From positions 6,666,001-6,730,000 of the forward strand of contig NZ_CP127294.1 in NCBI RefSeq assembly GCF_030285625.1: DNA of 64,000 nucleotides, written 5' to 3'. The position numbers were made by a program, and so were the translations under genes. Positions 1 to 64,000 of the stretch are shown here, in pieces. Each line of letters begins with the position of its first letter. Position 1 is the first letter of the stretch. Origin of the DNA: Amycolatopsis sp. 2-15 (GTDB lineage Bacteria > Actinomycetota > Actinomycetes > Mycobacteriales > Pseudonocardiaceae). Below the pieces are notes generated by a model that saw nothing but the letters and a program-made list of their open reading frames with translations, searched no databases and was not told the DNA's origin.

Positions 1-699
1 TTCGTCGACCTTGGGCGCGCCGCGCCAGTAGGCGGTGTTGGCCGTGAACTTCACGTACTCGTTCTGCTTGTACTCGGTGAGCTGGTACGGCCCGTCACTG
101 ACGCCGACCACAGACAGGTCGTCGGTCTTCGGGTCGTTGAGGTCCTTGATCTGCGCCCAGATGTGCTCGGGCACGATCGGCACGTCGAGCAGGTCCATGG
201 TGGCCTGCACGGCCTTGGTCTTGATGACGAGTGTCGTGTCGTCCGGCGCGGCGACGCTCTGGAAGTTGGTGACGTAGTTGCCGTTCGCGGTGCGCGCGGT
301 CTCGTCGGTGAGCATGCGGTTGAACGTGTACGCCGCGTCCTTGGCGGTGACGGGCTGCCCGTCGGACCACTTCACGCCCTGGCGGATCTTGAACGTCCAG
401 GTGAGCTTGTCGGGCGAGGTCGTCCACGACTCCGCGAGCGCGGGCGAGGCTTCGGCCTTGTCCGCGCTCGGGATGGTGAGGAACTCGTAGATGAATCGGC
501 CGACCTGCGTCGACGCCGCGAGCGACGCCGTGAACGGGTTCAGGTGGTCGATCCCGGTCGTGAGCGCCACCCGCAGCACCTTCGGCTGCGCCGGCTGCTG
601 CGCCGCGGCGGTGCCCGCCAGCGGCAGAATCGCCATGGTTCCCGCGGCCAGAACCGCGATGGCGCGGTTCACCCCGCGCCGAACGTGCTTGATCCGCAC
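1..699 (-). CDS. ABC transporter substrate-binding protein, family 5 (peptide type), 3' part outside the window
   Basis: The N-terminal 233 residues of an SBP_bac_5 extracellular solute-binding protein are visible; the rest lies before base 1. The GTG at 699 gives a Sec-type leader (KHVRRGVNR, then a hydrophobic stretch ending in TAAAQQ). No lipobox cysteine is seen. The mature part has family hallmarks: LRVALTTGIDHLNPF near the start, a LAESWTTSPDKLTWTFKIR segment, and VKWSDGQPVTAKDAAYTFNR. The protein would bind peptides or a similar solute outside the membrane and deliver it to a permease not seen here. It is divergent from a D-aminopeptidase and an M20 peptidase, which suggests peptide scavenging. 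The exact ligand cannot be read from sequence. Start choice is tentative because no strong ribosome site precedes it. Confidence 0.85.
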   Translation of the reverse strand, partial: MRIKHVRRGVNRAIAVLAAGTMAILPLAGTAAAQQPAQPKVLRVALTTGIDHLNPFTASLAASTQVGRFIYEFLTIPSADKAEASPALAESWTTSPDKLTWTFKIRQGVKWSDGQPVTAKDAAYTFNRMLTDETARTANGNYVTNFQSVAAPDDTTLVIKTKAVQATMDLLDVPIVPEHIWAQIKDLNDPKTDDLSVVGVSDGPYQLTEYKQNEYVKFTANTAYWRGAPKVDE

Positions 700-874
700 T
701 TGAAGACCACCCCATCGTCTAGCCCCAGAGCCGAAAAGTAACCACATACCGAGGGAAGGGCGCAATATGTTCCGACAACTGTGCGTGTCCGATCGTTATG
801 TGCGGGGTGTCGTCACCGTGCGTGACCTCGGGTGTTCCGCCGCGGGCCGGACGTAGGATGACTAGAGTGCCCGC

Positions 875-1702
875 ATGCGGATCATGGTCTCGGCGGACAT
901 GGAGGGCGCCACGGGCGTCACGTGGACCGACGACGTCGTGCCCGGCACCGAGCCCTGGCAGCGGTTCCGGCGGTTGTTCACCGGCGACGTCAACGCGGTG
1001 CTGGCGGGGTTGTTCGAGGCCGGCGCGTCCGACGTCCTGGTGAACGAGGCGCATTCGTCGCAGCGGAACCTGTTGCTGGAGGAGCTCGATCCGCGGGCGC
1101 GGATGCTCACGGGCCGCCACAAGCCGTTGTCGATGATGCAGGGCATCGATTCCGGTGTGGACGGTGTGGTGTTCCTCGGTTACCACGCGGGCGCCGGGTT
1201 CGACGGGGTGCTGTCGCACACGTACCTGGAGAACCAGATCACCGGGGTGTGGCTGGACGACGTGCCCGCGAGCGAGGGCCGGCTCAACGCGGCGCTGGCC
1301 GCGGAGTACGGCGTGCCGGTGCTGCTGGTCAGCGGTGACGACCAGGCGTGCGAAGACGCCCGTGACTACGCTCCGGAGGCGGAGCTGGTGCCGGTGAAGG
1401 AATGTGTGAGCCGGTACGCGGCGATCTGCCTGCCGCCGGCGCGCACGGCGGAGCTGCTGACCGCGGCGGCGCTGGACTCGTGCGTGCGGGCCGGGCAGGT
1501 GGAGCGGCTGCCGGGGCGGCACCGGATCGAGGTGGAGTTCGACGCGAGCCACCTGGCGCAGGCGACGGCGGTGATCCCGACGGTGGAGCAGATCGGCACG
1601 CGCCGCGTGGGGTTCGACGCGCCGAGCATGACCGAGGCGATGAAGGCGTTCAAGGTGGTCACGGCCATCGCGGCGGGGGCGGTGCAGGGTATTTATGGCT
1701 GA
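875..1702 (+). CDS. M55 family D-aminopeptidase (DppA-like)
   Basis: This 275-residue protein begins with MRIMVSADMEGATGVT, the metal-binding N-terminus typical of peptidase family M55 (zinc D-aminopeptidases, best known from Bacillus DppA). The conserved V(N)EAHSSQRN and GYHAGAG segments also match. Length is normal for the family. Members release N-terminal D-amino acids from short peptides, as in the use of cell-wall-derived D-Ala peptides. The last 8 bases overlap the start of the M20 hydrolase, so the two are probably co-translated. A peptide-binding protein gene is divergent on the other side. The protein has no signal peptide and should act in the cytoplasm. D-specificity is a family inference. 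Confidence 0.88.
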   Translation: MRIMVSADMEGATGVTWTDDVVPGTEPWQRFRRLFTGDVNAVLAGLFEAGASDVLVNEAHSSQRNLLLEELDPRARMLTGRHKPLSMMQGIDSGVDGVVFLGYHAGAGFDGVLSHTYLENQITGVWLDDVPASEGRLNAALAAEYGVPVLLVSGDDQACEDARDYAPEAELVPVKECVSRYAAICLPPARTAELLTAAALDSCVRAGQVERLPGRHRIEVEFDASHLAQATAVIPTVEQIGTRRVGFDAPSMTEAMKAFKVVTAIAAGAVQGIYG

Positions 1703-3002
1703 CCTGGCTGATCCCGTCGGGCTGTGTGCCGACTTGATCCGGTTCGACACGACCAACCGCGGTGGCGGGGACTCCGAGGGCGAGCGGGAGGCGGCGGAGT
1801 ACGTCGCGGAATTCCTGGGGCGGCACGGGGTTCCGGCGAAGATCGTGGAGTCGGCGCCGCGGCGGGCGAACGTGATCGCGCGGATCCCGGGTGCCGATCC
1901 GGCGTTGCCGGCGCTGCTGGTGCAGGGGCACCTGGACGTGGTGCCGGCGGACGCGGCGGACTGGTCGGTGCCGCCGTTTTCCGGTGAGGTGCGCGACGGG
2001 TTCCTGTGGGGCCGGGGCGCGGTGGACATGAAGGACTTCTGCGCGATGGTGCTGTCCGCCGTCGCGTCGGGGCTGCGGCCGCGCCGGGATCTGGTGCTGG
2101 CGTTCGTGGCGGACGAGGAGGACAAGGGCGACTTCGGGGCGCATTGGCTCGTCGAGCGGCACCCGGAGCTGTTCGAGGGTTGCGTCGCGGCGATCAGCGA
2201 GTCGGGTGGCTACAGCTACCACGTGCCGGCGGCCGACGGGCGGACCGTGCGGCTGTACCCGGTCGGGACAGCCGAGCGCGGCACCGCGCACCTGAAGCTC
2301 ACGGCGCGCGGCCGGGCGGGGCACGGTTCGCGGCCCAACGACGAGAACGCCGTGACCATGCTCGCCGACGCGTTGCACCGGATCGCCGGGCACCGCTGGC
2401 CGGTGCGGCTGACCCCGACCGTGCGGGCGTTCCTGGACCGCACGGGTGCGGCGTTGGGCGTGCCGGTCGACCTTTCTTCGGGTGCCGCGGTGGACGCGAC
2501 GGTGACGCGGCTGGGTCCGGCGGGTTCGCTGGTCGTGCCGACCGTCCGCAACAGCACCACGCCGACGATGCTGTCCGCCGGCTACAAGGTGAACGTCATC
2601 CCGTCGACCGCGACGGCCCAGGTCGACGTGCGGGTGCTGCCGGACGCGGAGGACGAGCTGTTCGAGGTCTTCGACTCGCTGCTGGGTCCCGGGGTGACGC
2701 GGGAGTTCGTGGCGCACCAGCCGCCCGTGCAGGCGCCGGTGGACTCGCCGTGGTTCGACGCCATGGCCGCCGCGCTGCGTGGTGAGGATCCCGACGCCGT
2801 GGTGGTGCCGTACTGCCTGGGTGGCGGCACGGACGCGAAGGCGTTTTCCAAGCTGGGCATGGCGTGTTACGGCTTCGCTCCCCTGTCGCTGCCCGAAGGT
2901 TTCCCGTACCGCGCGATGGCGCACGGCGTCGACGAGCGGGTGCCGGTGGAAGGGCTGCGGTTCGGGACGCGGGTGCTGAAGCGGTTCCTGGAGTCCTGTT
3001 AG
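1695..3002 (+). CDS. M20/M25/M40 family metallopeptidase (ArgE/DapE-like)
   Basis: The 435-residue product is a di-zinc exopeptidase or deacylase of the M20 family. The metal site appears in order: GHLDVVPAD (His and first Asp), GRGAVDMK (bridging Asp), the catalytic DEED pair in FVADEEDKGD, and a C-terminal GGGTDAKAF with further ligands. A dimerisation insert (RGRAGHGSRPNDENAV) lies in the middle. It starts inside the end of the D-aminopeptidase gene, so the two form a coupled pair probably acting on the same imported peptides. A close paralogue lies at 35567-36889 on the other strand. Substrate cannot be assigned; dipeptides or N-acyl amino acids are typical. Confidence 0.88.
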   Translation: MADLADPVGLCADLIRFDTTNRGGGDSEGEREAAEYVAEFLGRHGVPAKIVESAPRRANVIARIPGADPALPALLVQGHLDVVPADAADWSVPPFSGEVRDGFLWGRGAVDMKDFCAMVLSAVASGLRPRRDLVLAFVADEEDKGDFGAHWLVERHPELFEGCVAAISESGGYSYHVPAADGRTVRLYPVGTAERGTAHLKLTARGRAGHGSRPNDENAVTMLADALHRIAGHRWPVRLTPTVRAFLDRTGAALGVPVDLSSGAAVDATVTRLGPAGSLVVPTVRNSTTPTMLSAGYKVNVIPSTATAQVDVRVLPDAEDELFEVFDSLLGPGVTREFVAHQPPVQAPVDSPWFDAMAAALRGEDPDAVVVPYCLGGGTDAKAFSKLGMACYGFAPLSLPEGFPYRAMAHGVDERVPVEGLRFGTRVLKRFLESC

Positions 3003-3009
3003 CCGCGCC

Positions 3010-4065
3010 CTACCTCCGAGCGGTGCCGGTGACCGGCAGTCGCACCGGGCCGTAGACGATCGCGCGGTCGCGGAAAGCGATCCGGTCCATCGGCACGGTG
3101 GTGCGCAGGTCGGGGAACCGGCGGAAGAGCTCGGGCAGGGCCACGCGCAGCTCAGCGCGGGCCAGCGGCTGGCCGACGCACTGGTGGATCCCGAACCCGA
3201 ACGCGACGTGCTTGCGGGCGTCGCGGGTCCGGTCGAGCACGTCGGGGTCGGGGAAGGCCGTCTCGTCGCGGTTGGCGGACTGCAGCGGGCAGATCACGCC
3301 TTCGCCGGCGCGGATGACGGTGCCGGCGATGTCCAGGTCCTCGGTGGCGACGCGCCGCATCCCGAAGTGGATCACGGCGGTGTAGCGCAGCAGCTCCTCG
3401 ACCGCGCGCGGCACCGCCTCCGGTTCGGTCGCGAGCTTGCGGGCCTGCTCCGGGTCCCGCATCAGGGCCAGGACGCTCATCGTGAGGGTGTTGACCGTCG
3501 TGATTCCCAGCCACACCTGCGGGACGCTGGTGCCGCGCTTGACATACGGGCAGACGACGAAAAGCGGGAAGCTGGCCAGCGCGGCGGGCCACCCGGTGGG
3601 GATGAGCAGTGCCGGCGTGATGACCAGCTGGACGGCGGCGAACACGAGCGCCGCGGCGACGCTGACCTCACCCGAGGGCAGCGGGCGGGATTTGGTGCGC
3701 TCGACCTGGGCGTCGATGTCGCGGTCGACGAGGTCGTTGACCGTGCAGATCGACGCGCGCATCGCGATCGCGGAGAGGCCGAAGAGCACGAGGTCCCCGA
3801 CCAGTGCCCAGCCCTCGAGTGGCGAGAGCGCCAGCGTCCACCTGCCGGGCAGCAGCCAGAGCCAGGTTCCGATCGGGGCCTGGACGCGCATGAGCCGCAG
3901 GTAGGGCCGGATCGGGTCCGGGGCCGCCGCGACGAAGGGTGCCGCGAACCGGCTGTGGAGGAGCCGACGCTCGGGCCGGGTGAGGACGTGGGACACGGGT
4001 GCCGCGCACCTTTCGCCCGAGCCCGGGGGCTCAGGTGGGTTGATCGAGGGGTCTCGCTCGATCAT
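3010..4065 (-). CDS. In-frame chimera: UbiA prenyltransferase N-terminus joined to cytochrome P450 C-terminus
   Basis: One open frame of 351 residues joins two unrelated families. Residues about 50-188 match the N-terminal half of UbiA membrane prenyltransferases: IRPYLRLMR, then the first Asp-rich motif NDLVDRDID at 110-118, SRPLPSGEVS, and a PYVKR...PQVWLGIT segment. From about residue 189 (near base 3501) the sequence becomes a P450: TTVNTL of the I helix, the ExxR pair (E224, R227), and the haem loop FGFGIHQCVG with Cys296. The UbiA half lacks its second Asp-rich motif. The P450 half lacks helices A-H and the acidic residue before the I-helix Thr. Neither half looks catalytically complete. 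It probably arose by deletion between neighbouring ubiA and P450 genes. A GTG at 3996 preceded by GAAAGG is an alternative start. Confidence 0.8.
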   Translation of the reverse strand: MIERDPSINPPEPPGSGERCAAPVSHVLTRPERRLLHSRFAAPFVAAAPDPIRPYLRLMRVQAPIGTWLWLLPGRWTLALSPLEGWALVGDLVLFGLSAIAMRASICTVNDLVDRDIDAQVERTKSRPLPSGEVSVAAALVFAAVQLVITPALLIPTGWPAALASFPLFVVCPYVKRGTSVPQVWLGITTVNTLTMSVLALMRDPEQARKLATEPEAVPRAVEELLRYTAVIHFGMRRVATEDLDIAGTVIRAGEGVICPLQSANRDETAFPDPDVLDRTRDARKHVAFGFGIHQCVGQPLARAELRVALPELFRRFPDLRTTVPMDRIAFRDRAIVYGPVRLPVTGTARR

Positions 4066-4171
4066 GCGTCACGGATGGCCGCGGAATTCACTGTCAGTGC
4101 GTAAGAAGACTCGATTGTGGCGGCTTGATGTACGGAGAGTCACAAAACGAGAGCACAGACGGACCGTAACG

Positions 4172-4510
4172 CTAGGCGCGCCAGGCACCAGGCAGGTTCT
4201 GCGGGTGTGTGCGGTCGAGCTCCCCTTCGAGCACGGCTTGGCGGTGTTCGGCGGCTTCGGCGCTGGGCAGGCCGAGGCGTTCGGCGATGCGTTCCCAGGA
4301 CCAGCCGTGCCGGCGGGCCTGGTTGATGAACTCGGGTTCGGACTGGTCGATGACACGGCGGCTGGTCACGACCTCGCGGCCCCACGCGTCCAGCACGTCT
4401 TCCGGCACTTCGTGGCCGAGCTGGGTCGCCATGAGCAGCGCGGTCAGCACGTCGGCCGGACGCACGCCCGGAACGTGCTCGGTGAACCAGCGTTCGAGGG
4501 TCGGGTTCAT
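4172..4510 (-). CDS. Small conserved-type protein with HTH-like C-terminal half, function unknown
   Basis: The 112-residue product is not a family I can name. The first half (MNPTLERWFTEHVPGVR... ALLMATQLGHEVPEDVLDAWG) looks like a helical domain. The second half contains FINQARRHGWSWERIAERLG followed by SAEAAEHRQ, which reads like a helix-turn-helix of the kind used to recognise DNA. The gene starts one base after the stop of the methyltransferase, giving TGAGATG, so the two are almost certainly co-translated. An upstream AGGCAGG may serve as ribosome site. A DNA-binding or accessory role to the methyltransferase is only an inference. Confidence 0.7.
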   Translation of the reverse strand: MNPTLERWFTEHVPGVRPADVLTALLMATQLGHEVPEDVLDAWGREVVTSRRVIDQSEPEFINQARRHGWSWERIAERLGLPSAEAAEHRQAVLEGELDRTHPQNLPGAWRA

Positions 4511-4511
4511 C

Positions 4512-5183
4512 TCACGCCTGCCTGGTGAAGGTGGCCCACCAGCGGTTGCCGTCGCGGACGCGGTCGACGGAGACCGGTTTGACGCCGTCGCGGGCGAAGG
4601 AGTCGAGTTCGGCGCGGTTGAGCGGCCAGGGCGGGCCGGCCCAGATCGCGAGGTCGATGCTCTCCTCGGCGAACGCGCCGACCACGAGCGTGCCGCCGGG
4701 GGCGAGGAAACCGGCCACGGACTCGATCGCCGCGTCGCGCACGGACTTCGGCATGGACTGCACAGTGAGGATCTCGACGACGACGTCGAAGGCGTGGTGC
4801 CATTCGGCGGGCGGGTCGAGCAGGTCGGCGGTGCGGTAGGAGACGCGCGTGTCGGGGAAGCGGTTGAGCACGGCCTTGATCGCGCTGGGTGAGACGTCGA
4901 AGGCCGAGGTCCGGTAGCCGGAGTCGGCGAGCAGTTCCGCGTCGTCGCCCAAGCCGCAGCCGACGACCAGCGCGCTGCGTCCCTCGCCGGGGTTCGCCGC
5001 CGTCCAGGCCGCGAGCTCGGGACCCGGTTCGCCCCGGTACCACGGCACGACGGCCTGCCCCGCTTCGGCCGCGGCGTAGAGGGGTTCGAACCACCCCGTC
5101 GGGTCGCCTTCGGCCAGCGCGGCCTCGGCACGGCGACGCGCGGCGTCGTCGGCCGCCGCCTGGTCCATCGCTTCAGGGGGCAT
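4512..5183 (-). CDS. Class I SAM-dependent methyltransferase (thiopurine methyltransferase-like)
   Basis: This 223-residue protein has a Rossmann methyltransferase core: motif I LVVGCGLGDDAELLA, motif II TSAFDVSPSAI, an acidic motif at DLLDPP, and FLAPGGTLVV as post-core strand. The N-terminal WFEPLY...VVPWYRGEP and the overall length resemble the TPMT-like group. The start at 5183 is supported by AAGGGGAG six bases upstream; a second in-frame ATG lies five codons later. It heads a two-gene unit with the small protein that follows. The acceptor molecule is unknown. The divergent DUF6924 gene is separated by 145 bases holding a long hairpin. Confidence 0.85.
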   Translation of the reverse strand: MPPEAMDQAAADDAARRRAEAALAEGDPTGWFEPLYAAAEAGQAVVPWYRGEPGPELAAWTAANPGEGRSALVVGCGLGDDAELLADSGYRTSAFDVSPSAIKAVLNRFPDTRVSYRTADLLDPPAEWHHAFDVVVEILTVQSMPKSVRDAAIESVAGFLAPGGTLVVGAFAEESIDLAIWAGPPWPLNRAELDSFARDGVKPVSVDRVRDGNRWWATFTRQA

Positions 5184-5225
5184 GCTCCCCTTATACCGGC
5201 GGCGGGCATCCGGCGTGCGGGATTT

Positions 5226-5279
5226 CCGGATGCGCCACCCGGCCGCGCACCCTGGTGTGAGTCCGGGTGGCGCATCCGG
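5226..5279. repeat. 17-bp perfect inverted repeat in a divergent intergenic region
   Basis: The arms CCGGATGCGCCACCCGG (5226-5242) and CCGGGTGGCGCATCCGG (5263-5279) are fully complementary around a 20-base loop. The element lies between the starts of the methyltransferase (leftward) and the DUF6924 gene (rightward), so it is not a simple 3' terminator for either. Part of the arm plus loop (GCGCCACCCGGCCGCGCACC) recurs exactly at 5747-5766, and GGATGCGCCA recurs near 5791, so it may be a small dispersed repeat. Confidence 0.8.
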
Positions 5280-5328
5280 CCCGACCACGGTGCCGGCTCG
5301 GCTGCGCGGCTGCGGTTCACTGATCACC

Positions 5329-5730
5329 ATGGACCGACTGCCCGACCTCCAGACCAGCCTGCTGATCCGCACGGACTTCGCCGACCCGGCGGGGTGGGAC
5401 GCGGTCCGCACCGCCGTGACGACCCCGACCGAAGAGGATTTCCTGCCGAATCTGCACGTGGTCGACGACCCGGCGTACCGCGACGCGACCGCGGACCAGC
5501 TGGTCGCGCTGGCGCCGGAGTGGGCGCTGCTAATCCTGGCGGACCGCACGGCGCTCGCGTCGGCGGAGCTGCCGTTGCTGGTGGTGCGGGTGAGCCCGCA
5601 CGAGAACGGGCGGCTGCGGGTGATCGCGGAGCGCCTGTGGTCGATCGAGAACAACATCTCGCTGGCCAACATGGACTGGGAGGAGTTCACGTCGTCGGCG
5701 GACGAAGACGGGGTGCTCCGCGGGTTCTGA
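5329..5730 (+). CDS. DUF6924 domain-containing protein
   Basis: The 133-residue product starts MDRLPDLQTSLLIRTDFAD and ends with a run containing LWSIENNISLANMDWEEF, matching the pattern of the small actinobacterial DUF6924 family. The first half (LIRTDFADPAGWDAV) and the last half (LPLLVVRVSPHENGRLRVIAERLWSIENNI) are the recognisable parts. No catalytic motif, signal peptide or membrane segment is visible, so it should be a soluble cytoplasmic protein. Such proteins are of unknown function. It stands alone between repeat-containing intergenic regions and has a terminator-like hairpin downstream. Confidence 0.75.
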   Translation: MDRLPDLQTSLLIRTDFADPAGWDAVRTAVTTPTEEDFLPNLHVVDDPAYRDATADQLVALAPEWALLILADRTALASAELPLLVVRVSPHENGRLRVIAERLWSIENNISLANMDWEEFTSSADEDGVLRGF

Positions 5731-5746
5731 CGCGCCGGCGGCCGGA

Positions 5747-5766
5747 GCGCCACCCGGCCGCGCACC
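5747..5766 (+). repeat. 20-base exact repeat of 5232-5251
   Basis: GCGCCACCCGGCCGCGCACC occurs here and, identically and in the same orientation, at 5232-5251, so the DUF6924 gene is flanked by two copies. In the first copy it forms one arm of a 17-bp hairpin; here the partner arm is missing. Confidence 0.8.
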
Positions 5767-5783
5767 GCTCCCCGGCGGCGCCG

Positions 5784-5819
5784 CAAGGCCGGATGCGCCA
5801 GCGGCTACGTCCGGCCTTG
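5784..5819 (+). terminator. Hairpin after the DUF6924 gene
   Basis: CAAGGCCGGA (5784-5793) pairs with TCCGGCCTTG (5810-5819) around a 16-base loop. It lies 53 bases after the DUF6924 stop and before the GH92 promoter region. There is no long T run, as is common in GC-rich actinomycetes. Confidence 0.5.
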
Positions 5820-5851
5820 TCCGTTTCCGGCCAGGTTTGCCCGCCGGATCT

Positions 5852-5865
5852 TGACATCGATGTCA
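5852..5865. promoter_or_regulatory. 14-bp CG-centred palindrome, candidate LacI-type operator
   Basis: TGACATCGATGTCA is a perfect palindrome 88 bases before the secreted GH92 start. Its CG centre and length fit the operators of LacI-family sugar regulators. It overlaps a TTGACA-like promoter hexamer (5851-5856), so binding would block transcription. No LacI gene is in the window. Confidence 0.55.
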
Positions 5866-5953
5866 CACACGGGTTTCCCTTCCGTAGCGCCGCCGCCGGG
5901 AGGGTTCCCGCGCGGGCGCGCGCCCGACCCGCCCCGACAAGCTGGGAGCAACG

Positions 5954-8900
5954 ATGCCCCGAAGCGCCAGACCCGTCCGCGCCGCGCTGGTCGCGGTCGT
6001 GGCGGCGGCCGGATTGGTCGCCGTGCCGGCGACCTCGACCGCCGAGGCGGACGCCCCTCCGCCGGATTTCTCGTCCTCGTTCGAGCCGTCCGATCCGCAG
6101 CCGACGTGGCAGGACACCGTTGACACCGATGCCGCGGGGCAGCCGCGGACCTCGGGGGTCAACGGCGCGAACGGGGCCACGATCCCGGGTGACATCCGGG
6201 GCAAGGTGACCGAGGCGAGCGCGAGCAGCGAGAACACCGACGGTGGTGAGGTCTCGGCAAACCTGGCCGACGGCGCGACGGACACGAAGTGGCTTTCGTG
6301 GGAGCCCACGGCGTGGGCGCAGCTGACGTTGTCGGAGCCGGTGGCGATCACGCACTACGCGCTCACCTCGGCCAACGACTTCCCCGGCCGTGATCCGCAG
6401 GACTGGACGCTGCAGGGGTCGAACGACGCGCAGCAGTGGACGGACCTGGACAAGCAGTCGGGCCAGTCGTTCGACGCGCGGTTCCAGGAACACCAGTACA
6501 AGCTGGCGGCGCCGAGCGCGGCGTACCGCTACTACCGCCTCGACGTGACCCGCAACCACGGTGACGACATCCTGCAGATGTCGGAGCTGCTGCTGGCCAA
6601 CGACGACGCCCCGCCGCCGCCGTTGCCGAACATGCGCAGCTTCGTCGACTCCGGGCCCACCAGCGGCTACACGAACAAGAACCGCGTGGGCTTCACGGGC
6701 AAGAAGGCGTTCCGCTACGCCGGCACGCAGACCGCGGCCGGGCACGGGTACTCCTACAACAAGGTGTTCGGCGTGAACCTGCCGGTGGTCCCGACCACCG
6801 AGCTGTCCTACAAGGTGCAGCCGCAGCTCACGGGCAACGACCTGAAGTACCCGAGCACGAACGTCGCGATCGACCTGGCGTTCACCGACGGCACGTATCT
6901 GTCGGGGCTGGGGGCGACGGACCAGTACGGGTTCCCGCTCACGCCGCAGGGCCAGGGTGCGAGCAAGATCCTCTACGCGAACCAGTGGAACCTGGTGCGT
7001 TCGGCGGTCGGGACGGTCGCGGCGGGCAAGACGATCGACCGGATCCTCGTGGGCTACGACAACCCGAACGGGCCGGGCGCGTTCCAGGGCTGGCTCGACG
7101 ACGTGAAGATCTCGGCGACCCCGACGCAGCCGGTGAGCCAGCGGCCGAGCGACAACGTGCTGACCACGCGCGGCACGATGGCCAACGGCACGTTCTCGCG
7201 GGGCAACAACTTCCCGGCCACGGCGGTGCCGCACGGGTTCAACTTCTGGACACCGGTCACGGACGCGGGTTCGGACAGCTGGCTGTACAACTACTCGACG
7301 CAGAACAACGCGGACAACCGGCCGCAGCTGCAGGCGTTCTCGGCGAGCCACGAGCCGAGCCCGTGGATGGGTGACCGGCAGAGTTTCCAGGTGATGCCGT
7401 CGGCGGCGGCCGGGGTGCCGGACGCGAACCGCGACGCGCGGGCGCTGGCGTTCTCCCACGACAACGAGGTCGCGCGGGCGCACTACTACGGCGTGACGTT
7501 CGACAACGGGATCAAGGCGGAGATCGCGCCGACCGACCACGCAGCGGTCATGCGGTTCTCCTTCCCGGGCAACGACTCGAGCCTGATCTTCGACAACGTC
7601 AACAACTCCGGCGGGCTCACGCTCGACCCGGCCGCGGGCACGCTGACCGGGTACTCGGACGCGAAGAGCGGGCTGTCGGCGGGTGCGGGGCGGATGTTCG
7701 TCTACGCGAGCTTCGACAAGCCGGTGAGCGCCGGGGCGAAGCTGACCGGCCAGGGCCGCGACAACGTCACGGGCTACCTGCGGTTCGCCGCGGGCGCGGA
7801 CAAGACGGTGACGATGCGGATCGCGACGTCGCTGATCAGCGTGGAGCAGGCGAAGAAGAACCTCGAGCAGGAGATCGCGCCGACGGCCACGTTCGACTCC
7901 GTGCGGGACGCGGCGCAGCAGGCGTGGGACAAGCAGCTGCGGGTGATCGAGGTGCAGGGCGCGTCGAAGGACCAGCTGGAGACGCTGTACTCGAACCTCT
8001 ACCGGCTGTTCCTCTACCCGAACGAGGCGTTCGAGAACACCGGGACGCCGCAGGCCCCGGCCTACAAGTACGCCAGCCCGGTGGCCGCCAAGGCGGGCGC
8101 GGACACCGCGACGCAGACCGGGTCGAAGATCGTCGACGGCCAGATCTACGTCAACAACGGGTTCTGGGACACCTACCGCACCACGTGGCCGGCGTATTCG
8201 CTGCTCACGCCCGACATGGCCGGGAAGATGGTCGACGGGTTCGTGCAGCAGTACCGCGACTCGGGCTGGATCGCGCGCTGGTCCTCCCCCGGTTACGCGG
8301 ACCTGATGACGGGCACGAGCTCCGACGTCGCGTTCGCCGACGCCTACCTCAAGGGCGTGACGAACTTCGACGTGAAGTCGGCCTACGACGCGGCGCTGAA
8401 GAACGCCACGGTGACGCCGCCGAACTCGGCGGTGGGCCGCAAGGGACTCGACCAGTCGATCTTCCTCGGCTACACGCCCAACACCGCCAGCGAGGGCTTC
8501 TCGTGGGCGATCGAGGGCTACGTGAACGACTTCGGCATCGCGAACCTGTCGAAGAAGCTCTACGACGAAGCGCCGGCGAGCGACCCGCGCAAGGCGGAGT
8601 ACCTGGAGAACTACCAGTACTTCACCAGCCGCGCGCAGCAGTACGTGAACCTGTTCGACCCGAGCCTCGGGTTCTTCCAGGGCAAGGACGCGAACGGCAA
8701 GTTCACCAAGACCGCGGCGCAGTACGACCCGCGCGCGTGGGGCGGCGACTACACGGAGACCGACGGCTGGGGCATGGCGTTCACCGTGCCGCAGGACGGC
8801 CAGGGCCTGGCGAACCTCTACGGCGGGAAGGACAAGCTGGCGCAGAAGCTCGACGCGTTCTTCGCCGACCAGGAGACCGCGACGATGACCGGGTCCTACG

Positions 8901-10261
8901 GCACGGTGATCCACGAGATGCGCGAGGCGCGGGACGTGCGGATGGGCCAGTACGGGGGCTCGAACCAGCCGTCGCACCACCTGCTCTACATGTACGACTA
9001 CGCGGGTCAGCCGTCGAAGACGCAGGCCAAGGTGCGTGAGGCGCTCTCGCGGCTGTACTCGGGCAGCGAGCTGGGCCAGGGTTACGCGGGCGACGAGGAC
9101 AACGGCGAGATGTCCGCGTGGTACGTGTTCGGCGCGCTGGGTTTCTACCCGTTGCAGATGGGCAGCCCGGACTACGCGATCGGGTCACCGCTGTTCACCA
9201 AGGCGACGCTGCACCTGCCGGGTGGTGACGTGGTGATCAACGCGCCGAAGAACTCGGCGAAGAACGTCTACGTGCAGGGCCTGAAGATCAACGGCAAGGC
9301 CTGGACGTCGACGTCGCTGCCGCAGGACGTGCTCTCCCACGGGGCGACGCTCGACTTCGACATGGGCCCGAACCCCTCGGCCTGGGGCTCGGGTGCGAAC
9401 GACGCGCCGAAGTCGATCACCACGGGCGACGCGGTGCCGACGCCGCTGCACGACGAGACCGGCGCCGGCAAGGGCACGCTGTCCACTTCGCACGGTTCGA
9501 GCGCGGCGGCGCTGATCGACAACTCCTCGCGCACCGAGGCGAAGGTGACCGGCGCGGTGACGTATCAGCTGAACTCGACGGACGAGGCGGTCACGCACTA
9601 CACGCTGACCTCGCCGAAGGGCGCGGGTGACCCGAAGAGCTGGCAGCTCGAGGGTTCCTACGACGGGAAGACGTGGGCGGTCGCCGACCAGCAGACCGGT
9701 CAGACGTTCCCGTGGCGGCAGCAGACGCGGGCGTTCGCGGTGGCCAATCCGGCGCACTACGCCTACTACCGGCTCACGGTGACCGACAGCACCGGTGGTC
9801 CGGCGTCGCTGGCGGAGTTCGAGCTGCTGGGCCGGCCGGACGCGTCGTGCACGAAGACGTTGACGGGCGCGCAGAAGGGGCCGCTGACGGTGTCGAGCGG
9901 CACGGTGTGCCTCGACGGCGCCACGGTGTCGGGTCCGGTGACCGTGTCCTCCGGCGCGTCGCTGGTGGTGCGGGGCGGGTCGATCTCGGGTCCGCTCGCG
10001 GCGACGGGTGCGGGCCAGGTCGTGCTGAACCGCACGAAGGTGTCGGGCCCGGTGGCGATCACCGGCACGACCGGGTCCGTCTCGGTCGAGCTGACCGACA
10101 TCGGCGGCCCGGCGACCTTCACGGGCAACCACGGGCCGGTGCTGACCAGCAGCACCGTGGGCGGGCCGCTGGCCTGCACGGGCAACACGCCCGCCCCGAC
10201 CGACCACGACCTCGCCAACACCGTCCGCGGCCCGGCCGCCGGGCAGTGCGCGAAGCTGTAG
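5954..10261 (+). CDS. Secreted GH92 family glycoside hydrolase (alpha-mannosidase type) with two F5/8 type C domains
   Basis: A 1435-residue extracellular enzyme. Residues 1 to about 33 form a Sec signal (MPRSARPVRAALVAVV... ATSTAEA). An F5/8 type C (discoidin) domain spans about 85-215, a beta-rich linker domain follows, and the GH92 module runs from about 400 (NFPATAVPHGFNFWTP) to about 1115. Signature segments are NNGFWDTYRTTWPAY near 733, IHEMREARDVRMGQYG near 980, and GDEDNGEMSAWY near 1045; the last two carry the Glu and Asp positions expected for the acid and base of this calcium-dependent inverting family. A second F5/8C domain (about 1160-1290) and a C-terminal tail of glycine- and valine-rich repeats (about 1300-1430) follow. 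It probably trims mannose from external glycans or fungal mannan. Exact linkage is not predictable. Confidence 0.93.
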   Translation: MPRSARPVRAALVAVVAAAGLVAVPATSTAEADAPPPDFSSSFEPSDPQPTWQDTVDTDAAGQPRTSGVNGANGATIPGDIRGKVTEASASSENTDGGEVSANLADGATDTKWLSWEPTAWAQLTLSEPVAITHYALTSANDFPGRDPQDWTLQGSNDAQQWTDLDKQSGQSFDARFQEHQYKLAAPSAAYRYYRLDVTRNHGDDILQMSELLLANDDAPPPPLPNMRSFVDSGPTSGYTNKNRVGFTGKKAFRYAGTQTAAGHGYSYNKVFGVNLPVVPTTELSYKVQPQLTGNDLKYPSTNVAIDLAFTDGTYLSGLGATDQYGFPLTPQGQGASKILYANQWNLVRSAVGTVAAGKTIDRILVGYDNPNGPGAFQGWLDDVKISATPTQPVSQRPSDNVLTTRGTMANGTFSRGNNFPATAVPHGFNFWTPVTDAGSDSWLYNYSTQNNADNRPQLQAFSASHEPSPWMGDRQSFQVMPSAAAGVPDANRDARALAFSHDNEVARAHYYGVTFDNGIKAEIAPTDHAAVMRFSFPGNDSSLIFDNVNNSGGLTLDPAAGTLTGYSDAKSGLSAGAGRMFVYASFDKPVSAGAKLTGQGRDNVTGYLRFAAGADKTVTMRIATSLISVEQAKKNLEQEIAPTATFDSVRDAAQQAWDKQLRVIEVQGASKDQLETLYSNLYRLFLYPNEAFENTGTPQAPAYKYASPVAAKAGADTATQTGSKIVDGQIYVNNGFWDTYRTTWPAYSLLTPDMAGKMVDGFVQQYRDSGWIARWSSPGYADLMTGTSSDVAFADAYLKGVTNFDVKSAYDAALKNATVTPPNSAVGRKGLDQSIFLGYTPNTASEGFSWAIEGYVNDFGIANLSKKLYDEAPASDPRKAEYLENYQYFTSRAQQYVNLFDPSLGFFQGKDANGKFTKTAAQYDPRAWGGDYTETDGWGMAFTVPQDGQGLANLYGGKDKLAQKLDAFFADQETATMTGSYGTVIHEMREARDVRMGQYGGSNQPSHHLLYMYDYAGQPSKTQAKVREALSRLYSGSELGQGYAGDEDNGEMSAWYVFGALGFYPLQMGSPDYAIGSPLFTKATLHLPGGDVVINAPKNSAKNVYVQGLKINGKAWTSTSLPQDVLSHGATLDFDMGPNPSAWGSGANDAPKSITTGDAVPTPLHDETGAGKGTLSTSHGSSAAALIDNSSRTEAKVTGAVTYQLNSTDEAVTHYTLTSPKGAGDPKSWQLEGSYDGKTWAVADQQTGQTFPWRQQTRAFAVANPAHYAYYRLTVTDSTGGPASLAEFELLGRPDASCTKTLTGAQKGPLTVSSGTVCLDGATVSGPVTVSSGASLVVRGGSISGPLAATGAGQVVLNRTKVSGPVAITGTTGSVSVELTDIGGPATFTGNHGPVLTSSTVGGPLACTGNTPAPTDHDLANTVRGPAAGQCAKL

Positions 10262-10277
10262 TCCGGTTCCGGTGCCG

Positions 10278-10311
10278 GTGTGGCCCCGCAGGGTTTCCTG
10301 CGGGGCCACAC
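10278..10311. terminator. Bidirectional 15-bp hairpin terminator
   Basis: GTGTGGCCCCGCAGG (10278-10292) pairs perfectly with CCTGCGGGGCCACAC (10297-10311) around a GTTT loop. It lies between the convergent ends of the GH92 gene and the amidase gene and can serve both. Confidence 0.85.
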
Positions 10312-10350
10312 CCTTACCCGGGTCCGGTCAGCGAGCTCGCCGGTGGGTGA

Positions 10351-11820
10351 TCATGCCGTCGTGCCCGGGCGGCCGCCCTGCTTCGGTGCCCGGAAGCCGC
10401 CGATCCTCGCTTCGAGCAGTTCGGCCAGCCGCAGCGGGGTGCGGTCCTCGAACATCGGGCCGATGAGCTGCACCCCCACCGGCAGGCCCTCCGGAGACGG
10501 GCCCGTGGGGATGGCCGTGGCGGGCAGGCCGGGCATGGTGGCCAGGCCGGCCCAGACGAGCTGGTCGAGGTACGGGTACCGGACGCCGTCGATGTCGATC
10601 CGGCGTTCCAGCAGATCGGGGTTGTGGTCGTGCGGGAACGCGGGAGTCGGCGTGATCGGGCACACCACGGCGTCGAACTCGGCGAAGAACTGCCGCCAGT
10701 GATGGCGGTGGAGTTCGCGCCGGTTGTCCGCCTCGAGCCACTCGCGGTGGGTCGAGGTCAGACCGCGGAGCCGCGCCGCGTCGAGGCTCTGTTCTTCACG
10801 ACGCCGCGTTGCGAGCCGCTGCTCGTACGCCTCGTCCGAAAGCCCGGCCACGGAGCTCGAAACCAGCAGTTGTGTGTAGATCATCGCGGCTTCGGTCAGA
10901 TCAGGCAGCAGGCGGCTGTGCCGTTCGACGCGGGCGCCGCCGTCGACGAACGCGTCGGTCACCCGGTTCAGGCCCGCCCGCACCGCGGACCCGGTCGGGA
11001 TGAGCGGATGCTCGTCGAGGACCAGGACGCGGAAGTCGCCGAGCCGCTCGTGGCGGGCGGGCGGCAGCGTCAAGGTGTGCGCCATACCGAACGTCAGCGG
11101 ATCGGGTCCGGCCATGACGTCGAGCAGGAGCGCCAGGTCGCGGGCGGTGCGCGCCATCGGTCCGACGACGGCGAGGTCGAGGTCGACGGGCAGGGCCGGC
11201 GCGGACGGCGCGACCATGCCGCGGCCGGCCGCCAGTCCGAGAGTCGGCTTGTGTGCGTAGACGCCGCAGAAGTGCGCGGGGGTGCGCAGGGAACCGGCGA
11301 TGTCGGAGCCGATGGACAGTGCGCCGAATCCGGCTGCCAGTGCCGCCGCCGATCCGCCGGAGGAACCACCCGGCGTGCGATCGTGAGCCCACGGGTTGTT
11401 GGTGGTGCCGTGGATTTCGTTGAAGGTTTGCACGTCCCGCAGCCCCAGCGGCACATTGGTCTTTCCGAGCACCACCGCACCGGCGGCCCTGAGCCGCGAC
11501 ACCTGTACCGCGTCCTCGGCCGGCACATGGTCCCGGTGTTGTGGCAGGCCCCAGGTCGTGGGCAGCCCGGCGATGTCGTAGGACTCTTTGACCGTGACCG
11601 GAATTCCGAGCAGGGGCCGGTCCTCGCCGCGGGCCAGTGCCTGGTCGGCGCGGTGCGCGGCGACCCGCGCCCGGTCGAAGTCCGGTACGCAGATCGCGTT
11701 GAGTACCGGGTCGTCCCGTTCGATCCGGGAGATCGCCTCGTCGGTCAGTTCCACCGAGGTGACCTCGCCGGCCCGCAAGGCCGCCGCGAGCTCTTCGGCC
11801 GAGTGAAAAATCCATTCCAT
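10351..11820 (-). CDS. Amidase signature family protein
   Basis: The 489-residue product has the amidase-signature fold. The catalytic Lys is in GIPVTVKES, and the Gly/Ser-rich block TPGGSSGGSAAALAAG supplies the cis-Ser, with the nucleophile Ser in GSDIAGSLRTPA. These enzymes hydrolyse carboxamides; substrate range in this group is wide, and GatA-type function is unlikely because GatB and GatC are absent. I chose the ATG at 11820 (MEWIFHSAEELA) because homologues begin near this helix; the open frame extends 41 codons further upstream. It shares a hairpin terminator with the GH92 gene. There is no signal peptide, so it should be cytoplasmic. Confidence 0.88.
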   Translation of the reverse strand: MEWIFHSAEELAAALRAGEVTSVELTDEAISRIERDDPVLNAICVPDFDRARVAAHRADQALARGEDRPLLGIPVTVKESYDIAGLPTTWGLPQHRDHVPAEDAVQVSRLRAAGAVVLGKTNVPLGLRDVQTFNEIHGTTNNPWAHDRTPGGSSGGSAAALAAGFGALSIGSDIAGSLRTPAHFCGVYAHKPTLGLAAGRGMVAPSAPALPVDLDLAVVGPMARTARDLALLLDVMAGPDPLTFGMAHTLTLPPARHERLGDFRVLVLDEHPLIPTGSAVRAGLNRVTDAFVDGGARVERHSRLLPDLTEAAMIYTQLLVSSSVAGLSDEAYEQRLATRRREEQSLDAARLRGLTSTHREWLEADNRRELHRHHWRQFFAEFDAVVCPITPTPAFPHDHNPDLLERRIDIDGVRYPYLDQLVWAGLATMPGLPATAIPTGPSPEGLPVGVQLIGPMFEDRTPLRLAELLEARIGGFRAPKQGGRPGTTA

Positions 11821-12064
11821 GAAATCCGACCATAGCCGCGCGAAAAGTCCACGAACGGGAAATAGCCCGATGAGCATTGAGACATCCATCCCGTTGCCGG
11901 AAAAGGAATTTCGTGGCCTGCCTTCGCGAAATCGGGTCGCCACAAAATAGCGGGAATGTCAATTCGAATTCCTGATCCGGCGCACTCGAAGACGTCGACC
12001 GGCAATTCGCCGAATCAGTGGTGCCCGGCCACGCCGGGCCGACCCGTGGCGCAGCGACTACCGT

Positions 12065-15000
12065 GTGCGCGTGACCAGGGCCGGGTTCTTCTCATCGTTC
12101 GAGGCGGGTGACCCGCAGCCGGTCGCCTCCGGTGTCCGCGTGGACAGCGGGCCCGACCGGTCCCCCACCGCGAAACCGGGGGTGGGGTTCACCGGCGTGC
12201 GCGCGCTGCGCTACAGCGGAGTGGGGCGGACGGTGCTGTTCGAGACCGACGTCGAGGTCACCGCCCACAGTGCACTGTCCTACGTGGTCTTCCCGGCGTC
12301 GGACGCGGAGGTCCCCTCCTACCGCAGCACGTTCGTCGCGCTGGACGTGGAGTTCGACGACGGCAGCCGTGCCGGCTTCTCGGCCACCGAGCAGGGCCAC
12401 GCGAAGACGCTGCTGGTCGACCAGTGGAACCTCGTGCGCCGGCCGCTGGGCGCGTTCGCCGGGCGGCGGGTCCGGCGGATCGTGCTGCTCACCGACGCGC
12501 CGGGCGAACGCGACGTCAAGGGCTGGCTCGACGACGTGCGCCTCGGCGAGCACCACCCGCGCACCGGTGACCCGGTCGACCACGTGCGCACCACCCGTGG
12601 CTCGCACTCCGGCTTCGGGTTCTCGCGCGGCAACACGTTCCCGGCCACGGCCGTGCCGCACGGGTTCAACTTCTGGACCCCCGTCACCGACGCGCGGTCG
12701 CTGGACTGGTTCTACTCCTACCACCGGCACAACACCGCGGCGAACGAGCCGGCGCTGCAGGCGTTCGCGCTGAGCCACCAGCCGAGCCCATGGATGGGCG
12801 ACCGCCACACCTTCCACCTCATGCCCGGCACCGGTCCCGTCGAGACCGACCGCCGGCGCCGCGCGCTCACCTTCGCCCACGCCGACGAGACCGACCGGCC
12901 ACACCACTATGGCGTGCGGTTCCGCAACGGCGTCACGGCGGAGGTCGCCCCCACCGACCACGCGGCTATGTTCCGCTTCACCTTCCCCGACGGCGCCGGC
13001 TGGGTGGTCTTCGACAACGCCCGCAACCGCGGCGGCCTGCGGGTGCACCCGTCGACCGGAGTCGTCACCGGGCACACGTGGGTGCGCAGCCGCCTGTCCA
13101 CGGGCGCGCGGCGGATGTTCGTCTACGCCCAGGCCGACGTGCCCGCCTCCGGTGGGGGCCGCGGCCCGTTCTGGCGCCGCGTGGCCGGGCACCTGGAGTT
13201 CGCCGCGCCTGAGGTGACGCTGCGGATCGCGACGTCGCTGATCAGCCTCGCGCAGGCACGGCGCAACCTGGAGCTGGAGATCCCCGCCGGCACCACGTTC
13301 GACGAGGTCCGCGACCACGCGCGGGAGAAGTGGCAGGACGTGCTCGGCCGCGTGGAGCTGGAAGGCGCGAGCGAGGACGAGCTAACCACGTTCTACTCCA
13401 ACCTCTACCGGCTCCACCTCTACCCGAACCGCGCGCACGAGAACACACCCGACGGCATCCGCCACGCCAGCCCCGTGGCCCGCGGCCGCGCGTTCAGCAC
13501 CCGCAAGCGCACCGGCGCGAAAATCGTCGACGGCGAGCTGTATGTCAACAACGGCTTCTGGGACACCTACCGCACCACCTGGCCCGCCTACGCGCTGCTC
13601 ACCCCCGAGCGCTGCGGCCGCATGATCGACGGCTTCGTGCAGCAGTACCGCGAAGGCGGCTGGATCGCCCGCTGGTCCTCCCCCGGCTACGCCGACCTCA
13701 TGACCGGCACCAGCTCCGACGTCGCCTTCGCCGACGCCTACCTCAAAGGCGTGCGCAACTTCGACGTCGAGTCCGCCTACGACGCCGCCCTGAAAAACGC
13801 GACCGTCGCCCCGCCGCGCGCCGGCGTCGGCCGCAAAGGCCTCGACACCTCACCGTTCCTCGGCTACACCCCCACCTCGACGAAGGAAGGCCTGTCCTGG
13901 GCGCTGGAAGGCTGCCTCAACGACTTCGGCCTCGCCAACCTCGCCGACGCGCTCGCCCGCGAAAGCGAAGGCCCCCGCGCGCGCCGCCGCGCCGACAACG
14001 CCGCCTACCTGCGCCAGCGCGCCCAGCACTACGTACACCACTTCGACCCGCGCATCGGGTTCTTCCAGGGCCGCACCCCCGACGGCGGCCGCCACTTCCC
14101 GGCACGAGGCTACGACCCCGAAGCGTGGGGCGGCGACTTCGTGGAGACCAACGCGTGGAACACCGCGTTCTCCGTGCCCCACGACGGACCCGGCCTCGCC
14201 GCGCTGCACGGCGGCCCCGCCGGCCTCGAAGCCAAGCTCGACACGTTCTTCACCACCCCCGAAACCGGCCGCAAACCCGGCTCCTACGGCGGCCTCATCC
14301 ACGAAATGACCGAAGCCCGCGACGTGCGAATGGGCCAGTACGGCCACTCCAACCAGCCCTCGCACCACATCCCGTTCGTCTACGCCTTGGCCGGCGCGCC
14401 CGCCAAGCTGCAGCGCACCGTCCGCGAGGTCCTGCGCCGCCTCTACCTCGGCAGCGAGCTCGGCCAGGGTTACCCGGGCGACGAGGACAACGGCGAGATG
14501 TCCGCCTGGTACATCTTCGCGGCGCTCGGCCTGTACCCGCTCACGGTCGGCAGCCCGCGCTACGTGGTATGCGCGCCGCTGTTCCGCCAGGCGACCCTGC
14601 ACCTGGAGAACGGCCACGACCTCGTGATCCGCGCCCCCGGCGCCGCCGGCTCAGGGGACACGGCGGACACGCCCTACGTCCACGGCCTCACCATCGACGG
14701 CCGGCCCCACCACTCGGCGAGCATCTCCCACGCGGTGCTCGCCCGCGGCGCCGTGCTGGAGTTCGACGTGCGCAGCGAACCCGGCACCTGGGGCACCGAA
14801 CCCGTCACACCGAAGCGGCCCGAGCCATTGACCGACCTCGTCGGCACCGCCTACAGCCCCGACGGTCCCGCCGCGCTCCTCGTCGACGACACCAGCAGCA
14901 CCGAAGCCACCTTCACCACCCGCACCCCCGTGGTCGAGTTCTCCGTGCACGGCACCCCCCGCGAAGTCACGATGTACACGCTCACCTCGGGCAGCCGCGA

Positions 15001-15214
15001 CGGCGACCCCACCGCGTGGGTGCTGGAAGGCTCCGCCGACGCCCGCCACTGGACGGTGCTCGACCGCCGCGACGACGAGCTGTTCCGCTGGCGCCGCCAA
15101 ACCCGCCCGTTCGTCCTCGACCGCCCCGCCGCCTGCGAGCACTACCGTCTGCGTGTCACGGCGGCGAACCGCCGCCGCGTCACCCTTGCCCAATGGGAGC
15201 TGCTCGCCCGATGA
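12065..15214 (+). CDS. GH92 family glycoside hydrolase without signal peptide
   Basis: The 1049-residue protein is a second GH92 enzyme clearly related to the one at 5954-10261. It starts directly with the beta-rich domain (FFSSFEAGDPQPV) and has no signal peptide and no N-terminal F5/8C domain. The GH92 module spans about 170-880, with NNGFWDTYRTTWPAY near 494, a shared IHEMTEARDVRMGQYG and GDEDNGEMSAWY near 803. A C-terminal F5/8C-like domain (about 925-1049) completes it. GTG at 12065 or 12071 can start it. The gene overlaps the FUSC-family gene by four bases (ATGA). It may process imported manno-oligosaccharides in the cytoplasm, while its paralogue acts outside. Non-classical export cannot be excluded. 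Confidence 0.9.
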   Translation: MRVTRAGFFSSFEAGDPQPVASGVRVDSGPDRSPTAKPGVGFTGVRALRYSGVGRTVLFETDVEVTAHSALSYVVFPASDAEVPSYRSTFVALDVEFDDGSRAGFSATEQGHAKTLLVDQWNLVRRPLGAFAGRRVRRIVLLTDAPGERDVKGWLDDVRLGEHHPRTGDPVDHVRTTRGSHSGFGFSRGNTFPATAVPHGFNFWTPVTDARSLDWFYSYHRHNTAANEPALQAFALSHQPSPWMGDRHTFHLMPGTGPVETDRRRRALTFAHADETDRPHHYGVRFRNGVTAEVAPTDHAAMFRFTFPDGAGWVVFDNARNRGGLRVHPSTGVVTGHTWVRSRLSTGARRMFVYAQADVPASGGGRGPFWRRVAGHLEFAAPEVTLRIATSLISLAQARRNLELEIPAGTTFDEVRDHAREKWQDVLGRVELEGASEDELTTFYSNLYRLHLYPNRAHENTPDGIRHASPVARGRAFSTRKRTGAKIVDGELYVNNGFWDTYRTTWPAYALLTPERCGRMIDGFVQQYREGGWIARWSSPGYADLMTGTSSDVAFADAYLKGVRNFDVESAYDAALKNATVAPPRAGVGRKGLDTSPFLGYTPTSTKEGLSWALEGCLNDFGLANLADALARESEGPRARRRADNAAYLRQRAQHYVHHFDPRIGFFQGRTPDGGRHFPARGYDPEAWGGDFVETNAWNTAFSVPHDGPGLAALHGGPAGLEAKLDTFFTTPETGRKPGSYGGLIHEMTEARDVRMGQYGHSNQPSHHIPFVYALAGAPAKLQRTVREVLRRLYLGSELGQGYPGDEDNGEMSAWYIFAALGLYPLTVGSPRYVVCAPLFRQATLHLENGHDLVIRAPGAAGSGDTADTPYVHGLTIDGRPHHSASISHAVLARGAVLEFDVRSEPGTWGTEPVTPKRPEPLTDLVGTAYSPDGPAALLVDDTSSTEATFTTRTPVVEFSVHGTPREVTMYTLTSGSRDGDPTAWVLEGSADARHWTVLDRRDDELFRWRRQTRPFVLDRPAACEHYRLRVTAANRRRVTLAQWELLAR

Positions 15215-17319
15215 TCGCCGACCTCCGCGACGCCACCCTCGACCGGCTGGCGGCAGCCGATCCCGGCCTCGTCCGCCTCCGGCTGGCCGGCTCCGCCGTG
15301 CTCGGCATCATCATCGCCATCCTCGCGCTGCAGCCCCTGCACTTCCCGCTCACCACATCACTGGTCGCCGCCATCGCCGCGATGATGAGCGCGTTCACCG
15401 TCAACGACCCCACCAGCGGCGGCCAAGCCGTCACACTCTGCCTCGCGATCGTCGTCGGCGCCTGCTCCATCACCCTGGCCACCATCGGCGCCGCCTACCC
15501 GCCACTCGACAGCATCGTCTTCGTCCTGCTGATCTTCGTCGCGGTCTACGTGCAGCGCTTCGGCCCCCGCGGCACCGCCCTGGGCTCCATGTCGTTCTTC
15601 CTGTTCTTCTTCCCCATGTTCCTGCAGGCCCACCTTGCCCAGGCCCCGCAGCTGCTCATCGCCATGGCCACCGGCGTCGCCGCCAACGCCCTCGTGCGAT
15701 TCGTCCTGCTGCGCCGCAACGCCGAAACCGAGTTCATCCGCATCCGCCGCGCCTTCCGCGCCCGCGTCGCCGCCGCCGTGCGCGCCACCGAGGCCTACAT
15801 CGCCTCCTCCGGCAGCGACCGCAGCAACCGCCAGATCCGCACCGCCCTGGCCCGCCTCCACGAATCCGTCCTGCTCATCGAAGACAACGCCCCCGACGTC
15901 GTCGACGCCCGCAACGCCGACCTCCTGCGCCGCCGCGCCATCGAGGTCGAACTCGCCGTGCAGTGGCTCACCATCACCGTGCAGCGCACCTGCTCCCACC
16001 CGATGCCCGAAGGCGTGGCCGACGACCTCGTCGCCCGGCTGGCGAAGTTCCGCTCCCTGATGGAACGCGACCCCCGCGAACTGCCCCTGATCAGCGAGAC
16101 CGGCGAATACAGCCGCATGCTCGTGGAAGGCAGCCGCATCGACGAAAAAGCCCACCCCGGCGACGGCGTCCGCCGCGCCATCGCCGAGCTCGCCGTCGCC
16201 GACGACCGCGCCCAGCGCGTCGCCGGCCGCGAGGCCACAGTGGACTACTCCCTCGACGACGAAGAAGACGAACCCGAACCCACCAAGGCGTTCGCCTACG
16301 ACAACCAGACCCGCAGCGCCATCCAGGCCGTGATCGGCGGTGGGCTCGCCGTCCTCGCCGGCCAGCTCATCTCCAACCAGCGCTGGTACTGGGCCGTGCT
16401 CACCGTCTTCGTCGTCTTCGTCGGCACCTCCAGCGCCGGCGCCCGCTTCGTCAAAGGCGTCCGCCGCACCGGCGGCACCCTCATCGGCATCGTCGGCGGC
16501 GTCGCACTGGCCCTGCTCGTCAGCGGCAACACCATCGCGATCCTGGCCCTGATCATGGTCTGCGTCTTCGGCATGGTCTACATGTCCCGCGTCTCGCAGT
16601 TCCTCATGGCCTTCTTCGTCACCAGCATGCTCGGCCTGCTCTACAGCCTGCTCGGCACCTTCAGCATCCAAGTCCTCTGGATCCGCGTCGCCGAAACCGC
16701 CGTCGGCGCCGCGGCCGGCCTCCTCGCCGCCGTGGTCATCGTCCCGGTCCGCACCCGCTCGGTGATGCTCGACGACATCGCGACCGTGCTCGACGAACTC
16801 CACGAGTTCGTCGAGTCGGCCGGCACCCTGCTCTCGGGCCGTGACAACGTGAACATCATCGAGATGTCCCGCGACCTCGACCGAGCCGTCGAACAGGTCC
16901 GCAAAACCATCGAGCCCCTCACCCACCCCATCAACCTCCGCAGCGCACGGCGCGACTACGGCTGGCACGTGCTCACCACCCTGGAAACCATCGCCTTCCG
17001 CGCCCGCCACGTCGCCGCCCGCGCCCAGCCCGGCCAGCTCGACGGACCCGTCGCCGACCGCCTCGACCTCTTCGCCGGCCGCGTGCTCGCCAACATCGAC
17101 CTCGTCGGCGAAGCCGTCCGCCACCCCAACACCACGCCTGCGGACAAGCTCATCCGCGACGACGGCACCCCCGTCGTCGACCGCATCGACGACGCCGAAA
17201 CCCGCGCCGTCGTCTCCAGCTTCAGCCACCTCGACGAAGGCGTCGTCGCCCTGGGCCGCGTATTCGACGTCGACGCGACCCAGCCCGCACCAGCCGGCGC
17301 TGCTAACCGGCCTTCGTGA
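15211..17319 (+). CDS. FUSC family membrane protein (aromatic acid exporter-like)
   Basis: A 702-residue membrane protein with two hydrophobic blocks. The first (about 25-160) has several membrane helices and a PPLDSIVFVLLIFVAVYVQR segment. A soluble stretch rich in Arg and Asp (about 170-355) follows, then a second block (about 365-515, AVLAGQLISNQRWYWAVLT to AAVVIVPVRT) and a cytoplasmic helical tail. The repeat of QRWYWA...FVKGVRRTGGTLIG is typical of FUSC/YccS/AaeB proteins, thought to export small organic acids or stress compounds. Translation is coupled to the GH92 gene before it. Its 3' end overlaps the convergent VOC gene by 17 bases. The transported compound is unknown. Confidence 0.83.
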   Translation: MIADLRDATLDRLAAADPGLVRLRLAGSAVLGIIIAILALQPLHFPLTTSLVAAIAAMMSAFTVNDPTSGGQAVTLCLAIVVGACSITLATIGAAYPPLDSIVFVLLIFVAVYVQRFGPRGTALGSMSFFLFFFPMFLQAHLAQAPQLLIAMATGVAANALVRFVLLRRNAETEFIRIRRAFRARVAAAVRATEAYIASSGSDRSNRQIRTALARLHESVLLIEDNAPDVVDARNADLLRRRAIEVELAVQWLTITVQRTCSHPMPEGVADDLVARLAKFRSLMERDPRELPLISETGEYSRMLVEGSRIDEKAHPGDGVRRAIAELAVADDRAQRVAGREATVDYSLDDEEDEPEPTKAFAYDNQTRSAIQAVIGGGLAVLAGQLISNQRWYWAVLTVFVVFVGTSSAGARFVKGVRRTGGTLIGIVGGVALALLVSGNTIAILALIMVCVFGMVYMSRVSQFLMAFFVTSMLGLLYSLLGTFSIQVLWIRVAETAVGAAAGLLAAVVIVPVRTRSVMLDDIATVLDELHEFVESAGTLLSGRDNVNIIEMSRDLDRAVEQVRKTIEPLTHPINLRSARRDYGWHVLTTLETIAFRARHVAARAQPGQLDGPVADRLDLFAGRVLANIDLVGEAVRHPNTTPADKLIRDDGTPVVDRIDDAETRAVVSSFSHLDEGVVALGRVFDVDATQPAPAGAANRPS

Positions 17320-17665
17320 GCAGCTCCATGTTGTGCCCGTCCGGATCGTCGAAGTAGCATCCGCGCCCGCCGAACATCCCGTTGATCCCCGCCGTGCGAT
17401 GAAACGGATCGGCATAGATCGCGGTGCCGGAAGCGGTGAGCCGCGCCAGCGCGGCGTCGAACTCCGCCTCGCTCACCAGGAACGCGTAATGCTGACCGGC
17501 CACCTCATTCGCCTGCGCGAAATCCAGCGTCACCCCATTGCCCAGCACCACCGGCAGGAACGGCTCAGTCTCGGCACCCACGGGTAATCCCAGAACGCCC
17601 GCGAGGAACTCCGCCGACGCGTCCCGATCCGTCGCCCACACGATCGTGTGGTTCAGCTCCGCCAT
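17303..17665 (-). CDS. VOC family (glyoxalase/bleomycin resistance-like) protein
   Basis: The 120-residue product has the paired beta-alpha-beta-beta-beta units of the vicinal oxygen chelate fold: LNHTIVWATDRDASAEFLAGVLGL in the first half and RGCYFDDPDGHNMELL at the end. Candidate metal ligands are His in LNHTIVW and Glu in HNMELL. Such proteins act as lyases, dioxygenases or drug-binding proteins; the substrate is unknown. Its start overlaps the stop of the upstream SnoaL-like gene (TGATG), so the two form a unit controlled from the divergent region with the MarR gene. Confidence 0.82.
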   Translation of the reverse strand: MAELNHTIVWATDRDASAEFLAGVLGLPVGAETEPFLPVVLGNGVTLDFAQANEVAGQHYAFLVSEAEFDAALARLTASGTAIYADPFHRTAGINGMFGGRGCYFDDPDGHNMELLTKAG

Positions 17666-18063
17666 CACGCACCCCCACGCGCGAACGCCGGCGGCGCGCC
17701 GATCGGGCTCAGGTGCATCCCCGCCAGCAACCACCGGCCGTCCTCGCGCACCAGCACGTGCGTCGAACGGAATCGGCCGTCCACCGCGTTGCCCCGGTGA
17801 GTCGCCTCCTGGTCGTGCACGCCGACCGCGATCGCCGAGTCACCGTGCTCACGCACCTCGACCTCACGCCAGTCCAGCCGGCGCGTGACGAGCCCGCCGC
17901 CTTCGTAGCGCTGCAGCCACTGGTCGCGGTTCAGCACGAAACCCAACGGGCCGACCAGCGTGAAGTCAGGCGTGGCCATCCCCGCGAGCGTGGCGGTGTC
18001 CCCGGCCGTTTCGGCGGCGACCCAGCGGTTCCCTAGCTCGATGATCTCTTCGGCGGTGCCCAT
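17665..18063 (-). CDS. SnoaL/NTF2-like protein (DUF4440/SgcJ type)
   Basis: The 132-residue protein starts MGTAEEIIELGNRWVAAETAGD and has the cone-shaped NTF2-like pattern: three N-terminal helices, then strands with FTLVGPLGFVLNRDQWLQRY and a terminal GRWLLAGMHLSPI. Family members include polyketide cyclases, isomerases and small ligand-binding proteins, so function is open. It is first in a two-gene unit with the VOC protein and is divergent from a MarR regulator across a palindrome-rich region; it is therefore a likely MarR target. Confidence 0.8.
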   Translation of the reverse strand: MGTAEEIIELGNRWVAAETAGDTATLAGMATPDFTLVGPLGFVLNRDQWLQRYEGGGLVTRRLDWREVEVREHGDSAIAVGVHDQEATHRGNAVDGRFRSTHVLVREDGRWLLAGMHLSPIGAPPAFARGGA

Positions 18064-18104
18064 GATCCCTCCCGTGGCCAGTGGAGCAGCTTGACGAGAC
18101 AAAC

Positions 18105-18125
18105 ATTAGAACTCTAATCGTTAGA
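18105..18125. promoter_or_regulatory. Overlapping palindromes, candidate MarR operator
   Basis: ATTAGAACTCTAAT (18105-18118) is an inverted repeat with 6-bp arms, and TCTAATCGTTAGA (18113-18125) is a second palindrome sharing its right arm. They lie 42 bases upstream of the SnoaL-like gene and 45 bases upstream of the MarR gene. Overlapping AT-rich palindromes of this size are typical MarR binding sites. Confidence 0.7.
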
Positions 18126-18169
18126 TGTCAAACGCTTAGTCATCGATCAATCTGCGCTACGGTGCCCCC

Positions 18170-18610
18170 GTGCCCCGACCAACCACCGCCCCCATCGGCG
18201 TCGTCCTCGCCCGCACCGCCAAGGCCGCGGGACAAGCCTTCGACCAAGCCCTCGCCGCCGTCGGCGGCTCCCAGCCCATCTGGCAGATCCTCATCGCCCT
18301 CAAAACCCACCAGCACACCAGCCAACGCGAACTCGCCGACGCCGTCGGCATCCAAGGCGCCACCCTCACCCACCACCTCAACGGCATGGAAACCGCCGGC
18401 CTGCTCACCCGCACCCGCGACCCCGAAAACCGCCGCGTCCACCACGTCGAACTCACCGACCATGGCGAAACCACCTTCCACCGCCTCGCCGAAGCCGCCG
18501 TCGCCCACGACAACCGCATGCGCACCGGCCTCACCGACCACGAAATCGCGACCCTGGCCACACTCCTGGGCCGGCTCGCCGCCAACGTCACGACACCCGC
18601 CGGAGAGTGA
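18170..18610 (+). CDS. MarR family transcriptional regulator
   Basis: A 146-residue winged-helix protein. The recognition region is SQRELADAVGIQGATLTHHLNGMETAGLLTR, followed by the wing RDPENRRVHHVELTDHG, both standard for MarR. N- and C-terminal helices for dimerisation are present, so length is complete. It starts at GTG and is divergent from the SnoaL-like and VOC genes; paired palindromes lie between them. It probably represses both transcripts and is released by a small ligand, but the ligand is not evident. Confidence 0.9.
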   Translation: MPRPTTAPIGVVLARTAKAAGQAFDQALAAVGGSQPIWQILIALKTHQHTSQRELADAVGIQGATLTHHLNGMETAGLLTRTRDPENRRVHHVELTDHGETTFHRLAEAAVAHDNRMRTGLTDHEIATLATLLGRLAANVTTPAGE

Positions 18611-18667
18611 CTGGACGCACCCGAACGAACGCACCGGCGAGTACTAGAGTCGCGGTACTAGCCATAG

Positions 18668-19681
<1,014 letters not shown>

Positions 19682-19682
19682 G

Positions 19683-20276
19683 TTGAGCACTGCTTCTTCT
19701 GAGGGCCGCCCCGGATCCGTCCGGGGCGGCCCTCGCCTCATCCACCTCAACGGACCGTCGGGCATCGGGAAGTCCACCGTCGCGCGCCTCTACGCCGACC
19801 GCCACCCCGGCGTGCTCGACCTCGACACCGACCACGTCGTCTCCCTCATCGGCGGCTGGCGCGACGACTTCTTCGCCACCCTGCCCGTGGCTCGGCGGCT
19901 GGCCGTCGCCATGGCGGAAACCCACCTGCGGTCCGGGTTCTCCGTCGTGATGCCCCAGCTGGCCACGCATCCGAACGAAGTGTCGGGGTTCGAAGCCGCC
20001 GCACGGGCCGCCGGAGCGCCGTACGTCGAGATCGCGCTGACGGCGGCGAAGCCCCACGCGTTCGACCGCTACTCGTCCCGCTCCAGCGACAGCGGACCAG
20101 CCGGCGACATCGACGAGATCATCACCCGGGCCGGCGGGCTGGAGCTGATCGACCGCGTCCACGACCACCTCGCGGTGTACCTGCGGCAGCGTCCGAAGTG
20201 CACCGTGGTCGACACGGAAAGCCTTGGCGTGGAAGAGACCTACGACGCTGTGGTCGAGATCCTCTCGCGTCTTTAG
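19683..20276 (+). CDS. P-loop NTPase, kinase-like
   Basis: The 197-residue protein has a Walker A motif HLNGPSGIGKSTVARLYADRHPG near its N-terminus, followed by DLDTDHV, a plausible acidic phosphoryl-acceptor site as in gluconokinase or shikimate kinase-like proteins. A later basic patch (HAFDRYSSRS) could be the lid. The substrate is unknown. The only start codon before the P-loop is a TTG one base after the mdh stop, so it is probably co-transcribed. Unusually, codons 8-17 form a 14-bp perfect hairpin resembling a terminator, so expression may be limited. Confidence 0.75.
   Translation: MSTASSEGRPGSVRGGPRLIHLNGPSGIGKSTVARLYADRHPGVLDLDTDHVVSLIGGWRDDFFATLPVARRLAVAMAETHLRSGFSVVMPQLATHPNEVSGFEAAARAAGAPYVEIALTAAKPHAFDRYSSRSSDSGPAGDIDEIITRAGGLELIDRVHDHLAVYLRQRPKCTVVDTESLGVEETYDAVVEILSRL
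19702..19733 (+). terminator. 14-bp perfect hairpin after mdh, inside the next ORF
   Basis: AGGGCCGCCCCGGA (19702-19715) pairs with TCCGGGGCGGCCCT (19720-19733) around a TCCG loop. It sits 21 bases after the mdh stop and is encoded within the first codons of the kinase-like gene. There is no T run. It may attenuate read-through or mask translation. Confidence 0.6.
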
Positions 20277-20294
20277 CGTATTTTGGTGGCATGC

Positions 20295-20334
20295 CGGCCC
20301 AGTAGGGGGAAATTAATTTTCGCCTACTGGGCCG
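20295..20334. terminator. Hairpin between convergent genes
   Basis: CGGCCCAGTAGG (20295-20306) pairs with CCTACTGGGCCG (20323-20334). The loop contains the palindrome AAATTAATTT, unusual for this GC-rich DNA. It lies between the convergent ends of the kinase-like gene and the sigma factor gene. Confidence 0.75.
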
Positions 20335-20335
20335 C

Positions 20336-20353
20336 CGTATAGGGCGTTATACA
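20336..20353 (+). repeat. 18-base palindromic repeat, copy A
   Basis: CGTATAGGGCGTTATACA carries the inverted repeat GTATA-N6-TATAC. A copy with one mismatch, in the same orientation, lies at 24172-24189. Both copies are in gaps between convergent genes. Confidence 0.75.
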
Positions 20354-20389
20354 TTTCTGAAGCGACCGTCTACACCGGACTCGGCAGGA

Positions 20390-21385
20390 TCACTCGGCGA
20401 GTGATTCGGGAAAGCCGAACAGCGTGACCAGAGCCTCGTCGTGGAACGCCACGACTCGGGAGAGCCCTGTCGCGGTCGGGCCCAGCACCACGATGCCTCT
20501 CCCCCGGAACTCGCCGGCTTCGTCTCGGCGGTACTCGACGGCGGCGGGCTGGCCGTTCGCTGTGGTGGCGAGCATCCGCCAGTCCCCCGGCCCGCCCAGC
20601 ACGTCCGTGGCGAGCATGCGCAAGCAGTTCACCAGGCCGGCCTGCCACTCGCGGAACGGGGTCGCCTCCAGCGTCGCGTCCGTGCGCAGCACCTGCTCCA
20701 GGAGACCGGCATCCGAGCGTTCGAAGGCCGCGATGTAGCCGTCGAGCAGCGCCCGCGCTCGCGGGTCGGCTGGTTCGAGCAACCGCTCCGGCCGTGGTTC
20801 CAGCTCACCCAGCCGCGCACGGGCCCGCTGCAGTCCGCTCTTCACCGCCGCCGTGGTGGTGCCGAGCAGCTGCGCGGTTTCGGCCGCGGAGAACGCGAGC
20901 ACCTCACGCAGGATGAGGATCGCGCGCTGGCGGGCGGGTAGGTGCTGCAGGCTCGCGATGAGCGCCAGGCGCAGCGATTCGCGGGCGACCACCGACGTGG
21001 CGGGATCGTCGTCGGCCGGGATCCCCCACCGGTCCGGCCACGGTTCCAGCCACGAGACCTCGCCCGGCGCGACGGGGTCAGGCGGGCGTTCGGATCCGTC
21101 CTGAGGACCGCCCAGGCCCGAGGGCAGCATCCGGATCTTGCGCGGCTCCAGCGCGGTCAGGCAGACGTTGGTGGCGATCTTGTAGAGCCACGACCGGATC
21201 GACGCACGGCCCTCGAACCCGGCGTAGGACCGCCAGGCCCGCAGGTAGGTTTCCTGCACCAGGTCCTCGGCGTCGTGCGCCGAACCGGCCATGCGGTAGC
21301 AGTGCGCCAGCAGTTCCCGGCGGAACGGCTCGGTTTCGGCGGCGAACCGGTCCCGGTCCCCCGGCTCCCGCACCCGGGCCGTCAC
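20390..21385 (-). CDS. ECF sigma factor, SigX5/SigG type, with SnoaL-like C-terminal domain
   Basis: The product (about 331 residues) contains sigma region 2 (FRRELLAHCYRMAGSAHDAEDLVQETYLRAWR), a linker with the group-typical ALEPRKIRMLPSGLGGP and WLEPWPD, sigma region 4 (LQHLPARQRAILILREVLAFSAAETAQLLGTT), and an NTF2/SnoaL-like C-terminal domain of about 130 residues. This layout is that of the SigX5/SigG group, whose activity is thought to be tuned by the C-terminal domain rather than a classical anti-sigma factor. The start is uncertain: I used GTG 21385; another GTG lies at 21373, and the frame is open further upstream. It lies downstream of a quinone oxidoreductase and an alpha/beta hydrolase on the same strand. 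Targets are unknown. Confidence 0.85.
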   Translation of the reverse strand: MTARVREPGDRDRFAAETEPFRRELLAHCYRMAGSAHDAEDLVQETYLRAWRSYAGFEGRASIRSWLYKIATNVCLTALEPRKIRMLPSGLGGPQDGSERPPDPVAPGEVSWLEPWPDRWGIPADDDPATSVVARESLRLALIASLQHLPARQRAILILREVLAFSAAETAQLLGTTTAAVKSGLQRARARLGELEPRPERLLEPADPRARALLDGYIAAFERSDAGLLEQVLRTDATLEATPFREWQAGLVNCLRMLATDVLGGPGDWRMLATTANGQPAAVEYRRDEAGEFRGRGIVVLGPTATGLSRVVAFHDEALVTLFGFPESLAE

Positions 21386-21536
21386 GCGGCGGGTCCAGGT
21401 CGCGGCGCGAGGTGAACCGTTGATCGGCTGGTGATCATGCCCTGCTCCTCGTCGGGACCGATCCCGCGGATCGGGACGTTGCCCACTATGACTCCGCGAG
21501 CGGCCCGAAGGAATCGAACCGCAGGTCAGCACGGCG

Positions 21537-22529
21537 TCAGGGCTGCAGGGCAAGTTTGCCGACGGTCACTCTCGACTCCAGTGCGGCCAGGGCTTGCGGG
21601 CCGTCGGCCAAGTCGTAGCCGACCGGGTGCTCGGGCGGGAGGACACCGGCGGCGACGAGGACCGACAGCTCACCCATGACCTCACCGAAGATCCGGGGAG
21701 CCGCTTGGCTGAGCACCCCGAGGTTGAGGCCGATGACGTGCGCCTGGTGGCGGTACACCAGGTCCCAGTTGGTGATCGCGGCTTCGCCACCCGCCAAGCC
21801 GTAGACGACGACCCGGCCGGTGACCGGCTTGACCGAGGCCAGCGCGGCCGCGAAGCCGGCTCCGCCGGCCGACTCCAGCACCAGATCGGCGCCCGCACCA
21901 CCGGTCAGCCGCCGGACTTCGGCGGCGAGATCGGCGTCCAGGGAGTCCAGGACGTGATCGGCACCGAGCGCTCGCACGATCTCGTGCTTGGCCGGGGAAG
22001 CCGCGGCGATGATCGTCGCGCCGTAGTGCTTGGCCATCCGCACCGCGGCCTGGCCGGTCGCACCCGCCGCGGCGTGGACCACCACCGTCTCCCCCGAGGT
22101 CAGCCGGCCCAGCGGTTTGAGCGCCGCGAGCGCGGCCGGCCGGTTCACGACCAGGCCCAGGGCCTGCTCGGCCGTCCAGCCGCCCGGCACCGGCATCGCC
22201 GCGGCCGCGGGCAGCACCGCGTACTCGGCGAACGCCCCGGACCCGACGCCGACGACCGCGTTTCCCAGCCCCAGGCCGCTGATCTCCGCGCCCAGCGCGA
22301 CCACCTCGCCCACGGCCTCGAAACCCGCCAGGTAAGGCGGCTGCGGCCCGCCCCGGAAGACTCCACGGGACTGCGAGAGGTCGGCGAAGTTGACCCCGGC
22401 GACCCGGACCCTGATCAGCACTTCACCTCGGCCGGGAGCCGGTACCGGCGCGTCGGTGACCAACCGCAGGTCTTGCGGCCCCTCGAGCGAGGTCTGTTCC
22501 AGGGCGCGCATGGTGGCAGGAAGGCTCAC
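21537..22529 (-). CDS. Quinone oxidoreductase-type medium-chain dehydrogenase
   Basis: The 330-residue protein has the MDR two-domain fold. The N-terminal catalytic domain includes GEVLIRVRVAGVNFADLSQSRG, and the Rossmann NADPH domain includes VVVHAAAGATGQAAVRMAKHYGA and a following GADHVLDS. No structural-zinc cysteine cluster is present, placing it with zeta-crystallin/quinone reductases that use NADPH to reduce quinones or enones. The natural substrate is unknown. It lies between an alpha/beta hydrolase gene and the ECF sigma factor gene, all leftward, with gaps of 132 and 151 bases. Confidence 0.88.
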   Translation of the reverse strand: MSLPATMRALEQTSLEGPQDLRLVTDAPVPAPGRGEVLIRVRVAGVNFADLSQSRGVFRGGPQPPYLAGFEAVGEVVALGAEISGLGLGNAVVGVGSGAFAEYAVLPAAAAMPVPGGWTAEQALGLVVNRPAALAALKPLGRLTSGETVVVHAAAGATGQAAVRMAKHYGATIIAAASPAKHEIVRALGADHVLDSLDADLAAEVRRLTGGAGADLVLESAGGAGFAAALASVKPVTGRVVVYGLAGGEAAITNWDLVYRHQAHVIGLNLGVLSQAAPRIFGEVMGELSVLVAAGVLPPEHPVGYDLADGPQALAALESRVTVGKLALQP

Positions 22530-22661
22530 GGCGATCAGCTCTCTTCTCGGCTAGCCGAACTGCGGCCGGCTCTGGGCGAGCCGCACCGTCGAAGAGGAAG
22601 ACCTCGCACCGAGCCGAAAGGAATCGGCGGCGATCCGGGCGCCCGCGCGCGCGGATCGTCC

Positions 22662-23543
22662 TCAGAAGACTGAGCGGATGGCCTCCACGACCGCGTCCTC
22701 GTGTTCCAGGTGCATCGTCTGGTGGGCCGCACCGTCGAGGGCGCGGTGCTCGCCTCGTGGCACCGAAGCGGCGATCGACGCGTGCAGGGCCTTGATCCCC
22801 GCGAGCATCTGCTCCATCAGCTCCGGCGACGCGAACTGCGCCCAGTACGGGTTGGTCCCGAGCGCGCTCAGCACGACGAGCGGTACATCCGGCAGCGCTC
22901 CTCCGGCGCGGACCTGGTCGTACACCTCGGTTTCGAAGTTCCGCGTCTCCAGGACCGCCGTGCGCCACTCCGTGAGGTGCTTGTCCACCAACGCTTCCCG
23001 GATACCGTCGGACCAGTTCGCATACAACCCCAGCAATGCGTCGCGCGAAGCGTCCAGTTGCGCGGGAGTCGGCTCGGGAAGCGCCGCCGGGTCGGGTTTG
23101 AGGCTCTCGTTCAGCGCGGCGGCCTCCTTCGGCAGGAACTCCAGGATGTCCTCGTGGCCCGGATCGAGGAACACCAGGCCGGCGACCTGCGAGGGGAAGC
23201 GCTGCGCGTAGCGGCGGGCATAGAGTGCCCCGAGCGAATGCCCGGCCAGCACGTACGGTTCGGGCACGTCCGCGGCCGCCAGTAGTGCCCGCAACTCGTC
23301 CGTCACCTCGTCCGGCGTGCGCGGCAGCTCGACCGCGTCGCTCCAGCCCGTGCCGGCCCGGTCGTAAACCACGCTCGTGGTGAACTCCGCGACGCGCTGC
23401 TGCACGTTCAGGAAGTCGTACGCCATCAAGCCCGCACCGGGCAGGAACACCACCGCCGGGCCACCGGTGCCGGAGCGGTGCAGCAGCAGCCGGCGCCCGG
23501 CCACTTCGTAGTGCTCGCCCAGTGGCGCCGCGTCGCCCTTCAT
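22662..23543 (-). CDS. Alpha/beta hydrolase
   Basis: The 293-residue protein is an alpha/beta-fold hydrolase with the oxyanion region VVFLPGAGLMAYDF, the nucleophile elbow LAGHSLGALYARR, an acid probably in the strand LVVLSALGTN region or after, and the catalytic His in DGAAHQTMHLE. The start at 23543 is supported by GGGAGG seven bases upstream; an ATG at 23561 is possible. It is divergent from an ArsR-like regulator and the intervening 22-bp palindrome is a likely operator. The substrate is unknown, but a released ester or lactone that also binds the regulator is a reasonable idea. Confidence 0.87.
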   Translation of the reverse strand: MKGDAAPLGEHYEVAGRRLLLHRSGTGGPAVVFLPGAGLMAYDFLNVQQRVAEFTTSVVYDRAGTGWSDAVELPRTPDEVTDELRALLAAADVPEPYVLAGHSLGALYARRYAQRFPSQVAGLVFLDPGHEDILEFLPKEAAALNESLKPDPAALPEPTPAQLDASRDALLGLYANWSDGIREALVDKHLTEWRTAVLETRNFETEVYDQVRAGGALPDVPLVVLSALGTNPYWAQFASPELMEQMLAGIKALHASIAASVPRGEHRALDGAAHQTMHLEHEDAVVEAIRSVF

Positions 23544-23578
23544 CGCCGAACCTCCCGTCATGGGCCCCCAGCGGCCCA

Positions 23579-23600
23579 CCGTTCTCACGATTGAGAACGG
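23579..23600. promoter_or_regulatory. 22-bp inverted repeat, candidate operator
   Basis: CCGTTCTC and GAGAACGG are perfect 8-bp arms separated by ACGATT. The site lies seven bases before the HTH gene start and 36 bases before the hydrolase start, placed to control both. The regulator encoded at 23607 is the natural candidate to bind it. Confidence 0.72.
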
Positions 23601-23606
23601 TAGCAG

Positions 23607-24149
23607 GTGTGCGAACATAACGGCGTGGACGATCTCGAACTCCTGGTGCACCCGGTGCGGTTGCGCGTGGTGCACGCCCTCTCCGCCGGGCGCCCCTTGA
23701 CCACCACCGAGCTGGCCGCGCGCATCCACGACGTGTCGAAGGCGACCCTGTACCGCCACGTCGGCCTGCTCGCCGATGCCGGAATCCTCGAAGTGGCCGA
23801 GGAACAACGCGTCCGCGGCGCCGTCGAGCGCACCTACCGGCTGCGGCGTGATCGCGCGGTGATCGACGCGGAAACGGCGGCGTCGGCGACGCTCGACGAT
23901 CACCGCAAGGTGTTCGCGACCGCGATGACGACGTTGATCGCCGAGTTCACCGCGTACCTGGGCCGCGCCGGCGCGAACCCGGTCGAGGACCTGGTGGGCT
24001 ACCGCCAGCATTCGGTGTGGCTGAGCCACGAGGAGCTCACCGACCTGATCACCGACCTGCGCGAAGTACTCATCCCCCGGCTGCGCAACGAGCCCGCTCC
24101 CGGTCGGCGCCAGCACCTCATCAGCCCGGTCTTGTTTCCTCTCGAGTGA
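23607..24149 (+). CDS. ArsR-like winged-helix transcriptional regulator
   Basis: A 180-residue regulator with an N-terminal winged helix: LELLVHPVRLRVVHALSAGRPLTTTELAARIHDVSKATLYRHV, then a wing and a C-terminal all-helical ligand or dimer domain (TLDDHRKVFATAMTTLIAEFTAYLGRAG). GTG 23607 or the in-frame GTG at 23625 (VDDLELLVHP) could start it. The pattern resembles ArsR/HTH_20 regulators of small-molecule catabolism. It faces an alpha/beta hydrolase across an 8-bp-arm palindrome and probably represses itself and the hydrolase. Confidence 0.83.
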   Translation: MCEHNGVDDLELLVHPVRLRVVHALSAGRPLTTTELAARIHDVSKATLYRHVGLLADAGILEVAEEQRVRGAVERTYRLRRDRAVIDAETAASATLDDHRKVFATAMTTLIAEFTAYLGRAGANPVEDLVGYRQHSVWLSHEELTDLITDLREVLIPRLRNEPAPGRRQHLISPVLFPLE

Positions 24150-24171
24150 TTTCGACCGACCAAAGCCCGGT

Positions 24172-24189
24172 CGTATAGGTCGTTATACA
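24172..24189 (+). repeat. 18-base palindromic repeat, copy B
   Basis: CGTATAGGTCGTTATACA matches copy A (20336-20353) at 17 of 18 positions in the same orientation, 3836 bases away. It carries the same GTATA-N6-TATAC dyad and again lies between convergent genes. Confidence 0.75.
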
Positions 24190-24205
24190 GTCCACAAGAG
24201 ACAGA

Positions 24206-24237
24206 AGTGGGGCCGACCGTTCCCGGCCGGCCCCACT
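24206..24237. terminator. Hairpin between convergent HTH and M3 peptidase genes
   Basis: AGTGGGGCCG (24206-24215) pairs with CGGCCCCACT (24228-24237) around a 12-base loop, nine bases from the M3 peptidase stop. It probably ends the leftward peptidase transcript and the rightward regulator transcript. Confidence 0.72.
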
Positions 24238-24245
24238 CGAAAAGA

Positions 24246-26297
24246 TCAGGCCCCCGCGAGACCCCGGCGCTCCAGCAGCGGCTGGATCTCCGGCTCACGA
24301 CCGCGGAAGTTCGCGAACGCCTCCATCGGGTCCACACTCCCCCCGCGGCCCAGGAGCGTCGAGCGGAAGTGGTCGCCGTTCTCGCGCTCGAGGCCGCCGT
24401 TCTCGCGGAACCACTGCACGGTGTCGGCGTCGAGGACCTCGCTCCAGATGTAGGAGTAGTAGCCCGCGCTGTAACCGCCGCCGAAGACATGGTTGAAGTA
24501 CGTGGTGCGGTAGCGCGGCGGAACGCTTTCCAGCGCCACACCGGCCTTCTCCAGCGCGTCGGCCTCGAAGCGCTGCACGTCGTCGACGCGGTCGTCCACG
24601 CCGAGGCGGTGCCAGGCGAGGTCGAGCAGCGACGCGGCCAGGTACTCCGTCGTCTTGAAGCCCTCGCCGTACTGCTGCGCGGCCTCCAGCTTGGCGACCT
24701 GCTCGGCGGGCAGCGGCTCCCCCGTCACGTGGTGCTTGGCGTAGTTGGCCAGCACCTCCGGCCACAGCATCCACATCTCGTTGACCTGCGACGGGTACTC
24801 CACGAAGTCCCGCGGCACGCTCGGGCCGGAGAACGTCGGGTACACGACGCCCGAGAGCAGCCCGTGCAGCGCGTGGCCGAACTCGTGGAACACGGTGGTG
24901 ACCTCGTCGAGCGTCAGCAGGGTCGGCTCCCCCGCCGGCGGCTTCGCGACGTTGAGCACGTTGACCACCACGGACTTGCGCCCCAGCAGGTCCGACTGGC
25001 TCACGAAGTTGTTCATCCACGCGCCGCCGCGCTTGGCGTCACGCGTGTAGTAGTCCACGAGGAACAGGCCCATACCGCTGCCGTCGGCGTCGAAGACCTC
25101 GAAGGTCCGCACCTCCGGGTGGTACTTCGGCAGGTCGTCGCGCTCGGTGAAAGTCAGGCCGTACAGGCGGTTCGCGGCGAAGAACACGCCGTCGGTGAGC
25201 ACCCGGTCGAGCTCGAAGTACGGGCGCAGCGCCGCTGTGTCCACCTCGTAGCGCTCGCGGCGCACCTTCTCGGCGTAGAACGCCCAGTCCCACGGCTTCA
25301 GCGTCGCGCCGGGGACGTCGGCCTCGAGGTGCTGCTGCAGCTCGGCGGCCTCCACGCGGGCGTTGGCCACGGCGACCGGCGCCAGCCGCTCCAGCAGGCC
25401 CGAGGCCGCGTCGGCGGTCTTGGCCGTCTCGTCGGAGATCACGTAGGACGCGTGGTCGGGGTAGCCCAGCAGGGCCGCGCGTTCGGCCCGCAGGCGGACG
25501 ATCTCGGCGGCGACGGAGTTGTTGTCGTACTCGTTGCCGCGGTTGCCCCGCGAGACCGAGGCGGTGAAGACGCGCTCGCGCACCGCGCGGTTCTCCAGCG
25601 ACTCCAGGGCCGCCTGCGCGGTCGGCAGCGTGAGGTTCAGGACGTACTTGCCCGCTTCGCCGCGAGCAGCGGCCGCCTCGGCGGCGGTGGCGATGGCGCC
25701 CTCGTCGAGCCCGGCCAGGTCGGCGACGTCGTCGAGGACCACGGCGAGCTCGTTGGTGTCACGCAGCAGGTTCTGCTGGAACTTGGTCTGCAGGGTCGAG
25801 AGCTGCTCGTTGAGCTTGCGCAGCTTCTCCTGCTCGGCCTCGGGCAGCCCGGCGCCGGCGCGGCTGAAGTCGGTGTGGCGGCGCTCCAGCAGGCGCAGCG
25901 ACTCGGGGTCGAGACCAAGGTTCTCGCGCCGCTCGTACAGCGTGTTGATCCGCGCGAACAGCTGCGGGTCCAGGTGGATCGCGTCGGAGTGTGCGGCCAG
26001 CTTCGGGGCCAGCTCGGCCTGGATCTCCTGGATCTCATCGGTCGAGTCGGAGCCGGAGATGTTGAAGAAGGTGCCGGACGCCCGCTCCAGCAGCTCCCCC
26101 GCCCGCTCCAGCGCGACGATCGTGTTCTCGAACGTGGGCTCCGCCGGGTTCGCGGCGATGTCGTGGATCTCCGCGGCGTGGGCGGTCAGGCCCTCTTCGA
26201 ACGCGGGCCGGTAGTGCTCGACCTTGATGCGGTCGAACGGCGGCAGGGCGTAGGGCAGCTCACTCGGGGTGGCGAACGGGTTGTCCGGCGAAATCAT
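24246..26297 (-). CDS. dcp: M3 family metallopeptidase (peptidyl-dipeptidase Dcp type)
   Basis: The 683-residue enzyme has the family zinc site TTVFHEFGHALHGLLSG (HExxH, with the third ligand in the following VEYPSQVNEMWM helix). The N-terminus LPYALPPFDRIKVEHYRPAFEEGLTAH and the C-terminal FGGGYSAGYYSYIWSEVLDAD segment are typical for Dcp/oligopeptidase A. It cleaves C-terminal dipeptides or short peptides in the cytoplasm and helps complete peptide turnover. The ATG at 26297 is preceded by AGGAGC. It stands alone with a hairpin at its 3' end. Confidence 0.93.
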   Translation of the reverse strand: MISPDNPFATPSELPYALPPFDRIKVEHYRPAFEEGLTAHAAEIHDIAANPAEPTFENTIVALERAGELLERASGTFFNISGSDSTDEIQEIQAELAPKLAAHSDAIHLDPQLFARINTLYERRENLGLDPESLRLLERRHTDFSRAGAGLPEAEQEKLRKLNEQLSTLQTKFQQNLLRDTNELAVVLDDVADLAGLDEGAIATAAEAAAARGEAGKYVLNLTLPTAQAALESLENRAVRERVFTASVSRGNRGNEYDNNSVAAEIVRLRAERAALLGYPDHASYVISDETAKTADAASGLLERLAPVAVANARVEAAELQQHLEADVPGATLKPWDWAFYAEKVRRERYEVDTAALRPYFELDRVLTDGVFFAANRLYGLTFTERDDLPKYHPEVRTFEVFDADGSGMGLFLVDYYTRDAKRGGAWMNNFVSQSDLLGRKSVVVNVLNVAKPPAGEPTLLTLDEVTTVFHEFGHALHGLLSGVVYPTFSGPSVPRDFVEYPSQVNEMWMLWPEVLANYAKHHVTGEPLPAEQVAKLEAAQQYGEGFKTTEYLAASLLDLAWHRLGVDDRVDDVQRFEADALEKAGVALESVPPRYRTTYFNHVFGGGYSAGYYSYIWSEVLDADTVQWFRENGGLERENGDHFRSTLLGRGGSVDPMEAFANFRGREPEIQPLLERRGLAGA

Positions 26298-26417
26298 CGG
26301 GTTGTGCTCCTGGTTCTTCACGTGCTTTCCCGCGCTGATCCCGCCCACCCTACGGGTTTCGCGGCCCTGGTCGAGCCGGTTTCTCCCGCCGCGTGTCCGC
26401 TGGGACGAGCGCCGGGT

Positions 26418-27128
26418 TCAGCGCCCGGTGCTGCCTCCGACCACGGCGTCGCTGTCCCCCGCCTTCTTGCCTCGGCCGGTCTTCTTCTTCGGCGGCGGCG
26501 GCACGATGCCCTTGAGGTCGCCGCCGTTCTCGTTCACCCGCAACACGAACGGCCGGGTCTCGGTGTAGCGGACCACCGACACCGACGCCGGGTCCACCAC
26601 GATGCGCTGGAACGCGTCGAGGTGCTGGCCAAGGGCGTCGGCCAGCACCGCCTTGATCACGTCGCCGTGGCTGCAGGCGATCCACACGGCGTGGTCGCCG
26701 TGCTCGGCCGTGATGCGGGCATCGTGGGCGCGGATCGCCGCCACCGCGCGGGCCTGCATCGCGGCCAGGCCCTCACCGCCGGGGAACACCGCCGCCGACG
26801 GGTGGGACTGGACCACCCGCCACAGCGGCTCCTTGACCAGCGTCTTCAGCTCGCGACCGGTCCACTCGCCGTAGTCCACTTCGGACAGGCGCGGCTCCAC
26901 GGTCTTGTCCAGACCCAGCGCGGTCGCCAACGGCGTCACCGTCTGCTTGCACCGCAACATCGGCGACACCACCAGCTCGGCGACCGGCACGTCGCCCAGC
27001 CGCTCGACCAGCTTCTCGGCCTGCGTGCGGCCGGTGTCGTCGAGACCGACCTTCGGCGTGCGCCCCGCCAGGACGCCGGACCCGTTCGCGGTGGACTTCC
27101 CGTGCCGCAGCAAGATGACCGTACTCAC
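26418..27128 (-). CDS. Histidine phosphatase family protein (MSMEG_4193-like)
   Basis: The 236-residue product carries the phosphohistidine motif ILLRHGKSTANG at the N-terminus and the second catalytic His in WIACSHGDVIKAVLADALG. SEVDYGEWTGREL and PGGEGLAAMQARAVAAI match the phosphoglycerate-mutase-like branch. The C-terminal tail is a Pro/Lys-rich stretch (GIVPPPPKKKTGRGKK), common in actinobacterial members. The start is GTG. The substrate is not predictable. Its upstream region is a repeat-rich 304-base intergenic block shared with the divergent glycosyltransferase gene. Confidence 0.88.
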   Translation of the reverse strand: MSTVILLRHGKSTANGSGVLAGRTPKVGLDDTGRTQAEKLVERLGDVPVAELVVSPMLRCKQTVTPLATALGLDKTVEPRLSEVDYGEWTGRELKTLVKEPLWRVVQSHPSAAVFPGGEGLAAMQARAVAAIRAHDARITAEHGDHAVWIACSHGDVIKAVLADALGQHLDAFQRIVVDPASVSVVRYTETRPFVLRVNENGGDLKGIVPPPPKKKTGRGKKAGDSDAVVGGSTGR

Positions 27129-27173
27129 CAGTTCACCCTAACTGTGTTTTTGGCCCCGGCTCCGCCAGGGCGT

Positions 27174-27266
27174 GCGAGATCGCCTTTGAGCCGGCTTCCG
27201 GATGGGGCGGTCGGATCGGCCGGGGGCCGATCGCACCGCCCCATCCGGAAGCCGGCGCGATCTCGC
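27174..27266. repeat. Long interrupted inverted repeat (93 bases)
   Basis: Three nested perfect arms form one long hairpin: GCGAGATCGC (27174-27183) with GCGATCTCGC (27257-27266); a 22-base arm at 27190-27211 (starts GCCGGCTTCC) with its complement at 27235-27256; and GATCGGCC (27214-27221) with GGCCGATC (27225-27232). It lies in the gap between the divergent phosphatase and glycosyltransferase genes. It is not a terminator by position; it looks like a mobile or REP-like intergenic element. Confidence 0.85.
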
Positions 27267-27269
27267 GGC

Positions 27270-27389
27270 GGGGTCGCCTTGGGGTGGGTCAGGGTGTTGC
27301 CTGTCGGGAACCTGCGGTCCGGATGGGGCGGGGTCGCCTTGAGGTGGGGCGGGGTGTTGCCTGTTGGGAACCTGCCGTTTGGGTGGCGT
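27270..27389 (+). repeat. Two tandem 60-base repeats
   Basis: Units 27270-27329 and 27330-27389 both begin GGGGTCGCCTTG and share GGTGTTGCCTGT and GGGAACCTGC at the same offsets, an exact 60-base period with scattered mismatches. They directly follow the long inverted repeat. Together these two elements fill most of the 304-base gap 27129-27432, in which I see no real gene; the short open frames on the minus strand merely translate the repeats. Confidence 0.82.
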
Positions 27390-27432
27390 TCCCGGGGGTG
27401 TGAGGTGGGTGTCATCGGTTTGGATCAGCCGA

Positions 27433-28674
27433 ATGACGTCCACGCAGAGCGCGGGATCTTCGTTGCGGGTCCTCGTCGTGACCGAGTCGTACCCGCCGCA
27501 GGTCAACGGGGTCGCGCACACCGCGTCGCGGGCCGCGGAGCACCTTGCGCGCCGCGGGCATTCGCCGCTGGTGGTGGCGCCGACCGCGCCGATCGCGCTG
27601 CGGACGGTCACGGTGGCCGACAGCGGGGACTCGCCGGTGGTGCGGGCACCCGCACTGTCGTGGCCGGGTTACCCCGACGTGCGCATGGCGCTGCCGACCG
27701 GCGTGGTGGGCCGCGCCATCGCCGCGCACCGGCCCGATGTCGTGCACCTGTCGAGTCCGTTGCTACTCGGCGCGCACGCCGTGCGGGCGGCCCTGAAGCG
27801 GCGGGTGCCGATCGTGGCGGTGTACGAGACGGACGTCGCCGCCTACTGCCGGTCCTACGCGCCCCGGGTGCCGGGCGGCGCGAAGTACGTGTGGCGCCGG
27901 CTGCGCGGGATCCACGGGCCGGCCGACCGCACGATCGTCTCGTCCAGCGCGTCGAAGCTGGCGCTGGAGGAGCAGGGCATCCCGCGCATCCACCTGCTCC
28001 CCCACGGCGTCGACGCCGTGCGCTTCGACCCGCGGCACCGGGATCCGGAGCTGCACCGCCGGCTCGCGCCGAACGGCGAGGTCCTCGTCGGGTACGTCGG
28101 CCGCCTGGCGCCGGACAAGCACGTCGAGCTGCTGCGCGGCGTCTGCGGCCTGCCGGGGGTGCGGGTGGTCGTCGTCGGCGACGGCCCGAACGGCCCCCGG
28201 CTCAGGGCGGCGCTGCCCGACGCGACGTTCCTGGGCATGCGCGTCGGCGACGAGCTCGCACGCATCTACGCGTCACTCGACGTCTTCGCGCACACCGGGC
28301 CCTTCGAGACCTTCGGCCTCACCGTCCAGGAGGCGATGGCCAGCGGTCTTCCGGTGGTCGCGCCCGCGGCCGGCGGCCCGCTCGACCTCGTCGAGCACGG
28401 GCGAACAGGTTTCCTCGTGCCCCCGCTCGACGAGACCGCGCTGCGCGACGCCGTCCGCCACCTCGTCGAGTCGCCCGCGCAACGCGCCGCCTTCGGCGCT
28501 GCCGCGCGGGCCTTCGCGCTCCGCCACACCTGGGAAGCCGCCGGCGACTGCCTGATCAGCCACTACCGCCAGGTCCTCGACGAACGCGCTCAGCTCGCCA
28601 CAGGTCCGGCGTTCGGGTCGAGCACTCCGCCGATGATCAGCCCGAACAGCAGCAGGCCGAGCACGATCCGGTAG
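27433..28674 (+). CDS. GT4 family glycosyltransferase (mannosyltransferase MgtA-like)
   Basis: The 413-residue protein is a GT-B glycosyltransferase. The N-terminal acceptor domain begins [28 protein letters not shown], close to actinobacterial GDP-mannose-dependent mannosyltransferases of lipoglycan synthesis. The donor domain has [26 protein letters not shown], and the nucleotide-sugar signature [30 protein letters not shown] with its E-x7-E pair. It probably adds mannose to a membrane glycolipid. The last 85 bases overlap, in antisense, the 3' end of uppP; the tail after LATGPAFGS may be an extension beyond the conserved domain. Confidence 0.86.
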
Positions 28675-29432
28675 ATCACGAACGGCACGAAGCTCTTGCG
28701 CTTGATGTAGGACATCAGCCACGCGATCACCACGTACCCGACGCCGAAGGCCACCAGCGTGGCCAGGATCGTGGGCCCCCACTGGGCGGTCTCGCCGTTC
28801 TTGCCGATGTCGGTGAGCTTGTACAGGCCCGAGCCGAACACGGCCGGCAGCGCCAGCAGGAACGAGTACTCCGCGGCGTCGGCGCGGGTGTAGCCCATGA
28901 GCAGGCCGGCGCTGGTAGTGCCGCCGGAGCGCGAGACGCCCGGGATCAGGGCCAGGGCTTGCGCGAAGCCGAAGCCGAGGCCGTGCGGCACGGTGAGGTG
29001 GTCGAGCGAGCGCCGCTGCGAGCCCACGCGGTCGGCGATGAGCAGGATCACGCCGAACACGATCAGCGTCGACGCGGTGATCCGCAGGTCGCGGAAGGCC
29101 TCGTCGATCTGGTCCTGCAGCAGGAGGCCGAGCACGACGATGGGGATCGAGCCGACGATGATCAGCCAGCCGAGCCGCGCGTCGGGGTCCTGGCGCCAGC
29201 TGCGGCGGTAGAGCGAGAAGAACCAGGCCTGCAGGATGCGGCCGATCTTCTTCCCGAAGTACAGGATCACCGCGAGCTCGGTGCCGATCTGCGTCACGGC
29301 CGTGAACGCCGCGCCCGGGTCGTCCCAGCCGACGAGCGCGGCCACGATCCGCAGGTGCGCGCTGGAGGAGATGGGCAGGAACTCCGTGAGCCCCTGCACC
29401 AGCCCCAGCACCAGTGCTTCGAACCACCCCAT
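28590..29432 (-). CDS. uppP: Undecaprenyl-diphosphatase
   Basis: The 280-residue polytopic membrane protein has the BacA/UppP signatures: [19 protein letters not shown] near the N-terminus (Glu-rich motif) and [22 protein letters not shown] in the second half, where the catalytic Ser/Arg lie. About eight membrane helices can be traced. It removes phosphate from undecaprenyl diphosphate to recycle the lipid carrier of cell-wall synthesis and can give bacitracin resistance. Its ATG overlaps the stop of the LLM oxidoreductase gene (TGATG), so the two are translationally coupled. Confidence 0.94.
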
Positions 29433-30469
29433 CAGGCCACTCCCGCCAGCTCGATCGCTTCCACGGCGGTCCGCAGGGCCGCCTCGAATCCCGCAGACTC
29501 CCCGTACGGAGTCACGGACAACGTAGTCACGCCCGCCTTCGCGAACTCCGCCATGCGCTCGGCGATCCGCTCCCGCGGGCCGAGCAGCGACGTCGCGTCG
29601 AGGAACTCCAGCGGCACGGCCGCCTGAGCCCCCTCGTAGTCGCGGGCGAGGTAGCGCTCCTGAACCTCGGCCGCCTCCGCCTCGAACCCCATCCGCACGG
29701 CGAGGCGGTTGTAGAAGTTCTGCTTCCGGCTGCCCATCCCGCCCACGTAGAGGGCGGCGTGGGCGCGCACGGCGTCGGCGCACTCGCGCCAGTCGTCGCC
29801 GACCACGAGCGGCACCGACGGGGCGATGTCGAACCCGTCGAGTGAACGCCCGGCCGCTTCGGCGCCGGCGCGGATGTGCGACAGCTGCTCGCCGGCGTGC
29901 TCGGGCGAGAAGAACACCGGCAGCCAGCCGTCGGCCATCTCACCGGTGAGCTCGAGGTTCTTCGGCCCGATCGCGGCGAGGTACACCGGCACCTGCTTGC
30001 GCTCGGGCCGGAAGGTCAGGCCCAGCGCGAGCCCGGGCCCGTCGGGCAGCGGCAGCTCGAAGTGCTCGCCGCTGAACCGCACGCGGCGCCGCGACTGCAC
30101 GGCCCGGACGATCTCGACGTACTCGCGGGTGCGGCCCACCGGGTCGGCGAACCGCACGCCGTGCCAGCCCTCCGACACCTGCGGGCCCGAGACACCCAGG
30201 CCGAGCCGGAAGCGCCCTCCCGAGAGCGTGTCGAGCGTGGCGGCGGTCATGCCCGTCATCGCCGGCGTCCGCGCCGGGATCTGCAGCACGGCACTGCCGA
30301 CGTCGATCCGCGCAGTCCGCGCGGCGATCCAGGTGAGCATCGTCACGGCGTCGGAGCCGTAGGCCTCGGCCGCCCACACCACCGAGTACCCGAGTTCGTC
30401 CGCTTTCCCGGCCAGGGCCAGGTTCGCGGAGTTGTCCCCGGTGCCCCAGTAACCGAGGTTGAGTCCCAT
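29432..30469 (-). CDS. LLM class F420-dependent oxidoreductase
   Basis: The 345-residue protein is a luciferase-like monooxygenase-fold enzyme: [13 protein letters not shown], then [69 protein letters not shown], and [23 protein letters not shown]. These are typical of F420-dependent reductases of Actinobacteria. The substrate is unknown. It is coupled to uppP by a one-base overlap, which hints at, but does not prove, a role in polyprenyl or cell-wall lipid metabolism. ATG 30469 was chosen because homologues start at MGLNLGYWG. Confidence 0.88.
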
Positions 30470-30598
30470 TCGCACGGCCGGAAACGTACCGAGAGCACGA
30501 CTCGCGCCGTGCCCTGGGTGCACCGACAGGGTGGCCGGCCGCGACACGGCGTCACCTTGGTCAAGTTCGGGCCGGGCCGACGGCTAGGCTCGGTGGTC

Positions 30599-31567
30599 GT
30601 GGAAAAGCGACAGCTCGGCCGGTCGGGACTGCGGGTCTCGCGCCTGGCGCTCGGCACGATGACGTGGGGCGGCGACACCGACGCCGAGGAGGCGGCCAGC
30701 CAGCTCGTCGCGTTCGTCGACGCCGGCGGCACCCTCGTGGACACCGCGGACATCTACGCCGAGGGCGAGGCCGAACGAGTGCTCGGGAGCCTGCTGGGCG
30801 ACCTCGTGCCCCGCGACGACGTGGTGGTGGCCACGAAGGCCGTCGCGCGGCGCACCGAAGGCCCCTTCGGCGGTGGGGCTTCCCGGGGCGCGCTGCTGAG
30901 CGCGCTCGACGGCTCGCTGCGCCGGCTCGGCACCGACCACCTCGACCTGTGGCAGCTGCACGCGTGGGACGCGGGTGTGCCGATCGAGGAGACCCTCTCG
31001 GCCCTGGAGTACGCGGTGACCAGCGGGAAGGTCCGCTACGTCGGCGTCTCCAACTACGCGGGCTGGCAGCTCGCCACGGCTGCCTCGCACGCGAGCGCGG
31101 TGGCGCCGATCGTGTCCTGCCAGTACGAATACTCGCTGCTGGAGCGCGGGGTCGACCGCGAAGCCGCGCCGGCCGCGCTGCACCACGGCGTCGGGCTGCT
31201 GCCCTGGGCGCCGCTGGGCCGCGGCGTGCTGACCGGTAAGTACCGCACCGGCACGCCGGCCGACTCGCGTGGCGCGTCCAGCGAGTTCGCCGGGTACGTG
31301 GAGCACCACCGCACGGACCGCGCGGCGCGGATCGTGCAGGCCGTGGCCACGGCCGCCGACGGGCTCGGCACCTCGCCGCTGGTCGTCGCGCTGGCCTGGG
31401 TGCGCGACCGGCCGGGGGTGGTGGCGCCGGTCGTCGGCGCCCGCGACACCGGCCAGCTGACGGGTTCGCTGGCGGCGGAGGAGCTCACGCTCCCGCCCGC
31501 GATCCGCAGCGCGCTCGACGACGTGAGCTGCGTTGAGGTGGGCTACCCCGAGCGGGGACCGAAATGA
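30599..31567 (+). CDS. Aldo/keto reductase
   Basis: The 322-residue enzyme has the AKR (beta/alpha)8 pattern: EKRQLGRSGLRVSRLALGTMTWG, the catalytic Asp/Tyr in LVDTADIYAEGEAERVLG, catalytic Lys in VVVATKAV, and the conserved SNYAGWQLATAA and QYEYSLLERGVDREAAPAA segments. The C-terminal part (TSPLVVALAWVRDRPGVVAPVVGARDTGQL) binds NADPH. It reduces aldehydes or ketones; natural substrate unknown. Start GTG at 30599. It ends 99 bases before the start of a lipoprotein gene and may be co-transcribed with it. Confidence 0.9.
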   Translation: MEKRQLGRSGLRVSRLALGTMTWGGDTDAEEAASQLVAFVDAGGTLVDTADIYAEGEAERVLGSLLGDLVPRDDVVVATKAVARRTEGPFGGGASRGALLSALDGSLRRLGTDHLDLWQLHAWDAGVPIEETLSALEYAVTSGKVRYVGVSNYAGWQLATAASHASAVAPIVSCQYEYSLLERGVDREAAPAALHHGVGLLPWAPLGRGVLTGKYRTGTPADSRGASSEFAGYVEHHRTDRAARIVQAVATAADGLGTSPLVVALAWVRDRPGVVAPVVGARDTGQLTGSLAAEELTLPPAIRSALDDVSCVEVGYPERGPK

Positions 31568-31665
31568 GACGCAGGTGTCTGTTGGATGACGCACACGTGA
31601 CGGCACGGGAATCGTGGGGGATGCTGGTGAGGACACCTCGCCGAGGGACAACTGGAGGCTTCAAG

Positions 31666-32682
31666 GTGCGTCGGCTCACCGCCGCGTCGCGGATCGCGAT
31701 TCCGCTGGTCGGTGCCCTCGCGCTCTCGGCCTGCTCGGCGTCGGGCCAGGACAACACCGACTCCCTGCAGGTGGTGGCGAACCCGGTGGCCGTGAAGCCG
31801 GCGGTCTCCCCCGCCGTCACGACCAAGCCCTCCGGCCAGGTGCTCGCGACGCCCGCCGTGTCGGCGATGGCGACCGACGAGAAGACCCGCACCCTGGCGG
31901 TCGCGGTCACGCAGCCGCCGTCGATTCTCGTCTACGACCTCGACTCGCTGAGCACCCCCCGGGCCACCGTCCCCCTGCCCGCGCCGGCCGAATCGCTGAC
32001 GACCTCCGGCGGCCAGGCGATCGCGAGCATCCCGACCAAGGGCGAGCTCGCCAAGATCGCGCTGCCCGGCGGGCAGCTGACCACGCAACCGGTGGCGGGA
32101 CAGCCGACCGCCGGTGTGGCCGACGGGCCCGACACGATCGTGGCCGTGCGCGACCGAAAGGCCGTGGAGGTCCTGGCCCACGGCGCGGTCACCAAGACCA
32201 TCACCGGCCAGCTCTACAGTGCCGACGACGTCGTGGACACCGGGCAGGGCGTGGTCGTGCTCGACCGCCTGCGCACCGCGGTGTTCAGCGTCGACGTGAA
32301 CGCGGGGACGATGGGCGAGGGCCTGCGCGCCGGCGACGGCGCCGCCAACGCCACCAGCGACTCCTACGGGCGCGTGCTGGTCACCGACGCCCGCGCGGGC
32401 GCGCTGCTCGCGTTTTCCGTCGGCCCGCTGATCCTGCGGCAGCGCTACCCGGTGCCGGGCGGGATCTACGGCATCGCCTACGACCACCAGCGCAACCTGG
32501 CCTGGGTCACCCTGACCGGGCAGAACCAAGTGGTGGGCTTTGACGTCCGTGGCGGCGAGCCCACCGAGAAGTACCGATTCCCGACCGTGCGCCAGCCGAA
32601 CTCGGTGAGCGTCGACGACCGGAGCGGCCGAGTGCTCGTCGGCTCGGCCGCAGGAGAAGGGACCCAGGTGATCCAGCCATGA
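31666..32682 (+). CDS. Predicted lipoprotein with beta-propeller-like repeats
   Basis: The 338-residue product has a lipoprotein signal VRRLTAASRIAIPLVGALALSAC, with the lipobox LSAC and Cys at about residue 22. The rest consists of repeated four-strand units (ILVYDLDSLSTPRATVPL, SYGRVLVTDARAGALLAF, RNLAWVTLTGQNQVVGFDV, SVSVDDRSGRVLVGSA) like NHL or YncE beta-propellers. It should sit on the outer face of the membrane. GTG 31666 is preceded by GGAGG. The stop overlaps the DUF5703 gene start (ATGA), a pairing that suggests linked function. The ligand is unknown. Confidence 0.8.
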   Translation: MRRLTAASRIAIPLVGALALSACSASGQDNTDSLQVVANPVAVKPAVSPAVTTKPSGQVLATPAVSAMATDEKTRTLAVAVTQPPSILVYDLDSLSTPRATVPLPAPAESLTTSGGQAIASIPTKGELAKIALPGGQLTTQPVAGQPTAGVADGPDTIVAVRDRKAVEVLAHGAVTKTITGQLYSADDVVDTGQGVVVLDRLRTAVFSVDVNAGTMGEGLRAGDGAANATSDSYGRVLVTDARAGALLAFSVGPLILRQRYPVPGGIYGIAYDHQRNLAWVTLTGQNQVVGFDVRGGEPTEKYRFPTVRQPNSVSVDDRSGRVLVGSAAGEGTQVIQP

Positions 32683-32903
32683 CGACGGTCGACGAGGCGG
32701 TGGTCGAAGGGGATTGGGAGTACCGCCGCCTGCGCCTGCCCCCGGGTGTGTCCCGGCGCGCGGCGGCGATCCAGCTCTCGATCCACGCCGAGTTCGCCGG
32801 CTGGGAGCTGCGCACAGTGCGGCTCTACGCCGACGGCACCCGGCGGGTCTGGTTGCGGCGCAAGCGCACCGCCGCCGACCGCCTGCCCGGGCTCGCCACG
32901 TAA
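32679..32903 (+). CDS. DUF5703 family protein
   Basis: This 74-residue protein matches the small actinobacterial DUF5703 family: EGDWEYRRLRLPPGVSRRAAAIQLSIHAEFAGWELRTVRLYADGTRRVWLRRK. It has no signal or membrane segment. It overlaps the lipoprotein gene by four bases (ATGA) and is translated with it. The short, basic, beta-alpha-beta-like sequence gives no direct function. The co-translation with an exported propeller protein is the main clue. Confidence 0.83.
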   Translation: MTTVDEAVVEGDWEYRRLRLPPGVSRRAAAIQLSIHAEFAGWELRTVRLYADGTRRVWLRRKRTAADRLPGLAT

Positions 32904-32954
32904 AGCAGCCGGACTGGCCCGGGTTCGGCTGAGTGCGGCGTGCGTGGGCTGCCG

Positions 32955-33228
32955 GGATCTTGCCGCCACCAATTCCGGCAACTCCACGGATGGCATCGCG
33001 CGGACCCGTGAATCCGTGGCCGACACGGTGGCCCGCGCCGGTACAGGCGACCTCGGACGCCAGCAGTTCTCGTTCCCTGGCACCGACGAAGCTGTTGCTC
33101 ACGATGCCGGTTCGACAGCGCGGCCGCAGCCTGCGGGCGTCCTCCGCGAGACCGAGCCCAGCCTCCCACCGCCGGTCGACACCGAGGTCCGGCGCGATCT
33201 CCAGCACGTCACCGATGTCGAACACCAC
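32955..33228 (-). pseudogene. Remnant of HAD-superfamily hydrolase
   Basis: Starting at GTG 33228 the frame reads MVFDIGDVLEIAPDLGVDRRWEAGLGL, the N-terminus of a HAD-IA hydrolase with the DxD-like motif I reduced to a single Asp as in some members. It then jumps to RRLRPRCRTGIVSNSFVGARERE, which belongs about 60 residues later and carries the motif II Ser. After another jump a segment HRVGHGFTGPRDAIRGVAG resembles the family C-terminus. The cap domain and motifs III and IV are gone, and no proper stop follows: the frame runs open far past the family end. These are internal deletions without frame loss, so I read it as a decayed gene. The C-terminal boundary is approximate. Confidence 0.65.
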
Positions 33229-33283
33229 CGCGAATCACCTTGGTCACGGAGCTACCGACCGACTGGCGAACCCGGGGCCCGGC

Positions 33284-34030
33284 TCAGGCGGTGAGCCGCC
33301 CGAGCCACTCCTGCCAGCTCCGCTCGTCGCCGGCCTCGGTCGAGAACACGTGGTGGCAGGCGATGAGCGGGCCGCGGAAGCCCTGCAGGAAGCAGTACAG
33401 CGCGTCGGACGTGCGTACGCCCACCGTCTTCGGGTTCACGGCGTACACGACGCCTTCGACGGCCCGGCCCGCCAGCTCGACGCGCACGCGGTCGCCCTCC
33501 CCGGGCCGGCCCGGCAGCCCCAGCTCGGCGCCGAGCGCCGCCCACAGCCGGTCCCAGTCGGACACCGGCGGGCCGAAAACCGTGACCGGCGTAGCCGTGC
33601 GGCCGGCGAAGTACGTGACGTACTCGGCGAGGTTGCGGAAGAACAGCGCGCCGCCGGCGGCCATCGCCTCGAACTCGTCCGCCCAGTCGTCGCCGGGCAG
33701 GAACCCGCTGGTGACGGCGCGGAGCACCGAGCTGCCGCCGTCGCGGCCCTCGATCAGGAACTCGTAAGCGACCCGCCGCCCGTCGGGCTCGGTCTCCGTG
33801 CCGTACCCGAGCCGCTCCAGCGGATCCCACGCGGTGATCGCCAGCTCCGGCTCGTAATCCGCGAACGAACCGCGCACGACACCGCCGAGGCCACCTGCGA
33901 CCTCGTTGCGGCCCATGTACCACGAGTCGATTCCGGGTCCGCTCGCGATCGCCGCCCAGATCTGTTCCGGGGTGGCGGCCACCTCGGCCGACTCCGAGAG
34001 CTCGAACTCTTTCCCGGTGAACTCCGCCAC
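33284..34030 (-). CDS. SRPBCC (START-like) domain protein
   Basis: The 248-residue product begins with an AHSA1-like SRPBCC domain: ELSESAEVAATPEQIWAAIASGPGIDSWYMGRNEV, with further strands to about residue 145 (WADEFEAMAAGGALFFRNLAEYV). The second part (about 150-248) is less familiar and may be a second smaller ligand-binding domain. It lacks a signal peptide. It starts at GTG one base after the stop of an ArsR-family gene, a pairing seen often in actinomycetes; the regulator probably controls it. Ligand unknown. Confidence 0.82.
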   Translation of the reverse strand: MAEFTGKEFELSESAEVAATPEQIWAAIASGPGIDSWYMGRNEVAGGLGGVVRGSFADYEPELAITAWDPLERLGYGTETEPDGRRVAYEFLIEGRDGGSSVLRAVTSGFLPGDDWADEFEAMAAGGALFFRNLAEYVTYFAGRTATPVTVFGPPVSDWDRLWAALGAELGLPGRPGEGDRVRVELAGRAVEGVVYAVNPKTVGVRTSDALYCFLQGFRGPLIACHHVFSTEAGDERSWQEWLGRLTA

Positions 34031-34031
34031 C

Positions 34032-34622
34032 TCAGGCCTCCTCGTCCGGCACGCTGGGGTGCACGGCCACGACCACGCGGTGCGCGCGCCCGTTCTCCGC
34101 TCCCTCGTCGTGGTACTTCCCCACCAGGGTCGTCACGGCCACCGCGAGTTCCTCGGCGAACGCGGCCCGGTCCGCCGCCGAGGCGAAGCGCACCTCGCCG
34201 TCGAGCGCGAACGTCGCGACGCGCTTGCGCGCCTTGGCGGCACCCGTGATCAGGATCCCGACGTCGCGCACCAGCCGGCCCGCCACGGCGAGCAGCCAGC
34301 GCGCCGACAGCCGGTCGGGCGACTGCGCCGGGTCCGGCTGCACCGCCGCCAGCGCCGACGGCGAGATGACGTAGGACGCCGCGGTCGCGCGCATCATGCG
34401 CTCGGTGACGTTGCCCTTGCGCCGCTCTTCCACCAGCTCCACCAGCCCGTGCTTCTCCAGCGCGCGCAGGTGGTAGTTGACCTTCTGGCGGGGCAGGTCG
34501 ACGCGGGCCGCGAGCATGGTCGCCGACGCCGGCTCCGCCAGCTCGGCCAGCAGCCGGGCGCGGACCGGGTCGAGTGACACCTCGGCCGCGGCCGCGTCCT
34601 CGATCACCGCAACGGGAAACAT
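34032..34622 (-). CDS. ArsR-family winged-helix regulator
   Basis: A 196-residue regulator with an N-terminal winged helix: VSLDPVRARLLAELAEPASATMLAARVDLPRQKVNYHLRALEKHGLVELVEERRKGNVTERMM. The C-terminal half is helical and may bind a ligand. ATG 34622 (MFPVAVIEDA) is the first sensible start. It is followed after one base by the SRPBCC gene, so the pair is co-translated. In similar pairs the ArsR member represses the operon. No obvious metal-binding cysteines are present, so metal sensing is unlikely. Confidence 0.85.
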   Translation of the reverse strand: MFPVAVIEDAAAAEVSLDPVRARLLAELAEPASATMLAARVDLPRQKVNYHLRALEKHGLVELVEERRKGNVTERMMRATAASYVISPSALAAVQPDPAQSPDRLSARWLLAVAGRLVRDVGILITGAAKARKRVATFALDGEVRFASAADRAAFAEELAVAVTTLVGKYHDEGAENGRAHRVVVAVHPSVPDEEA

Positions 34623-34653
34623 GCGCCCATCGTGCTTCCGAAAAATGAAGTTG

Positions 34654-35548
34654 TCAAGAATCACGATATTGTCGGTACACCTCGCGCACCTGCGCCACGA
34701 TCCGCGGCAGCACCTGGGCGGCGGCCTCCAACGGCACGACGTGCCCGACACCCGGCAGCACCACGGCCGTGCCGTGTTCGAGACCGCCGACGAGGTGCTC
34801 GACGTCCGCGGCCGCCACTATCCGGTCCCGCTCCCCCACGATCGCAGTGACGGGCAAGGAACCCACGCGCGCCAGGGCCGCTTCGCGCGCGTACGCGTCG
34901 AGGGCCGGGCGGAACACCGCGACGGTGTGCGGCCAGTTGCGCCGGATCATCGTCACGGTCAGCTCCACGAGCTCCGGATCCGGGTCGTCGCCGAAGAGCC
35001 ACCAGCGCAGGCCCGCGCTCACCGCGCGGCTCGTGTGCTCACGCACCAGCCCGAGGAACTTGGCGCCCAGCACCAGTTCCAGGTCCTGCGCCAGCATCCC
35101 GAGCGCGCCCGGCCACGCCGCCGAAGCCTCCGTGGCGAGCCGCCCGGACGACGTCGCGAGCAGCACCAGCCCGGCCACGCGCGCGGCGAACAGCTCGGGA
35201 TGGCGTTGCGTGAGCGACATGATCGCGAGCCCGCCCATGTCGTGGCCCACCAGCACCACGCGACCCTCGGGCACCGCGCGTGCCAAGACTTTCGGCCAGG
35301 TCGTCGCCCAGCTGAGCCATGGTCGCGGTGCCGCGACCGGTGCGGCCGGACTTGCCGTGGCCGCGGTGGTCGTAGCCGACGACCGACAGCGGCTCGTCCA
35401 CCGCCTCCGGCAGCAGCGGCGCGATCCGGCCCCAGCTGCTCCGGTCGAGCGCGTAACCGTGCAGCAGCACCACGGTCACACCGGCCGACGGGTCACCCCA
35501 GCGCACCAGGTGCAGGGGTGTCCCGTCGGCGAGCGTGAACGCGGGCAA
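34654..35548 (-). pseudogene. Alpha/beta hydrolase, single-base frameshift
   Basis: The N-terminal part (TTG start at 35548) reads PAFTLADGTPLHLVRWGDP, VVLLHGYALDRSSWGRIAPLL and SVVGYDHRGHGKSGR, then leaves frame near 35290. The C-terminal part in another frame continues with EGRVVLVGHDMGGLAIMSL (nucleophile Asp-flanking elbow; here HDMG, where a GxSxG Ser is usual) and the catalytic His in LPGVGHVVPLEAA. Removing one base near 35293 joins the two into LAKVLARAVPEGR and gives a normal 297-residue alpha/beta hydrolase or epoxide-hydrolase-like enzyme (Asp nucleophile suggests the latter group). It may be decayed or a sequencing error. Confidence 0.8.
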
Positions 35549-35566
35549 CGCGGTCGTTTCCGGCGC

Positions 35567-36889
35567 TCAGGACGAACGCACGAACCGGTCCAGCACGCGC
35601 GTGCCGAACTTCAGCGCGTCCACCGGCACGCGCTCGTCCACGCCGTGGAAGAGCGCGGAGAAGTCGAGGTCCGCCGGCAGCTTCAGCGGCGCGAACCCGA
35701 AGTTGCGAATCCCGAGCTGCTGGAACGACTTCGCGTCGGTGCCGCCGGAAAGCATGTACGGCAGCGTGCGCGCGCCTGGGTCCTCGGCGAGCACCGCGGC
35801 GGTCATCGCGTCGACGAGCGCGCCGTCGAACGTGGTCTCCACCGGCGGGAGCTCCATCCACTCCTTCTCGATGTCCGGGCCGAGCAGCTCGTCGAGCTCA
35901 CGGTCGAACGCCTCGATGCGCCCGGGCAGGATGCGGCAGTCGACCGCGGCCTCGGCGACCGACGGGATCACGTTCGACTTGTAGCCGGCGGTGAGCATCG
36001 TCGGGTTCGCGGTGTCGCGCAGCGTCGCGCCGATCATGCGGGAGATGTTGCCCAGCTTGGCGACCGAACCCTCGAGGTCGTCCTCGGGGAAGTCCCAGCC
36101 GGTGATCTCGGTGACGCCGGCGAGGAACTCGCGCACGGAGTCGGTGAGCACCAGCGGAAACCGGTGGTTGCCGAGCTTCGCGACGGCCTCGGCGAGCTTG
36201 GTGACCGCGTTGTCGCGGTGGATCATCGAGCCGTGGCCCGCCGTGCCGCGCACGCGCAGCTTCATCCAGCGGATGCCCTTCTCGGCCGTCTCGATCACGT
36301 ACGCGCGCACGTCGTCCTTCAGCGTGATCGAGAACCCACCGACCTCGCTGATCGCTTCGGTGACGCCCTCGAACAGCTCGGGCCGGTTCTCCACCAGCCA
36401 CTGCGCGCCGTACTTGCCACCGGCCTCCTCGTCGGCGAGGAAGGCGAACACGATGTCGCGCGGGGGCACGATGCCGTGGATCTTGTAGTGGCGGGCCAGG
36501 GCCAGCGTCATGCCGACCATGCCCTTCATGTCCACCGCGCCGCGGCCCCAGACGTAGCCGTCCTGCACGGCGCCGGAGAACGGGTGCACTGACCACTCGG
36601 CCGGGTCGGCGGGCACGACGTCGAGGTGCCCGTGGATCAGCAGGCCCCCGCGCGACGGGTCGGCGCCGGCCAGCCGGACGATGACGTTGTGGCGGTCCTC
36701 ACCACCGGACTCGACGTAGGTGATCTCGTAGCCGGCGTCGGTGAGCTGCTCCGCGACGTACTCGGCGGCGGCGCGTTCGCCGATCAGGGTGTCGGGGTCT
36801 CCGGTGTTGGTGGTGTCGATGCGGATGAGGTCGCTGGTGAGCGTGACGGCCTCGTCAGCGGCGGCGTCGATCGAGTTCGGTTCGGTCAC
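35567..36889 (-). CDS. M20/M25/M40 family metallopeptidase
   Basis: The 440-residue protein has the complete M20 metal site: IHGHLDVVPADPAEWSV, GRGAVDMKGMVGM, AFLADEEAGGKYG, a dimerisation-domain RGTAGHGSMIHRDNAV, and LSGGTDAKSFQQLG near the C-terminus. It resembles the paralogue at 1695-3002 along its whole length, sharing HLDVVPAD, WGRGAVDMK and the HGVDERVPV segment. It is likely a cytoplasmic dipeptidase or acyl-amino-acid hydrolase. It follows a frameshifted GntR gene and precedes a frameshifted hydrolase, both on the same strand. Confidence 0.9.
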   Translation of the reverse strand: MTEPNSIDAAADEAVTLTSDLIRIDTTNTGDPDTLIGERAAAEYVAEQLTDAGYEITYVESGGEDRHNVIVRLAGADPSRGGLLIHGHLDVVPADPAEWSVHPFSGAVQDGYVWGRGAVDMKGMVGMTLALARHYKIHGIVPPRDIVFAFLADEEAGGKYGAQWLVENRPELFEGVTEAISEVGGFSITLKDDVRAYVIETAEKGIRWMKLRVRGTAGHGSMIHRDNAVTKLAEAVAKLGNHRFPLVLTDSVREFLAGVTEITGWDFPEDDLEGSVAKLGNISRMIGATLRDTANPTMLTAGYKSNVIPSVAEAAVDCRILPGRIEAFDRELDELLGPDIEKEWMELPPVETTFDGALVDAMTAAVLAEDPGARTLPYMLSGGTDAKSFQQLGIRNFGFAPLKLPADLDFSALFHGVDERVPVDALKFGTRVLDRFVRSS

Positions 36890-36938
36890 CCGACCTTCCT
36901 ATCATTCGCACCCGCCGGGGCGCGCCGCTCACGCCCGT

Positions 36939-37611
36939 TCAGGTCCGGTCAAGAGGCGAGACCACCTCGGAAACCGGCCGCAGGTGCTGGTTCAGGATCC
37001 GCAACGCCGTTTCCACGTCACCCGCGTCGAGGGCGGCCACAAGCTGGCGGTGCTCCGCGTCGATGATCAACAGCCGCTCCGGCCGCACTTCCAGCGCCCG
37101 GACGGCGACGCGCTGCTGGCGCGAACGGAGTGTGTCGTACAGCCATGTGAGCACGGCGTTGCCGGCGGCGTTCACGATCGCGCGGTGGACCGGCGGTCGA
37201 GCCCGGACGCGGCGAACCAGTCGCGTTCCGCGCCCGCGCGGTCCAAGTCCTCGATCAGGCCGGCCATCTCGGCGGGGGCACCGGCACCCGCGGCGCAGAC
37301 CTCGCTGATCGCGTGGCCTCGTTGAGCCGGCGGTTCTGGTAAACCTCTTCGAGCTCGCGCGCCGTGACCGTGCGGACCTGTGCGCCCTTGCGCGGCAGCA
37401 GGCTGATGAAGCTCTCGGCCTCGAGCCGGTGGAACGCTTCGCGTACCGGCGTCCGCGACACGCCGACCACCCCGGAGACCCACAGCTCGTCGAGGAACCG
37501 CCCGCCTTCCGGCTCGCCCGAGATGATCCCGTCGCGCAGCCAGGCGTACACCCGATCCCGAGCCGGTCCGCCGCCGTCGACCGGGACCGGCCGCGGTGCG
37601 GTGGTGATCAT
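36939..37611 (-). pseudogene. GntR/FCD-type regulator with two frameshifts
   Basis: The N-terminus (MITTAPRPVPVDGGGPARD... VSRTPVREAFHRLEAESFISLLPRKGAQV) is a GntR winged helix. The FCD effector domain is split over two other frames: GHAISEVCAAGAGAPAEMAGLIEDLDRAGAERDWFA and NAAGNAVLTWLYDTLRSRQQRVAV. Adding one base near 37316 (a lost G) and one near 37190 (a lost T) restores a 224-residue FadR-like protein: EVYQNRRLNEGHAISE and LDRRFHRAIVNAAGN. The total length (673) is two bases short of a multiple of three, consistent with this. It is either decayed or affected by sequence errors. Confidence 0.85.
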
Positions 37612-37625
37612 ACGTCTGAGCCGAG

Positions 37626-38237
37626 CTATTCGTCGTTCGCGCGGTGTGCGCCGAGGCCGATCTCCTTCACGGCCGCGGCCGCGCCCGGTGTGCTCGCCAG
37701 CCATCGCGCGAGCTCCAGCGCGACGGCGAGCTCGGTGCCCGCCGGTACGACCCGGTGGACCACCCCCCACTTCGCCGCCGCGGCGGCCGTGAGTTTCCCG
37801 TCGCCGCGGCGAAGTTCGGCAACGGCCTCTTCGGACAGTCGCGCCGGGAGCGCCGTGCCGAGCGGGCCGGGCACCACGAACTCCGCGTGCCGGGCCGCCA
37901 CGATCAAATCCGTCATCAGCGCCAGCTCGAAGCCGCCGCCGCGGGCGACGCCGTTCACCGCGGCGATCAGCGGCTTGCCGATGCGGAAGAAGTCCGCGAC
38001 GCCGGCCAGTCCACCGGCTCCGGGTGCGAGGTCCCAGCCGGCCGAGAAGTACTCGCTGCCCGCACCCGTGACCACGCCGGCGTGCACCGCGGGGTCGTCG
38101 CGCAACCGCGCCCAGGCGGCGTAGAGCTCGAAGCTGACGCGGGAGTCGATGGCATTGTCGCCAGGCCAGTCGATCGTCGCCACAAGAACGCCGTCGACTA
38201 CCTCGGTGCGGACAGCACCCGGTGGCGCGGTGGTCAT
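37626..38237 (-). CDS. Shortened enoyl-CoA hydratase/isomerase family protein
   Basis: A 203-residue crotonase-family protein, against about 250 usually. It contains the oxyanion region AGWDLAPG and VNGVARGGGFELALMTDLIVAARHAEFVVP, including the Glu equivalent to the first catalytic Glu of enoyl-CoA hydratase. The next segment, normally PEVxLGIxPxAGG with the second Glu, is replaced by GPLGTALPARL, and the C-terminal helices are cut short. The frame is intact. It may be a decayed enzyme or a crotonase with another reaction. It lies between a damaged GntR gene and the carnitine operon, to which the CaiD-like sequence could have belonged. Confidence 0.75.
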   Translation of the reverse strand: MTTAPPGAVRTEVVDGVLVATIDWPGDNAIDSRVSFELYAAWARLRDDPAVHAGVVTGAGSEYFSAGWDLAPGAGGLAGVADFFRIGKPLIAAVNGVARGGGFELALMTDLIVAARHAEFVVPGPLGTALPARLSEEAVAELRRGDGKLTAAAAAKWGVVHRVVPAGTELAVALELARWLASTPGAAAAVKEIGLGAHRANDE

Positions 38238-38405
38238 GGTTTTCCCGGTGGTGCGGAGGGATTCGGCCCGGCGCTCCGGACGTTAGCCGCCTCGCCGACG
38301 GCGGTCAAACCGGGGGCCCGACTGACCCGGCAGTCAAGCCACGATCGCAATTCCGTTCCACACCAACGAAATCCAGCAAACGTTACGCCGCAGGTGGCGT
38401 GAGTA

Positions 38406-38420
38406 TTGCGATAATCGCAA
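38406..38420. promoter_or_regulatory. 15-bp palindrome, candidate operator of the XRE-TetR regulator
   Basis: TTGCGATAATCGCAA is a perfect palindrome (7-bp arms, one central base) 22 bases before the regulator start. A half-site ATCGCAA occurs at 38344-38350. The position suits autoregulation of the operon starting at 38443. Confidence 0.72.
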
Positions 38421-38442
38421 CGCGGGGTTACGGTCTTCCGGC

Positions 38443-39303
38443 ATGGACGAGGCGGAGGAGCTGCGGACCAGGGTCCGGGAGCTGATCCGGTCCATGCCGG
38501 GAGCCCAGCGGGAGTTCGCCGCCGCCATCGGGCTCGACGAGACGAAGTTGTCCAAGGCGCTGACCGGCACCCGACGGTTCTCGCCGCACGAGCTGGTCCG
38601 GGTCGCCGAGTACTGCGGCGTCACGGTCAACTGGCTGCTCAACGGCAGCGACGACGCGAAGACCGTGACGGCGGTCCCCGCGCTCGCCGCGCGTCCGGAG
38701 AGCGATCCCGCGCACCACACGCAGTCCGAGCCGCGACGGCGGATCCTCGAGACGGCGTGGCTGCTCATCGCCGAGCGCGGCTACCACCGCGTACGCATCT
38801 CCGATATCGCGGAGGCGTGCGGCACGAGCACCGCCACCATCCACTACCACTTCCCCAGCAAGGCGGAAGTGCTCAACGAAGCGTTGCGGCGCAACGTGAA
38901 GCTCGCCTTCGACCGCCAGGTCGCGGAGCTGCACGCCGTCGACGACGCCCACGACCGGCTGCTCAGGCTGGTCGAACTGCAACTCCCGGCCGACGGCGTG
39001 CTGCGCGCCGAGTGGTCGGTCTGGCTTCAGGTGTGGAACGAGGTGTCCCTCGCCCCGGAGCTGCGGTCGCTCTACACCGATTCCTACGACCGCTGGCACC
39101 GGACGATCCTCATGACCATCCGCACCGGCCAGGAGCAGCACGCGTTCCGCGTGGCCGATCCGGAGGCCGCCACCGAGCAGCTCACGGCGCTGATCGACGG
39201 CCTCGGCATCCAGGTGCTGACCCGCAAGCCCGGCAGCACCGTGGCCACCATGCGCGCGCACCTGCACGACTTCATCGAACGGTCGATCGTCAAGGGAGCC
39301 TGA
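38443..39303 (+). CDS. Fused XRE-TetR transcriptional regulator
   Basis: The 286-residue protein combines two DNA-binding modules. Residues about 5-70 form an XRE/Cro-type HTH ([48 protein letters not shown]). Residues about 95-145 form a TetR HTH ([40 protein letters not shown]), followed by a helical effector domain. It overlaps the DUF849 gene by one base (TGATG) and is the first gene of the carnitine-type operon. A palindrome just upstream is a likely binding site. It probably represses the operon and responds to carnitine, a CoA thioester or betaine; the actual ligand is unknown. Confidence 0.88.
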
Positions 39304-40196
39304 TGAACCACGAGGTCATCGTGACCTGCGCCCTCACCGGCGCGGGCGACACCGTCGGCCGGAGTCCCCACGTGCCGGTCACGCCGGCGCAGATCGCCAC
39401 GAGCGCGATCGAAGCGGCGGAAGCCGGCGCGGCCGTCGTCCACATCCACGTCCGCGAGCCCGGGACCGGGGCTCCGTCGCGCGAAGTGGCGCTGTACGCC
39501 GACGCCGTGCGGCTGATCCGGGAGTCCGGAGTGGACGTGGTCGTGAACCTGACCGCCGGGATGGGCGGCGACCTCGTGCTCGACGAGGAGGATCCGCTCA
39601 AGCCGGTCGACGGCACGGATCTGGTCAACGCCCTCGACCGCCTGCCGCACGTCGAGGAGCTGCTGCCCGACATCTGCACGCTCGACTGCGGTTCGCTCAA
39701 CTTCGGCGAAGGCAGCCAGCTCTACGTGTCCACTCCGGACATGCTTCGCACCGGGGCGAAACGCATCCAGGAGCTCGGCGTGAAGCCGGAGCTGGAGATC
39801 TTCGACACCGGGCACCTGTGGTTCGCCTCGAAGATGGTCGAGGAAGGCCTGATCGACGCGCCGCCACTGTTCCAGCTGTGCATGGGCATCCCGTACGGCG
39901 CGCCCGCTGACCCCGGGCTGCTGCAGGCGATGGTGAAGCTGCTGCCCGAGGGCGCGCAGTGGGCGTCGTTCGCGATCGGGCGCGACCAGATGCCGTGGGT
40001 GGCGCAGTCGGTGCTGCTCGGCGGGCACGTGCGCGTCGGGCTCGAAGACAACCTCTACCTCGCCCGCGGGGTGAAGGCGACCAACGGGCAGCTGGTGGAG
40101 CGCGCCGTGCAGATCGTCGAGAACCTCGGCGCCGGCATCGCCACCCCCGACCGGGCCCGCGAGATCCTCGGCCTCAAGGAGCGTGTCCGTGCCTGA
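39303..40196 (+). CDS. Beta-keto acid cleavage enzyme (DUF849/BKACE), probable 3-dehydrocarnitine cleavage enzyme
   Basis: The 297-residue protein is a zinc-dependent BKACE enzyme: [49 protein letters not shown] carries the two zinc His, and [15 protein letters not shown] and [15 protein letters not shown] match the family. These enzymes condense a beta-keto acid with acetyl-CoA and release acetoacetate and a new CoA ester. Next to an L-carnitine-dehydrogenase-like gene and a thioesterase, the known group is the one acting on 3-dehydrocarnitine to give betainyl-CoA. Specificity is inferred from the neighbours. Confidence 0.9.
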
Positions 40197-41133
40197 CGTA
40201 TCCACTGTGGACACCGTCGCGTGCGTCGGCGCGGGCGTGATCGGCGGCGGCTGGGTGGCGCACTTCCTCGCCCGCGGCTACCGCGTCCGCGCCTGGGACC
40301 CCGCGCCCGACGCGGCGGCGAAGCTGGACCGGCTCGTCGACGCGGCCTGGCCCGCCCTCACTTCGCTGGGCCTGGCCGACGGCGCGAGCCGCGACGCCCT
40401 CACGGTCACCGCCACGCTCGCGGAGGCGGTCGAGGGTGCCGGGTTCGTCCAGGAAAGCGCTCCCGAAGACCTGCCGCTCAAGCAGAAGCTGCTGGCCGAC
40501 GTCGACGCCGTCACCCCCGTGGATGTCGTGATCGCGTCGTCCACCTCGGGCTACGGCATGACCGAGATGCAGGTCGCGGCGAAGACGCCGGAACGGCTCG
40601 TGGTCGGGCACCCGTTCAACCCGCCGTATCTCATCCCGCTGGTCGAGGTCGTGGGCGGGAAGCTCACCGCGCCGTGGGCCGTCGCGCGGGCGAGCGACTT
40701 CTACCGGCACGTCGGCAAGACCGTGATCACGCCTGCCCGCGAGGTGCCGGGGTTCATCGCCAACCGGCTACAGGAGGCGCTCTGGCGCGAGGCGCTGCAC
40801 ATGGTCGCGAACGGCGAAGCCACGGTGGAGCAGATCGACACCGCGATCACCGACGGACCGGGCCTGCGCTGGCCGGTGCAGGGGCCGATGCTCACGTTCC
40901 ACCTCGCGGGCGGTGAAGGCGGCATGGCGCACATGCTGGACCACTTCGGACCGTCGCTGAAGGCGCCGTGGACGCGGCTCGAGGCGCCGGAGCTCACGAC
41001 CGAGCTGCGCGACGCCGTGGTCGACGGCTGTGAGGACGAGGCCGCGCCGCGCACGATCGCCGACCTCGTGGCCGAGCGGGACCGGGCGATCATCGCCATC
41101 CAGCGCGCCGTCGGCGAGGCCCGCCGTGGGTGA
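40189..41133 (+). CDS. lcdH: L-carnitine dehydrogenase-like 3-hydroxyacyl-CoA dehydrogenase family protein
   Basis: The 314-residue enzyme has the NAD loop [43 protein letters not shown], and the catalytic region [16 protein letters not shown]...[20 protein letters not shown] with the His of the HP-FNPP motif. The C-terminal helical domain ([40 protein letters not shown]) is that of L-carnitine dehydrogenases, which oxidise carnitine to 3-dehydrocarnitine. GTG 40189 fits an AAGGAG seven bases upstream; GTG 40183 is an alternative. It overlaps both the BKACE and thioesterase genes. Confidence 0.86.
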
Positions 41134-41560
41134 GGTCCTGGTGCACCACGACCGCGTCCGTCCCGAGTGGATCGACTACAACGGACACCTCTCCGAGCCC
41201 TATTACGTGCTGGTGTTCGGAGACGCCACCACGGCGTTGATGGACGCCGTCGGCCTCGATCCCGCCTACCGCGAGAGCACCGGGGCTTCGCTGTACACCG
41301 TTGAGGCGCACGTGCGGTACCTGCGTGAGGTAGGGCCCGACGCCGAGCTGGCCGTGGCGACCTCCGTGCTGGCCGTCGGGGCGAAGAAGGTGCGGCTGTG
41401 GCACGAGCTGCACGTGGGCGGTGAGCTCGTGGCGACGGAGGAACTGCTGTGCCTGCACGTCGCCGAGGGCAGGGCCTCGCCGTTCCCCGAAGCCGTCGTC
41501 GAGCGGCTCGGCGCCCACCTCGCGCCGCTGCCCGACCACGCCGGGCGGGCCATCGCCTGA
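41126..41560 (+). CDS. 4HBT hot-dog thioesterase, probable betainyl-CoA thioesterase
   Basis: The 144-residue protein has the hot-dog pattern: HHDRVRPEWIDYNGHLSEPYYVLVFGDATTALMDAVGLD, with the catalytic Asp-x-x-x-His-like DYNGHL segment, then YTVEAHVRYLREVGPDAELAVATSVL and the dimer strand. In carnitine gene clusters the thioesterase releases glycine betaine from betainyl-CoA. Its GTG start lies inside the end of the dehydrogenase gene (8-base overlap). The product betaine could serve as osmoprotectant or carbon and nitrogen source. Assignment rests on family and context. Confidence 0.84.
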   Translation: MGEVLVHHDRVRPEWIDYNGHLSEPYYVLVFGDATTALMDAVGLDPAYRESTGASLYTVEAHVRYLREVGPDAELAVATSVLAVGAKKVRLWHELHVGGELVATEELLCLHVAEGRASPFPEAVVERLGAHLAPLPDHAGRAIA

Positions 41561-41607
41561 CGCTCTGCCGAACCCCCACCCGGCCAGCCTCCCACCGGAA
41601 GACACCC

Positions 41608-43206
41608 ATGGAAGAACGATGTGAGCCGAACTCCCTCTCGCGCCGCCGGTTCCTCACGGCGGCGCTCGGCGGTGCCGCCGAGCTCGGCGCCGCTCCCCTG
41701 CTTGCCGCGTGCGGCGGTTCCGGCGTCGCGGCCGCCGCGCCGAGCGGGCCACCGCGGCGCGGCGGCACCCTGCGCGTCGGCGTGACCGGCGGCGGCGCGT
41801 CCGACACGCTCGACCCGCACGTCCCCGTGGCGAACCCGGACATCGCCCGCGTGCTCAACCTCTACGAACCGTTGCTGCTGCGCGACCACGACTACAAGCT
41901 GCAGATGCTGGTCGCCGAATCGCTCACGTCGTCGCCGGACGCGCGGACGTGGACCGCCGTACTGCGCGACGGGGTGCGATTCCACGACGGCCGTGCAGTG
42001 ACCCCCGCCGACGTCGTGGCGACGTTCAAGCGGATCACGGACCCGAAGGACCCCAAGAGCGGCGCCGCCAGCCTGACCATGCTCGGCCAGGTGGTGCCGA
42101 CGGGCGAGCGGACCGTCGAGTTCCGGCTCACCGAACCCAACGCCGGCTTCGACGACCTGCTCGGCCAGTACTCCCTGGGCATCGTGCCGGCCGACTTCGA
42201 CGTGAAGCGCCCGATCGGCACGGGGCCGTTCCGGCTCAAGGAGTTCACCGCCGGGCTGCAGAGCACGTTCGTGCGCAACGACCACTACTGGCGGCCCGGG
42301 CAGCCCTACCTCGACGAGCTGGTGCTGATCAACTTCGCCGAGGACGACGCCCGGATCAACGCGCTGCTCTCGTCCCAGGTGGACGCGATCGACCAGGTGC
42401 CGGTCGCGCTGGTCGACGTGCTGCGCAGCGACCCGCGCATGCGCGTGCTGCGCTCGGCCACGGGCACGTGGCTGCCGTTCACGATGCGCGTGGATCGGCC
42501 GCCGTTCGACGACGTGCGCGTGCGCCAGGCGCTGCGGCTGGTCGTGGACCGCGACGAGATGATCAACCAGGTCCTGAGCGGTCAGGGCCGGCCCGGCAAC
42601 GACCTCTACGCGCCGTTCGACCCGGCATACGATTCGCAGCTGCCGCAACGCAAACAGGACATCCCGGCCGCGAAGCGACTGCTGGCCGAAGCCGGGCACG
42701 AGAACCTCGACATCGAGCTCGTCACCGCGCCCATCCAGGCCGGCGCGGTCGAGGCGGCGCAGGTGTTCCAGCAGCAGGCCAAGGCGGCGGGCGTGACCGT
42801 GCGCATCCGCAAGGTCGACACCACCACGTTCTACGGCGAGAACTACCTGTCCTGGGACTTCGCACAGGATTTCTGGTACACCCGCAACTATCTGCCCCAG
42901 GTCGCGAACGGTTCGCTGCCGAAATCGCCGTACAACGAAACCCATTGGCAGGACCCGCAGTTCACCGACCTCGTCACGCGCGCGAGCGCCACTGTGGACA
43001 CCGCGGACCGCACGGCCCTGCTGCACCAGGCCCAGCGGATCGAGTACGAACGCGGCGGCCTCATCGTGTGGGGTTTCGTGGACCAGGTGGACGCCCACCA
43101 GGTCTACGTGGCGGGTCTCGTGCCCGACCGGACGGGGATCTCGCTGTCCGGCTACCAGTTCCGGGAAGCCTGGCTCGGCACAGCACCGGCCACCACAGGA
43201 AAGTGA
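41608..43206 (+). CDS. ABC transporter substrate-binding lipoprotein, family 5
   Basis: The 532-residue binding protein has a twin-arginine leader (SRRRFLTAALGG) with lipobox LLAAC, Cys35, so it should be exported folded and lipid-anchored. SBP_bac_5 motifs follow: GGTLRVGVTGGG, VAESLTSSPDARTWTAVLRDGVRFHDG, GTGPFRLKEF, and VRQALRLVVDRDEMI. It is the first transporter gene of the operon and shares a transcript with the carnitine enzymes. Although the family is named for peptides, members also bind amines and other metabolites. Carnitine or acylcarnitine is my inference. Confidence 0.9.
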   Translation: MEERCEPNSLSRRRFLTAALGGAAELGAAPLLAACGGSGVAAAAPSGPPRRGGTLRVGVTGGGASDTLDPHVPVANPDIARVLNLYEPLLLRDHDYKLQMLVAESLTSSPDARTWTAVLRDGVRFHDGRAVTPADVVATFKRITDPKDPKSGAASLTMLGQVVPTGERTVEFRLTEPNAGFDDLLGQYSLGIVPADFDVKRPIGTGPFRLKEFTAGLQSTFVRNDHYWRPGQPYLDELVLINFAEDDARINALLSSQVDAIDQVPVALVDVLRSDPRMRVLRSATGTWLPFTMRVDRPPFDDVRVRQALRLVVDRDEMINQVLSGQGRPGNDLYAPFDPAYDSQLPQRKQDIPAAKRLLAEAGHENLDIELVTAPIQAGAVEAAQVFQQQAKAAGVTVRIRKVDTTTFYGENYLSWDFAQDFWYTRNYLPQVANGSLPKSPYNETHWQDPQFTDLVTRASATVDTADRTALLHQAQRIEYERGGLIVWGFVDQVDAHQVYVAGLVPDRTGISLSGYQFREAWLGTAPATTGK

Positions 43207-43214
43207 GGTGCGGC

Positions 43215-44171
43215 ATGACCCGGATGATCGTGAAGCGGCTGCTCGTGAGCCTCGTGGTGCTGTGGCTGGTCACGTTGCTCGTGTTCGTCGCGACGCTGCT
43301 GCTGCCGGGTGACCCGGCGCGCGCCATCCTGGGCCAGCAGGCGACACCGGAGCGGATCGCCGCGCTGCAGCACCAGCTGCACCTCGACGAGCCGGTCTGG
43401 CAGCGCTACCTCAGCTGGCTCGGCGGGCTGTTCACCGGCGACCTCGGCACCTCGACGTCCACGCAGGGCCCGGTGACGACGTTGCTGGGCGACCGGATCG
43501 TGGCCTCGCTCGTGCTGCTCGTGCTCGCCGCGGTGATCGCGACACCGCTCGGGCTGGCGCTGGGTACCTGGAGCTCGATGCGGCGTGGCCGGGCCGCGGA
43601 CCAGACCGTGTCCGGCATCAGCCTGGTGATCGCCGCGCTGCCGGAGTTCGTGATCGGCGTGGCGCTGATCGTGCTGTTCGCGACCACGGTGTTCAAGGTC
43701 CTGCCTTCGGTCACGCTGACCGCGCCCGGCGAACCGGTGTGGCGGCAGCCGAGCCAGCTCGTGCTGCCGGTGGCGACGCTCGTGCTGGTGGTGACGCCCT
43801 ACATCACGCGGATGATGCGGGCGACCATGAACGAGGTCCTCGATTCCGGCTACGTCGAGATGGCCCGGCTCAAGGGGGTGCGCGAGCGGACCGTGCTGCT
43901 GCGGCACGCCTTGCCGCACGCGCTGGGTCCCGTCGCGCAGGTCGTGGCGCTGCAGCTCGCTTGGCTGGCCGGCGGGGTCGTGGTGGTCGAGTTCCTCTTC
44001 CGCTATCCCGGCATCGGGCAGTCGCTGATCGACGCGGTCAGCAAACGCGACGTCGCCGTGGTCCAGGCCGTGACGCTGATCATCGCCGCGGTGTACATCG
44101 TGGTGAACCTGCTCGCCGACGTGGTCGGCATCCTCGCGAACCCCAAGCTGCGGACGGAGGCGAGCCGATGA
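43215..44171 (+). CDS. ABC transporter permease (DppB-like)
   Basis: The 318-residue inner-membrane protein has six predicted helices. It opens with IVKRLLVSLVVLWLVTLLVFVATLLLPGDPARAILGQQAT and contains the ATPase-coupling EAA loop MNEVLDSGYVEMARLKGVRERTVLLRHALPHAL. It pairs with the permease that follows to form the channel of a peptide-type importer. GAGG precedes the ATG. It starts eight bases after the binding-protein stop and overlaps the next gene by four bases (ATGA). Confidence 0.92.
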   Translation: MTRMIVKRLLVSLVVLWLVTLLVFVATLLLPGDPARAILGQQATPERIAALQHQLHLDEPVWQRYLSWLGGLFTGDLGTSTSTQGPVTTLLGDRIVASLVLLVLAAVIATPLGLALGTWSSMRRGRAADQTVSGISLVIAALPEFVIGVALIVLFATTVFKVLPSVTLTAPGEPVWRQPSQLVLPVATLVLVVTPYITRMMRATMNEVLDSGYVEMARLKGVRERTVLLRHALPHALGPVAQVVALQLAWLAGGVVVVEFLFRYPGIGQSLIDAVSKRDVAVVQAVTLIIAAVYIVVNLLADVVGILANPKLRTEASR

Positions 44172-45067
44172 CGGCCGTCGACGACGAACTCGCGCCGGCC
44201 ACCACGGCCGGCGAAGCACCCGTCAAAGCCCGCGGACTCCTTCGTACGACGTGGCGGTTCCCGCAGGCCAAGGTCGGCACCGTGCTGGCCGGGGTCGTAG
44301 TGCTGGTGGCGCTGCTCGGCCCGTGGCTCGGGCCGGTGCTCACCGGCCACAGCACCACGGACTTCGCGGGCAAGCCGTTCAAACCGGACGGACTGGCGGG
44401 CACCGACGGCCTCGGCCGCGACGTGCTCACGCGGTTCCTCGCCGGCGGCACCACACTGCTGCTCTACGCGGTGCTCGCCACCGTGCTCGGGATCGTGCTG
44501 GGCGCGCTGCTCGGCATGGTCGCCGGGTACGGCGGAGGATGGCTCGACAGCCTGCTGATGCGCGGCAACGACGTGCTGCTGTCGTTCCCGCAGCTGGTGA
44601 TCGCGTTACTCGCCATCGCGGTGATCGGGCCGAAGGGCTGGCTGCTCGTGCTGGTGATCGGCCTGACCCACGCGCCGCGCACGGCTCGCGTCGCGCGCCA
44701 GGCGACGGTCGCGGTGCGCGGCGAGGACTACATCCGGGCTGCGGAGATGTACGCCGTGCCGCGCAGCCGGATCCTGCTGCGCGAGATCCTGCCCAACATC
44801 ACCGGCCCCCTCATGGTGGAGCTCGGCCTGCGGCTGACCTACTCCATCGGCTACATCGCGTCGCTGTCGTTCCTCGGGCTCGGCATCCAGCCGCCCACGG
44901 CCGACTGGGGCTTGATGATCAACGAGAACCGGATCGCGCTGGTCGTGCAGCCGTGGGGCGTGCTGCTCCCGGTGGTGGCGATCGCGCTGCTCGCCGTCGG
45001 CACGAACCTCGTCGCCGACTCGCTCGCCTCGGCCGCGGCCGGGCGTACCCGGGAGGAACGCTCGTGA
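44168..45067 (+). CDS. ABC transporter permease (DppC-like)
   Basis: The 299-residue protein has an N-terminal cytoplasmic tail, a first helix (VGTVLAGVVVLVALLGPWLG), the DppC-type periplasmic loop FKPDGLAGTDGLGRDVLTRFLAGG, and an EAA loop VRGEDYIRAAEMYAVPRSRILLREILPNI. It ends with ADWGLMINENRI and a final helix, all typical. It forms the second half of the membrane channel. It overlaps the first permease and the ATPase gene by four bases each, so the importer genes are translated together. Confidence 0.92.
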   Translation: MTAVDDELAPATTAGEAPVKARGLLRTTWRFPQAKVGTVLAGVVVLVALLGPWLGPVLTGHSTTDFAGKPFKPDGLAGTDGLGRDVLTRFLAGGTTLLLYAVLATVLGIVLGALLGMVAGYGGGWLDSLLMRGNDVLLSFPQLVIALLAIAVIGPKGWLLVLVIGLTHAPRTARVARQATVAVRGEDYIRAAEMYAVPRSRILLREILPNITGPLMVELGLRLTYSIGYIASLSFLGLGIQPPTADWGLMINENRIALVVQPWGVLLPVVAIALLAVGTNLVADSLASAAAGRTREERS

Positions 45068-46647
45068 CCGCCGTGGACAACGCGCAGCTCGCGCTGGAAG
45101 TGACCGGCCTGCGGGTGAAGACGGCCGTGGGCCGGCCGGTGCTGCACGACGTCTCCTACCGCATCGCGCCGGGCGAGGTGCTGGCGCTCGTCGGCGAGTC
45201 CGGGTCGGGCAAGACCACGGCGGGGCTGGCCGCGCTCGGCCACTTCCGCCGCGGGCTCGTCGAGGACGGCGGCGAGGTGACGCTGCACCCGCGCGAGGGC
45301 GAACCCGTCGACGTGCTCTCGCTCGCGCCGCCTGAGCGCAGGAAACTGCGGGGCACGACCGTCTCCTACGTGCCGCAGGACCCGGCGCTGTCGCTGAACC
45401 CGGCGCTGCGGATCGGGCTGCAGATCGCCGAGGTGCTCGAGACGCACGGCTACCCCGGCCCGGCCGAGGAGCGCGTGGCCGAGGTGCTCACGGAGGTCGG
45501 CCTGCCCGCCGATCCGGCCTACCGGCGGCGCTACCCGCACCAGCTCTCGGGCGGGCAGCAGCAGCGCGTGGGGATCGCTATGGCGTTCGCGTGCCGGCCG
45601 AGTGTCGTGGTGCTCGACGAGCCGACGACCGGGCTTGACGTGATGACGCAGGCGCTCGTGCTGGAGACCGTGCGGCGGCTGACGGCCGAGCACGGCGTGG
45701 CGGCGCTCTACATCACCCACGATCTGGCCGTGGTCGCGCAGCTCGCCGACCGCGTCTCGGTCATGTACCAGGGCCGCGTGGTGGAGACCGGGCCGGCCGA
45801 GGACGTGTTGAAGCGACCGGAACACGCGTATACGCGCGAACTGCTGGCCGCCGTGCCCGATCTCGGCGCGGAACCGGGTGCCGCTCCCCCGCCGTCGGAC
45901 GCGGTGCTGGCCGCGCGCGGCATCCGGGTCGCCTACGGGCGCCAAGAGGTGCTGCGCGGAGTGGACCTGGAGGTGACGCGCGGCGAGTGCGTGATGCTGC
46001 TGGGCGAGTCGGGGTCCGGCAAGACCACGCTGTCGCAGTGCGTCGCGGGCCTCATGGGCGGCTTCACCGGCACCGTCGCGCTCGGCGGGACCCCGCTCGC
46101 ACCCGGCACGCGCCAGCGCAGCAACGACGAGCGGAGGCGAATCCAGTACGTGTTCCAGAGCCCGTTCTCCTCGCTCAACCCGCGCCGCACGATCGCGCAG
46201 TCGATCGAGGTGCCGCTGGTGCACCTGACGTCGCTGTCGCGTCCGCGGCGGCGCGAGCGCGTGGCCGAGGTGCTCGACCGCGTACGGCTCGGCCGGTCGC
46301 TCGCGAACCGCCTGCCCGACCAGCTCAGCGGCGGGGAACGCCAGCGCGCGGCGATCGCGCGGGCGCTGGTCACGACGCCCGACGTGCTGGTATGCGACGA
46401 GGTGACCTCCGCGCTGGACGTGTCGGTGCAGGCGACCATCGTGGAGCTGCTCGGCGAGCTGCGCCGCGAGCTGGGGATGGCGGTGCTGTTCGTGACGCAC
46501 AACATCGCGCTCGCGCCCGAGGTGGCCGACCGGATCGCCGTTCTGCGCGGCGGACAGATCGTGGAAGAGGGTACGGTCGAAGCCGTGCTGACCGCGCCCG
46601 CCCACTCCTACACCGGCGAACTGCTGGCCACCACGCCGCGCCTGTGA
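45064..46647 (+). CDS. Fused double ATP-binding protein of the importer
   Basis: The 527-residue protein contains two complete ABC ATPase modules. The first has Walker A ALVGESGSGKTTAG, signature YPHQLSGGQQQRVGIA and Walker B VVVLDEPTTGLDV. The second, from about residue 285, has LLGESGSGKTTLSQ, PDQLSGGERQRAAIA and VLVCDEVTSALDV. This DppD-DppF-like fusion powers peptide-type importers. Start GTG overlaps the permease stop (GTGA) and its end overlaps the hydrolase gene in the same way. Together with the genes at 41608-45067 it makes a complete transporter. Confidence 0.93.
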   Translation: MTAVDNAQLALEVTGLRVKTAVGRPVLHDVSYRIAPGEVLALVGESGSGKTTAGLAALGHFRRGLVEDGGEVTLHPREGEPVDVLSLAPPERRKLRGTTVSYVPQDPALSLNPALRIGLQIAEVLETHGYPGPAEERVAEVLTEVGLPADPAYRRRYPHQLSGGQQQRVGIAMAFACRPSVVVLDEPTTGLDVMTQALVLETVRRLTAEHGVAALYITHDLAVVAQLADRVSVMYQGRVVETGPAEDVLKRPEHAYTRELLAAVPDLGAEPGAAPPPSDAVLAARGIRVAYGRQEVLRGVDLEVTRGECVMLLGESGSGKTTLSQCVAGLMGGFTGTVALGGTPLAPGTRQRSNDERRRIQYVFQSPFSSLNPRRTIAQSIEVPLVHLTSLSRPRRRERVAEVLDRVRLGRSLANRLPDQLSGGERQRAAIARALVTTPDVLVCDEVTSALDVSVQATIVELLGELRRELGMAVLFVTHNIALAPEVADRIAVLRGGQIVEEGTVEAVLTAPAHSYTGELLATTPRL

Positions 46648-47741
46648 CCGGCCACGGCGAGGTGCGGCCGGGGTTCGAGGCGGTGCGCGAAGCGTTCGAC
46701 GAGGTCGCCGCCGCGACCTCGGGCGGGGTCGCGTTCAGCGTCTTCCGGCGTGGTCGGCTCGTGGTCGAACTGTGTGCCGGGTCGGCGGCGCCCGGGGTGC
46801 CGTGGACCCGCGACACGCACGTGGTGCTCTTCAGCGGCACCAAGGGGATCGTGGCCACGCTCGTCGCGATGCTCACCGCGCGCGGCCAGCTCGGCCCGAG
46901 CGAACGCGTGGCGCGCTACTGGCCGGAGTTCGCGGCGGCGGGCAAGGCCGACGTCGCCGTGTCGCAGGTGCTGGCGCACACCGTCGGACTGCCCTATGTG
47001 GACGCCGACGTGCCGATGACCGACAACGCCGCCAACGCGGCGGCCCTCGCCGAGCAGAGTCCCTTGTGGACACCCGGTACGCGTGTGGCCTATCACGCCC
47101 TGACCTACGGTTACCTCGCCACGGAGCTGATCCGCCGCGTCACCGGCCAGCGCGTCGGCGAACTGCTGCACGAGCTGCTCGCCGCTCCGCACGGGCTGGA
47201 CTTGCGGCTCGGCACCCCGCCGGCGGTGCCGGTCGCGACGCTGCGGCGCGCGCCCGGCTACCGGATCAGCACGTTCCTACAGGACGAGGAACGCCGGCGC
47301 GTCGTCGAGCGCATGTACCGCGGCCTGCTCGACTCCACCGACACCATGAACTCCCCCGGGTACCGCGGCGCCGAGCTCGCGGCCGGCAGCGGCGTCGGCA
47401 CGGCCACGAGCATGGCGCGCCTCTACGACCTGCTGCTGGCGGGTTCGCTCGTCCCGTCGGCCGTGCTGACGCAGGCGACCCGCACGTGGAGCGAGGGCGT
47501 CGACGCGATCAGCGACCGGCCGCTGCGTTTCGGTCTCGGCTTCGAACTGGCCGACCCGATCGGCACCTATGGCGCGGACGCCGACCCGGGCGCCTTCGGC
47601 CACTCGGGCGCGGGCGGCGGCCGGCACGGCGCGTGGCCGAACCGCGGTGTCTCGTTCTCCTTCACCACCAACGAACTGCAGGCCGAGGACGTGGACACGC
47701 GCGCCGCGACGTTGCTGGCGGCCCTGCACCGGGCCGCCTGA
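46644..47741 (+). CDS. Serine hydrolase, beta-lactamase family
   Basis: The 365-residue protein is a class C beta-lactamase-fold esterase or peptidase. The catalytic SxxK motif is LFSGTKGIVATLVAML. The second motif region, usually YxN, reads VAYHALTYGYLATELI, with Tyr kept and Asn replaced. The third motif is probably FGHSGAGGGRHG near the C-terminus. There is no signal peptide, so it acts in the cytoplasm. It is coupled to the transporter ATPase by GTGA overlap and is the last gene of the carnitine-type operon. Members include esterases such as EstB; cleavage of O-acylcarnitines to free carnitine is a plausible but unproven role. Confidence 0.86.
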   Translation: MTGHGEVRPGFEAVREAFDEVAAATSGGVAFSVFRRGRLVVELCAGSAAPGVPWTRDTHVVLFSGTKGIVATLVAMLTARGQLGPSERVARYWPEFAAAGKADVAVSQVLAHTVGLPYVDADVPMTDNAANAAALAEQSPLWTPGTRVAYHALTYGYLATELIRRVTGQRVGELLHELLAAPHGLDLRLGTPPAVPVATLRRAPGYRISTFLQDEERRRVVERMYRGLLDSTDTMNSPGYRGAELAAGSGVGTATSMARLYDLLLAGSLVPSAVLTQATRTWSEGVDAISDRPLRFGLGFELADPIGTYGADADPGAFGHSGAGGGRHGAWPNRGVSFSFTTNELQAEDVDTRAATLLAALHRAA

Positions 47742-47906
47742 CCGGGGTCTTTCTCTAGCGGTCCACCGAGAGTTTTGCTGGTACGGCACAGTGGACCCGT
47801 TGGTGTCCTCCGGGTGAGACTCGGCTTCGTCGAAGCACCGCCGGCGGGCTGTCCGGAAGGATCGAGAAGCTCGCTGCCGGCCCGAGGCGAGCCCCGGAGG
47901 GCACGA

Positions 47907-48855
47907 ATGAGCACCGGCGACCCGATGATCGAGGCCACCGGCATCACCAGGACGTTCGGGTCGGTCGACGCGTTGTCCTCGGTGAGCCTGAGCGTCGAGC
48001 GCGGCACCGTGCTGGGCCTGCTGGGCCACAACGGCGCGGGCAAGACCACTTTGGTCAACATCCTCACCACCATGCTGCCGGCCAGCTCCGGCACCGCGCG
48101 CGTCGCCGGGTTCGACGTCGCGCGCGAAGGCGGCGAGGTCCGCTCCCGCATCGGCCGCACGGGACAGTTCGCCTCGGTGGACCAGGAACTCACGGGCCGC
48201 GCGAACCTCGTGCTCCTGGCCCGGCTGCTCGGTTCGACCCGCACACACGCCCGGGCGCGCGCCGACGAGCTGCTCGAGGCGTTCAGCCTCACCAAGGCCG
48301 CCGACCGCCCGGCGCGCACGTACTCCGGCGGCATGCGCCGGCGCCTCGACCTCGCCGCGAGCCTCGTCGGCCGCCCGGAGGTGATCTTCCTCGACGAGCC
48401 CACCACCGGCCTGGATCCGACGAGCCGGCTCAACCTGTGGCAGATCGTCGAGGGCCTGATCGGCGAGGGCGCGACCGTGCTGCTCACGACCCAGTACCTC
48501 GACGAGGCCGACCGCCTCGCCGACCTCATCACGGTGCTCTCGGCGGGCGCCGTCGTCGCGTCCGGGACCGCGGCCGAGCTGAAGGCCCAGGTCGGGCAAC
48601 GCACGGTCACCGTGCGCCTCGACTGGCTCCGCAGCACCCACCTCGCCTGCCCCGCCCTGCGCGGCGCGGGCCTGCACCCCGCCGTCTCCGAGCCGGGTGT
48701 CGTCGTCGCGCCCATCGGGTCGTCCCGCGAGATCGCCACCGTCTTCCGCGCCCTCGACGGCGCCGGCATCGAAGCCGAAGACGTGGTGCGCGGAACCCAC
48801 TCTCGACGGCGTCTACCTGACCCTGGCCGACCAGCACGCTTCGCGCGTCGCCTGA
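47907..48855 (+). pseudogene. DrrA-like ABC exporter ATPase, frameshift near the 3' end
   Basis: The frame from ATG 47907 (GGAGG upstream) encodes a daunorubicin-resistance-type ATPase: MIEATGITRTFGSVDALSSVSLSVERG, Walker A GLLGHNGAGKTTLV, signature TYSGGMRRRLDLAASLVG, Walker B VIFLDEPTTGLDPTSR. Near 48795 one extra base (in GGAACCC) shifts the frame. The expected tail GPTLDGVYLTLADQHASRVA can be read in the other frame to a stop at 48855. Without correction the frame runs on into the permease. The catalytic core is intact and only about 20 C-terminal residues are affected, so function might persist or the base may be a sequencing error. Confidence 0.85.
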
Positions 48856-48872
48856 GCTCCCTGGAGTACCCG

Positions 48873-49698
48873 ATGACGTCGACCCTCACCCGCGGCGCAC
48901 CCACCGCCGCACCGCCCCGCACCCGGGGCAGCTCCTTCGCCACCCAAGTCGCGGTGCTGACCAGCCGCTCCCTGATGACGTCCGTGCGCGATCCGCAGAT
49001 GATCCTGTTCAGCCCGCTGCAGCCGGCCGTGCTGCTGTTCGCAGGTGTTCGCCGTCATGGCCACCACGTCGAGCTTCCCGCCCGGCATGACCTACATCGA
49101 TTACCTGATGCCCGCGATCCTGCTGAACAACGCGGTACAGCAAGCCATGCAGTCCGGTGTCGGCCTCGTCGAGGACTTGAAAAACGGCTTCCTCGCCCGC
49201 CTGCGCTCCATGCCCATCCACCGCTCGACGCCGCTGGTCGCCCGCAGCTTCGCCGACCTGGCCTACTGTGCCCTGCAGCTCGTGGCCCTCCTCGTCGCCG
49301 CCGTCGCCGTCTTCGGCTACCGCCCCGGCGGCGGCTTCCTGGGCGGCGTGGTTTCGGTCGCCCTGGCCCTGGTCGTCAGCTATGGCCTGAACTGGGTCTT
49401 CCTGGCCCTCGGCGCCTGGCTACGGCGGGCGCAGACCATGCAGAACATCAGCATCGTCGCGGTCTTCCCGCTCATGTTCGTCTCCAGCGCCTACGTCCCC
49501 CTCGCCGCCCTCCCGGACTGGCTCCGCGCCGTCGCCCAGGCCAACCCCCTGACCTACGCGGTCGACACCATCCGCTCCATCGCCCTCGGCATGCCCGGCG
49601 GCGGCTTCTCCGCCGCCGGCACCACCCTGCTCATCAGCGCCGCCATGGCCGCCGTCGGCGCCTTCGCCGCCAACCACTTCTTCCGCCGCCCCTTCTGA
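48873..49698 (+). pseudogene. DrrB-like ABC-2 permease, frameshift in first third
   Basis: ATG 48873 encodes FATQVAVLTSRSLMTSVRDPQMILFSPLQPAVLLFA, the usual N-terminus of a DrrB-type permease. Near 49040 the frame changes; the continuation VMATTSSFPPGMTYIDYLMPAILLNNAVQQ, five more hydrophobic helices (for example SYGLNWVFLALGAWL) and PLTYAVDTIRS lies one frame away. Either a two-base loss in a CGCG tract or a one-base gain explains it. The gene follows the ATPase by 17 bases; together they would form a drug or antibiotic exporter. Both halves being frameshifted suggests decay of the whole system or shared sequence errors. Confidence 0.83.
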
Positions 49699-49775
49699 CC
49701 TCACGGCCGCGCCCTTCCCCAGACGCCGCCGTGCTCGCGCGCGGTTCCCCTCCCTCGGCTCCGCGCGCTCCCCGA

Positions 49776-49814
49776 CCCCGGCCCAGGTGGCAACCCCCTC
49801 CACCTGGGCCGGGG
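49776..49814 (+). terminator. 15-bp hairpin terminator after the exporter genes
   Basis: CCCCGGCCCAGGTGG (49776-49790) pairs perfectly with CCACCTGGGCCGGGG (49800-49814) with a nine-base loop and is followed by CTCTTTCAT. It probably ends the exporter transcript. Confidence 0.85.
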
Positions 49815-49960
49815 CTCTTTCATGCCTCGTCACAGTGCGCGTCCTATTCAGCACCCTGCGCAGTCAGTCCACAATAGACGGCGCCGGGCCGCGCCACCCA
49901 CGGTGATTTCGGTCCGGCCTCCCCCGCGCGCGGCGGTCCGGCGCGGGCTAGGTTCGAACC

Positions 49961-50869
49961 ATGCGGATCGTGTCGCTGCTGCCCGCCGCCACCGACCTCG
50001 TCGCGGAGCTCGGCCACCTCGGTGACCTGGTCGGACGAACCCACGAATGCGACTGGCCGCCCGGCGTCGAGTCGGTGCCGGTCGTCACCGCGGCCGAGGT
50101 GGACGACGCGGTACTCACCAGCCGCGAGATCTCCGACGCCGTCGGCGGTTCGGCCCACCGCGGCTCTTCGCTGTACTCAGTGGACACCGCGCGGCTGGCC
50201 GAGCTCGCGCCGGACCTCGTGCTCACCCAGGATCTGTGCGAGGTGTGCGCGGTGTCCTACACCCGCGTCGCCGAAGCCGTGCGGATGCTCGACGCGGGAC
50301 CGAAAGTCCTGAGCCTGGAACCTCGGCGGCTCACCGAAGTCCTCGGCTGCGTCACGACGCTCGGCGACGCACTGGGTGTGCCCGAGCTCGCCGCCGAACG
50401 CGTCCGTTCGCTCACCGCGCGGCTCGACGCCGTCCGCGCCCGCGTCGCCGGCAAGCCCCGGCCCCGCGTGGTCGCCCTCGAATGGCTCGACCCGCTGTGG
50501 CCCGCGGGCCACTGGGTGCCCGAGCAGATCACCGTGGCGGGCGGCGAACCCCTGCTCGCGGCGCCCGGCGAGCACACGCACCCGATCACGTGGGACGCGG
50601 TGGTCGCCGCGCGCCCGGACGTGCTGCTCGTCCTGCCGTGCGGCTTCAGCCCCGATCGCACGGCGGCGGAGTTCGACGTCCTCACCGCGTTGCCGGGCTG
50701 GGCGGAGCTGCCCGCCGTGCGCACCGGCGCGGTGTGGCTGCTCGACGGCCCGGCCTACTTCAACCGTCCCGGGCCGCGTGTCGTCCGCGGCGCGGAAGTC
50801 CTGGCCCACGTGCTGCACGGGGTCGAGACCGGCCCGCCGGTGTCCCCCGCCGAGGCCCGCCGCACCTGA
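49961..50869 (+). CDS. BtuF-like helical-backbone binding protein without signal peptide
   Basis: The 302-residue protein has the periplasmic-binding-like fold of class III metal/cobalamin receptors: [50 protein letters not shown] with paired cysteines, then a long helix ([22 protein letters not shown]) linking to the second lobe [24 protein letters not shown] and a final [17 protein letters not shown]. Unlike exported BtuF proteins it starts directly with the first strand and has no signal peptide or lipobox. It is a known cytoplasmic subgroup of uncertain role. It stands between a terminator and a convergent dehydratase gene. Confidence 0.85.
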
Positions 50870-50876
50870 ACCGCCG

Positions 50877-51737
50877 TCAGGCGAACACGACGTCCGCGGT
50901 CGCCACGGCCTCGGTGCGCGCGGAGTCGACCTGCAGCGCCGCGCCGCCGTCGGCGGGCACGCCCGTCGCGAGGAGGTGCTCGCCCGCGAACACCGGGCGG
51001 CGCAGGCGGTAGGACAGCGACGGGGTCGCGCGTTCCGGAGCCCGGGTGCGTGCGAGCTCCAGCAGGAGCAGCACGAGCAACGGACCGTGCACCACAAGAC
51101 CCGGGTAGCCCTCGGTGCCGGTGACGTACGGCTCGTCGTAGTGGATGCGGTGCGCGTTGGCCGTCAGCGCGCTGAACCTGAACAGCAGCACGGGATCCGG
51201 CGTCCACGCCTGCTGCCATTCGGCGGCCGACTCCGGCTTGCCGCTCACGTCGAGCGCGGCCAGTGCGGTCCGCCCGGCGTCCTCGCCGGAGCGGTAGACG
51301 ATGTCCTGCTCCTCGACCACGCGTACGGTCCCGTCCTGGCTGATCTCCGACCGCACGGTCACGAACAGCATCTCGCCCGTCCGGCCGTGTTTCACCGCGA
51401 CCTCGCCGAGCGACCGCGTCCGTTCGGCCGGCGTGCCCAGCACGAGCGGCGCCCGGACCTGAAGGCGTCCGCCCGCGAACATCCGCCTGCGGTCCGGCAG
51501 CGGCGGCAGGAAGTGGCCGTCCGCCGGATGGCCGTCGACGCCGATCTCCGAATGCCGCGGCCACTCCAGGAAGTACAGCCAGTGCCACAGCGGCGGCAGC
51601 GCCTGCCCCGCGGCGGCGGCCGGCCGCGGCAGGTCCAGCGCCGCGGACAGCGCGGCGGCCGGTCCGGACGGGAGCGCGTCGGAGTCGGTGACCGGTTCGG
51701 GAGACCACGACTCGACATAGGAACCCAGCGCGTTCAT
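50877..51737 (-). CDS. FAS1-like/MaoC-type acyl-CoA dehydratase (mesaconyl-C4-CoA hydratase-like)
   Basis: The 286-residue protein looks like a double hot-dog hydratase. The N-terminal part has LPPLWHWLYFLEWPRHSEIGVDGHP and GRLQVRAPLVLGTPAERTRSL. The second hot-dog carries RFSALTANAHRIHYDEPYVTGTEGYPGLVVHGPLLVLLLLE, the typical catalytic Asn/His...Asp region of MaoC/HTD2-type dehydratases. Members act on 3-hydroxyacyl or mesaconyl-C4-CoA thioesters. It sits next to a LysR gene on the same strand, 35 bases downstream of it, so LysR may control it. Substrate not determined. Confidence 0.82.
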   Translation of the reverse strand: MNALGSYVESWSPEPVTDSDALPSGPAAALSAALDLPRPAAAAGQALPPLWHWLYFLEWPRHSEIGVDGHPADGHFLPPLPDRRRMFAGGRLQVRAPLVLGTPAERTRSLGEVAVKHGRTGEMLFVTVRSEISQDGTVRVVEEQDIVYRSGEDAGRTALAALDVSGKPESAAEWQQAWTPDPVLLFRFSALTANAHRIHYDEPYVTGTEGYPGLVVHGPLLVLLLLELARTRAPERATPSLSYRLRRPVFAGEHLLATGVPADGGAALQVDSARTEAVATADVVFA

Positions 51738-51772
51738 GGTCTTGGCCTACCACACCACCGCGCGGCCCGCAG

Positions 51773-52627
51773 TCAGGCTGTGACGAGCTCCGCGAACTCG
51801 TAGATCAGCCGCGAACGCCGCGAGGCGACCCACGCCAGGGCGACCTGGCCCGGCGGCAGGTCGCCGACCGGCACGTGCGTGACGTCCGGGCGCGTGTAGT
51901 ACTCCGAAGTGGACAGCGGCACGATCGCGATGCCCAGACCGGCGGCCACGTGCTCCAGCTTCTCCTCGATGCTGCGGAACCCGCGGGGCCGCGCGCCGCC
52001 GCCGGTGCGCAGCTCGGTCGCGACGGCCCGCCACTCCGGCACCGCGTCCGGGTCGTTGAGCAGGTGCTCGTCGGCGAGGTCGGCCACGTCGACGGACTCC
52101 TTGCCCGCCAGGCGGTGCGATGCCGGCAGGATGGCCACGCGCGGCTCGCTGAACATCGGCCGCACGGTGAGCCCGCGCGGGTCCACCGGCAGCCGGACGA
52201 TGCCGACGTCGGCCCGGCCGTCGTGCAGCACCTGGGTCTGGTCGTCCCACGTGGTCCGGACCAGCTCCACCTCGAGATCGGGATGGCGCTCCGTCAGCGC
52301 CCGCACGGGCTCGGTCACGGTGATGCCGGGCATGAAACCGATGGTGAAGGTCGAAGCGCCGCGCGCGGCCAGCGCGACGCGGCGCCGCAACGCGTCGGCC
52401 GAGGCGAGGATCGGCCGGCTGTCCTCGAGCAGCTGCCGGCCGGCGGCCGTGAGCTCCGTCGAGCGCCGGTCGCGGACGAACAGCTGCGCGCGCAGCTCCT
52501 CTTCCAGCGCCCGGATCTGGCGCGACAGCACGGGCTGCGCGATGTGCAGCCGCTCCGCCGCCCGGCCGAAGTGCAGTTCCTCGGCCACGGCGACGAAGTA
52601 GCGCACCTTCCGCAGATCGACGTCCAC
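51773..52627 (-). CDS. LysR family transcriptional regulator
   Basis: The 284-residue product has the LysR HTH: LRKVRYFVAVAEELHFGRAAERLHIAQPVLSRQIRALEEELRAQLFVRDRRSTELTAAG. The effector domain follows (FTIGFMPGITVTEPVRALTERHPDLEVEL and similar alternating strands and helices). It starts at GTG. It lies upstream of the dehydratase gene on the same strand, an arrangement different from the usual divergent one. The inducer is not evident. Confidence 0.92.
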   Translation of the reverse strand: MDVDLRKVRYFVAVAEELHFGRAAERLHIAQPVLSRQIRALEEELRAQLFVRDRRSTELTAAGRQLLEDSRPILASADALRRRVALAARGASTFTIGFMPGITVTEPVRALTERHPDLEVELVRTTWDDQTQVLHDGRADVGIVRLPVDPRGLTVRPMFSEPRVAILPASHRLAGKESVDVADLADEHLLNDPDAVPEWRAVATELRTGGGARPRGFRSIEEKLEHVAAGLGIAIVPLSTSEYYTRPDVTHVPVGDLPPGQVALAWVASRRSRLIYEFAELVTA

Positions 52628-52715
52628 CTCGGGCCTCCCGTCCCTCGCCCGCCCAGCCTAGGCCGTCCGCGGCGCCGCGGACGGGTCGAGACCGACGCCC
52701 GGGTGAGGCCGCGAG

Positions 52716-53084
52716 TCAGCCGGCGAAGCGGCCCACGGCGACGAACACGGTCAGGACCAGCAGCACCACGTTGACCGGCACGCCCTTCGGCTCCTTGCGC
52801 CGCGCGTGTACCACGATCGCCCCCAGGGCCACGATCGCCAGGCCCACCGCCGCGATCGGCGTGAGGACGGGCACGATGCCCAGCGCCTGCGGCAGGATCA
52901 GGCCGATCGCGCCGAGCACCTCCGCGAGCGCGATCAGCTTGACCGAGGTGTCCGAGAAGTCCTCGACCCAGCCCATGTTGGGGTTCTCCAGCAGCTTCTT
53001 CCGCGGCGTGGCGAGCTTCATCCCGCCCGCACCCAGGTACAGCACTGCCGAAATCCCCGCCGCGATCCACAACGCGATGTTCAT
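52716..53084 (-). CDS. DoxX family membrane protein
   Basis: The 122-residue protein has four membrane helices: ALWIAAGISAVLYLGAGGMKL, SVKLIALAEVLGAIGLILPQALGI, LTPIAAVGLAIVALGAIVVHA and VPVNVVLLVLTVFVAVGRF, the DoxX/SURF4-like pattern. The short basic loop TPRKKLLENPNMGWVEDF separates the first two. Small DoxX proteins are linked to thiol-oxidative stress or quinone chemistry in actinobacteria, but function is loosely defined. A 17-base dyad upstream may control it. Confidence 0.85.
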   Translation of the reverse strand: MNIALWIAAGISAVLYLGAGGMKLATPRKKLLENPNMGWVEDFSDTSVKLIALAEVLGAIGLILPQALGIVPVLTPIAAVGLAIVALGAIVVHARRKEPKGVPVNVVLLVLTVFVAVGRFAG

Positions 53085-53109
53085 GCCCGCTCCCGATCCG
53101 TCCGACTCA

Positions 53110-53126
53110 TGTAGTTGAACGCTACA
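53110..53126. promoter_or_regulatory. 17-base dyad upstream of doxX-like gene
   Basis: TGTAG and CTACA arms flank TTGAACG (53110-53126), 25 bases before the DoxX start. Such dyads are common MarR- or HxlR-type operator sites. Confidence 0.45.
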
Positions 53127-53153
53127 CTGTTCGAGGTCGAATCGACGAGCGGC

Positions 53154-53194
53154 ACGGGCGCCGGAAGGTGGGAGGGGAACCTTCCGGCGCCCGT
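53154..53194 (-). terminator. 15-bp hairpin terminator of the GH95 gene
   Basis: ACGGGCGCCGGAAGG (53154-53168) pairs perfectly with CCTTCCGGCGCCCGT (53180-53194), five bases after the GH95 stop on the minus strand. Confidence 0.85.
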
Positions 53195-53198
53195 CCGG

Positions 53199-55559
53199 TC
53201 ACCGCGGGCTGACCGTGATCGACTGGCCCGGGCGCAGCCGGATCTGCTGCTTCCAGCTGCCCGCGCGCAGTTCGGTCTCGGTGCCGCCAACGCTGCGCAC
53301 GACCGCCTTCGTGACCTTGCCGCGCCGCCATTCGAGGTCGACCTCGAACCCGCCACGGGCACCGATGCCGGTCACGTGCCCGGACTCCGCCCAGGCCGAC
53401 GGCAGTGCGGGCAGGAGCTCGATCACGCCGGAGCGGGAGTACAGCAGCATTTCCAGCACCGCGGTCGGCCCGCCGAGGTTGGCGTCGATCTGGAAGATCG
53501 TGTAGCTGCCCTGGCTGTACATGTCGAAGAAGTTGGCCGCCGTGCCGTTGCCGTTGTTGAACGATGGCCGCAGGATGGTGAGGAAGAGCTGGTACGCGCG
53601 GTCGGCGTCCTTGAGCCGGGCCCAGCACGCCGAGCGCCACGCGCAGCCCCAGCCGAAGGTGTCCATGCCGCGGGCGATCAGCAGGTTGCGCACACCGTCG
53701 ATCAGTTCCTTCGACGCGGTGTCGGTGTTGATGCGGTCACCGGGGAAGAACCCGATGAGCGGCGAAAGGTGCCGATGGGTCGTCTCCCCCAGGTTCTCCG
53801 GCACGAGCCACTCCTGCAGCCAGCCGGTGACCGGGCTGACGGTCGGCAGGTGCAGCCGGTCGCGCATCCCGGTGATCGTCTTGCCGTAGTCGCCGTCGCG
53901 CCCGAGGATCTGCGTCGCCTGCGTGAAGTGACCGAACAGGTCGTGGACGAGCTCCTGGGAGTAGGTGTTGCCCTGCGCGTCGGGACCCTGCTCGGGCGAC
54001 CAGTCGGTGTCGCTGACGAGGTAGTCCTTGCCGTCGATGGTCTTGGTGACCAGGCGCGCCTCCCAGAACTCCGTCGCGCCCTTCAGCACCGGGTAGACCT
54101 TCGCGAGGTAGGCCATGTCCTGGGTGAACTCGTAGTGGTCCCACAGGTTGTTGCACAGCCACGCGTTGCCCGCCGGGTGCCACACCCAGCCTGAGCCGCC
54201 GTAGATGTTGGTGGAGAACGCGATGGCCCAGCCGGCGATCTTGCCGGTCGAGTTGCGGAACCGGTTGCGCGGGTCGTTGAACAGCCGCTTCGTCGTGTCG
54301 GTCCACGAGGGCAGCTGCGCGAGGCAGTAGTCCGCCAGCGCGCTGAAGCACTCCTTCAGGCCCGCGCGGTCGGCGAGCCAGTAGTTCATCTCCAGGTTGA
54401 TGTCGGTGTGGTAGTCGCTGTACCAGTCGGGCGAGTTGTTGTTGAGCCACAGGCCCTGGAGGCTGATCGGGAGCCCGCTGCGGGAGCCGGTGATCGTCAG
54501 GTACCGGCCGAACTGCACGTAGCTCGCTTCGAGCTCCGGGTCCGGCGTGCCGGGATCGGTGTAGCGCACCGCGATGCGCGACCACGAGTCGAGGGTGCGC
54601 CGGTTGGCCGGCGACTGCCCGAGGTCGACCTTCATGCGGTCGAACAGCTTGCGGTAGTCCTGCACGTGCGTGGCGAGCAGCGCGGTGCCGGACGCGGCGG
54701 CCGCGGCCTTCACCTTGCCCACGGCCACGGAAGCCGGGTTCGCCCCTGCGTCCAGGTAGTGGCGCGCCGCGTCGGGCACGTAGTTGGTGCCGCCGCAGAT
54801 CACGATCACCACTTCGCTGCAGCCGGTGAAGGTCACCTCCGTGCCCGAGACGCTGACGCGCCCGCCTTTCGACGCTGCCGTGACGGCGCTGCTGTACTTC
54901 AGGCCGTTCGCGAAGGTGCCACCCAGCGAGACGGCGCCGCCGCCTGCGGTCGGCTTCTCGTCGCGAGTGCCTTCCAGCGTCACCGAGCCGGTGTAGGAAC
55001 CGCCGCCCTGCTGCGTCAGCCGGATCACCACGACGTCGTCGGGGTAGCTCGCGTAGACCTCGCGCCGGTAGGTCGCGCCGCGCAGGCCGTAGGTCGCGGT
55101 GACGAGGCCGTTGCTCAGGTCCAGGGTGCGCCGGTAGCCGCTGACGCCCGTGTGGGCGGGCAGCTTCAGCCGCACCTTCGCCAGGAGGCCGAAGCTGCCG
55201 AAGTCGTCCTTGCCGTACGGCAGCTGGCCGTCGTCCTGCACGGTGTCGTTGAGCCCGCCGGTCCAGAGCGACGAGTCGGTGAAGTACAGGTAGTCGGCCG
55301 CGGGGTCACCGCCGACGAGACCACCGATCCGACCATTGCCGATCGGCAGCGCCTGCTCGATCACGTGCGACTCGACGGCCGGCGCCGGGTACCACAGCGT
55401 GGTCGCGGCGTTGTCGGCGACGAGGTCGGCAGACGGCGGCCGCGCGGGCGACGCTTGCGCCGTGAACGGGCGAAACCCGCTCAAGGCGAAGCCTGCGCCG
55501 ACGGCACCACCGAGCTTGAGAAACGTCCGGCGGGAGGGCGGGGAGGAGAGGTCCGACAT
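53199..55559 (-). CDS. Tat-exported GH95 family glycoside hydrolase (alpha-L-fucosidase type)
   Basis: The 786-residue enzyme begins with a Tat signal (SRRTFLKLGGAVGAGFALSGF, cut near AQAS). The N-terminal beta domain has LWYPAPAVESHVIEQALPIGNGRIGGLVGG and DSSLWTGG; the (alpha/alpha)6 barrel contains LQGLWLNNNSPDWYSDYHTDINLEMNYW, NLWDHYEFTQD, DTDWSPEQGPDAQGNT and NLGETTHRHLSPLIGFFPG, all GH95 hallmarks; a C-terminal beta domain follows. GH95 enzymes remove alpha-1,2-L-fucose or alpha-L-galactose by inversion. It probably acts outside on plant xyloglucan or similar. The ATG at 55559 was chosen because the Tat motif follows at once; the open frame extends 30 codons upstream. It is monocistronic. 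Confidence 0.9.
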   Translation of the reverse strand: MSDLSSPPSRRTFLKLGGAVGAGFALSGFRPFTAQASPARPPSADLVADNAATTLWYPAPAVESHVIEQALPIGNGRIGGLVGGDPAADYLYFTDSSLWTGGLNDTVQDDGQLPYGKDDFGSFGLLAKVRLKLPAHTGVSGYRRTLDLSNGLVTATYGLRGATYRREVYASYPDDVVVIRLTQQGGGSYTGSVTLEGTRDEKPTAGGGAVSLGGTFANGLKYSSAVTAASKGGRVSVSGTEVTFTGCSEVVIVICGGTNYVPDAARHYLDAGANPASVAVGKVKAAAAASGTALLATHVQDYRKLFDRMKVDLGQSPANRRTLDSWSRIAVRYTDPGTPDPELEASYVQFGRYLTITGSRSGLPISLQGLWLNNNSPDWYSDYHTDINLEMNYWLADRAGLKECFSALADYCLAQLPSWTDTTKRLFNDPRNRFRNSTGKIAGWAIAFSTNIYGGSGWVWHPAGNAWLCNNLWDHYEFTQDMAYLAKVYPVLKGATEFWEARLVTKTIDGKDYLVSDTDWSPEQGPDAQGNTYSQELVHDLFGHFTQATQILGRDGDYGKTITGMRDRLHLPTVSPVTGWLQEWLVPENLGETTHRHLSPLIGFFPGDRINTDTASKELIDGVRNLLIARGMDTFGWGCAWRSACWARLKDADRAYQLFLTILRPSFNNGNGTAANFFDMYSQGSYTIFQIDANLGGPTAVLEMLLYSRSGVIELLPALPSAWAESGHVTGIGARGGFEVDLEWRRGKVTKAVVRSVGGTETELRAGSWKQQIRLRPGQSITVSPR

Positions 55560-55620
55560 GACAGGTCCGTTCGTCGTCGAAGGCGGAATCCGGCCGTGAG
55601 CGAGGCCCAAAGCTCGCCAA

Positions 55621-55631
55621 ACATAGGATGT
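55621..55631. promoter_or_regulatory. Short dyad ACATAGGATGT upstream of GH95
   Basis: ACAT-AGG-ATGT has 4-bp arms and lies 62 bases before the GH95 start, a place suited to a sugar-responsive repressor. Evidence is a single site only. Confidence 0.35.
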
Positions 55632-55729
55632 CTGCCCGAACCTGGTCAAGATTCTTCGGAATTATTTCCCTGCCAACGACGGAGGTGGATCGGTTTCCGC
55701 CGGAGCCGGATCAAACCCCTCGGAGGACT

Positions 55730-55767
55730 CGGGTGGCGGTCCCACCGCCGGCGGGAGCCGCCACCCG
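55730..55767 (-). terminator. Hairpin terminator of the lipase gene
   Basis: CGGGTGGCGG (55730-55739) pairs with CCGCCACCCG (55758-55767); TCCC and GGGA inside the loop extend the pairing. It lies just after the lipase stop on the minus strand. Confidence 0.72.
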
Positions 55768-55778
55768 CACCCGCGCCC

Positions 55779-57006
55779 TCAGCAGGTGCTGGGCGCGGGC
55801 TTGCCCGCCAGCCGGTCGGCGAGGTAGGCCAGCGCACCGGGCGCGCCCTGCACCGCCACCGTCACGTGGTCGCCGACCGGGATCCGGCGGTACTGCACGG
55901 AAACGCCCTGCGCGCAGTACGTGCGCTCGAGCTGGTCCACCGGCGGCGAGAACGCCAGCTCGTCGAACACACCCTGGTAGACGTAGACCGGCGAGCCGGG
56001 CTTGAAGCGGCCCATGGTGTTCTCGGCGATCACGCGCTTCACCGCGGGCACGTCGAGCAGCTGTGGCACGGTCGTGTAGTCGCGCATGCGCCGGAACGCC
56101 TGCCCGACCGTGAACTGCGCGATGCACTGCTTGCCGCCCTCGGCGAACGCCTCCTTGCCGCGAGCGTTGAGCAGCGTGTCCGTGTTGATCTCCGGGTACG
56201 CGGGCCAGTCCGACGGCGGCGCCCACGTAAATGCCCGCGAACGGGCCGCCGTCGATGTGGCGCGCGATGTAGTCGAGGTCCGCGGGCACGCCGCCGGCGG
56301 CGACCCCGGCGAACTTCAGCTCCGGCGCGTACTGCGGCTGCAGCTCGTTGGCCCATTCGCTGGCCAGTGCGCCGCCCGAGTAGCCGATCAGGCCGGTCGG
56401 AGTGCTCGGGCCGGCAAGCCCGGCGGGCGGGAACGACTGCGCGGCACGGATCCCGTCCAGCACACCGTGGGCGGTGTTGGCGGCGGCCGCCCACTCGGAG
56501 TCCGGGCCTTCGTAGTCGACGGTCACCACCGTGTAGCCCGCCGCGACGAGCGGGAGCATCAGCGCGAGCTCCTCGGCCGGCAGCGCCGTGCCCGTAGTCA
56601 GGACGTAGGACGGCGCGCAGTCGGTGGTCAGCCCGTCCTGCGCGGTCTGGTACGACACCAGCTTGCGCGCACCGCCCGCCGGCGGGTTCACCGGCTGCAT
56701 GATCGTGGCGACGTCGGCGATGGCGGCGCCGTCGGTGTCGGTCGAGCGGTACTTCACCTGCCACGCGCGCACCGGCACGGGCAGGGTCAGCGCCCGGACG
56801 GTGACGGGGCGCGAGTCGAGCACGGTGCCGGGCGTGACCTCTGCGAACGGCGAAGGCTGGGCGTAGAACGGGTCGCTCGCGGGGTTTCCGGGCGACGGCG
56901 CGGCGGTGGCGGACGGCGCGGCGGCCGTGAAGACCGTCGCGGCCATCGCGGTGACGGCGGCGAGGGTGGAGAGCTTTCGGCGGATGTCGGCGTTGACAGT
57001 GGGCAC
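55779..57006 (-). pseudogene. Secreted lipase-like alpha/beta hydrolase with frameshift
   Basis: From GTG 57006 the product has a Sec signal (LSTLAAVTAMAATVFTAAAPSATA) and a secretory-lipase (LIP) pattern: VLDSRPVTVRAL, VDYEGPDSEWAAAANTAHGVLDGIRAAQ, and nucleophile GLIGYSGGALASEWANEL. Near 56204 the frame is lost. The rest in another frame reads YPEINTDTLLNARGKEAFAEGG, RRMRDYTTVPQLLDVPAVKRVIAENT, VYVYQGVFDELAF (Asp) and IPVGDHVTVAVQGAPGAL (His). A two-base loss in a CGCGCG tract, turning LARAYPE into LARVPG, explains it. The corrected protein would be 409 residues, normal length. It faces a TetR regulator. Confidence 0.83.
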
Positions 57007-57021
57007 GGGACCTCCAACTCA

Positions 57022-57035
57022 ATACCAATCGGTAT
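57022..57035. promoter_or_regulatory. 14-bp dyad, candidate TetR operator
   Basis: ATACC-AATC-GGTAT is a perfect 5-bp-arm dyad between the divergent lipase and TetR genes, 16 bases from the lipase start. Sequences with ATACC...GGTAT arms are common for TetR regulators. Confidence 0.65.
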
Positions 57036-57113
57036 CGGGTCAGAGACTCATCAGATGACCTGGATCACAGTCAACGAAAAACGTCCAGGTGAGGGAGCTG
57101 TAGTCTCCGGCTC

Positions 57114-57779
57114 ATGGCCCCTTCGCGGACCCCACGCCGTCGCCCGAGCCGCGCCGAGACCCGGCGCAAGATCATCGACGCCGCGGGCGAGGTGTTCGCC
57201 CGCCAAGGCATCGCGGCCACGTCGCTCAACGACATCGCCGCGGCGGCCGGCCTCACCAAGGGCGCGGTGTACTCGAACTTCGAGGGCCGCGACGACCTCG
57301 TGCTCACCATCATGGAAGAGCACATCGTGGAGCGCATGCGGTCGGCCACCACGGCGTTCGACGAGCTGAGCGATCTCGGCGAGGCCACCGCCGAGGCGGG
57401 CGCGCGGCTGGCCGCCGGCGTCGACACGGACGCGACCTGGCACCGGCTCCTGCTGGAGTACTGGGGAATCGCGATGCGCAACCCCGCCGTCCACAAAGGA
57501 CTCGCCTTGCGCCGGGCCCAGCTGCGCGACGCCATCACCGCGGCCGTCGCGCGCGCCGCGACCCAGCACGGCGTCGAGCTGCCGCTGCCGCCGGAGCAGC
57601 TCGCCGTGGTGGTGCTGGCGCTGTCCAACGGGCTCGCGGTCGAGCGCGGCGTCGAAGCCTCGGCGGTGCCGGACTCGCTCTTCGCCGACGTGCTGAAGCT
57701 GCTGGTCACGCCACGCGGGATCAGTGGTAGCGCAGAGCCACCGGATTCTCCTGCTCCGCCAGGTACTGCCGGAAGGTGA
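57114..57779 (+). CDS. TetR family transcriptional regulator
   Basis: The 221-residue protein has an N-terminal basic tail and a TetR HTH (RRKIIDAAGEVFARQGIAATSLNDIAAAAGLTKGAVYSNFEGRDDLVLTI). A helical effector domain with WHRLLLEYWGIAMRNPAVHKGLALRR follows. It is divergent from the lipase gene with a dyad between, so it likely represses the lipase and itself. Its last 59 bases overlap the 3' end of the convergent NmrA-like gene in antisense; the tail GSAEPPDSPAPPGTAGR may be non-conserved. Confidence 0.9.
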   Translation: MAPSRTPRRRPSRAETRRKIIDAAGEVFARQGIAATSLNDIAAAAGLTKGAVYSNFEGRDDLVLTIMEEHIVERMRSATTAFDELSDLGEATAEAGARLAAGVDTDATWHRLLLEYWGIAMRNPAVHKGLALRRAQLRDAITAAVARAATQHGVELPLPPEQLAVVVLALSNGLAVERGVEASAVPDSLFADVLKLLVTPRGISGSAEPPDSPAPPGTAGR

Positions 57780-58497
57780 TCACCCCGTCGGTGTGGCCGG
57801 GCGCGAGGTTCCCGCCCTCGGCGTAGGCGCGGAACAACGCGCCAGGCAGCCGCACCGGCAGCACCCGTTTGGTCCGGCCACTCGCCGCCAGGACCGCCTT
57901 CGCCAGATCCGTCGCCGCCAGCACCTCCGGTCCGCCGAAGTCCGGCGCCCGGCCCGCGGGCTCGGCCTTGGCCAGCTCGGCCAGGCGCACCGCGAGGTCG
58001 CGCACGTCCACGGGCTGGAACCGCCAGCGCGGCACCGGGACCACGGGCAGCCGGGCCGCACCTGCGAGCACGGTGCGCACGAGCGAGTGGAACTGCGTCG
58101 CGCGCTGAATCGTGTGCGGCAGCCCGGAACTCGCGAGCACCTGCTCGGCCGCGAGTTTCGCCGCGTAGTAACCGAGCGGCACGCGGTCGACGCCGACGAT
58201 GGACACATACCCGACGTGCGGCGGATTGCCCGTCCAGCGAGCGGCCTCCACGAGGGTGCGCATCATGGCGACCTCGTGCCGGTAGTCGGTGGCGCAGTGC
58301 AGGACGACGTCGCAGCCGGCCAGTGCGGTGTTGATGCCGCGCCCGGAGCGCAGGTCCCCGACGACCCATTCGACGCTGCCTCCGCCGCGGCGCCGGCGGC
58401 TCAGAGCGCGCACCCGCTCCCCGGCCGCCACCAGGCGTTCGACGACCACACTGCCGAGCTGACCGGTCCCGCCGGTCACCAGGATCCGTTCCGGCAC
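57721..58497 (-). CDS. NmrA-like NAD(P)-binding protein (atypical SDR)
   Basis: The 258-residue protein has an N-terminal Rossmann loop ERILVTGGTGQLGSVVVERLVAAGERVRALSRR, then GDLRSG, CDVVLHCATDYRHEVAMMRTLVEAARW and YYAAKLAAEQVLASSGLPHTIQRATQF. This is an NmrA/atypical SDR with YxxxK partly conserved (YYAAK). Such proteins reduce small ketones or sense the NAD(P) state. The start at 58497 is supported by AAGGGG six bases upstream. It overlaps the TetR gene 3' end by 59 bases. Confidence 0.87.
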   Translation of the reverse strand: MPERILVTGGTGQLGSVVVERLVAAGERVRALSRRRRGGGSVEWVVGDLRSGRGINTALAGCDVVLHCATDYRHEVAMMRTLVEAARWTGNPPHVGYVSIVGVDRVPLGYYAAKLAAEQVLASSGLPHTIQRATQFHSLVRTVLAGAARLPVVPVPRWRFQPVDVRDLAVRLAELAKAEPAGRAPDFGGPEVLAATDLAKAVLAASGRTKRVLPVRLPGALFRAYAEGGNLAPGHTDGVITFRQYLAEQENPVALRYH

Positions 58498-58595
58498 GCC
58501 GCCCCTTCCCGGCACCACCGCCCGGCCGGACGGCTTCCGCGGCCATCCTGGCACGCGCCCCGCCCAGCCCGAAAGCCGTGTGCGTCAGCGGAAGA

Positions 58596-59033
58596 TCAGC
58601 GCACCACGCCGAGACGTACCGCGTGCAGGCCCGTCGACGCGATCGGCTCGCCGCAGTGCGCGCACACGCTCTTCAAGTGCAGCTCTTCACCGCATTCGTG
58701 CTCGTACACCGTCGGCGGCGGGCCCTGACGGATGAACCGGTCGCCCCACTGCATCAGGCCGAGCAGCACCGGTTGAAGTGCCTTCGCGGACTCTGTCGGC
58801 AGGTATTCGAAGCGCGGTGGGTGGTCTTCGTACTGGCGCTTCTCGAGCACGCCGGCCTCGACCAGCTTGCGCAGCCGGGCCGCGAGGATGTCGCGGCTGG
58901 CCCCGGTGTTCTCGGCGATCTGGTTGAACCGCCGCTCGCCCAGCATGATCTCCCGGAGCGCGAGCAGGCTCCACCGCTCGCCGACGACCTCGAGCGCGTC
59001 CGCGATCGAGCACTCCCGGCCTCGCGTCGCCAT
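58596..59033 (-). CDS. HxlR family transcriptional regulator
   Basis: The 145-residue winged-helix protein has the HxlR core: CSIADALEVVGERWSLLALREIMLGERRFNQIAENTGASRDILAARLRKLVEAGVLEKRQYEDHPPRFEYLPT. The first Cys (RGRECSIADAL) is the redox-sensing position seen in many members. The C-terminal tail HECGEELHLKSVCAHCGEP carries a Cys/His set that may bind zinc. GGAGG precedes the ATG. It is divergent from an acetyl-CoA acetyltransferase-like gene, its likely target. Confidence 0.9.
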   Translation of the reverse strand: MATRGRECSIADALEVVGERWSLLALREIMLGERRFNQIAENTGASRDILAARLRKLVEAGVLEKRQYEDHPPRFEYLPTESAKALQPVLLGLMQWGDRFIRQGPPPTVYEHECGEELHLKSVCAHCGEPIASTGLHAVRLGVVR

Positions 59034-59183
59034 CCGTCCCACCTCCGTTGCCCCAGCAGGAATTTCCAACCTAGCACGTCACCGGCGCGGTGCGAGGTGG
59101 CCGACAGCCCCGGTTCAGTGAGTTGTGTTATCAAACTCGGTGGGCGTACAACGGGATCAAGCGGCTATGCGAGGAGGCAGGTC

Positions 59184-60377
59184 ATGAGGGACGCGGTCAT
59201 CGTCGACGCGGTACGGACACCGATCGGCAAGGGCAAGCCCACGGGGCGGCTGGCGGGGGTCCACCCGGTCGACCTGCACGCACACGCCATCCGGTCGCTC
59301 GTCGAGCGAACCGGCATCGACCCCGCGCTGATCGACGACGTGATCAGCGGTGCGGTCGGGCAGATCGGCGAGCAGAGCATGAACACCGCGCGCTGGGCCG
59401 CGCTCGCCGCGGGGCTGCCGGAATCGGTGCCCGCGGTGACCGTCGACCGCCAGTGCGGCAGCAGCCAGCAGGCCATCCACTTCGCCGCGCAGGGGGTGCT
59501 GAGCGGTGCGTACGACATCGCCATCGCCTCCGGCATCGAGTCCATGGGCCGCGTGCCGATGGGCAGCCAGATGGCCGGCAAGGACCCGTTCGGCGCCGGG
59601 GTCGCCGCGCGCTACCCCGAAGGTCTCGTGCCGCAGGGCATCAGCGCGGAGCTCATCGCCGCCAATTGGGGCTTCTCGCGCGAACAGCTCGACGCGTACT
59701 CCGCCGAGAGCCACCGCCGCGCCGCCCAGGCGTGGGCCGACGGCAAGTTCGCCGGCGAGGTCGCCGCGCTCAAGGCACCCGGCCCCGACGGCACCCTCGT
59801 GGACGTGACCACCGACGAGTCGGTGCGCCCCGGCACCACACCGGAGGTCCTCGCGGGCCTCAAGCCGGCGTTCAAGGCCGACCTGTGGTCGGAGCGCTTC
59901 CCGCAGATCGACTGGCGCGTGACGGCCGGCAACTCCTCGCCGATCAACGACGGCGCCTCCGCCGTGCTCATCACCGGCAGCGACACGGCGAAGAAGCTCG
60001 GCCTCGAGCCGCGGGCGCGCCTGCACTCGTTCTCCGTGGTCGGCGACGACCCGCTATACATGCTCACCGGCGTGATCCCGGCGACCCGCAAGGTGCTGGA
60101 CCGCGCGGGCCTGAAGCTGTCGGACATCGACGCGTTCGAGGTCAACGAAGCGTTCGCCAGCGTCGTGCTGGCGTGGCAGGCGGAACTCGGTGCGGACCTG
60201 GACAAGGTCAACATCAACGGCGGCGCCATCTCGATCGGCCACCCGCTCGGCGCCAGCGGCGGACGCCTCATGACAACGCTGCTGTCGGTGCTGGAGCAGA
60301 CCGGCGGCCGCTACGGCCTGCAGACCATGTGCGAGGCGGGCGGCCTCGCGAACGCGACCATTATCGAACGCTTGTGA
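59184..60377 (+). CDS. Thiolase family protein (acetyl-CoA C-acyltransferase)
   Basis: The 397-residue enzyme has all thiolase motifs: DAVIVDAVRTPIGKG at the start, the nucleophile Cys in VDRQCGSSQQAIHFAAQ, VNEAFASVVLAW, the NINGGAISIGHPLGASGGR loop with the catalytic His, and TMCEAGGLANATIIERL with the second Cys. It either breaks down 3-ketoacyl-CoA or condenses acetyl-CoA. A GAGGAGG site precedes the ATG. It is divergent from the HxlR regulator. A weak GAGTT...AACTC dyad at 59120-59138 could be the regulator site. Confidence 0.93.
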   Translation: MRDAVIVDAVRTPIGKGKPTGRLAGVHPVDLHAHAIRSLVERTGIDPALIDDVISGAVGQIGEQSMNTARWAALAAGLPESVPAVTVDRQCGSSQQAIHFAAQGVLSGAYDIAIASGIESMGRVPMGSQMAGKDPFGAGVAARYPEGLVPQGISAELIAANWGFSREQLDAYSAESHRRAAQAWADGKFAGEVAALKAPGPDGTLVDVTTDESVRPGTTPEVLAGLKPAFKADLWSERFPQIDWRVTAGNSSPINDGASAVLITGSDTAKKLGLEPRARLHSFSVVGDDPLYMLTGVIPATRKVLDRAGLKLSDIDAFEVNEAFASVVLAWQAELGADLDKVNINGGAISIGHPLGASGGRLMTTLLSVLEQTGGRYGLQTMCEAGGLANATIIERL

Positions 60378-60436
60378 CCCGGTCCCGGGACGCCCACCAT
60401 CCCCCGGCGTCCCGGGACCGCCGCTACGTTGGCGGC

Positions 60437-61568
60437 ATGGGGTGGAACCTGCGTGAACTCATCGGAAGGTACGACGTCCCGGGTGCGCAGGTCGCCGTGC
60501 TGGCCGACGGGGAGATCCAGGACGAGGCCGCGGGTGTGCTCAGCCTGCACACGCGAGTCGAGGCCACGACGGAGTCGGTGTTCAAGATCGGTTCCATCAC
60601 CAAGATCTGGACCGCCACCTTGGTCCGGCAACTGGTGGACGAGGGCGTCCTGGACCTCGATCGTCCCGTCCGCGACTACCTTCCCGGGTTCCGGCTGGGC
60701 GACGCGGTCGCCACCGCGTCCCTGACCGCCCGCCACCTGCTCAGTGTTGCGCGGCAAGCGGTTCCACGACGTGCTCCGCGAACACCTGGTCATTCCGCTC
60801 GGTCTGCGCGCCGTCGCCGTCGACCCCTACGAGGCGATCCTGCACCGCGCAGCCGTCGGCCACGTCGAGGCGGACGGCGAACTCGTGCCCACGCAGAGCT
60901 GGGCAGTCCGTTACCACTGCGTGCCCAGCGGTTCGCACCTCGCGATGAGCGCCCGCGACCTGCTGGAATTCGTCCGCCTCCACCTCACCGACGACACGTT
61001 CGCGGCGCTGCGCGAACCCCAGCTCGGCTCCGTCCCGGACTTCGGCGGCGGCATCGTCGGCTGGGGGCTCGGGTGGATGCTCCACCGCGACGGCGTGCTC
61101 GGCCACACCGGCGTCTCGAAGGGACAGAAAGCCTTCGTTCGCGTGGCGCCCTCGGCGGGCGTCGCGGTGGCCGTGCTCACCAACAGCTCAGGTGGTGAAC
61201 CGATGGCTTACGAGATCTTCGGCGCGGTGCTCAGGGAGCTCGCCGGGGTCGAGACGACCCCGCTGCCCGTACCGCCCGCGAACCCGGCTCCGATCGACCC
61301 GGACCGCATGGGCGGGATCTACCGCACCACGGCATACGACATCACCCTCGCCGTCGACAACGGCCGTGCCTTCCTCACCCACTGCCCCCGAAACTCGTGC
61401 ATCGGCAAGCCCGAGAACCGAGTCGAGGTCGTCCGGCTCGGTGACAGCGCGATCATCACCGTCGAGCCGAAGTCCGGTGTCCACCAGGTGCTGTCGGTGG
61501 TGGGCTCCGACGAGCTCGGCCGCGCCCGGTTCCTCCACAACGGAGCCGCCGCGTACCGCATCGGCTGA
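60437..61568 (+). pseudogene. Serine hydrolase (beta-lactamase family) with internal deletion
   Basis: The N-terminal frame (ATG 60437) reads WNLRELIGRYDVPGAQVAVLADGE and the SxxK motif IGSITKIWTATLVRQ, then LTARHLLS. At about 60742 it joins, out of frame, VLRGKRFHDVLREHLVIPLGL, which normally comes about 60 residues later. The lost piece should hold the YxN catalytic motif and the lid. The C-terminal part is intact: WAVRYHCVPSGSHLAMSARDLLEFV and HTGVSKGQKAFVRVAPSAG with the third motif, then a lipocalin-like end. The deletion and frame loss make this a true pseudogene candidate. Confidence 0.82.
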
Positions 61569-61571
61569 TCG

Positions 61572-62513
61572 TCAGGAGTCGTCGGCTTCCAGCCCGTCGC
61601 GGTCGGCCCACTCCAGCAGGGGTTCCAGTGAGAACACGGCATCGTCGATACCCGCGTGCAGGTCGCCCAGCTCGGCGAAGCGCGCGGGCACCGTGGCGAT
61701 GGTGCACTCGCGCGGCTCGACGTCGTCGACTTCGTCCCAGCGGATCGGCGTCGACACGGTGCCCTCCGGCACTCCGCGCACGGAATACGCGCTGGCGATC
61801 GTGTGGTCACGCGCGTTCTGGTTGTAGTCCACGAACAGCTTCTTCGGATCGCGGTCCTTGCGCCACCAGGTCGTCGTCACCTCGTCGGGCGCGCGCCGCT
61901 CCACCTCGCGCGCGAAGGCCAGCGCCGCGCGGCGCACGTCGGCGAAGCCCCAGCGGGGTTCGATGCGGACGTAGACGTGCAGCCCGCTGCCGCCCGAGGT
62001 CTTCGGCCAGCCGACGGCGCCGAGCTCGTCCAGCACCTCGTGGGCGACGTGCGCGACGCGGCGGACCGTGTCGAAGGGACAGTCGGGCATCGGGTCGAGG
62101 TCGATCCGCCATTCGTCGGGCTTTTCCGTGTCCGCACGCCGCGAGTTCCACGGGTGGAACTCCACAGTGGACATCTGCACCGCCCACGCCACGTGCGCCG
62201 CCTCGGTCACGCACAGCTCGTCGGCGTAGCGGCCGTAGCGGGGGAAGTGCACCCGCACGGTCTCCAGCCACGGCGGCGCGCCGTTCGGCACGCGCTTCTG
62301 GTGCACCTTCTCCCCCGCGACGCCGGCCGGGAACCGGTGCAGCATGCAGGGGCGCTCCCGTAGGGCGCGCACGATGCCCTCGCCCACCGAGAGGTAGTAG
62401 TTCACCAGGTCCAGCTTCGTCTCGCCGCGGGCCGGGAAGTACACCCGGTCCGGGTTGGAGATGCGCACCATGCGGTCCCCGACCGCGACCTCCACCGCCG
62501 AGTCTTTCGCCAT
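61572..62513 (-). CDS. ligD: LigD polymerase domain protein (NHEJ primase-polymerase)
   Basis: The 313-residue product is a stand-alone LigD polymerase domain. It begins with VEVAVGDRMVRISNPDRVYFPARGETKLDLVNYYLSVGEGI, has the basic GEKVHQKRVPNGAPPWLET, WAVQMSTVEFHPWNSRR, the catalytic aspartates RIDLDPMPDCPFD, and GGSGLHVYVRI. It ends with FVDYNQNARDHTIASAYSVRG. It would add ribo- or deoxynucleotides at double-strand break ends with Ku and a ligase. No Ku or ligase gene is in the window, so partners must lie elsewhere. The ATG at 62513 is the first in the domain. Confidence 0.92.
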   Translation of the reverse strand: MAKDSAVEVAVGDRMVRISNPDRVYFPARGETKLDLVNYYLSVGEGIVRALRERPCMLHRFPAGVAGEKVHQKRVPNGAPPWLETVRVHFPRYGRYADELCVTEAAHVAWAVQMSTVEFHPWNSRRADTEKPDEWRIDLDPMPDCPFDTVRRVAHVAHEVLDELGAVGWPKTSGGSGLHVYVRIEPRWGFADVRRAALAFAREVERRAPDEVTTTWWRKDRDPKKLFVDYNQNARDHTIASAYSVRGVPEGTVSTPIRWDEVDDVEPRECTIATVPARFAELGDLHAGIDDAVFSLEPLLEWADRDGLEADDS

Positions 62514-62548
62514 GACGTGACGGTAACCGTTGCGCGGCGCGGGCGCGA

Positions 62549-64000
62549 TCAGATCCGCACGAGCCGCACCCAGCCGTCGCCCGTGGCCGGGGAGGACAGG
62601 TGCCACGTGTCCGGCCCGGAGATCGGCGTCCAGCTCCAGTCGAGGCGGTAGTCCACGGGCCGGGGCCGGCGGGCGCGGTCGAGCCAGTGGTAGTCCAGCC
62701 GCAGCAGGAACCCGGCAACCGGTCCCGCGGCCGCGATGCGTCGCCCTACCAGCGGCACGACGCGGCCCTGGTCGGCGAACGTGTCGACCATCGTGCACTC
62801 GCAGAAGTAGGCGAGGGTGCCGATCTCCGGCGGGGCGGCCACCGTCGCGTCGCCGATCCGCGCGCCGATTTCCCGGCCGACGCGGGCGTAGTCGGCCGCC
62901 GTGGCCCAGCTGCCGAAGATCGGCGGTGCCGTCCAGGGCACCCCGCGGTGCACGTCGAGGTATGAGGCCGGCAGCACGACGAGCGCGAACGCCAGGCTCG
63001 CCACGCCCACCCGGAACGCGCCACCGCGCGCCAGCCACCCGGCGCCGACCACGAACACGACGGTGAGCGCGACGATCGGCGCCACGTAGTACCACTGGTA
63101 GGGCGGCACGCCCAGCAGCGAGTACGCGCCGTAGTACGCCAGTCCGCCCAGCCCGAGCACGCCCACCGGCCCGAACCGCGCGGCCTGGTCACGGCGCACG
63201 ACCAGCCACCCCAGCCAGCCGAGCAGTGTCACCAGACCGGCTACGGCCGGGGCGAACGCCACCAACGTCGCCTTCCAGCGCTTCGGGTCGAGGTAGTACT
63301 CCGGCCCGTTGCCGTAGGTGTACTCACCGAACGCGCCCTGCGTCGTCTTGATCAGGAACGTGTCCGGGATCGCCGAGCCGAGCGCGAACCAGCTGAAGAC
63401 GAACCAGGGCAGGGACACCACGAGTGCCACGCCCACCACCGGCAGCAGCCGGCGCCGCAGCGCGCCGACCCCCAGCGCGAACAGCACCACGAAGACCACC
63501 AGATCCAGCCGCACCAGCACCGCGAGCCCGGCCACCACGCCGAACCCGACCGCCCGGCCCTCCAGCGCATAAGCCGTGAGCAGCACCAGCGCCGCCGAAA
63601 TCAGGTGCACCTCCAGTCCGGTCGCCGACAGCACGAACGGGTTGACCAGGATCGCCGCCGTCCCCGCCACGGCCGTGAAAAACGGCAGCCGCAGCGCCCG
63701 CGTGATGCGCGCGAACCCCCAGCCCACGGCCGTCATCGCCGCCACGAAGACGACTCCCGCGCCGGCCACCGGGTGGACCTGGCCGCCCGCGACCCGCGTG
63801 AGCGTGCCGCCGAGGGCGAGCAGCAGGACGTTCAGCGGCGAGGTTGCCGAGTTCGCCGTCTCGGCCTCGACCAGTCCCCAGTGGAAGTGCTCGGCGAGGT
63901 TGCGCGCGTACCCGAGCGTGATGAACGAGTCGTCGATCAGGCTTCCCCGGACGCCGAGGAACACCACGGCGGAGACCAGGGCCACCGTGGCCGGCCACAG
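62549..64000 (-). CDS. Polytopic membrane protein, GT-C glycosyltransferase-like, 5' end outside the window
   Basis: At least 484 residues are visible; the frame is open to base 64000, so the true start is beyond it. About ten membrane helices are separated by loops. Near the visible N-terminus LIDDSFITLGYARNLAEHFHWGLVEAETANSATSPLNVLLL has the acidic pair after the first helix that marks GT-C enzymes using polyprenyl-phosphate sugars. A soluble C-terminal region (DYARVGREIGARIGDATVAAPPEIGTLAYF) follows. It may transfer arabinose or mannose to cell-wall glycans, but I cannot name the family. It ends 35 bases upstream of the LigD gene on the same strand. Confidence 0.72.
   Translation of the reverse strand: MWPATVALVSAVVFLGVRGSLIDDSFITLGYARNLAEHFHWGLVEAETANSATSPLNVLLLALGGTLTRVAGGQVHPVAGAGVVFVAAMTAVGWGFARITRALRLPFFTAVAGTAAILVNPFVLSATGLEVHLISAALVLLTAYALEGRAVGFGVVAGLAVLVRLDLVVFVVLFALGVGALRRRLLPVVGVALVVSLPWFVFSWFALGSAIPDTFLIKTTQGAFGEYTYGNGPEYYLDPKRWKATLVAFAPAVAGLVTLLGWLGWLVVRRDQAARFGPVGVLGLGGLAYYGAYSLLGVPPYQWYYVAPIVALTVVFVVGAGWLARGGAFRVGVASLAFALVVLPASYLDVHRGVPWTAPPIFGSWATAADYARVGREIGARIGDATVAAPPEIGTLAYFCECTMVDTFADQGRVVPLVGRRIAAAGPVAGFLLRLDYHWLDRARRPRPVDYRLDWSWTPISGPDTWHLSSPATGDGWVRLVRI

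Follow-up and report, generated by a model that had tools for sequence, protein, structure and literature searches.

An in-frame ubiA–P450 chimera in Amycolatopsis sp. 2-15, most likely a young pseudogene born by deletion between neighbouring genes

In the 64,000-nucleotide stretch of the Amycolatopsis sp. 2-15 genome analyzed here (called the window), a single reading frame was identified that joins the front half of a UbiA prenyltransferase to the C-terminal part of a cytochrome P450. It is interpreted as a chimera of a ubiA gene and a neighbouring P450 gene born by deletion, and most likely as a young, non-working pseudogene; for this reading a probability of roughly 0.88 is given.

Structure of the Chimeric Reading Frame

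The chimeric frame codes for 351 amino acids and covers positions 3010..4065 of the reverse strand, as delimited by the open frame itself, Pfam and an alignment with its database copy P0001. According to Pfam and alignments, the UbiA-derived part comprises residues 1–188 (3502..4065, reverse strand) and ends at PQVWLGI, while the P450-derived part comprises residues 189–351 (3010..3501, reverse strand) and, as Pfam and a PDB alignment indicate, starts inside helix I with TTVNTL. Pfam places a UbiA domain at residues 85–200 (profile positions 15–134 of 250, 85.8 bits, cut-off 34.2) and a p450 domain at residues 189–317 (profile positions 277–432 of 462, 80.5 bits, cut-off 22.8). The in-frame fusion of the original prediction was therefore confirmed, as the frame is open and both domains lie far above their cut-offs. 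The absence of stops and frameshifts, which the prediction had also put forward, holds as an observation, but it is weak evidence by itself because only 63 of the 3159 one-step changes in the frame (2.0%) create a stop.

The Pfam match of the UbiA domain overruns the switch at residues 188/189 by 12 residues. The switch is clearest against the intact genes of Streptomyces corallincola J2-1 described below, where residues 3–165 of P0001 correspond to ubiA and residues 167–323 to the P450 (P0001 numbering is that of the fusion minus 23). Most of the P450 matches in the own genome begin at fusion residue 189, and the PDB matches to the chimera start at residues 177–193 (best 60 of 438). P0001 has a length of 328 amino acids, as it begins at fusion residue 24 with a GTG at position 3996, vs. 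the ATG at position 4065. Upstream of this GTG a GAAAGG stretch is located, which we read as a putative ribosome site.

By comparison with J2-1, the deletion junction was placed at 3496..3507 (reverse strand), where Gly187 and Ile188 of the UbiA part are joined to Thr189 and Thr190 of the P450 part; its sequence is CTGGGAATCACGACGGTCAACACC. The ACGACG within it forms the codons of Thr189-Thr190, which align with the threonine pair of the P450 I-helix, a pair that comes after an acid residue in P450 enzymes. Since they encode this pair, the ACG repeats need no special explanation, and the earlier suggestion that they are the microhomology behind the deletion was not upheld. Microhomology was sought in J2-1, which here takes the place of the ancestor: the longest word common to its two breakpoint neighbourhoods is CAACAC with 6 bp, and 205 of 500 random pairs of places in the same two genes also share at least 6 bp, so that nothing beyond chance was found at the breakpoints of this stand-in.

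Retained and Missing Parts

UbiA enzymes use two Asp-rich motifs. The fusion shares with the UbiA-type 4-hydroxybenzoate prenyltransferases (TIGR01474/PF01040), represented by the J2-1 protein P0002, the N-terminal half with the first Asp-rich motif (NDxxDxxxD), which aligns as NDLVDRDID, and the sequence SRPLPSG. In contrast to P0002 and the other intact UbiA proteins of the alignment, it lacks the second motif (YDTIYxHQDxxDD) together with the C-terminal half, which is lost from about residue 157 of the 297 residues of P0002. In line with this, the fusion reaches 130.8 bits with the 4-hydroxybenzoate prenyltransferase model TIGR01474 and stays below the cut-off of 275.45, whereas the intact P0002 lies above it with 282.6 bits.

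With the bacterial cytochromes P450 (PF00067), represented by the J2-1 protein P0121, the fusion has in common the C-terminal ~160 residues, including the ExxR motif as EELLR and the cysteine haem-ligand loop (FGxGxHxCxG) as FGFGIHQCVG. By sequence, the P450 fold is incomplete: homology starts at Thr189, and the N-terminal helices are absent, as is the acid residue that precedes the conserved threonine of helix I. Compared with P0121, residues 1 to ~237 of 396 are lost. The best-scoring solved P450 chain among the best 60 of 438 PDB matches is pentalenic acid synthase (4ubs), in which fusion residue 189 corresponds to position 236 of 393, so that everything before mid-helix I has no counterpart in the fusion. 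Both these helices and the I-helix acid residue have established roles in P450 enzymes.

The statement that each half lacks essential parts of its family was thus borne out for the UbiA part, which is without the second Asp-rich motif, as well as for the P450 part, which is without residues 1 to ~237. Judged from these losses, the fusion product is most likely inactive, and a residual function seems unlikely. Together with the P450 relic found in the sister genome G094 (see below), the missing catalytic parts point to a non-functional remnant.

The Intact Gene Pair in Streptomyces corallincola J2-1

Both parts of the chimera were searched separately in protein databases. The best match of the UbiA part is P0002, with 63% identity over 82% of the part (own protein excluded; best 120 of 297), and the best match of the P450 part is P0121, with 68% identity over 96% (best 120 of 4901). 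Both proteins are encoded on one contig of S. corallincola J2-1 with a length of 250,260 bp. At this locus (L076), the ubiA gene (10001–10894) and the P450 gene (10938–12128) lie on the forward strand, in the same order as in the fusion and 43 bp apart. The fusion keeps the equivalent of the UbiA protein to about residue 156 of 297 and of the P450 from about residue 238 of 396. The J2-1 span between the codons matching the junction (L076 10466–11651) amounts to 1,186 bp, plus or minus a few bases depending on the choice of codons.

As the best relatives of both parts form an intact, adjacent pair of the same order, there is strong support, from a genome at 63–68% identity, for the proposed deletion between a ubiA gene and a P450 gene next to it. 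Intact neighbours, which the prediction suggested looking for in close relatives, occur in another genus, but no intact ubiA–P450 pair was found in the genomes searched from the own genus.

Trees of the two parts, built from 44 and 45 sequences from the top of the match lists, agree with this picture. The UbiA part groups with P0002 and P0003 (support of 97 for the split and 98 for the inner pair) and the P450 part with P0121 and P0122 (100 for both), where P0003 and P0122 have the same source but do not necessarily belong to one genome. The topology is the same in both trees, and the two halves share their history.

In J2-1 the pair adjoins Prim-Pol and D5_N primase-like genes (L076 6548–9414), as in mobile elements, and may be the cargo of such an element. 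A carrier of the pair among phages or plasmids was looked for and rejected. A phage collection searched with P0002 yielded five records, at 32% identity and named Salmonella or Acinetobacter; none of the 1269 records matched in a plasmid collection covers 80% of the fusion; and of the 10 pattern matches to P0121 in a scan of viral contigs none is a relative.

Eight further loci with a relative of P0002 were examined, namely the family matches L201–L205 as well as L077, L089, and L090, of which L089 and L202 look like one record. In three of the eight (L203, L204, and L205) a P450 gene is located directly upstream of ubiA on the same strand, its product being 34–37% identical to P0121; the remaining five gave no P0121 relative. 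L203–L205 may be benzastatin-like clusters, as suggested by L203, the sole one of the three that was profiled, which holds genes of the PabAB-like, AurF-like, carbamoyltransferase, and methyltransferase families as well as additional P450 genes around the pair. Based on the match of P0002 to the 4-hydroxybenzoate prenyltransferase model, which it passes, and on surroundings of the L203 type, prenylation of a benzoate ring followed by oxidation by the P450 would be a reasonable guess for the J2-1 pair.

Occurrence in Other Genomes

A second two-domain protein of UbiA and P450 was found neither among the best 120 of 297 matches to the UbiA part nor among the best 120 of 4901 matches to the P450 part. 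The whole protein was searched in 60 genomes (59 and the own one), and the only full match among those listed is the window itself, while none of the matches listed in the 59 other genomes extends across both parts. The own genome has 40 matches to the fusion, most of them over the P450 part, and holds five other places of the UbiA family; apart from the window's own place, none of its listed matches reaches past residue 157 of the UbiA part together with the P450 part. No mention of a UbiA–P450 fusion was found in the literature titles and opening parts of abstracts listed.

The UbiA part alone was also compared with 80 genomes of the genus (79 and the own one). The best other match has an E-value of 1.9e-16 and 39% identity, and no match of more than 43% identity is among those listed, the own genome excluded. 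Relatives of P0002 were screened at an E-value of 1e-45 with a first pass that keeps up to six candidates per genome; at this threshold they are present in 11 of 390 genomes of the family, own genome included, and in 1 of 394 genomes of the class, which is the own genome. The UbiA type of P0002 is, by these searches, uncommon in the actinomycetes covered.

The Insertion Site and Its Relic in a Sister Genome

The chimera lies in a lineage-specific insert (3003..4171), recognized by the aligned flanks in relatives, between two conserved neighbours. On one side an M20 peptidase gene (1695..3002, forward strand; Pfam, genus search) serves as synteny anchor, with a match at an E-value of 1e-60 in 80 of 80 genomes of the genus, own included. 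On the other side, a gene for a small protein without Pfam match is located (4172..4528, reverse strand; Pfam, synteny). In two relatives the site is empty, the aligned flanks being 92 bp apart in G009 and 12 bp in G034. Of 30 loci fetched around the best M20 matches, one is the own locus, 28 show no trace of the insert within the ~1.5 kb downstream that they span, from which a remoter remnant would escape, and one (L157, in G094) holds a relic. A search with the DNA of the insert, in which few candidates were scored per genome, gave matches in all 80 genomes. Outside the own genome, those listed are 67–78% identical and all inside the P450 part, as expected if they are ordinary P450 paralogues.

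The M20 gene of G094, the nearest relative found, is 97% identical to that of the window, the highest value among the genomes searched. An alignment shows that the 3′ end of the P450 (3003..3137, reverse strand) has a degraded counterpart in this genome, which is divided into two pieces. The first follows directly after the M20 gene, aligns with window positions 3003–3079 and translates to AFRDHAIAHNPLRLPVN..., the P450 C-terminus. The second aligns with positions 3085–3137 and lies 6,258 bp away from the first, beside the other flank. Together they represent the last ~42 codons of the P450; the equivalent of about 3138–4163 is missing from G094, and no part of ubiA or of the fusion junction was found at this locus. 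As the relic sits at the same spot, the P450 3′ end was in place before the two lineages split. Its degradation in G094 indicates that the P450 was dispensable. With neither the junction nor ubiA in G094, an intact pair and a fusion in the shared ancestor would both be compatible with the data.

The two pieces differ in their divergence. In the first, 18 of 67 sites differ from the window (27%; 6, 5, and 7 by codon position), in the second 4 of 53 (8%; 0, 2, and 2). Between the M20 genes of the window and G094, compared over 432 codons, 10 first, 2 second, and 45 third codon positions differ, as do 34 of 277 fourfold sites (12.3%), so that the first piece is more and the second less divergent than the fourfold sites. 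Within the limits of these small numbers, the P450 3′ end seems to have drifted free of coding constraint in one or both lineages.

The insertion of 6.26 kb which splits the relic in G094 (L186, about 8837–15093) contains frames that, by eye, resemble a transposase, two MFS transporters, and LysR and TetR regulators. In G090 (L189), the spot behind the M20 gene (window 2998–4172) is occupied by a stretch 84% identical to window positions 10374–11829. This suggests that the site behind the M20 gene is insertion-prone and varies between species. A second M20-like gene is present in the window itself (35567–36889, reverse strand); its protein is ~52% identical to that of the first one, and its DNA matches the first-M20 region of relatives at about 66%.

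Sequence Decay of the Chimeric Frame

The GC content at third codon positions (GC3) is 0.915 and 0.963 in the two parts of the chimera and 0.897–0.965 in four neighbouring genes. Compared with J2-1, differences at the first, second, and third codon positions amount to 42, 27, and 76 over 153 codons in the UbiA part and to 36, 31, and 56 over 157 codons in the P450 part, a pattern like that between the intact UbiA genes of AcH505 and J2-1 (92, 65, and 148 over 279 codons). At sites with at least 90% conservation, the UbiA part has 14 departures among 56, more than any other of the 120 sequences, vs. 11 of 56 in the intact J2-1 protein; with the threshold raised to 95% this difference disappears (6 of 42 vs. 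6 of 43). The P450 part departs at 5 of 63 such 90% sites, its intact J2-1 counterpart at 10 of 66.

The branch of the UbiA part, which carries a gap of three residues, has a length of 0.587 vs. 0.311 for J2-1, and that of the P450 part 0.330 vs. 0.353, without acceleration. Relative-rate tests with P0004, P0005, P0006, P0009, and P0016 as outgroups gave chi2 values of 0.18–2.91, none of them significant. The values of 14.2 and 16.0 obtained when P0003 or, in the case of the P450 part, P0122 served as outgroup were discarded as invalid, both being sisters of J2-1. The C-terminal LPVTW of nearly all relatives listed is replaced by LPVTGTARR in the fusion.

Strong decay of the frame is thus not borne out by conserved-site departures, relative rates, or codon positions. 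Much of the divergence from J2-1 is probably older than the fusion, and for this reason these figures fit a recent pseudogene as well as a gene under constraint. Normal GC3 without significant decay would indicate that the deletion is probably recent or that the frame is weakly constrained.

Proposed Origin and Alternative Explanations

From these observations we infer the following course of events. The ancestor shared with G094 would have carried an acquired insert between the M20 gene and its neighbour, which contained the P450 at the very least and presumably the whole ubiA–P450 pair. In the intact pair, as far as the two families allow to predict, UbiA would transfer a prenyl chain onto a ring of the 4-hydroxybenzoate type, with subsequent oxidation of the product by the P450. 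In the lineage of the window, one deletion of ~1.2 kb would then have taken out the rear half of ubiA, the short intergenic gap and the first 60% of the P450 gene, joining the remaining ends in frame. The chimeric product, which lacks catalytic sections of UbiA as well as of the P450, would most likely be inactive and the frame a young chimeric pseudogene, while the insert would have decayed further in the lineage of G094. Chimeric pseudogenes that arise when a deletion fuses two adjacent genes are a known kind, and no essential difference separates the present case from them: two same-strand neighbours would have lost the sequence between their outer ends and been joined in frame.

Instead, the chimera could be a domesticated new gene, whose membrane protein is made, partly folded, and has taken over a new role, e.g., in anchoring or haem binding. 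An open frame with normal GC3, largely kept conserved residues, and a plausible start preceded by GAAAGG would fit such a gene, but the fusion occurs in one genome only among the matches listed, the corresponding P450 stretch of G094 is interrupted, and a P450 part beginning in mid-helix I is combined with a UbiA part lacking the second Asp-rich motif, so that domestication appears unlikely. A chimera that is expressed and maintained by selection, with UbiA helices and a P450 haem-ligand loop as a new architecture from one deletion, is considered very unlikely. The membrane-anchored haem-loop protein of the original prediction would presuppose that the product is made and folds.

The existence of the intact arrangement in another genus also raises the question whether the true genome contains an intact ubiA–P450 pair of which 1.2 kb were dropped in the assembly. 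However, the genome is a single contig of 10,050,063 bp, the breakpoints in the J2-1 stand-in show no long repeat that an assembler could collapse, and with the retained UbiA part as query no other place in the genome is more than 40% identical to it; such an error is considered highly improbable. Even less credible is a conserved family of modular UbiA–P450 fusions with the chimera as a member. At L203, L204, and L205, three loci from the same family, UbiA and P450 genes are adjacent too, but there the genes are separate with the P450 first, their P450s reach the above 34–37% identity to P0121, and another two-domain protein is not among the matches listed.

Implications

Under the preferred reading, a remnant fused by deletion, an acquired gene pair has decayed in an ordinary way. 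It provides a decay series of an acquired biosynthetic pair, which is intact in Streptomyces, reduced to a fused frame in Amycolatopsis sp. 2-15, scattered in pieces in G094, and absent at the empty sites of other relatives. For genome annotation it is a warning that a frame with two high-scoring Pfam domains does not necessarily encode a working fusion enzyme. If the product were nevertheless made and useful, it would represent a new domain combination born by a single deletion.
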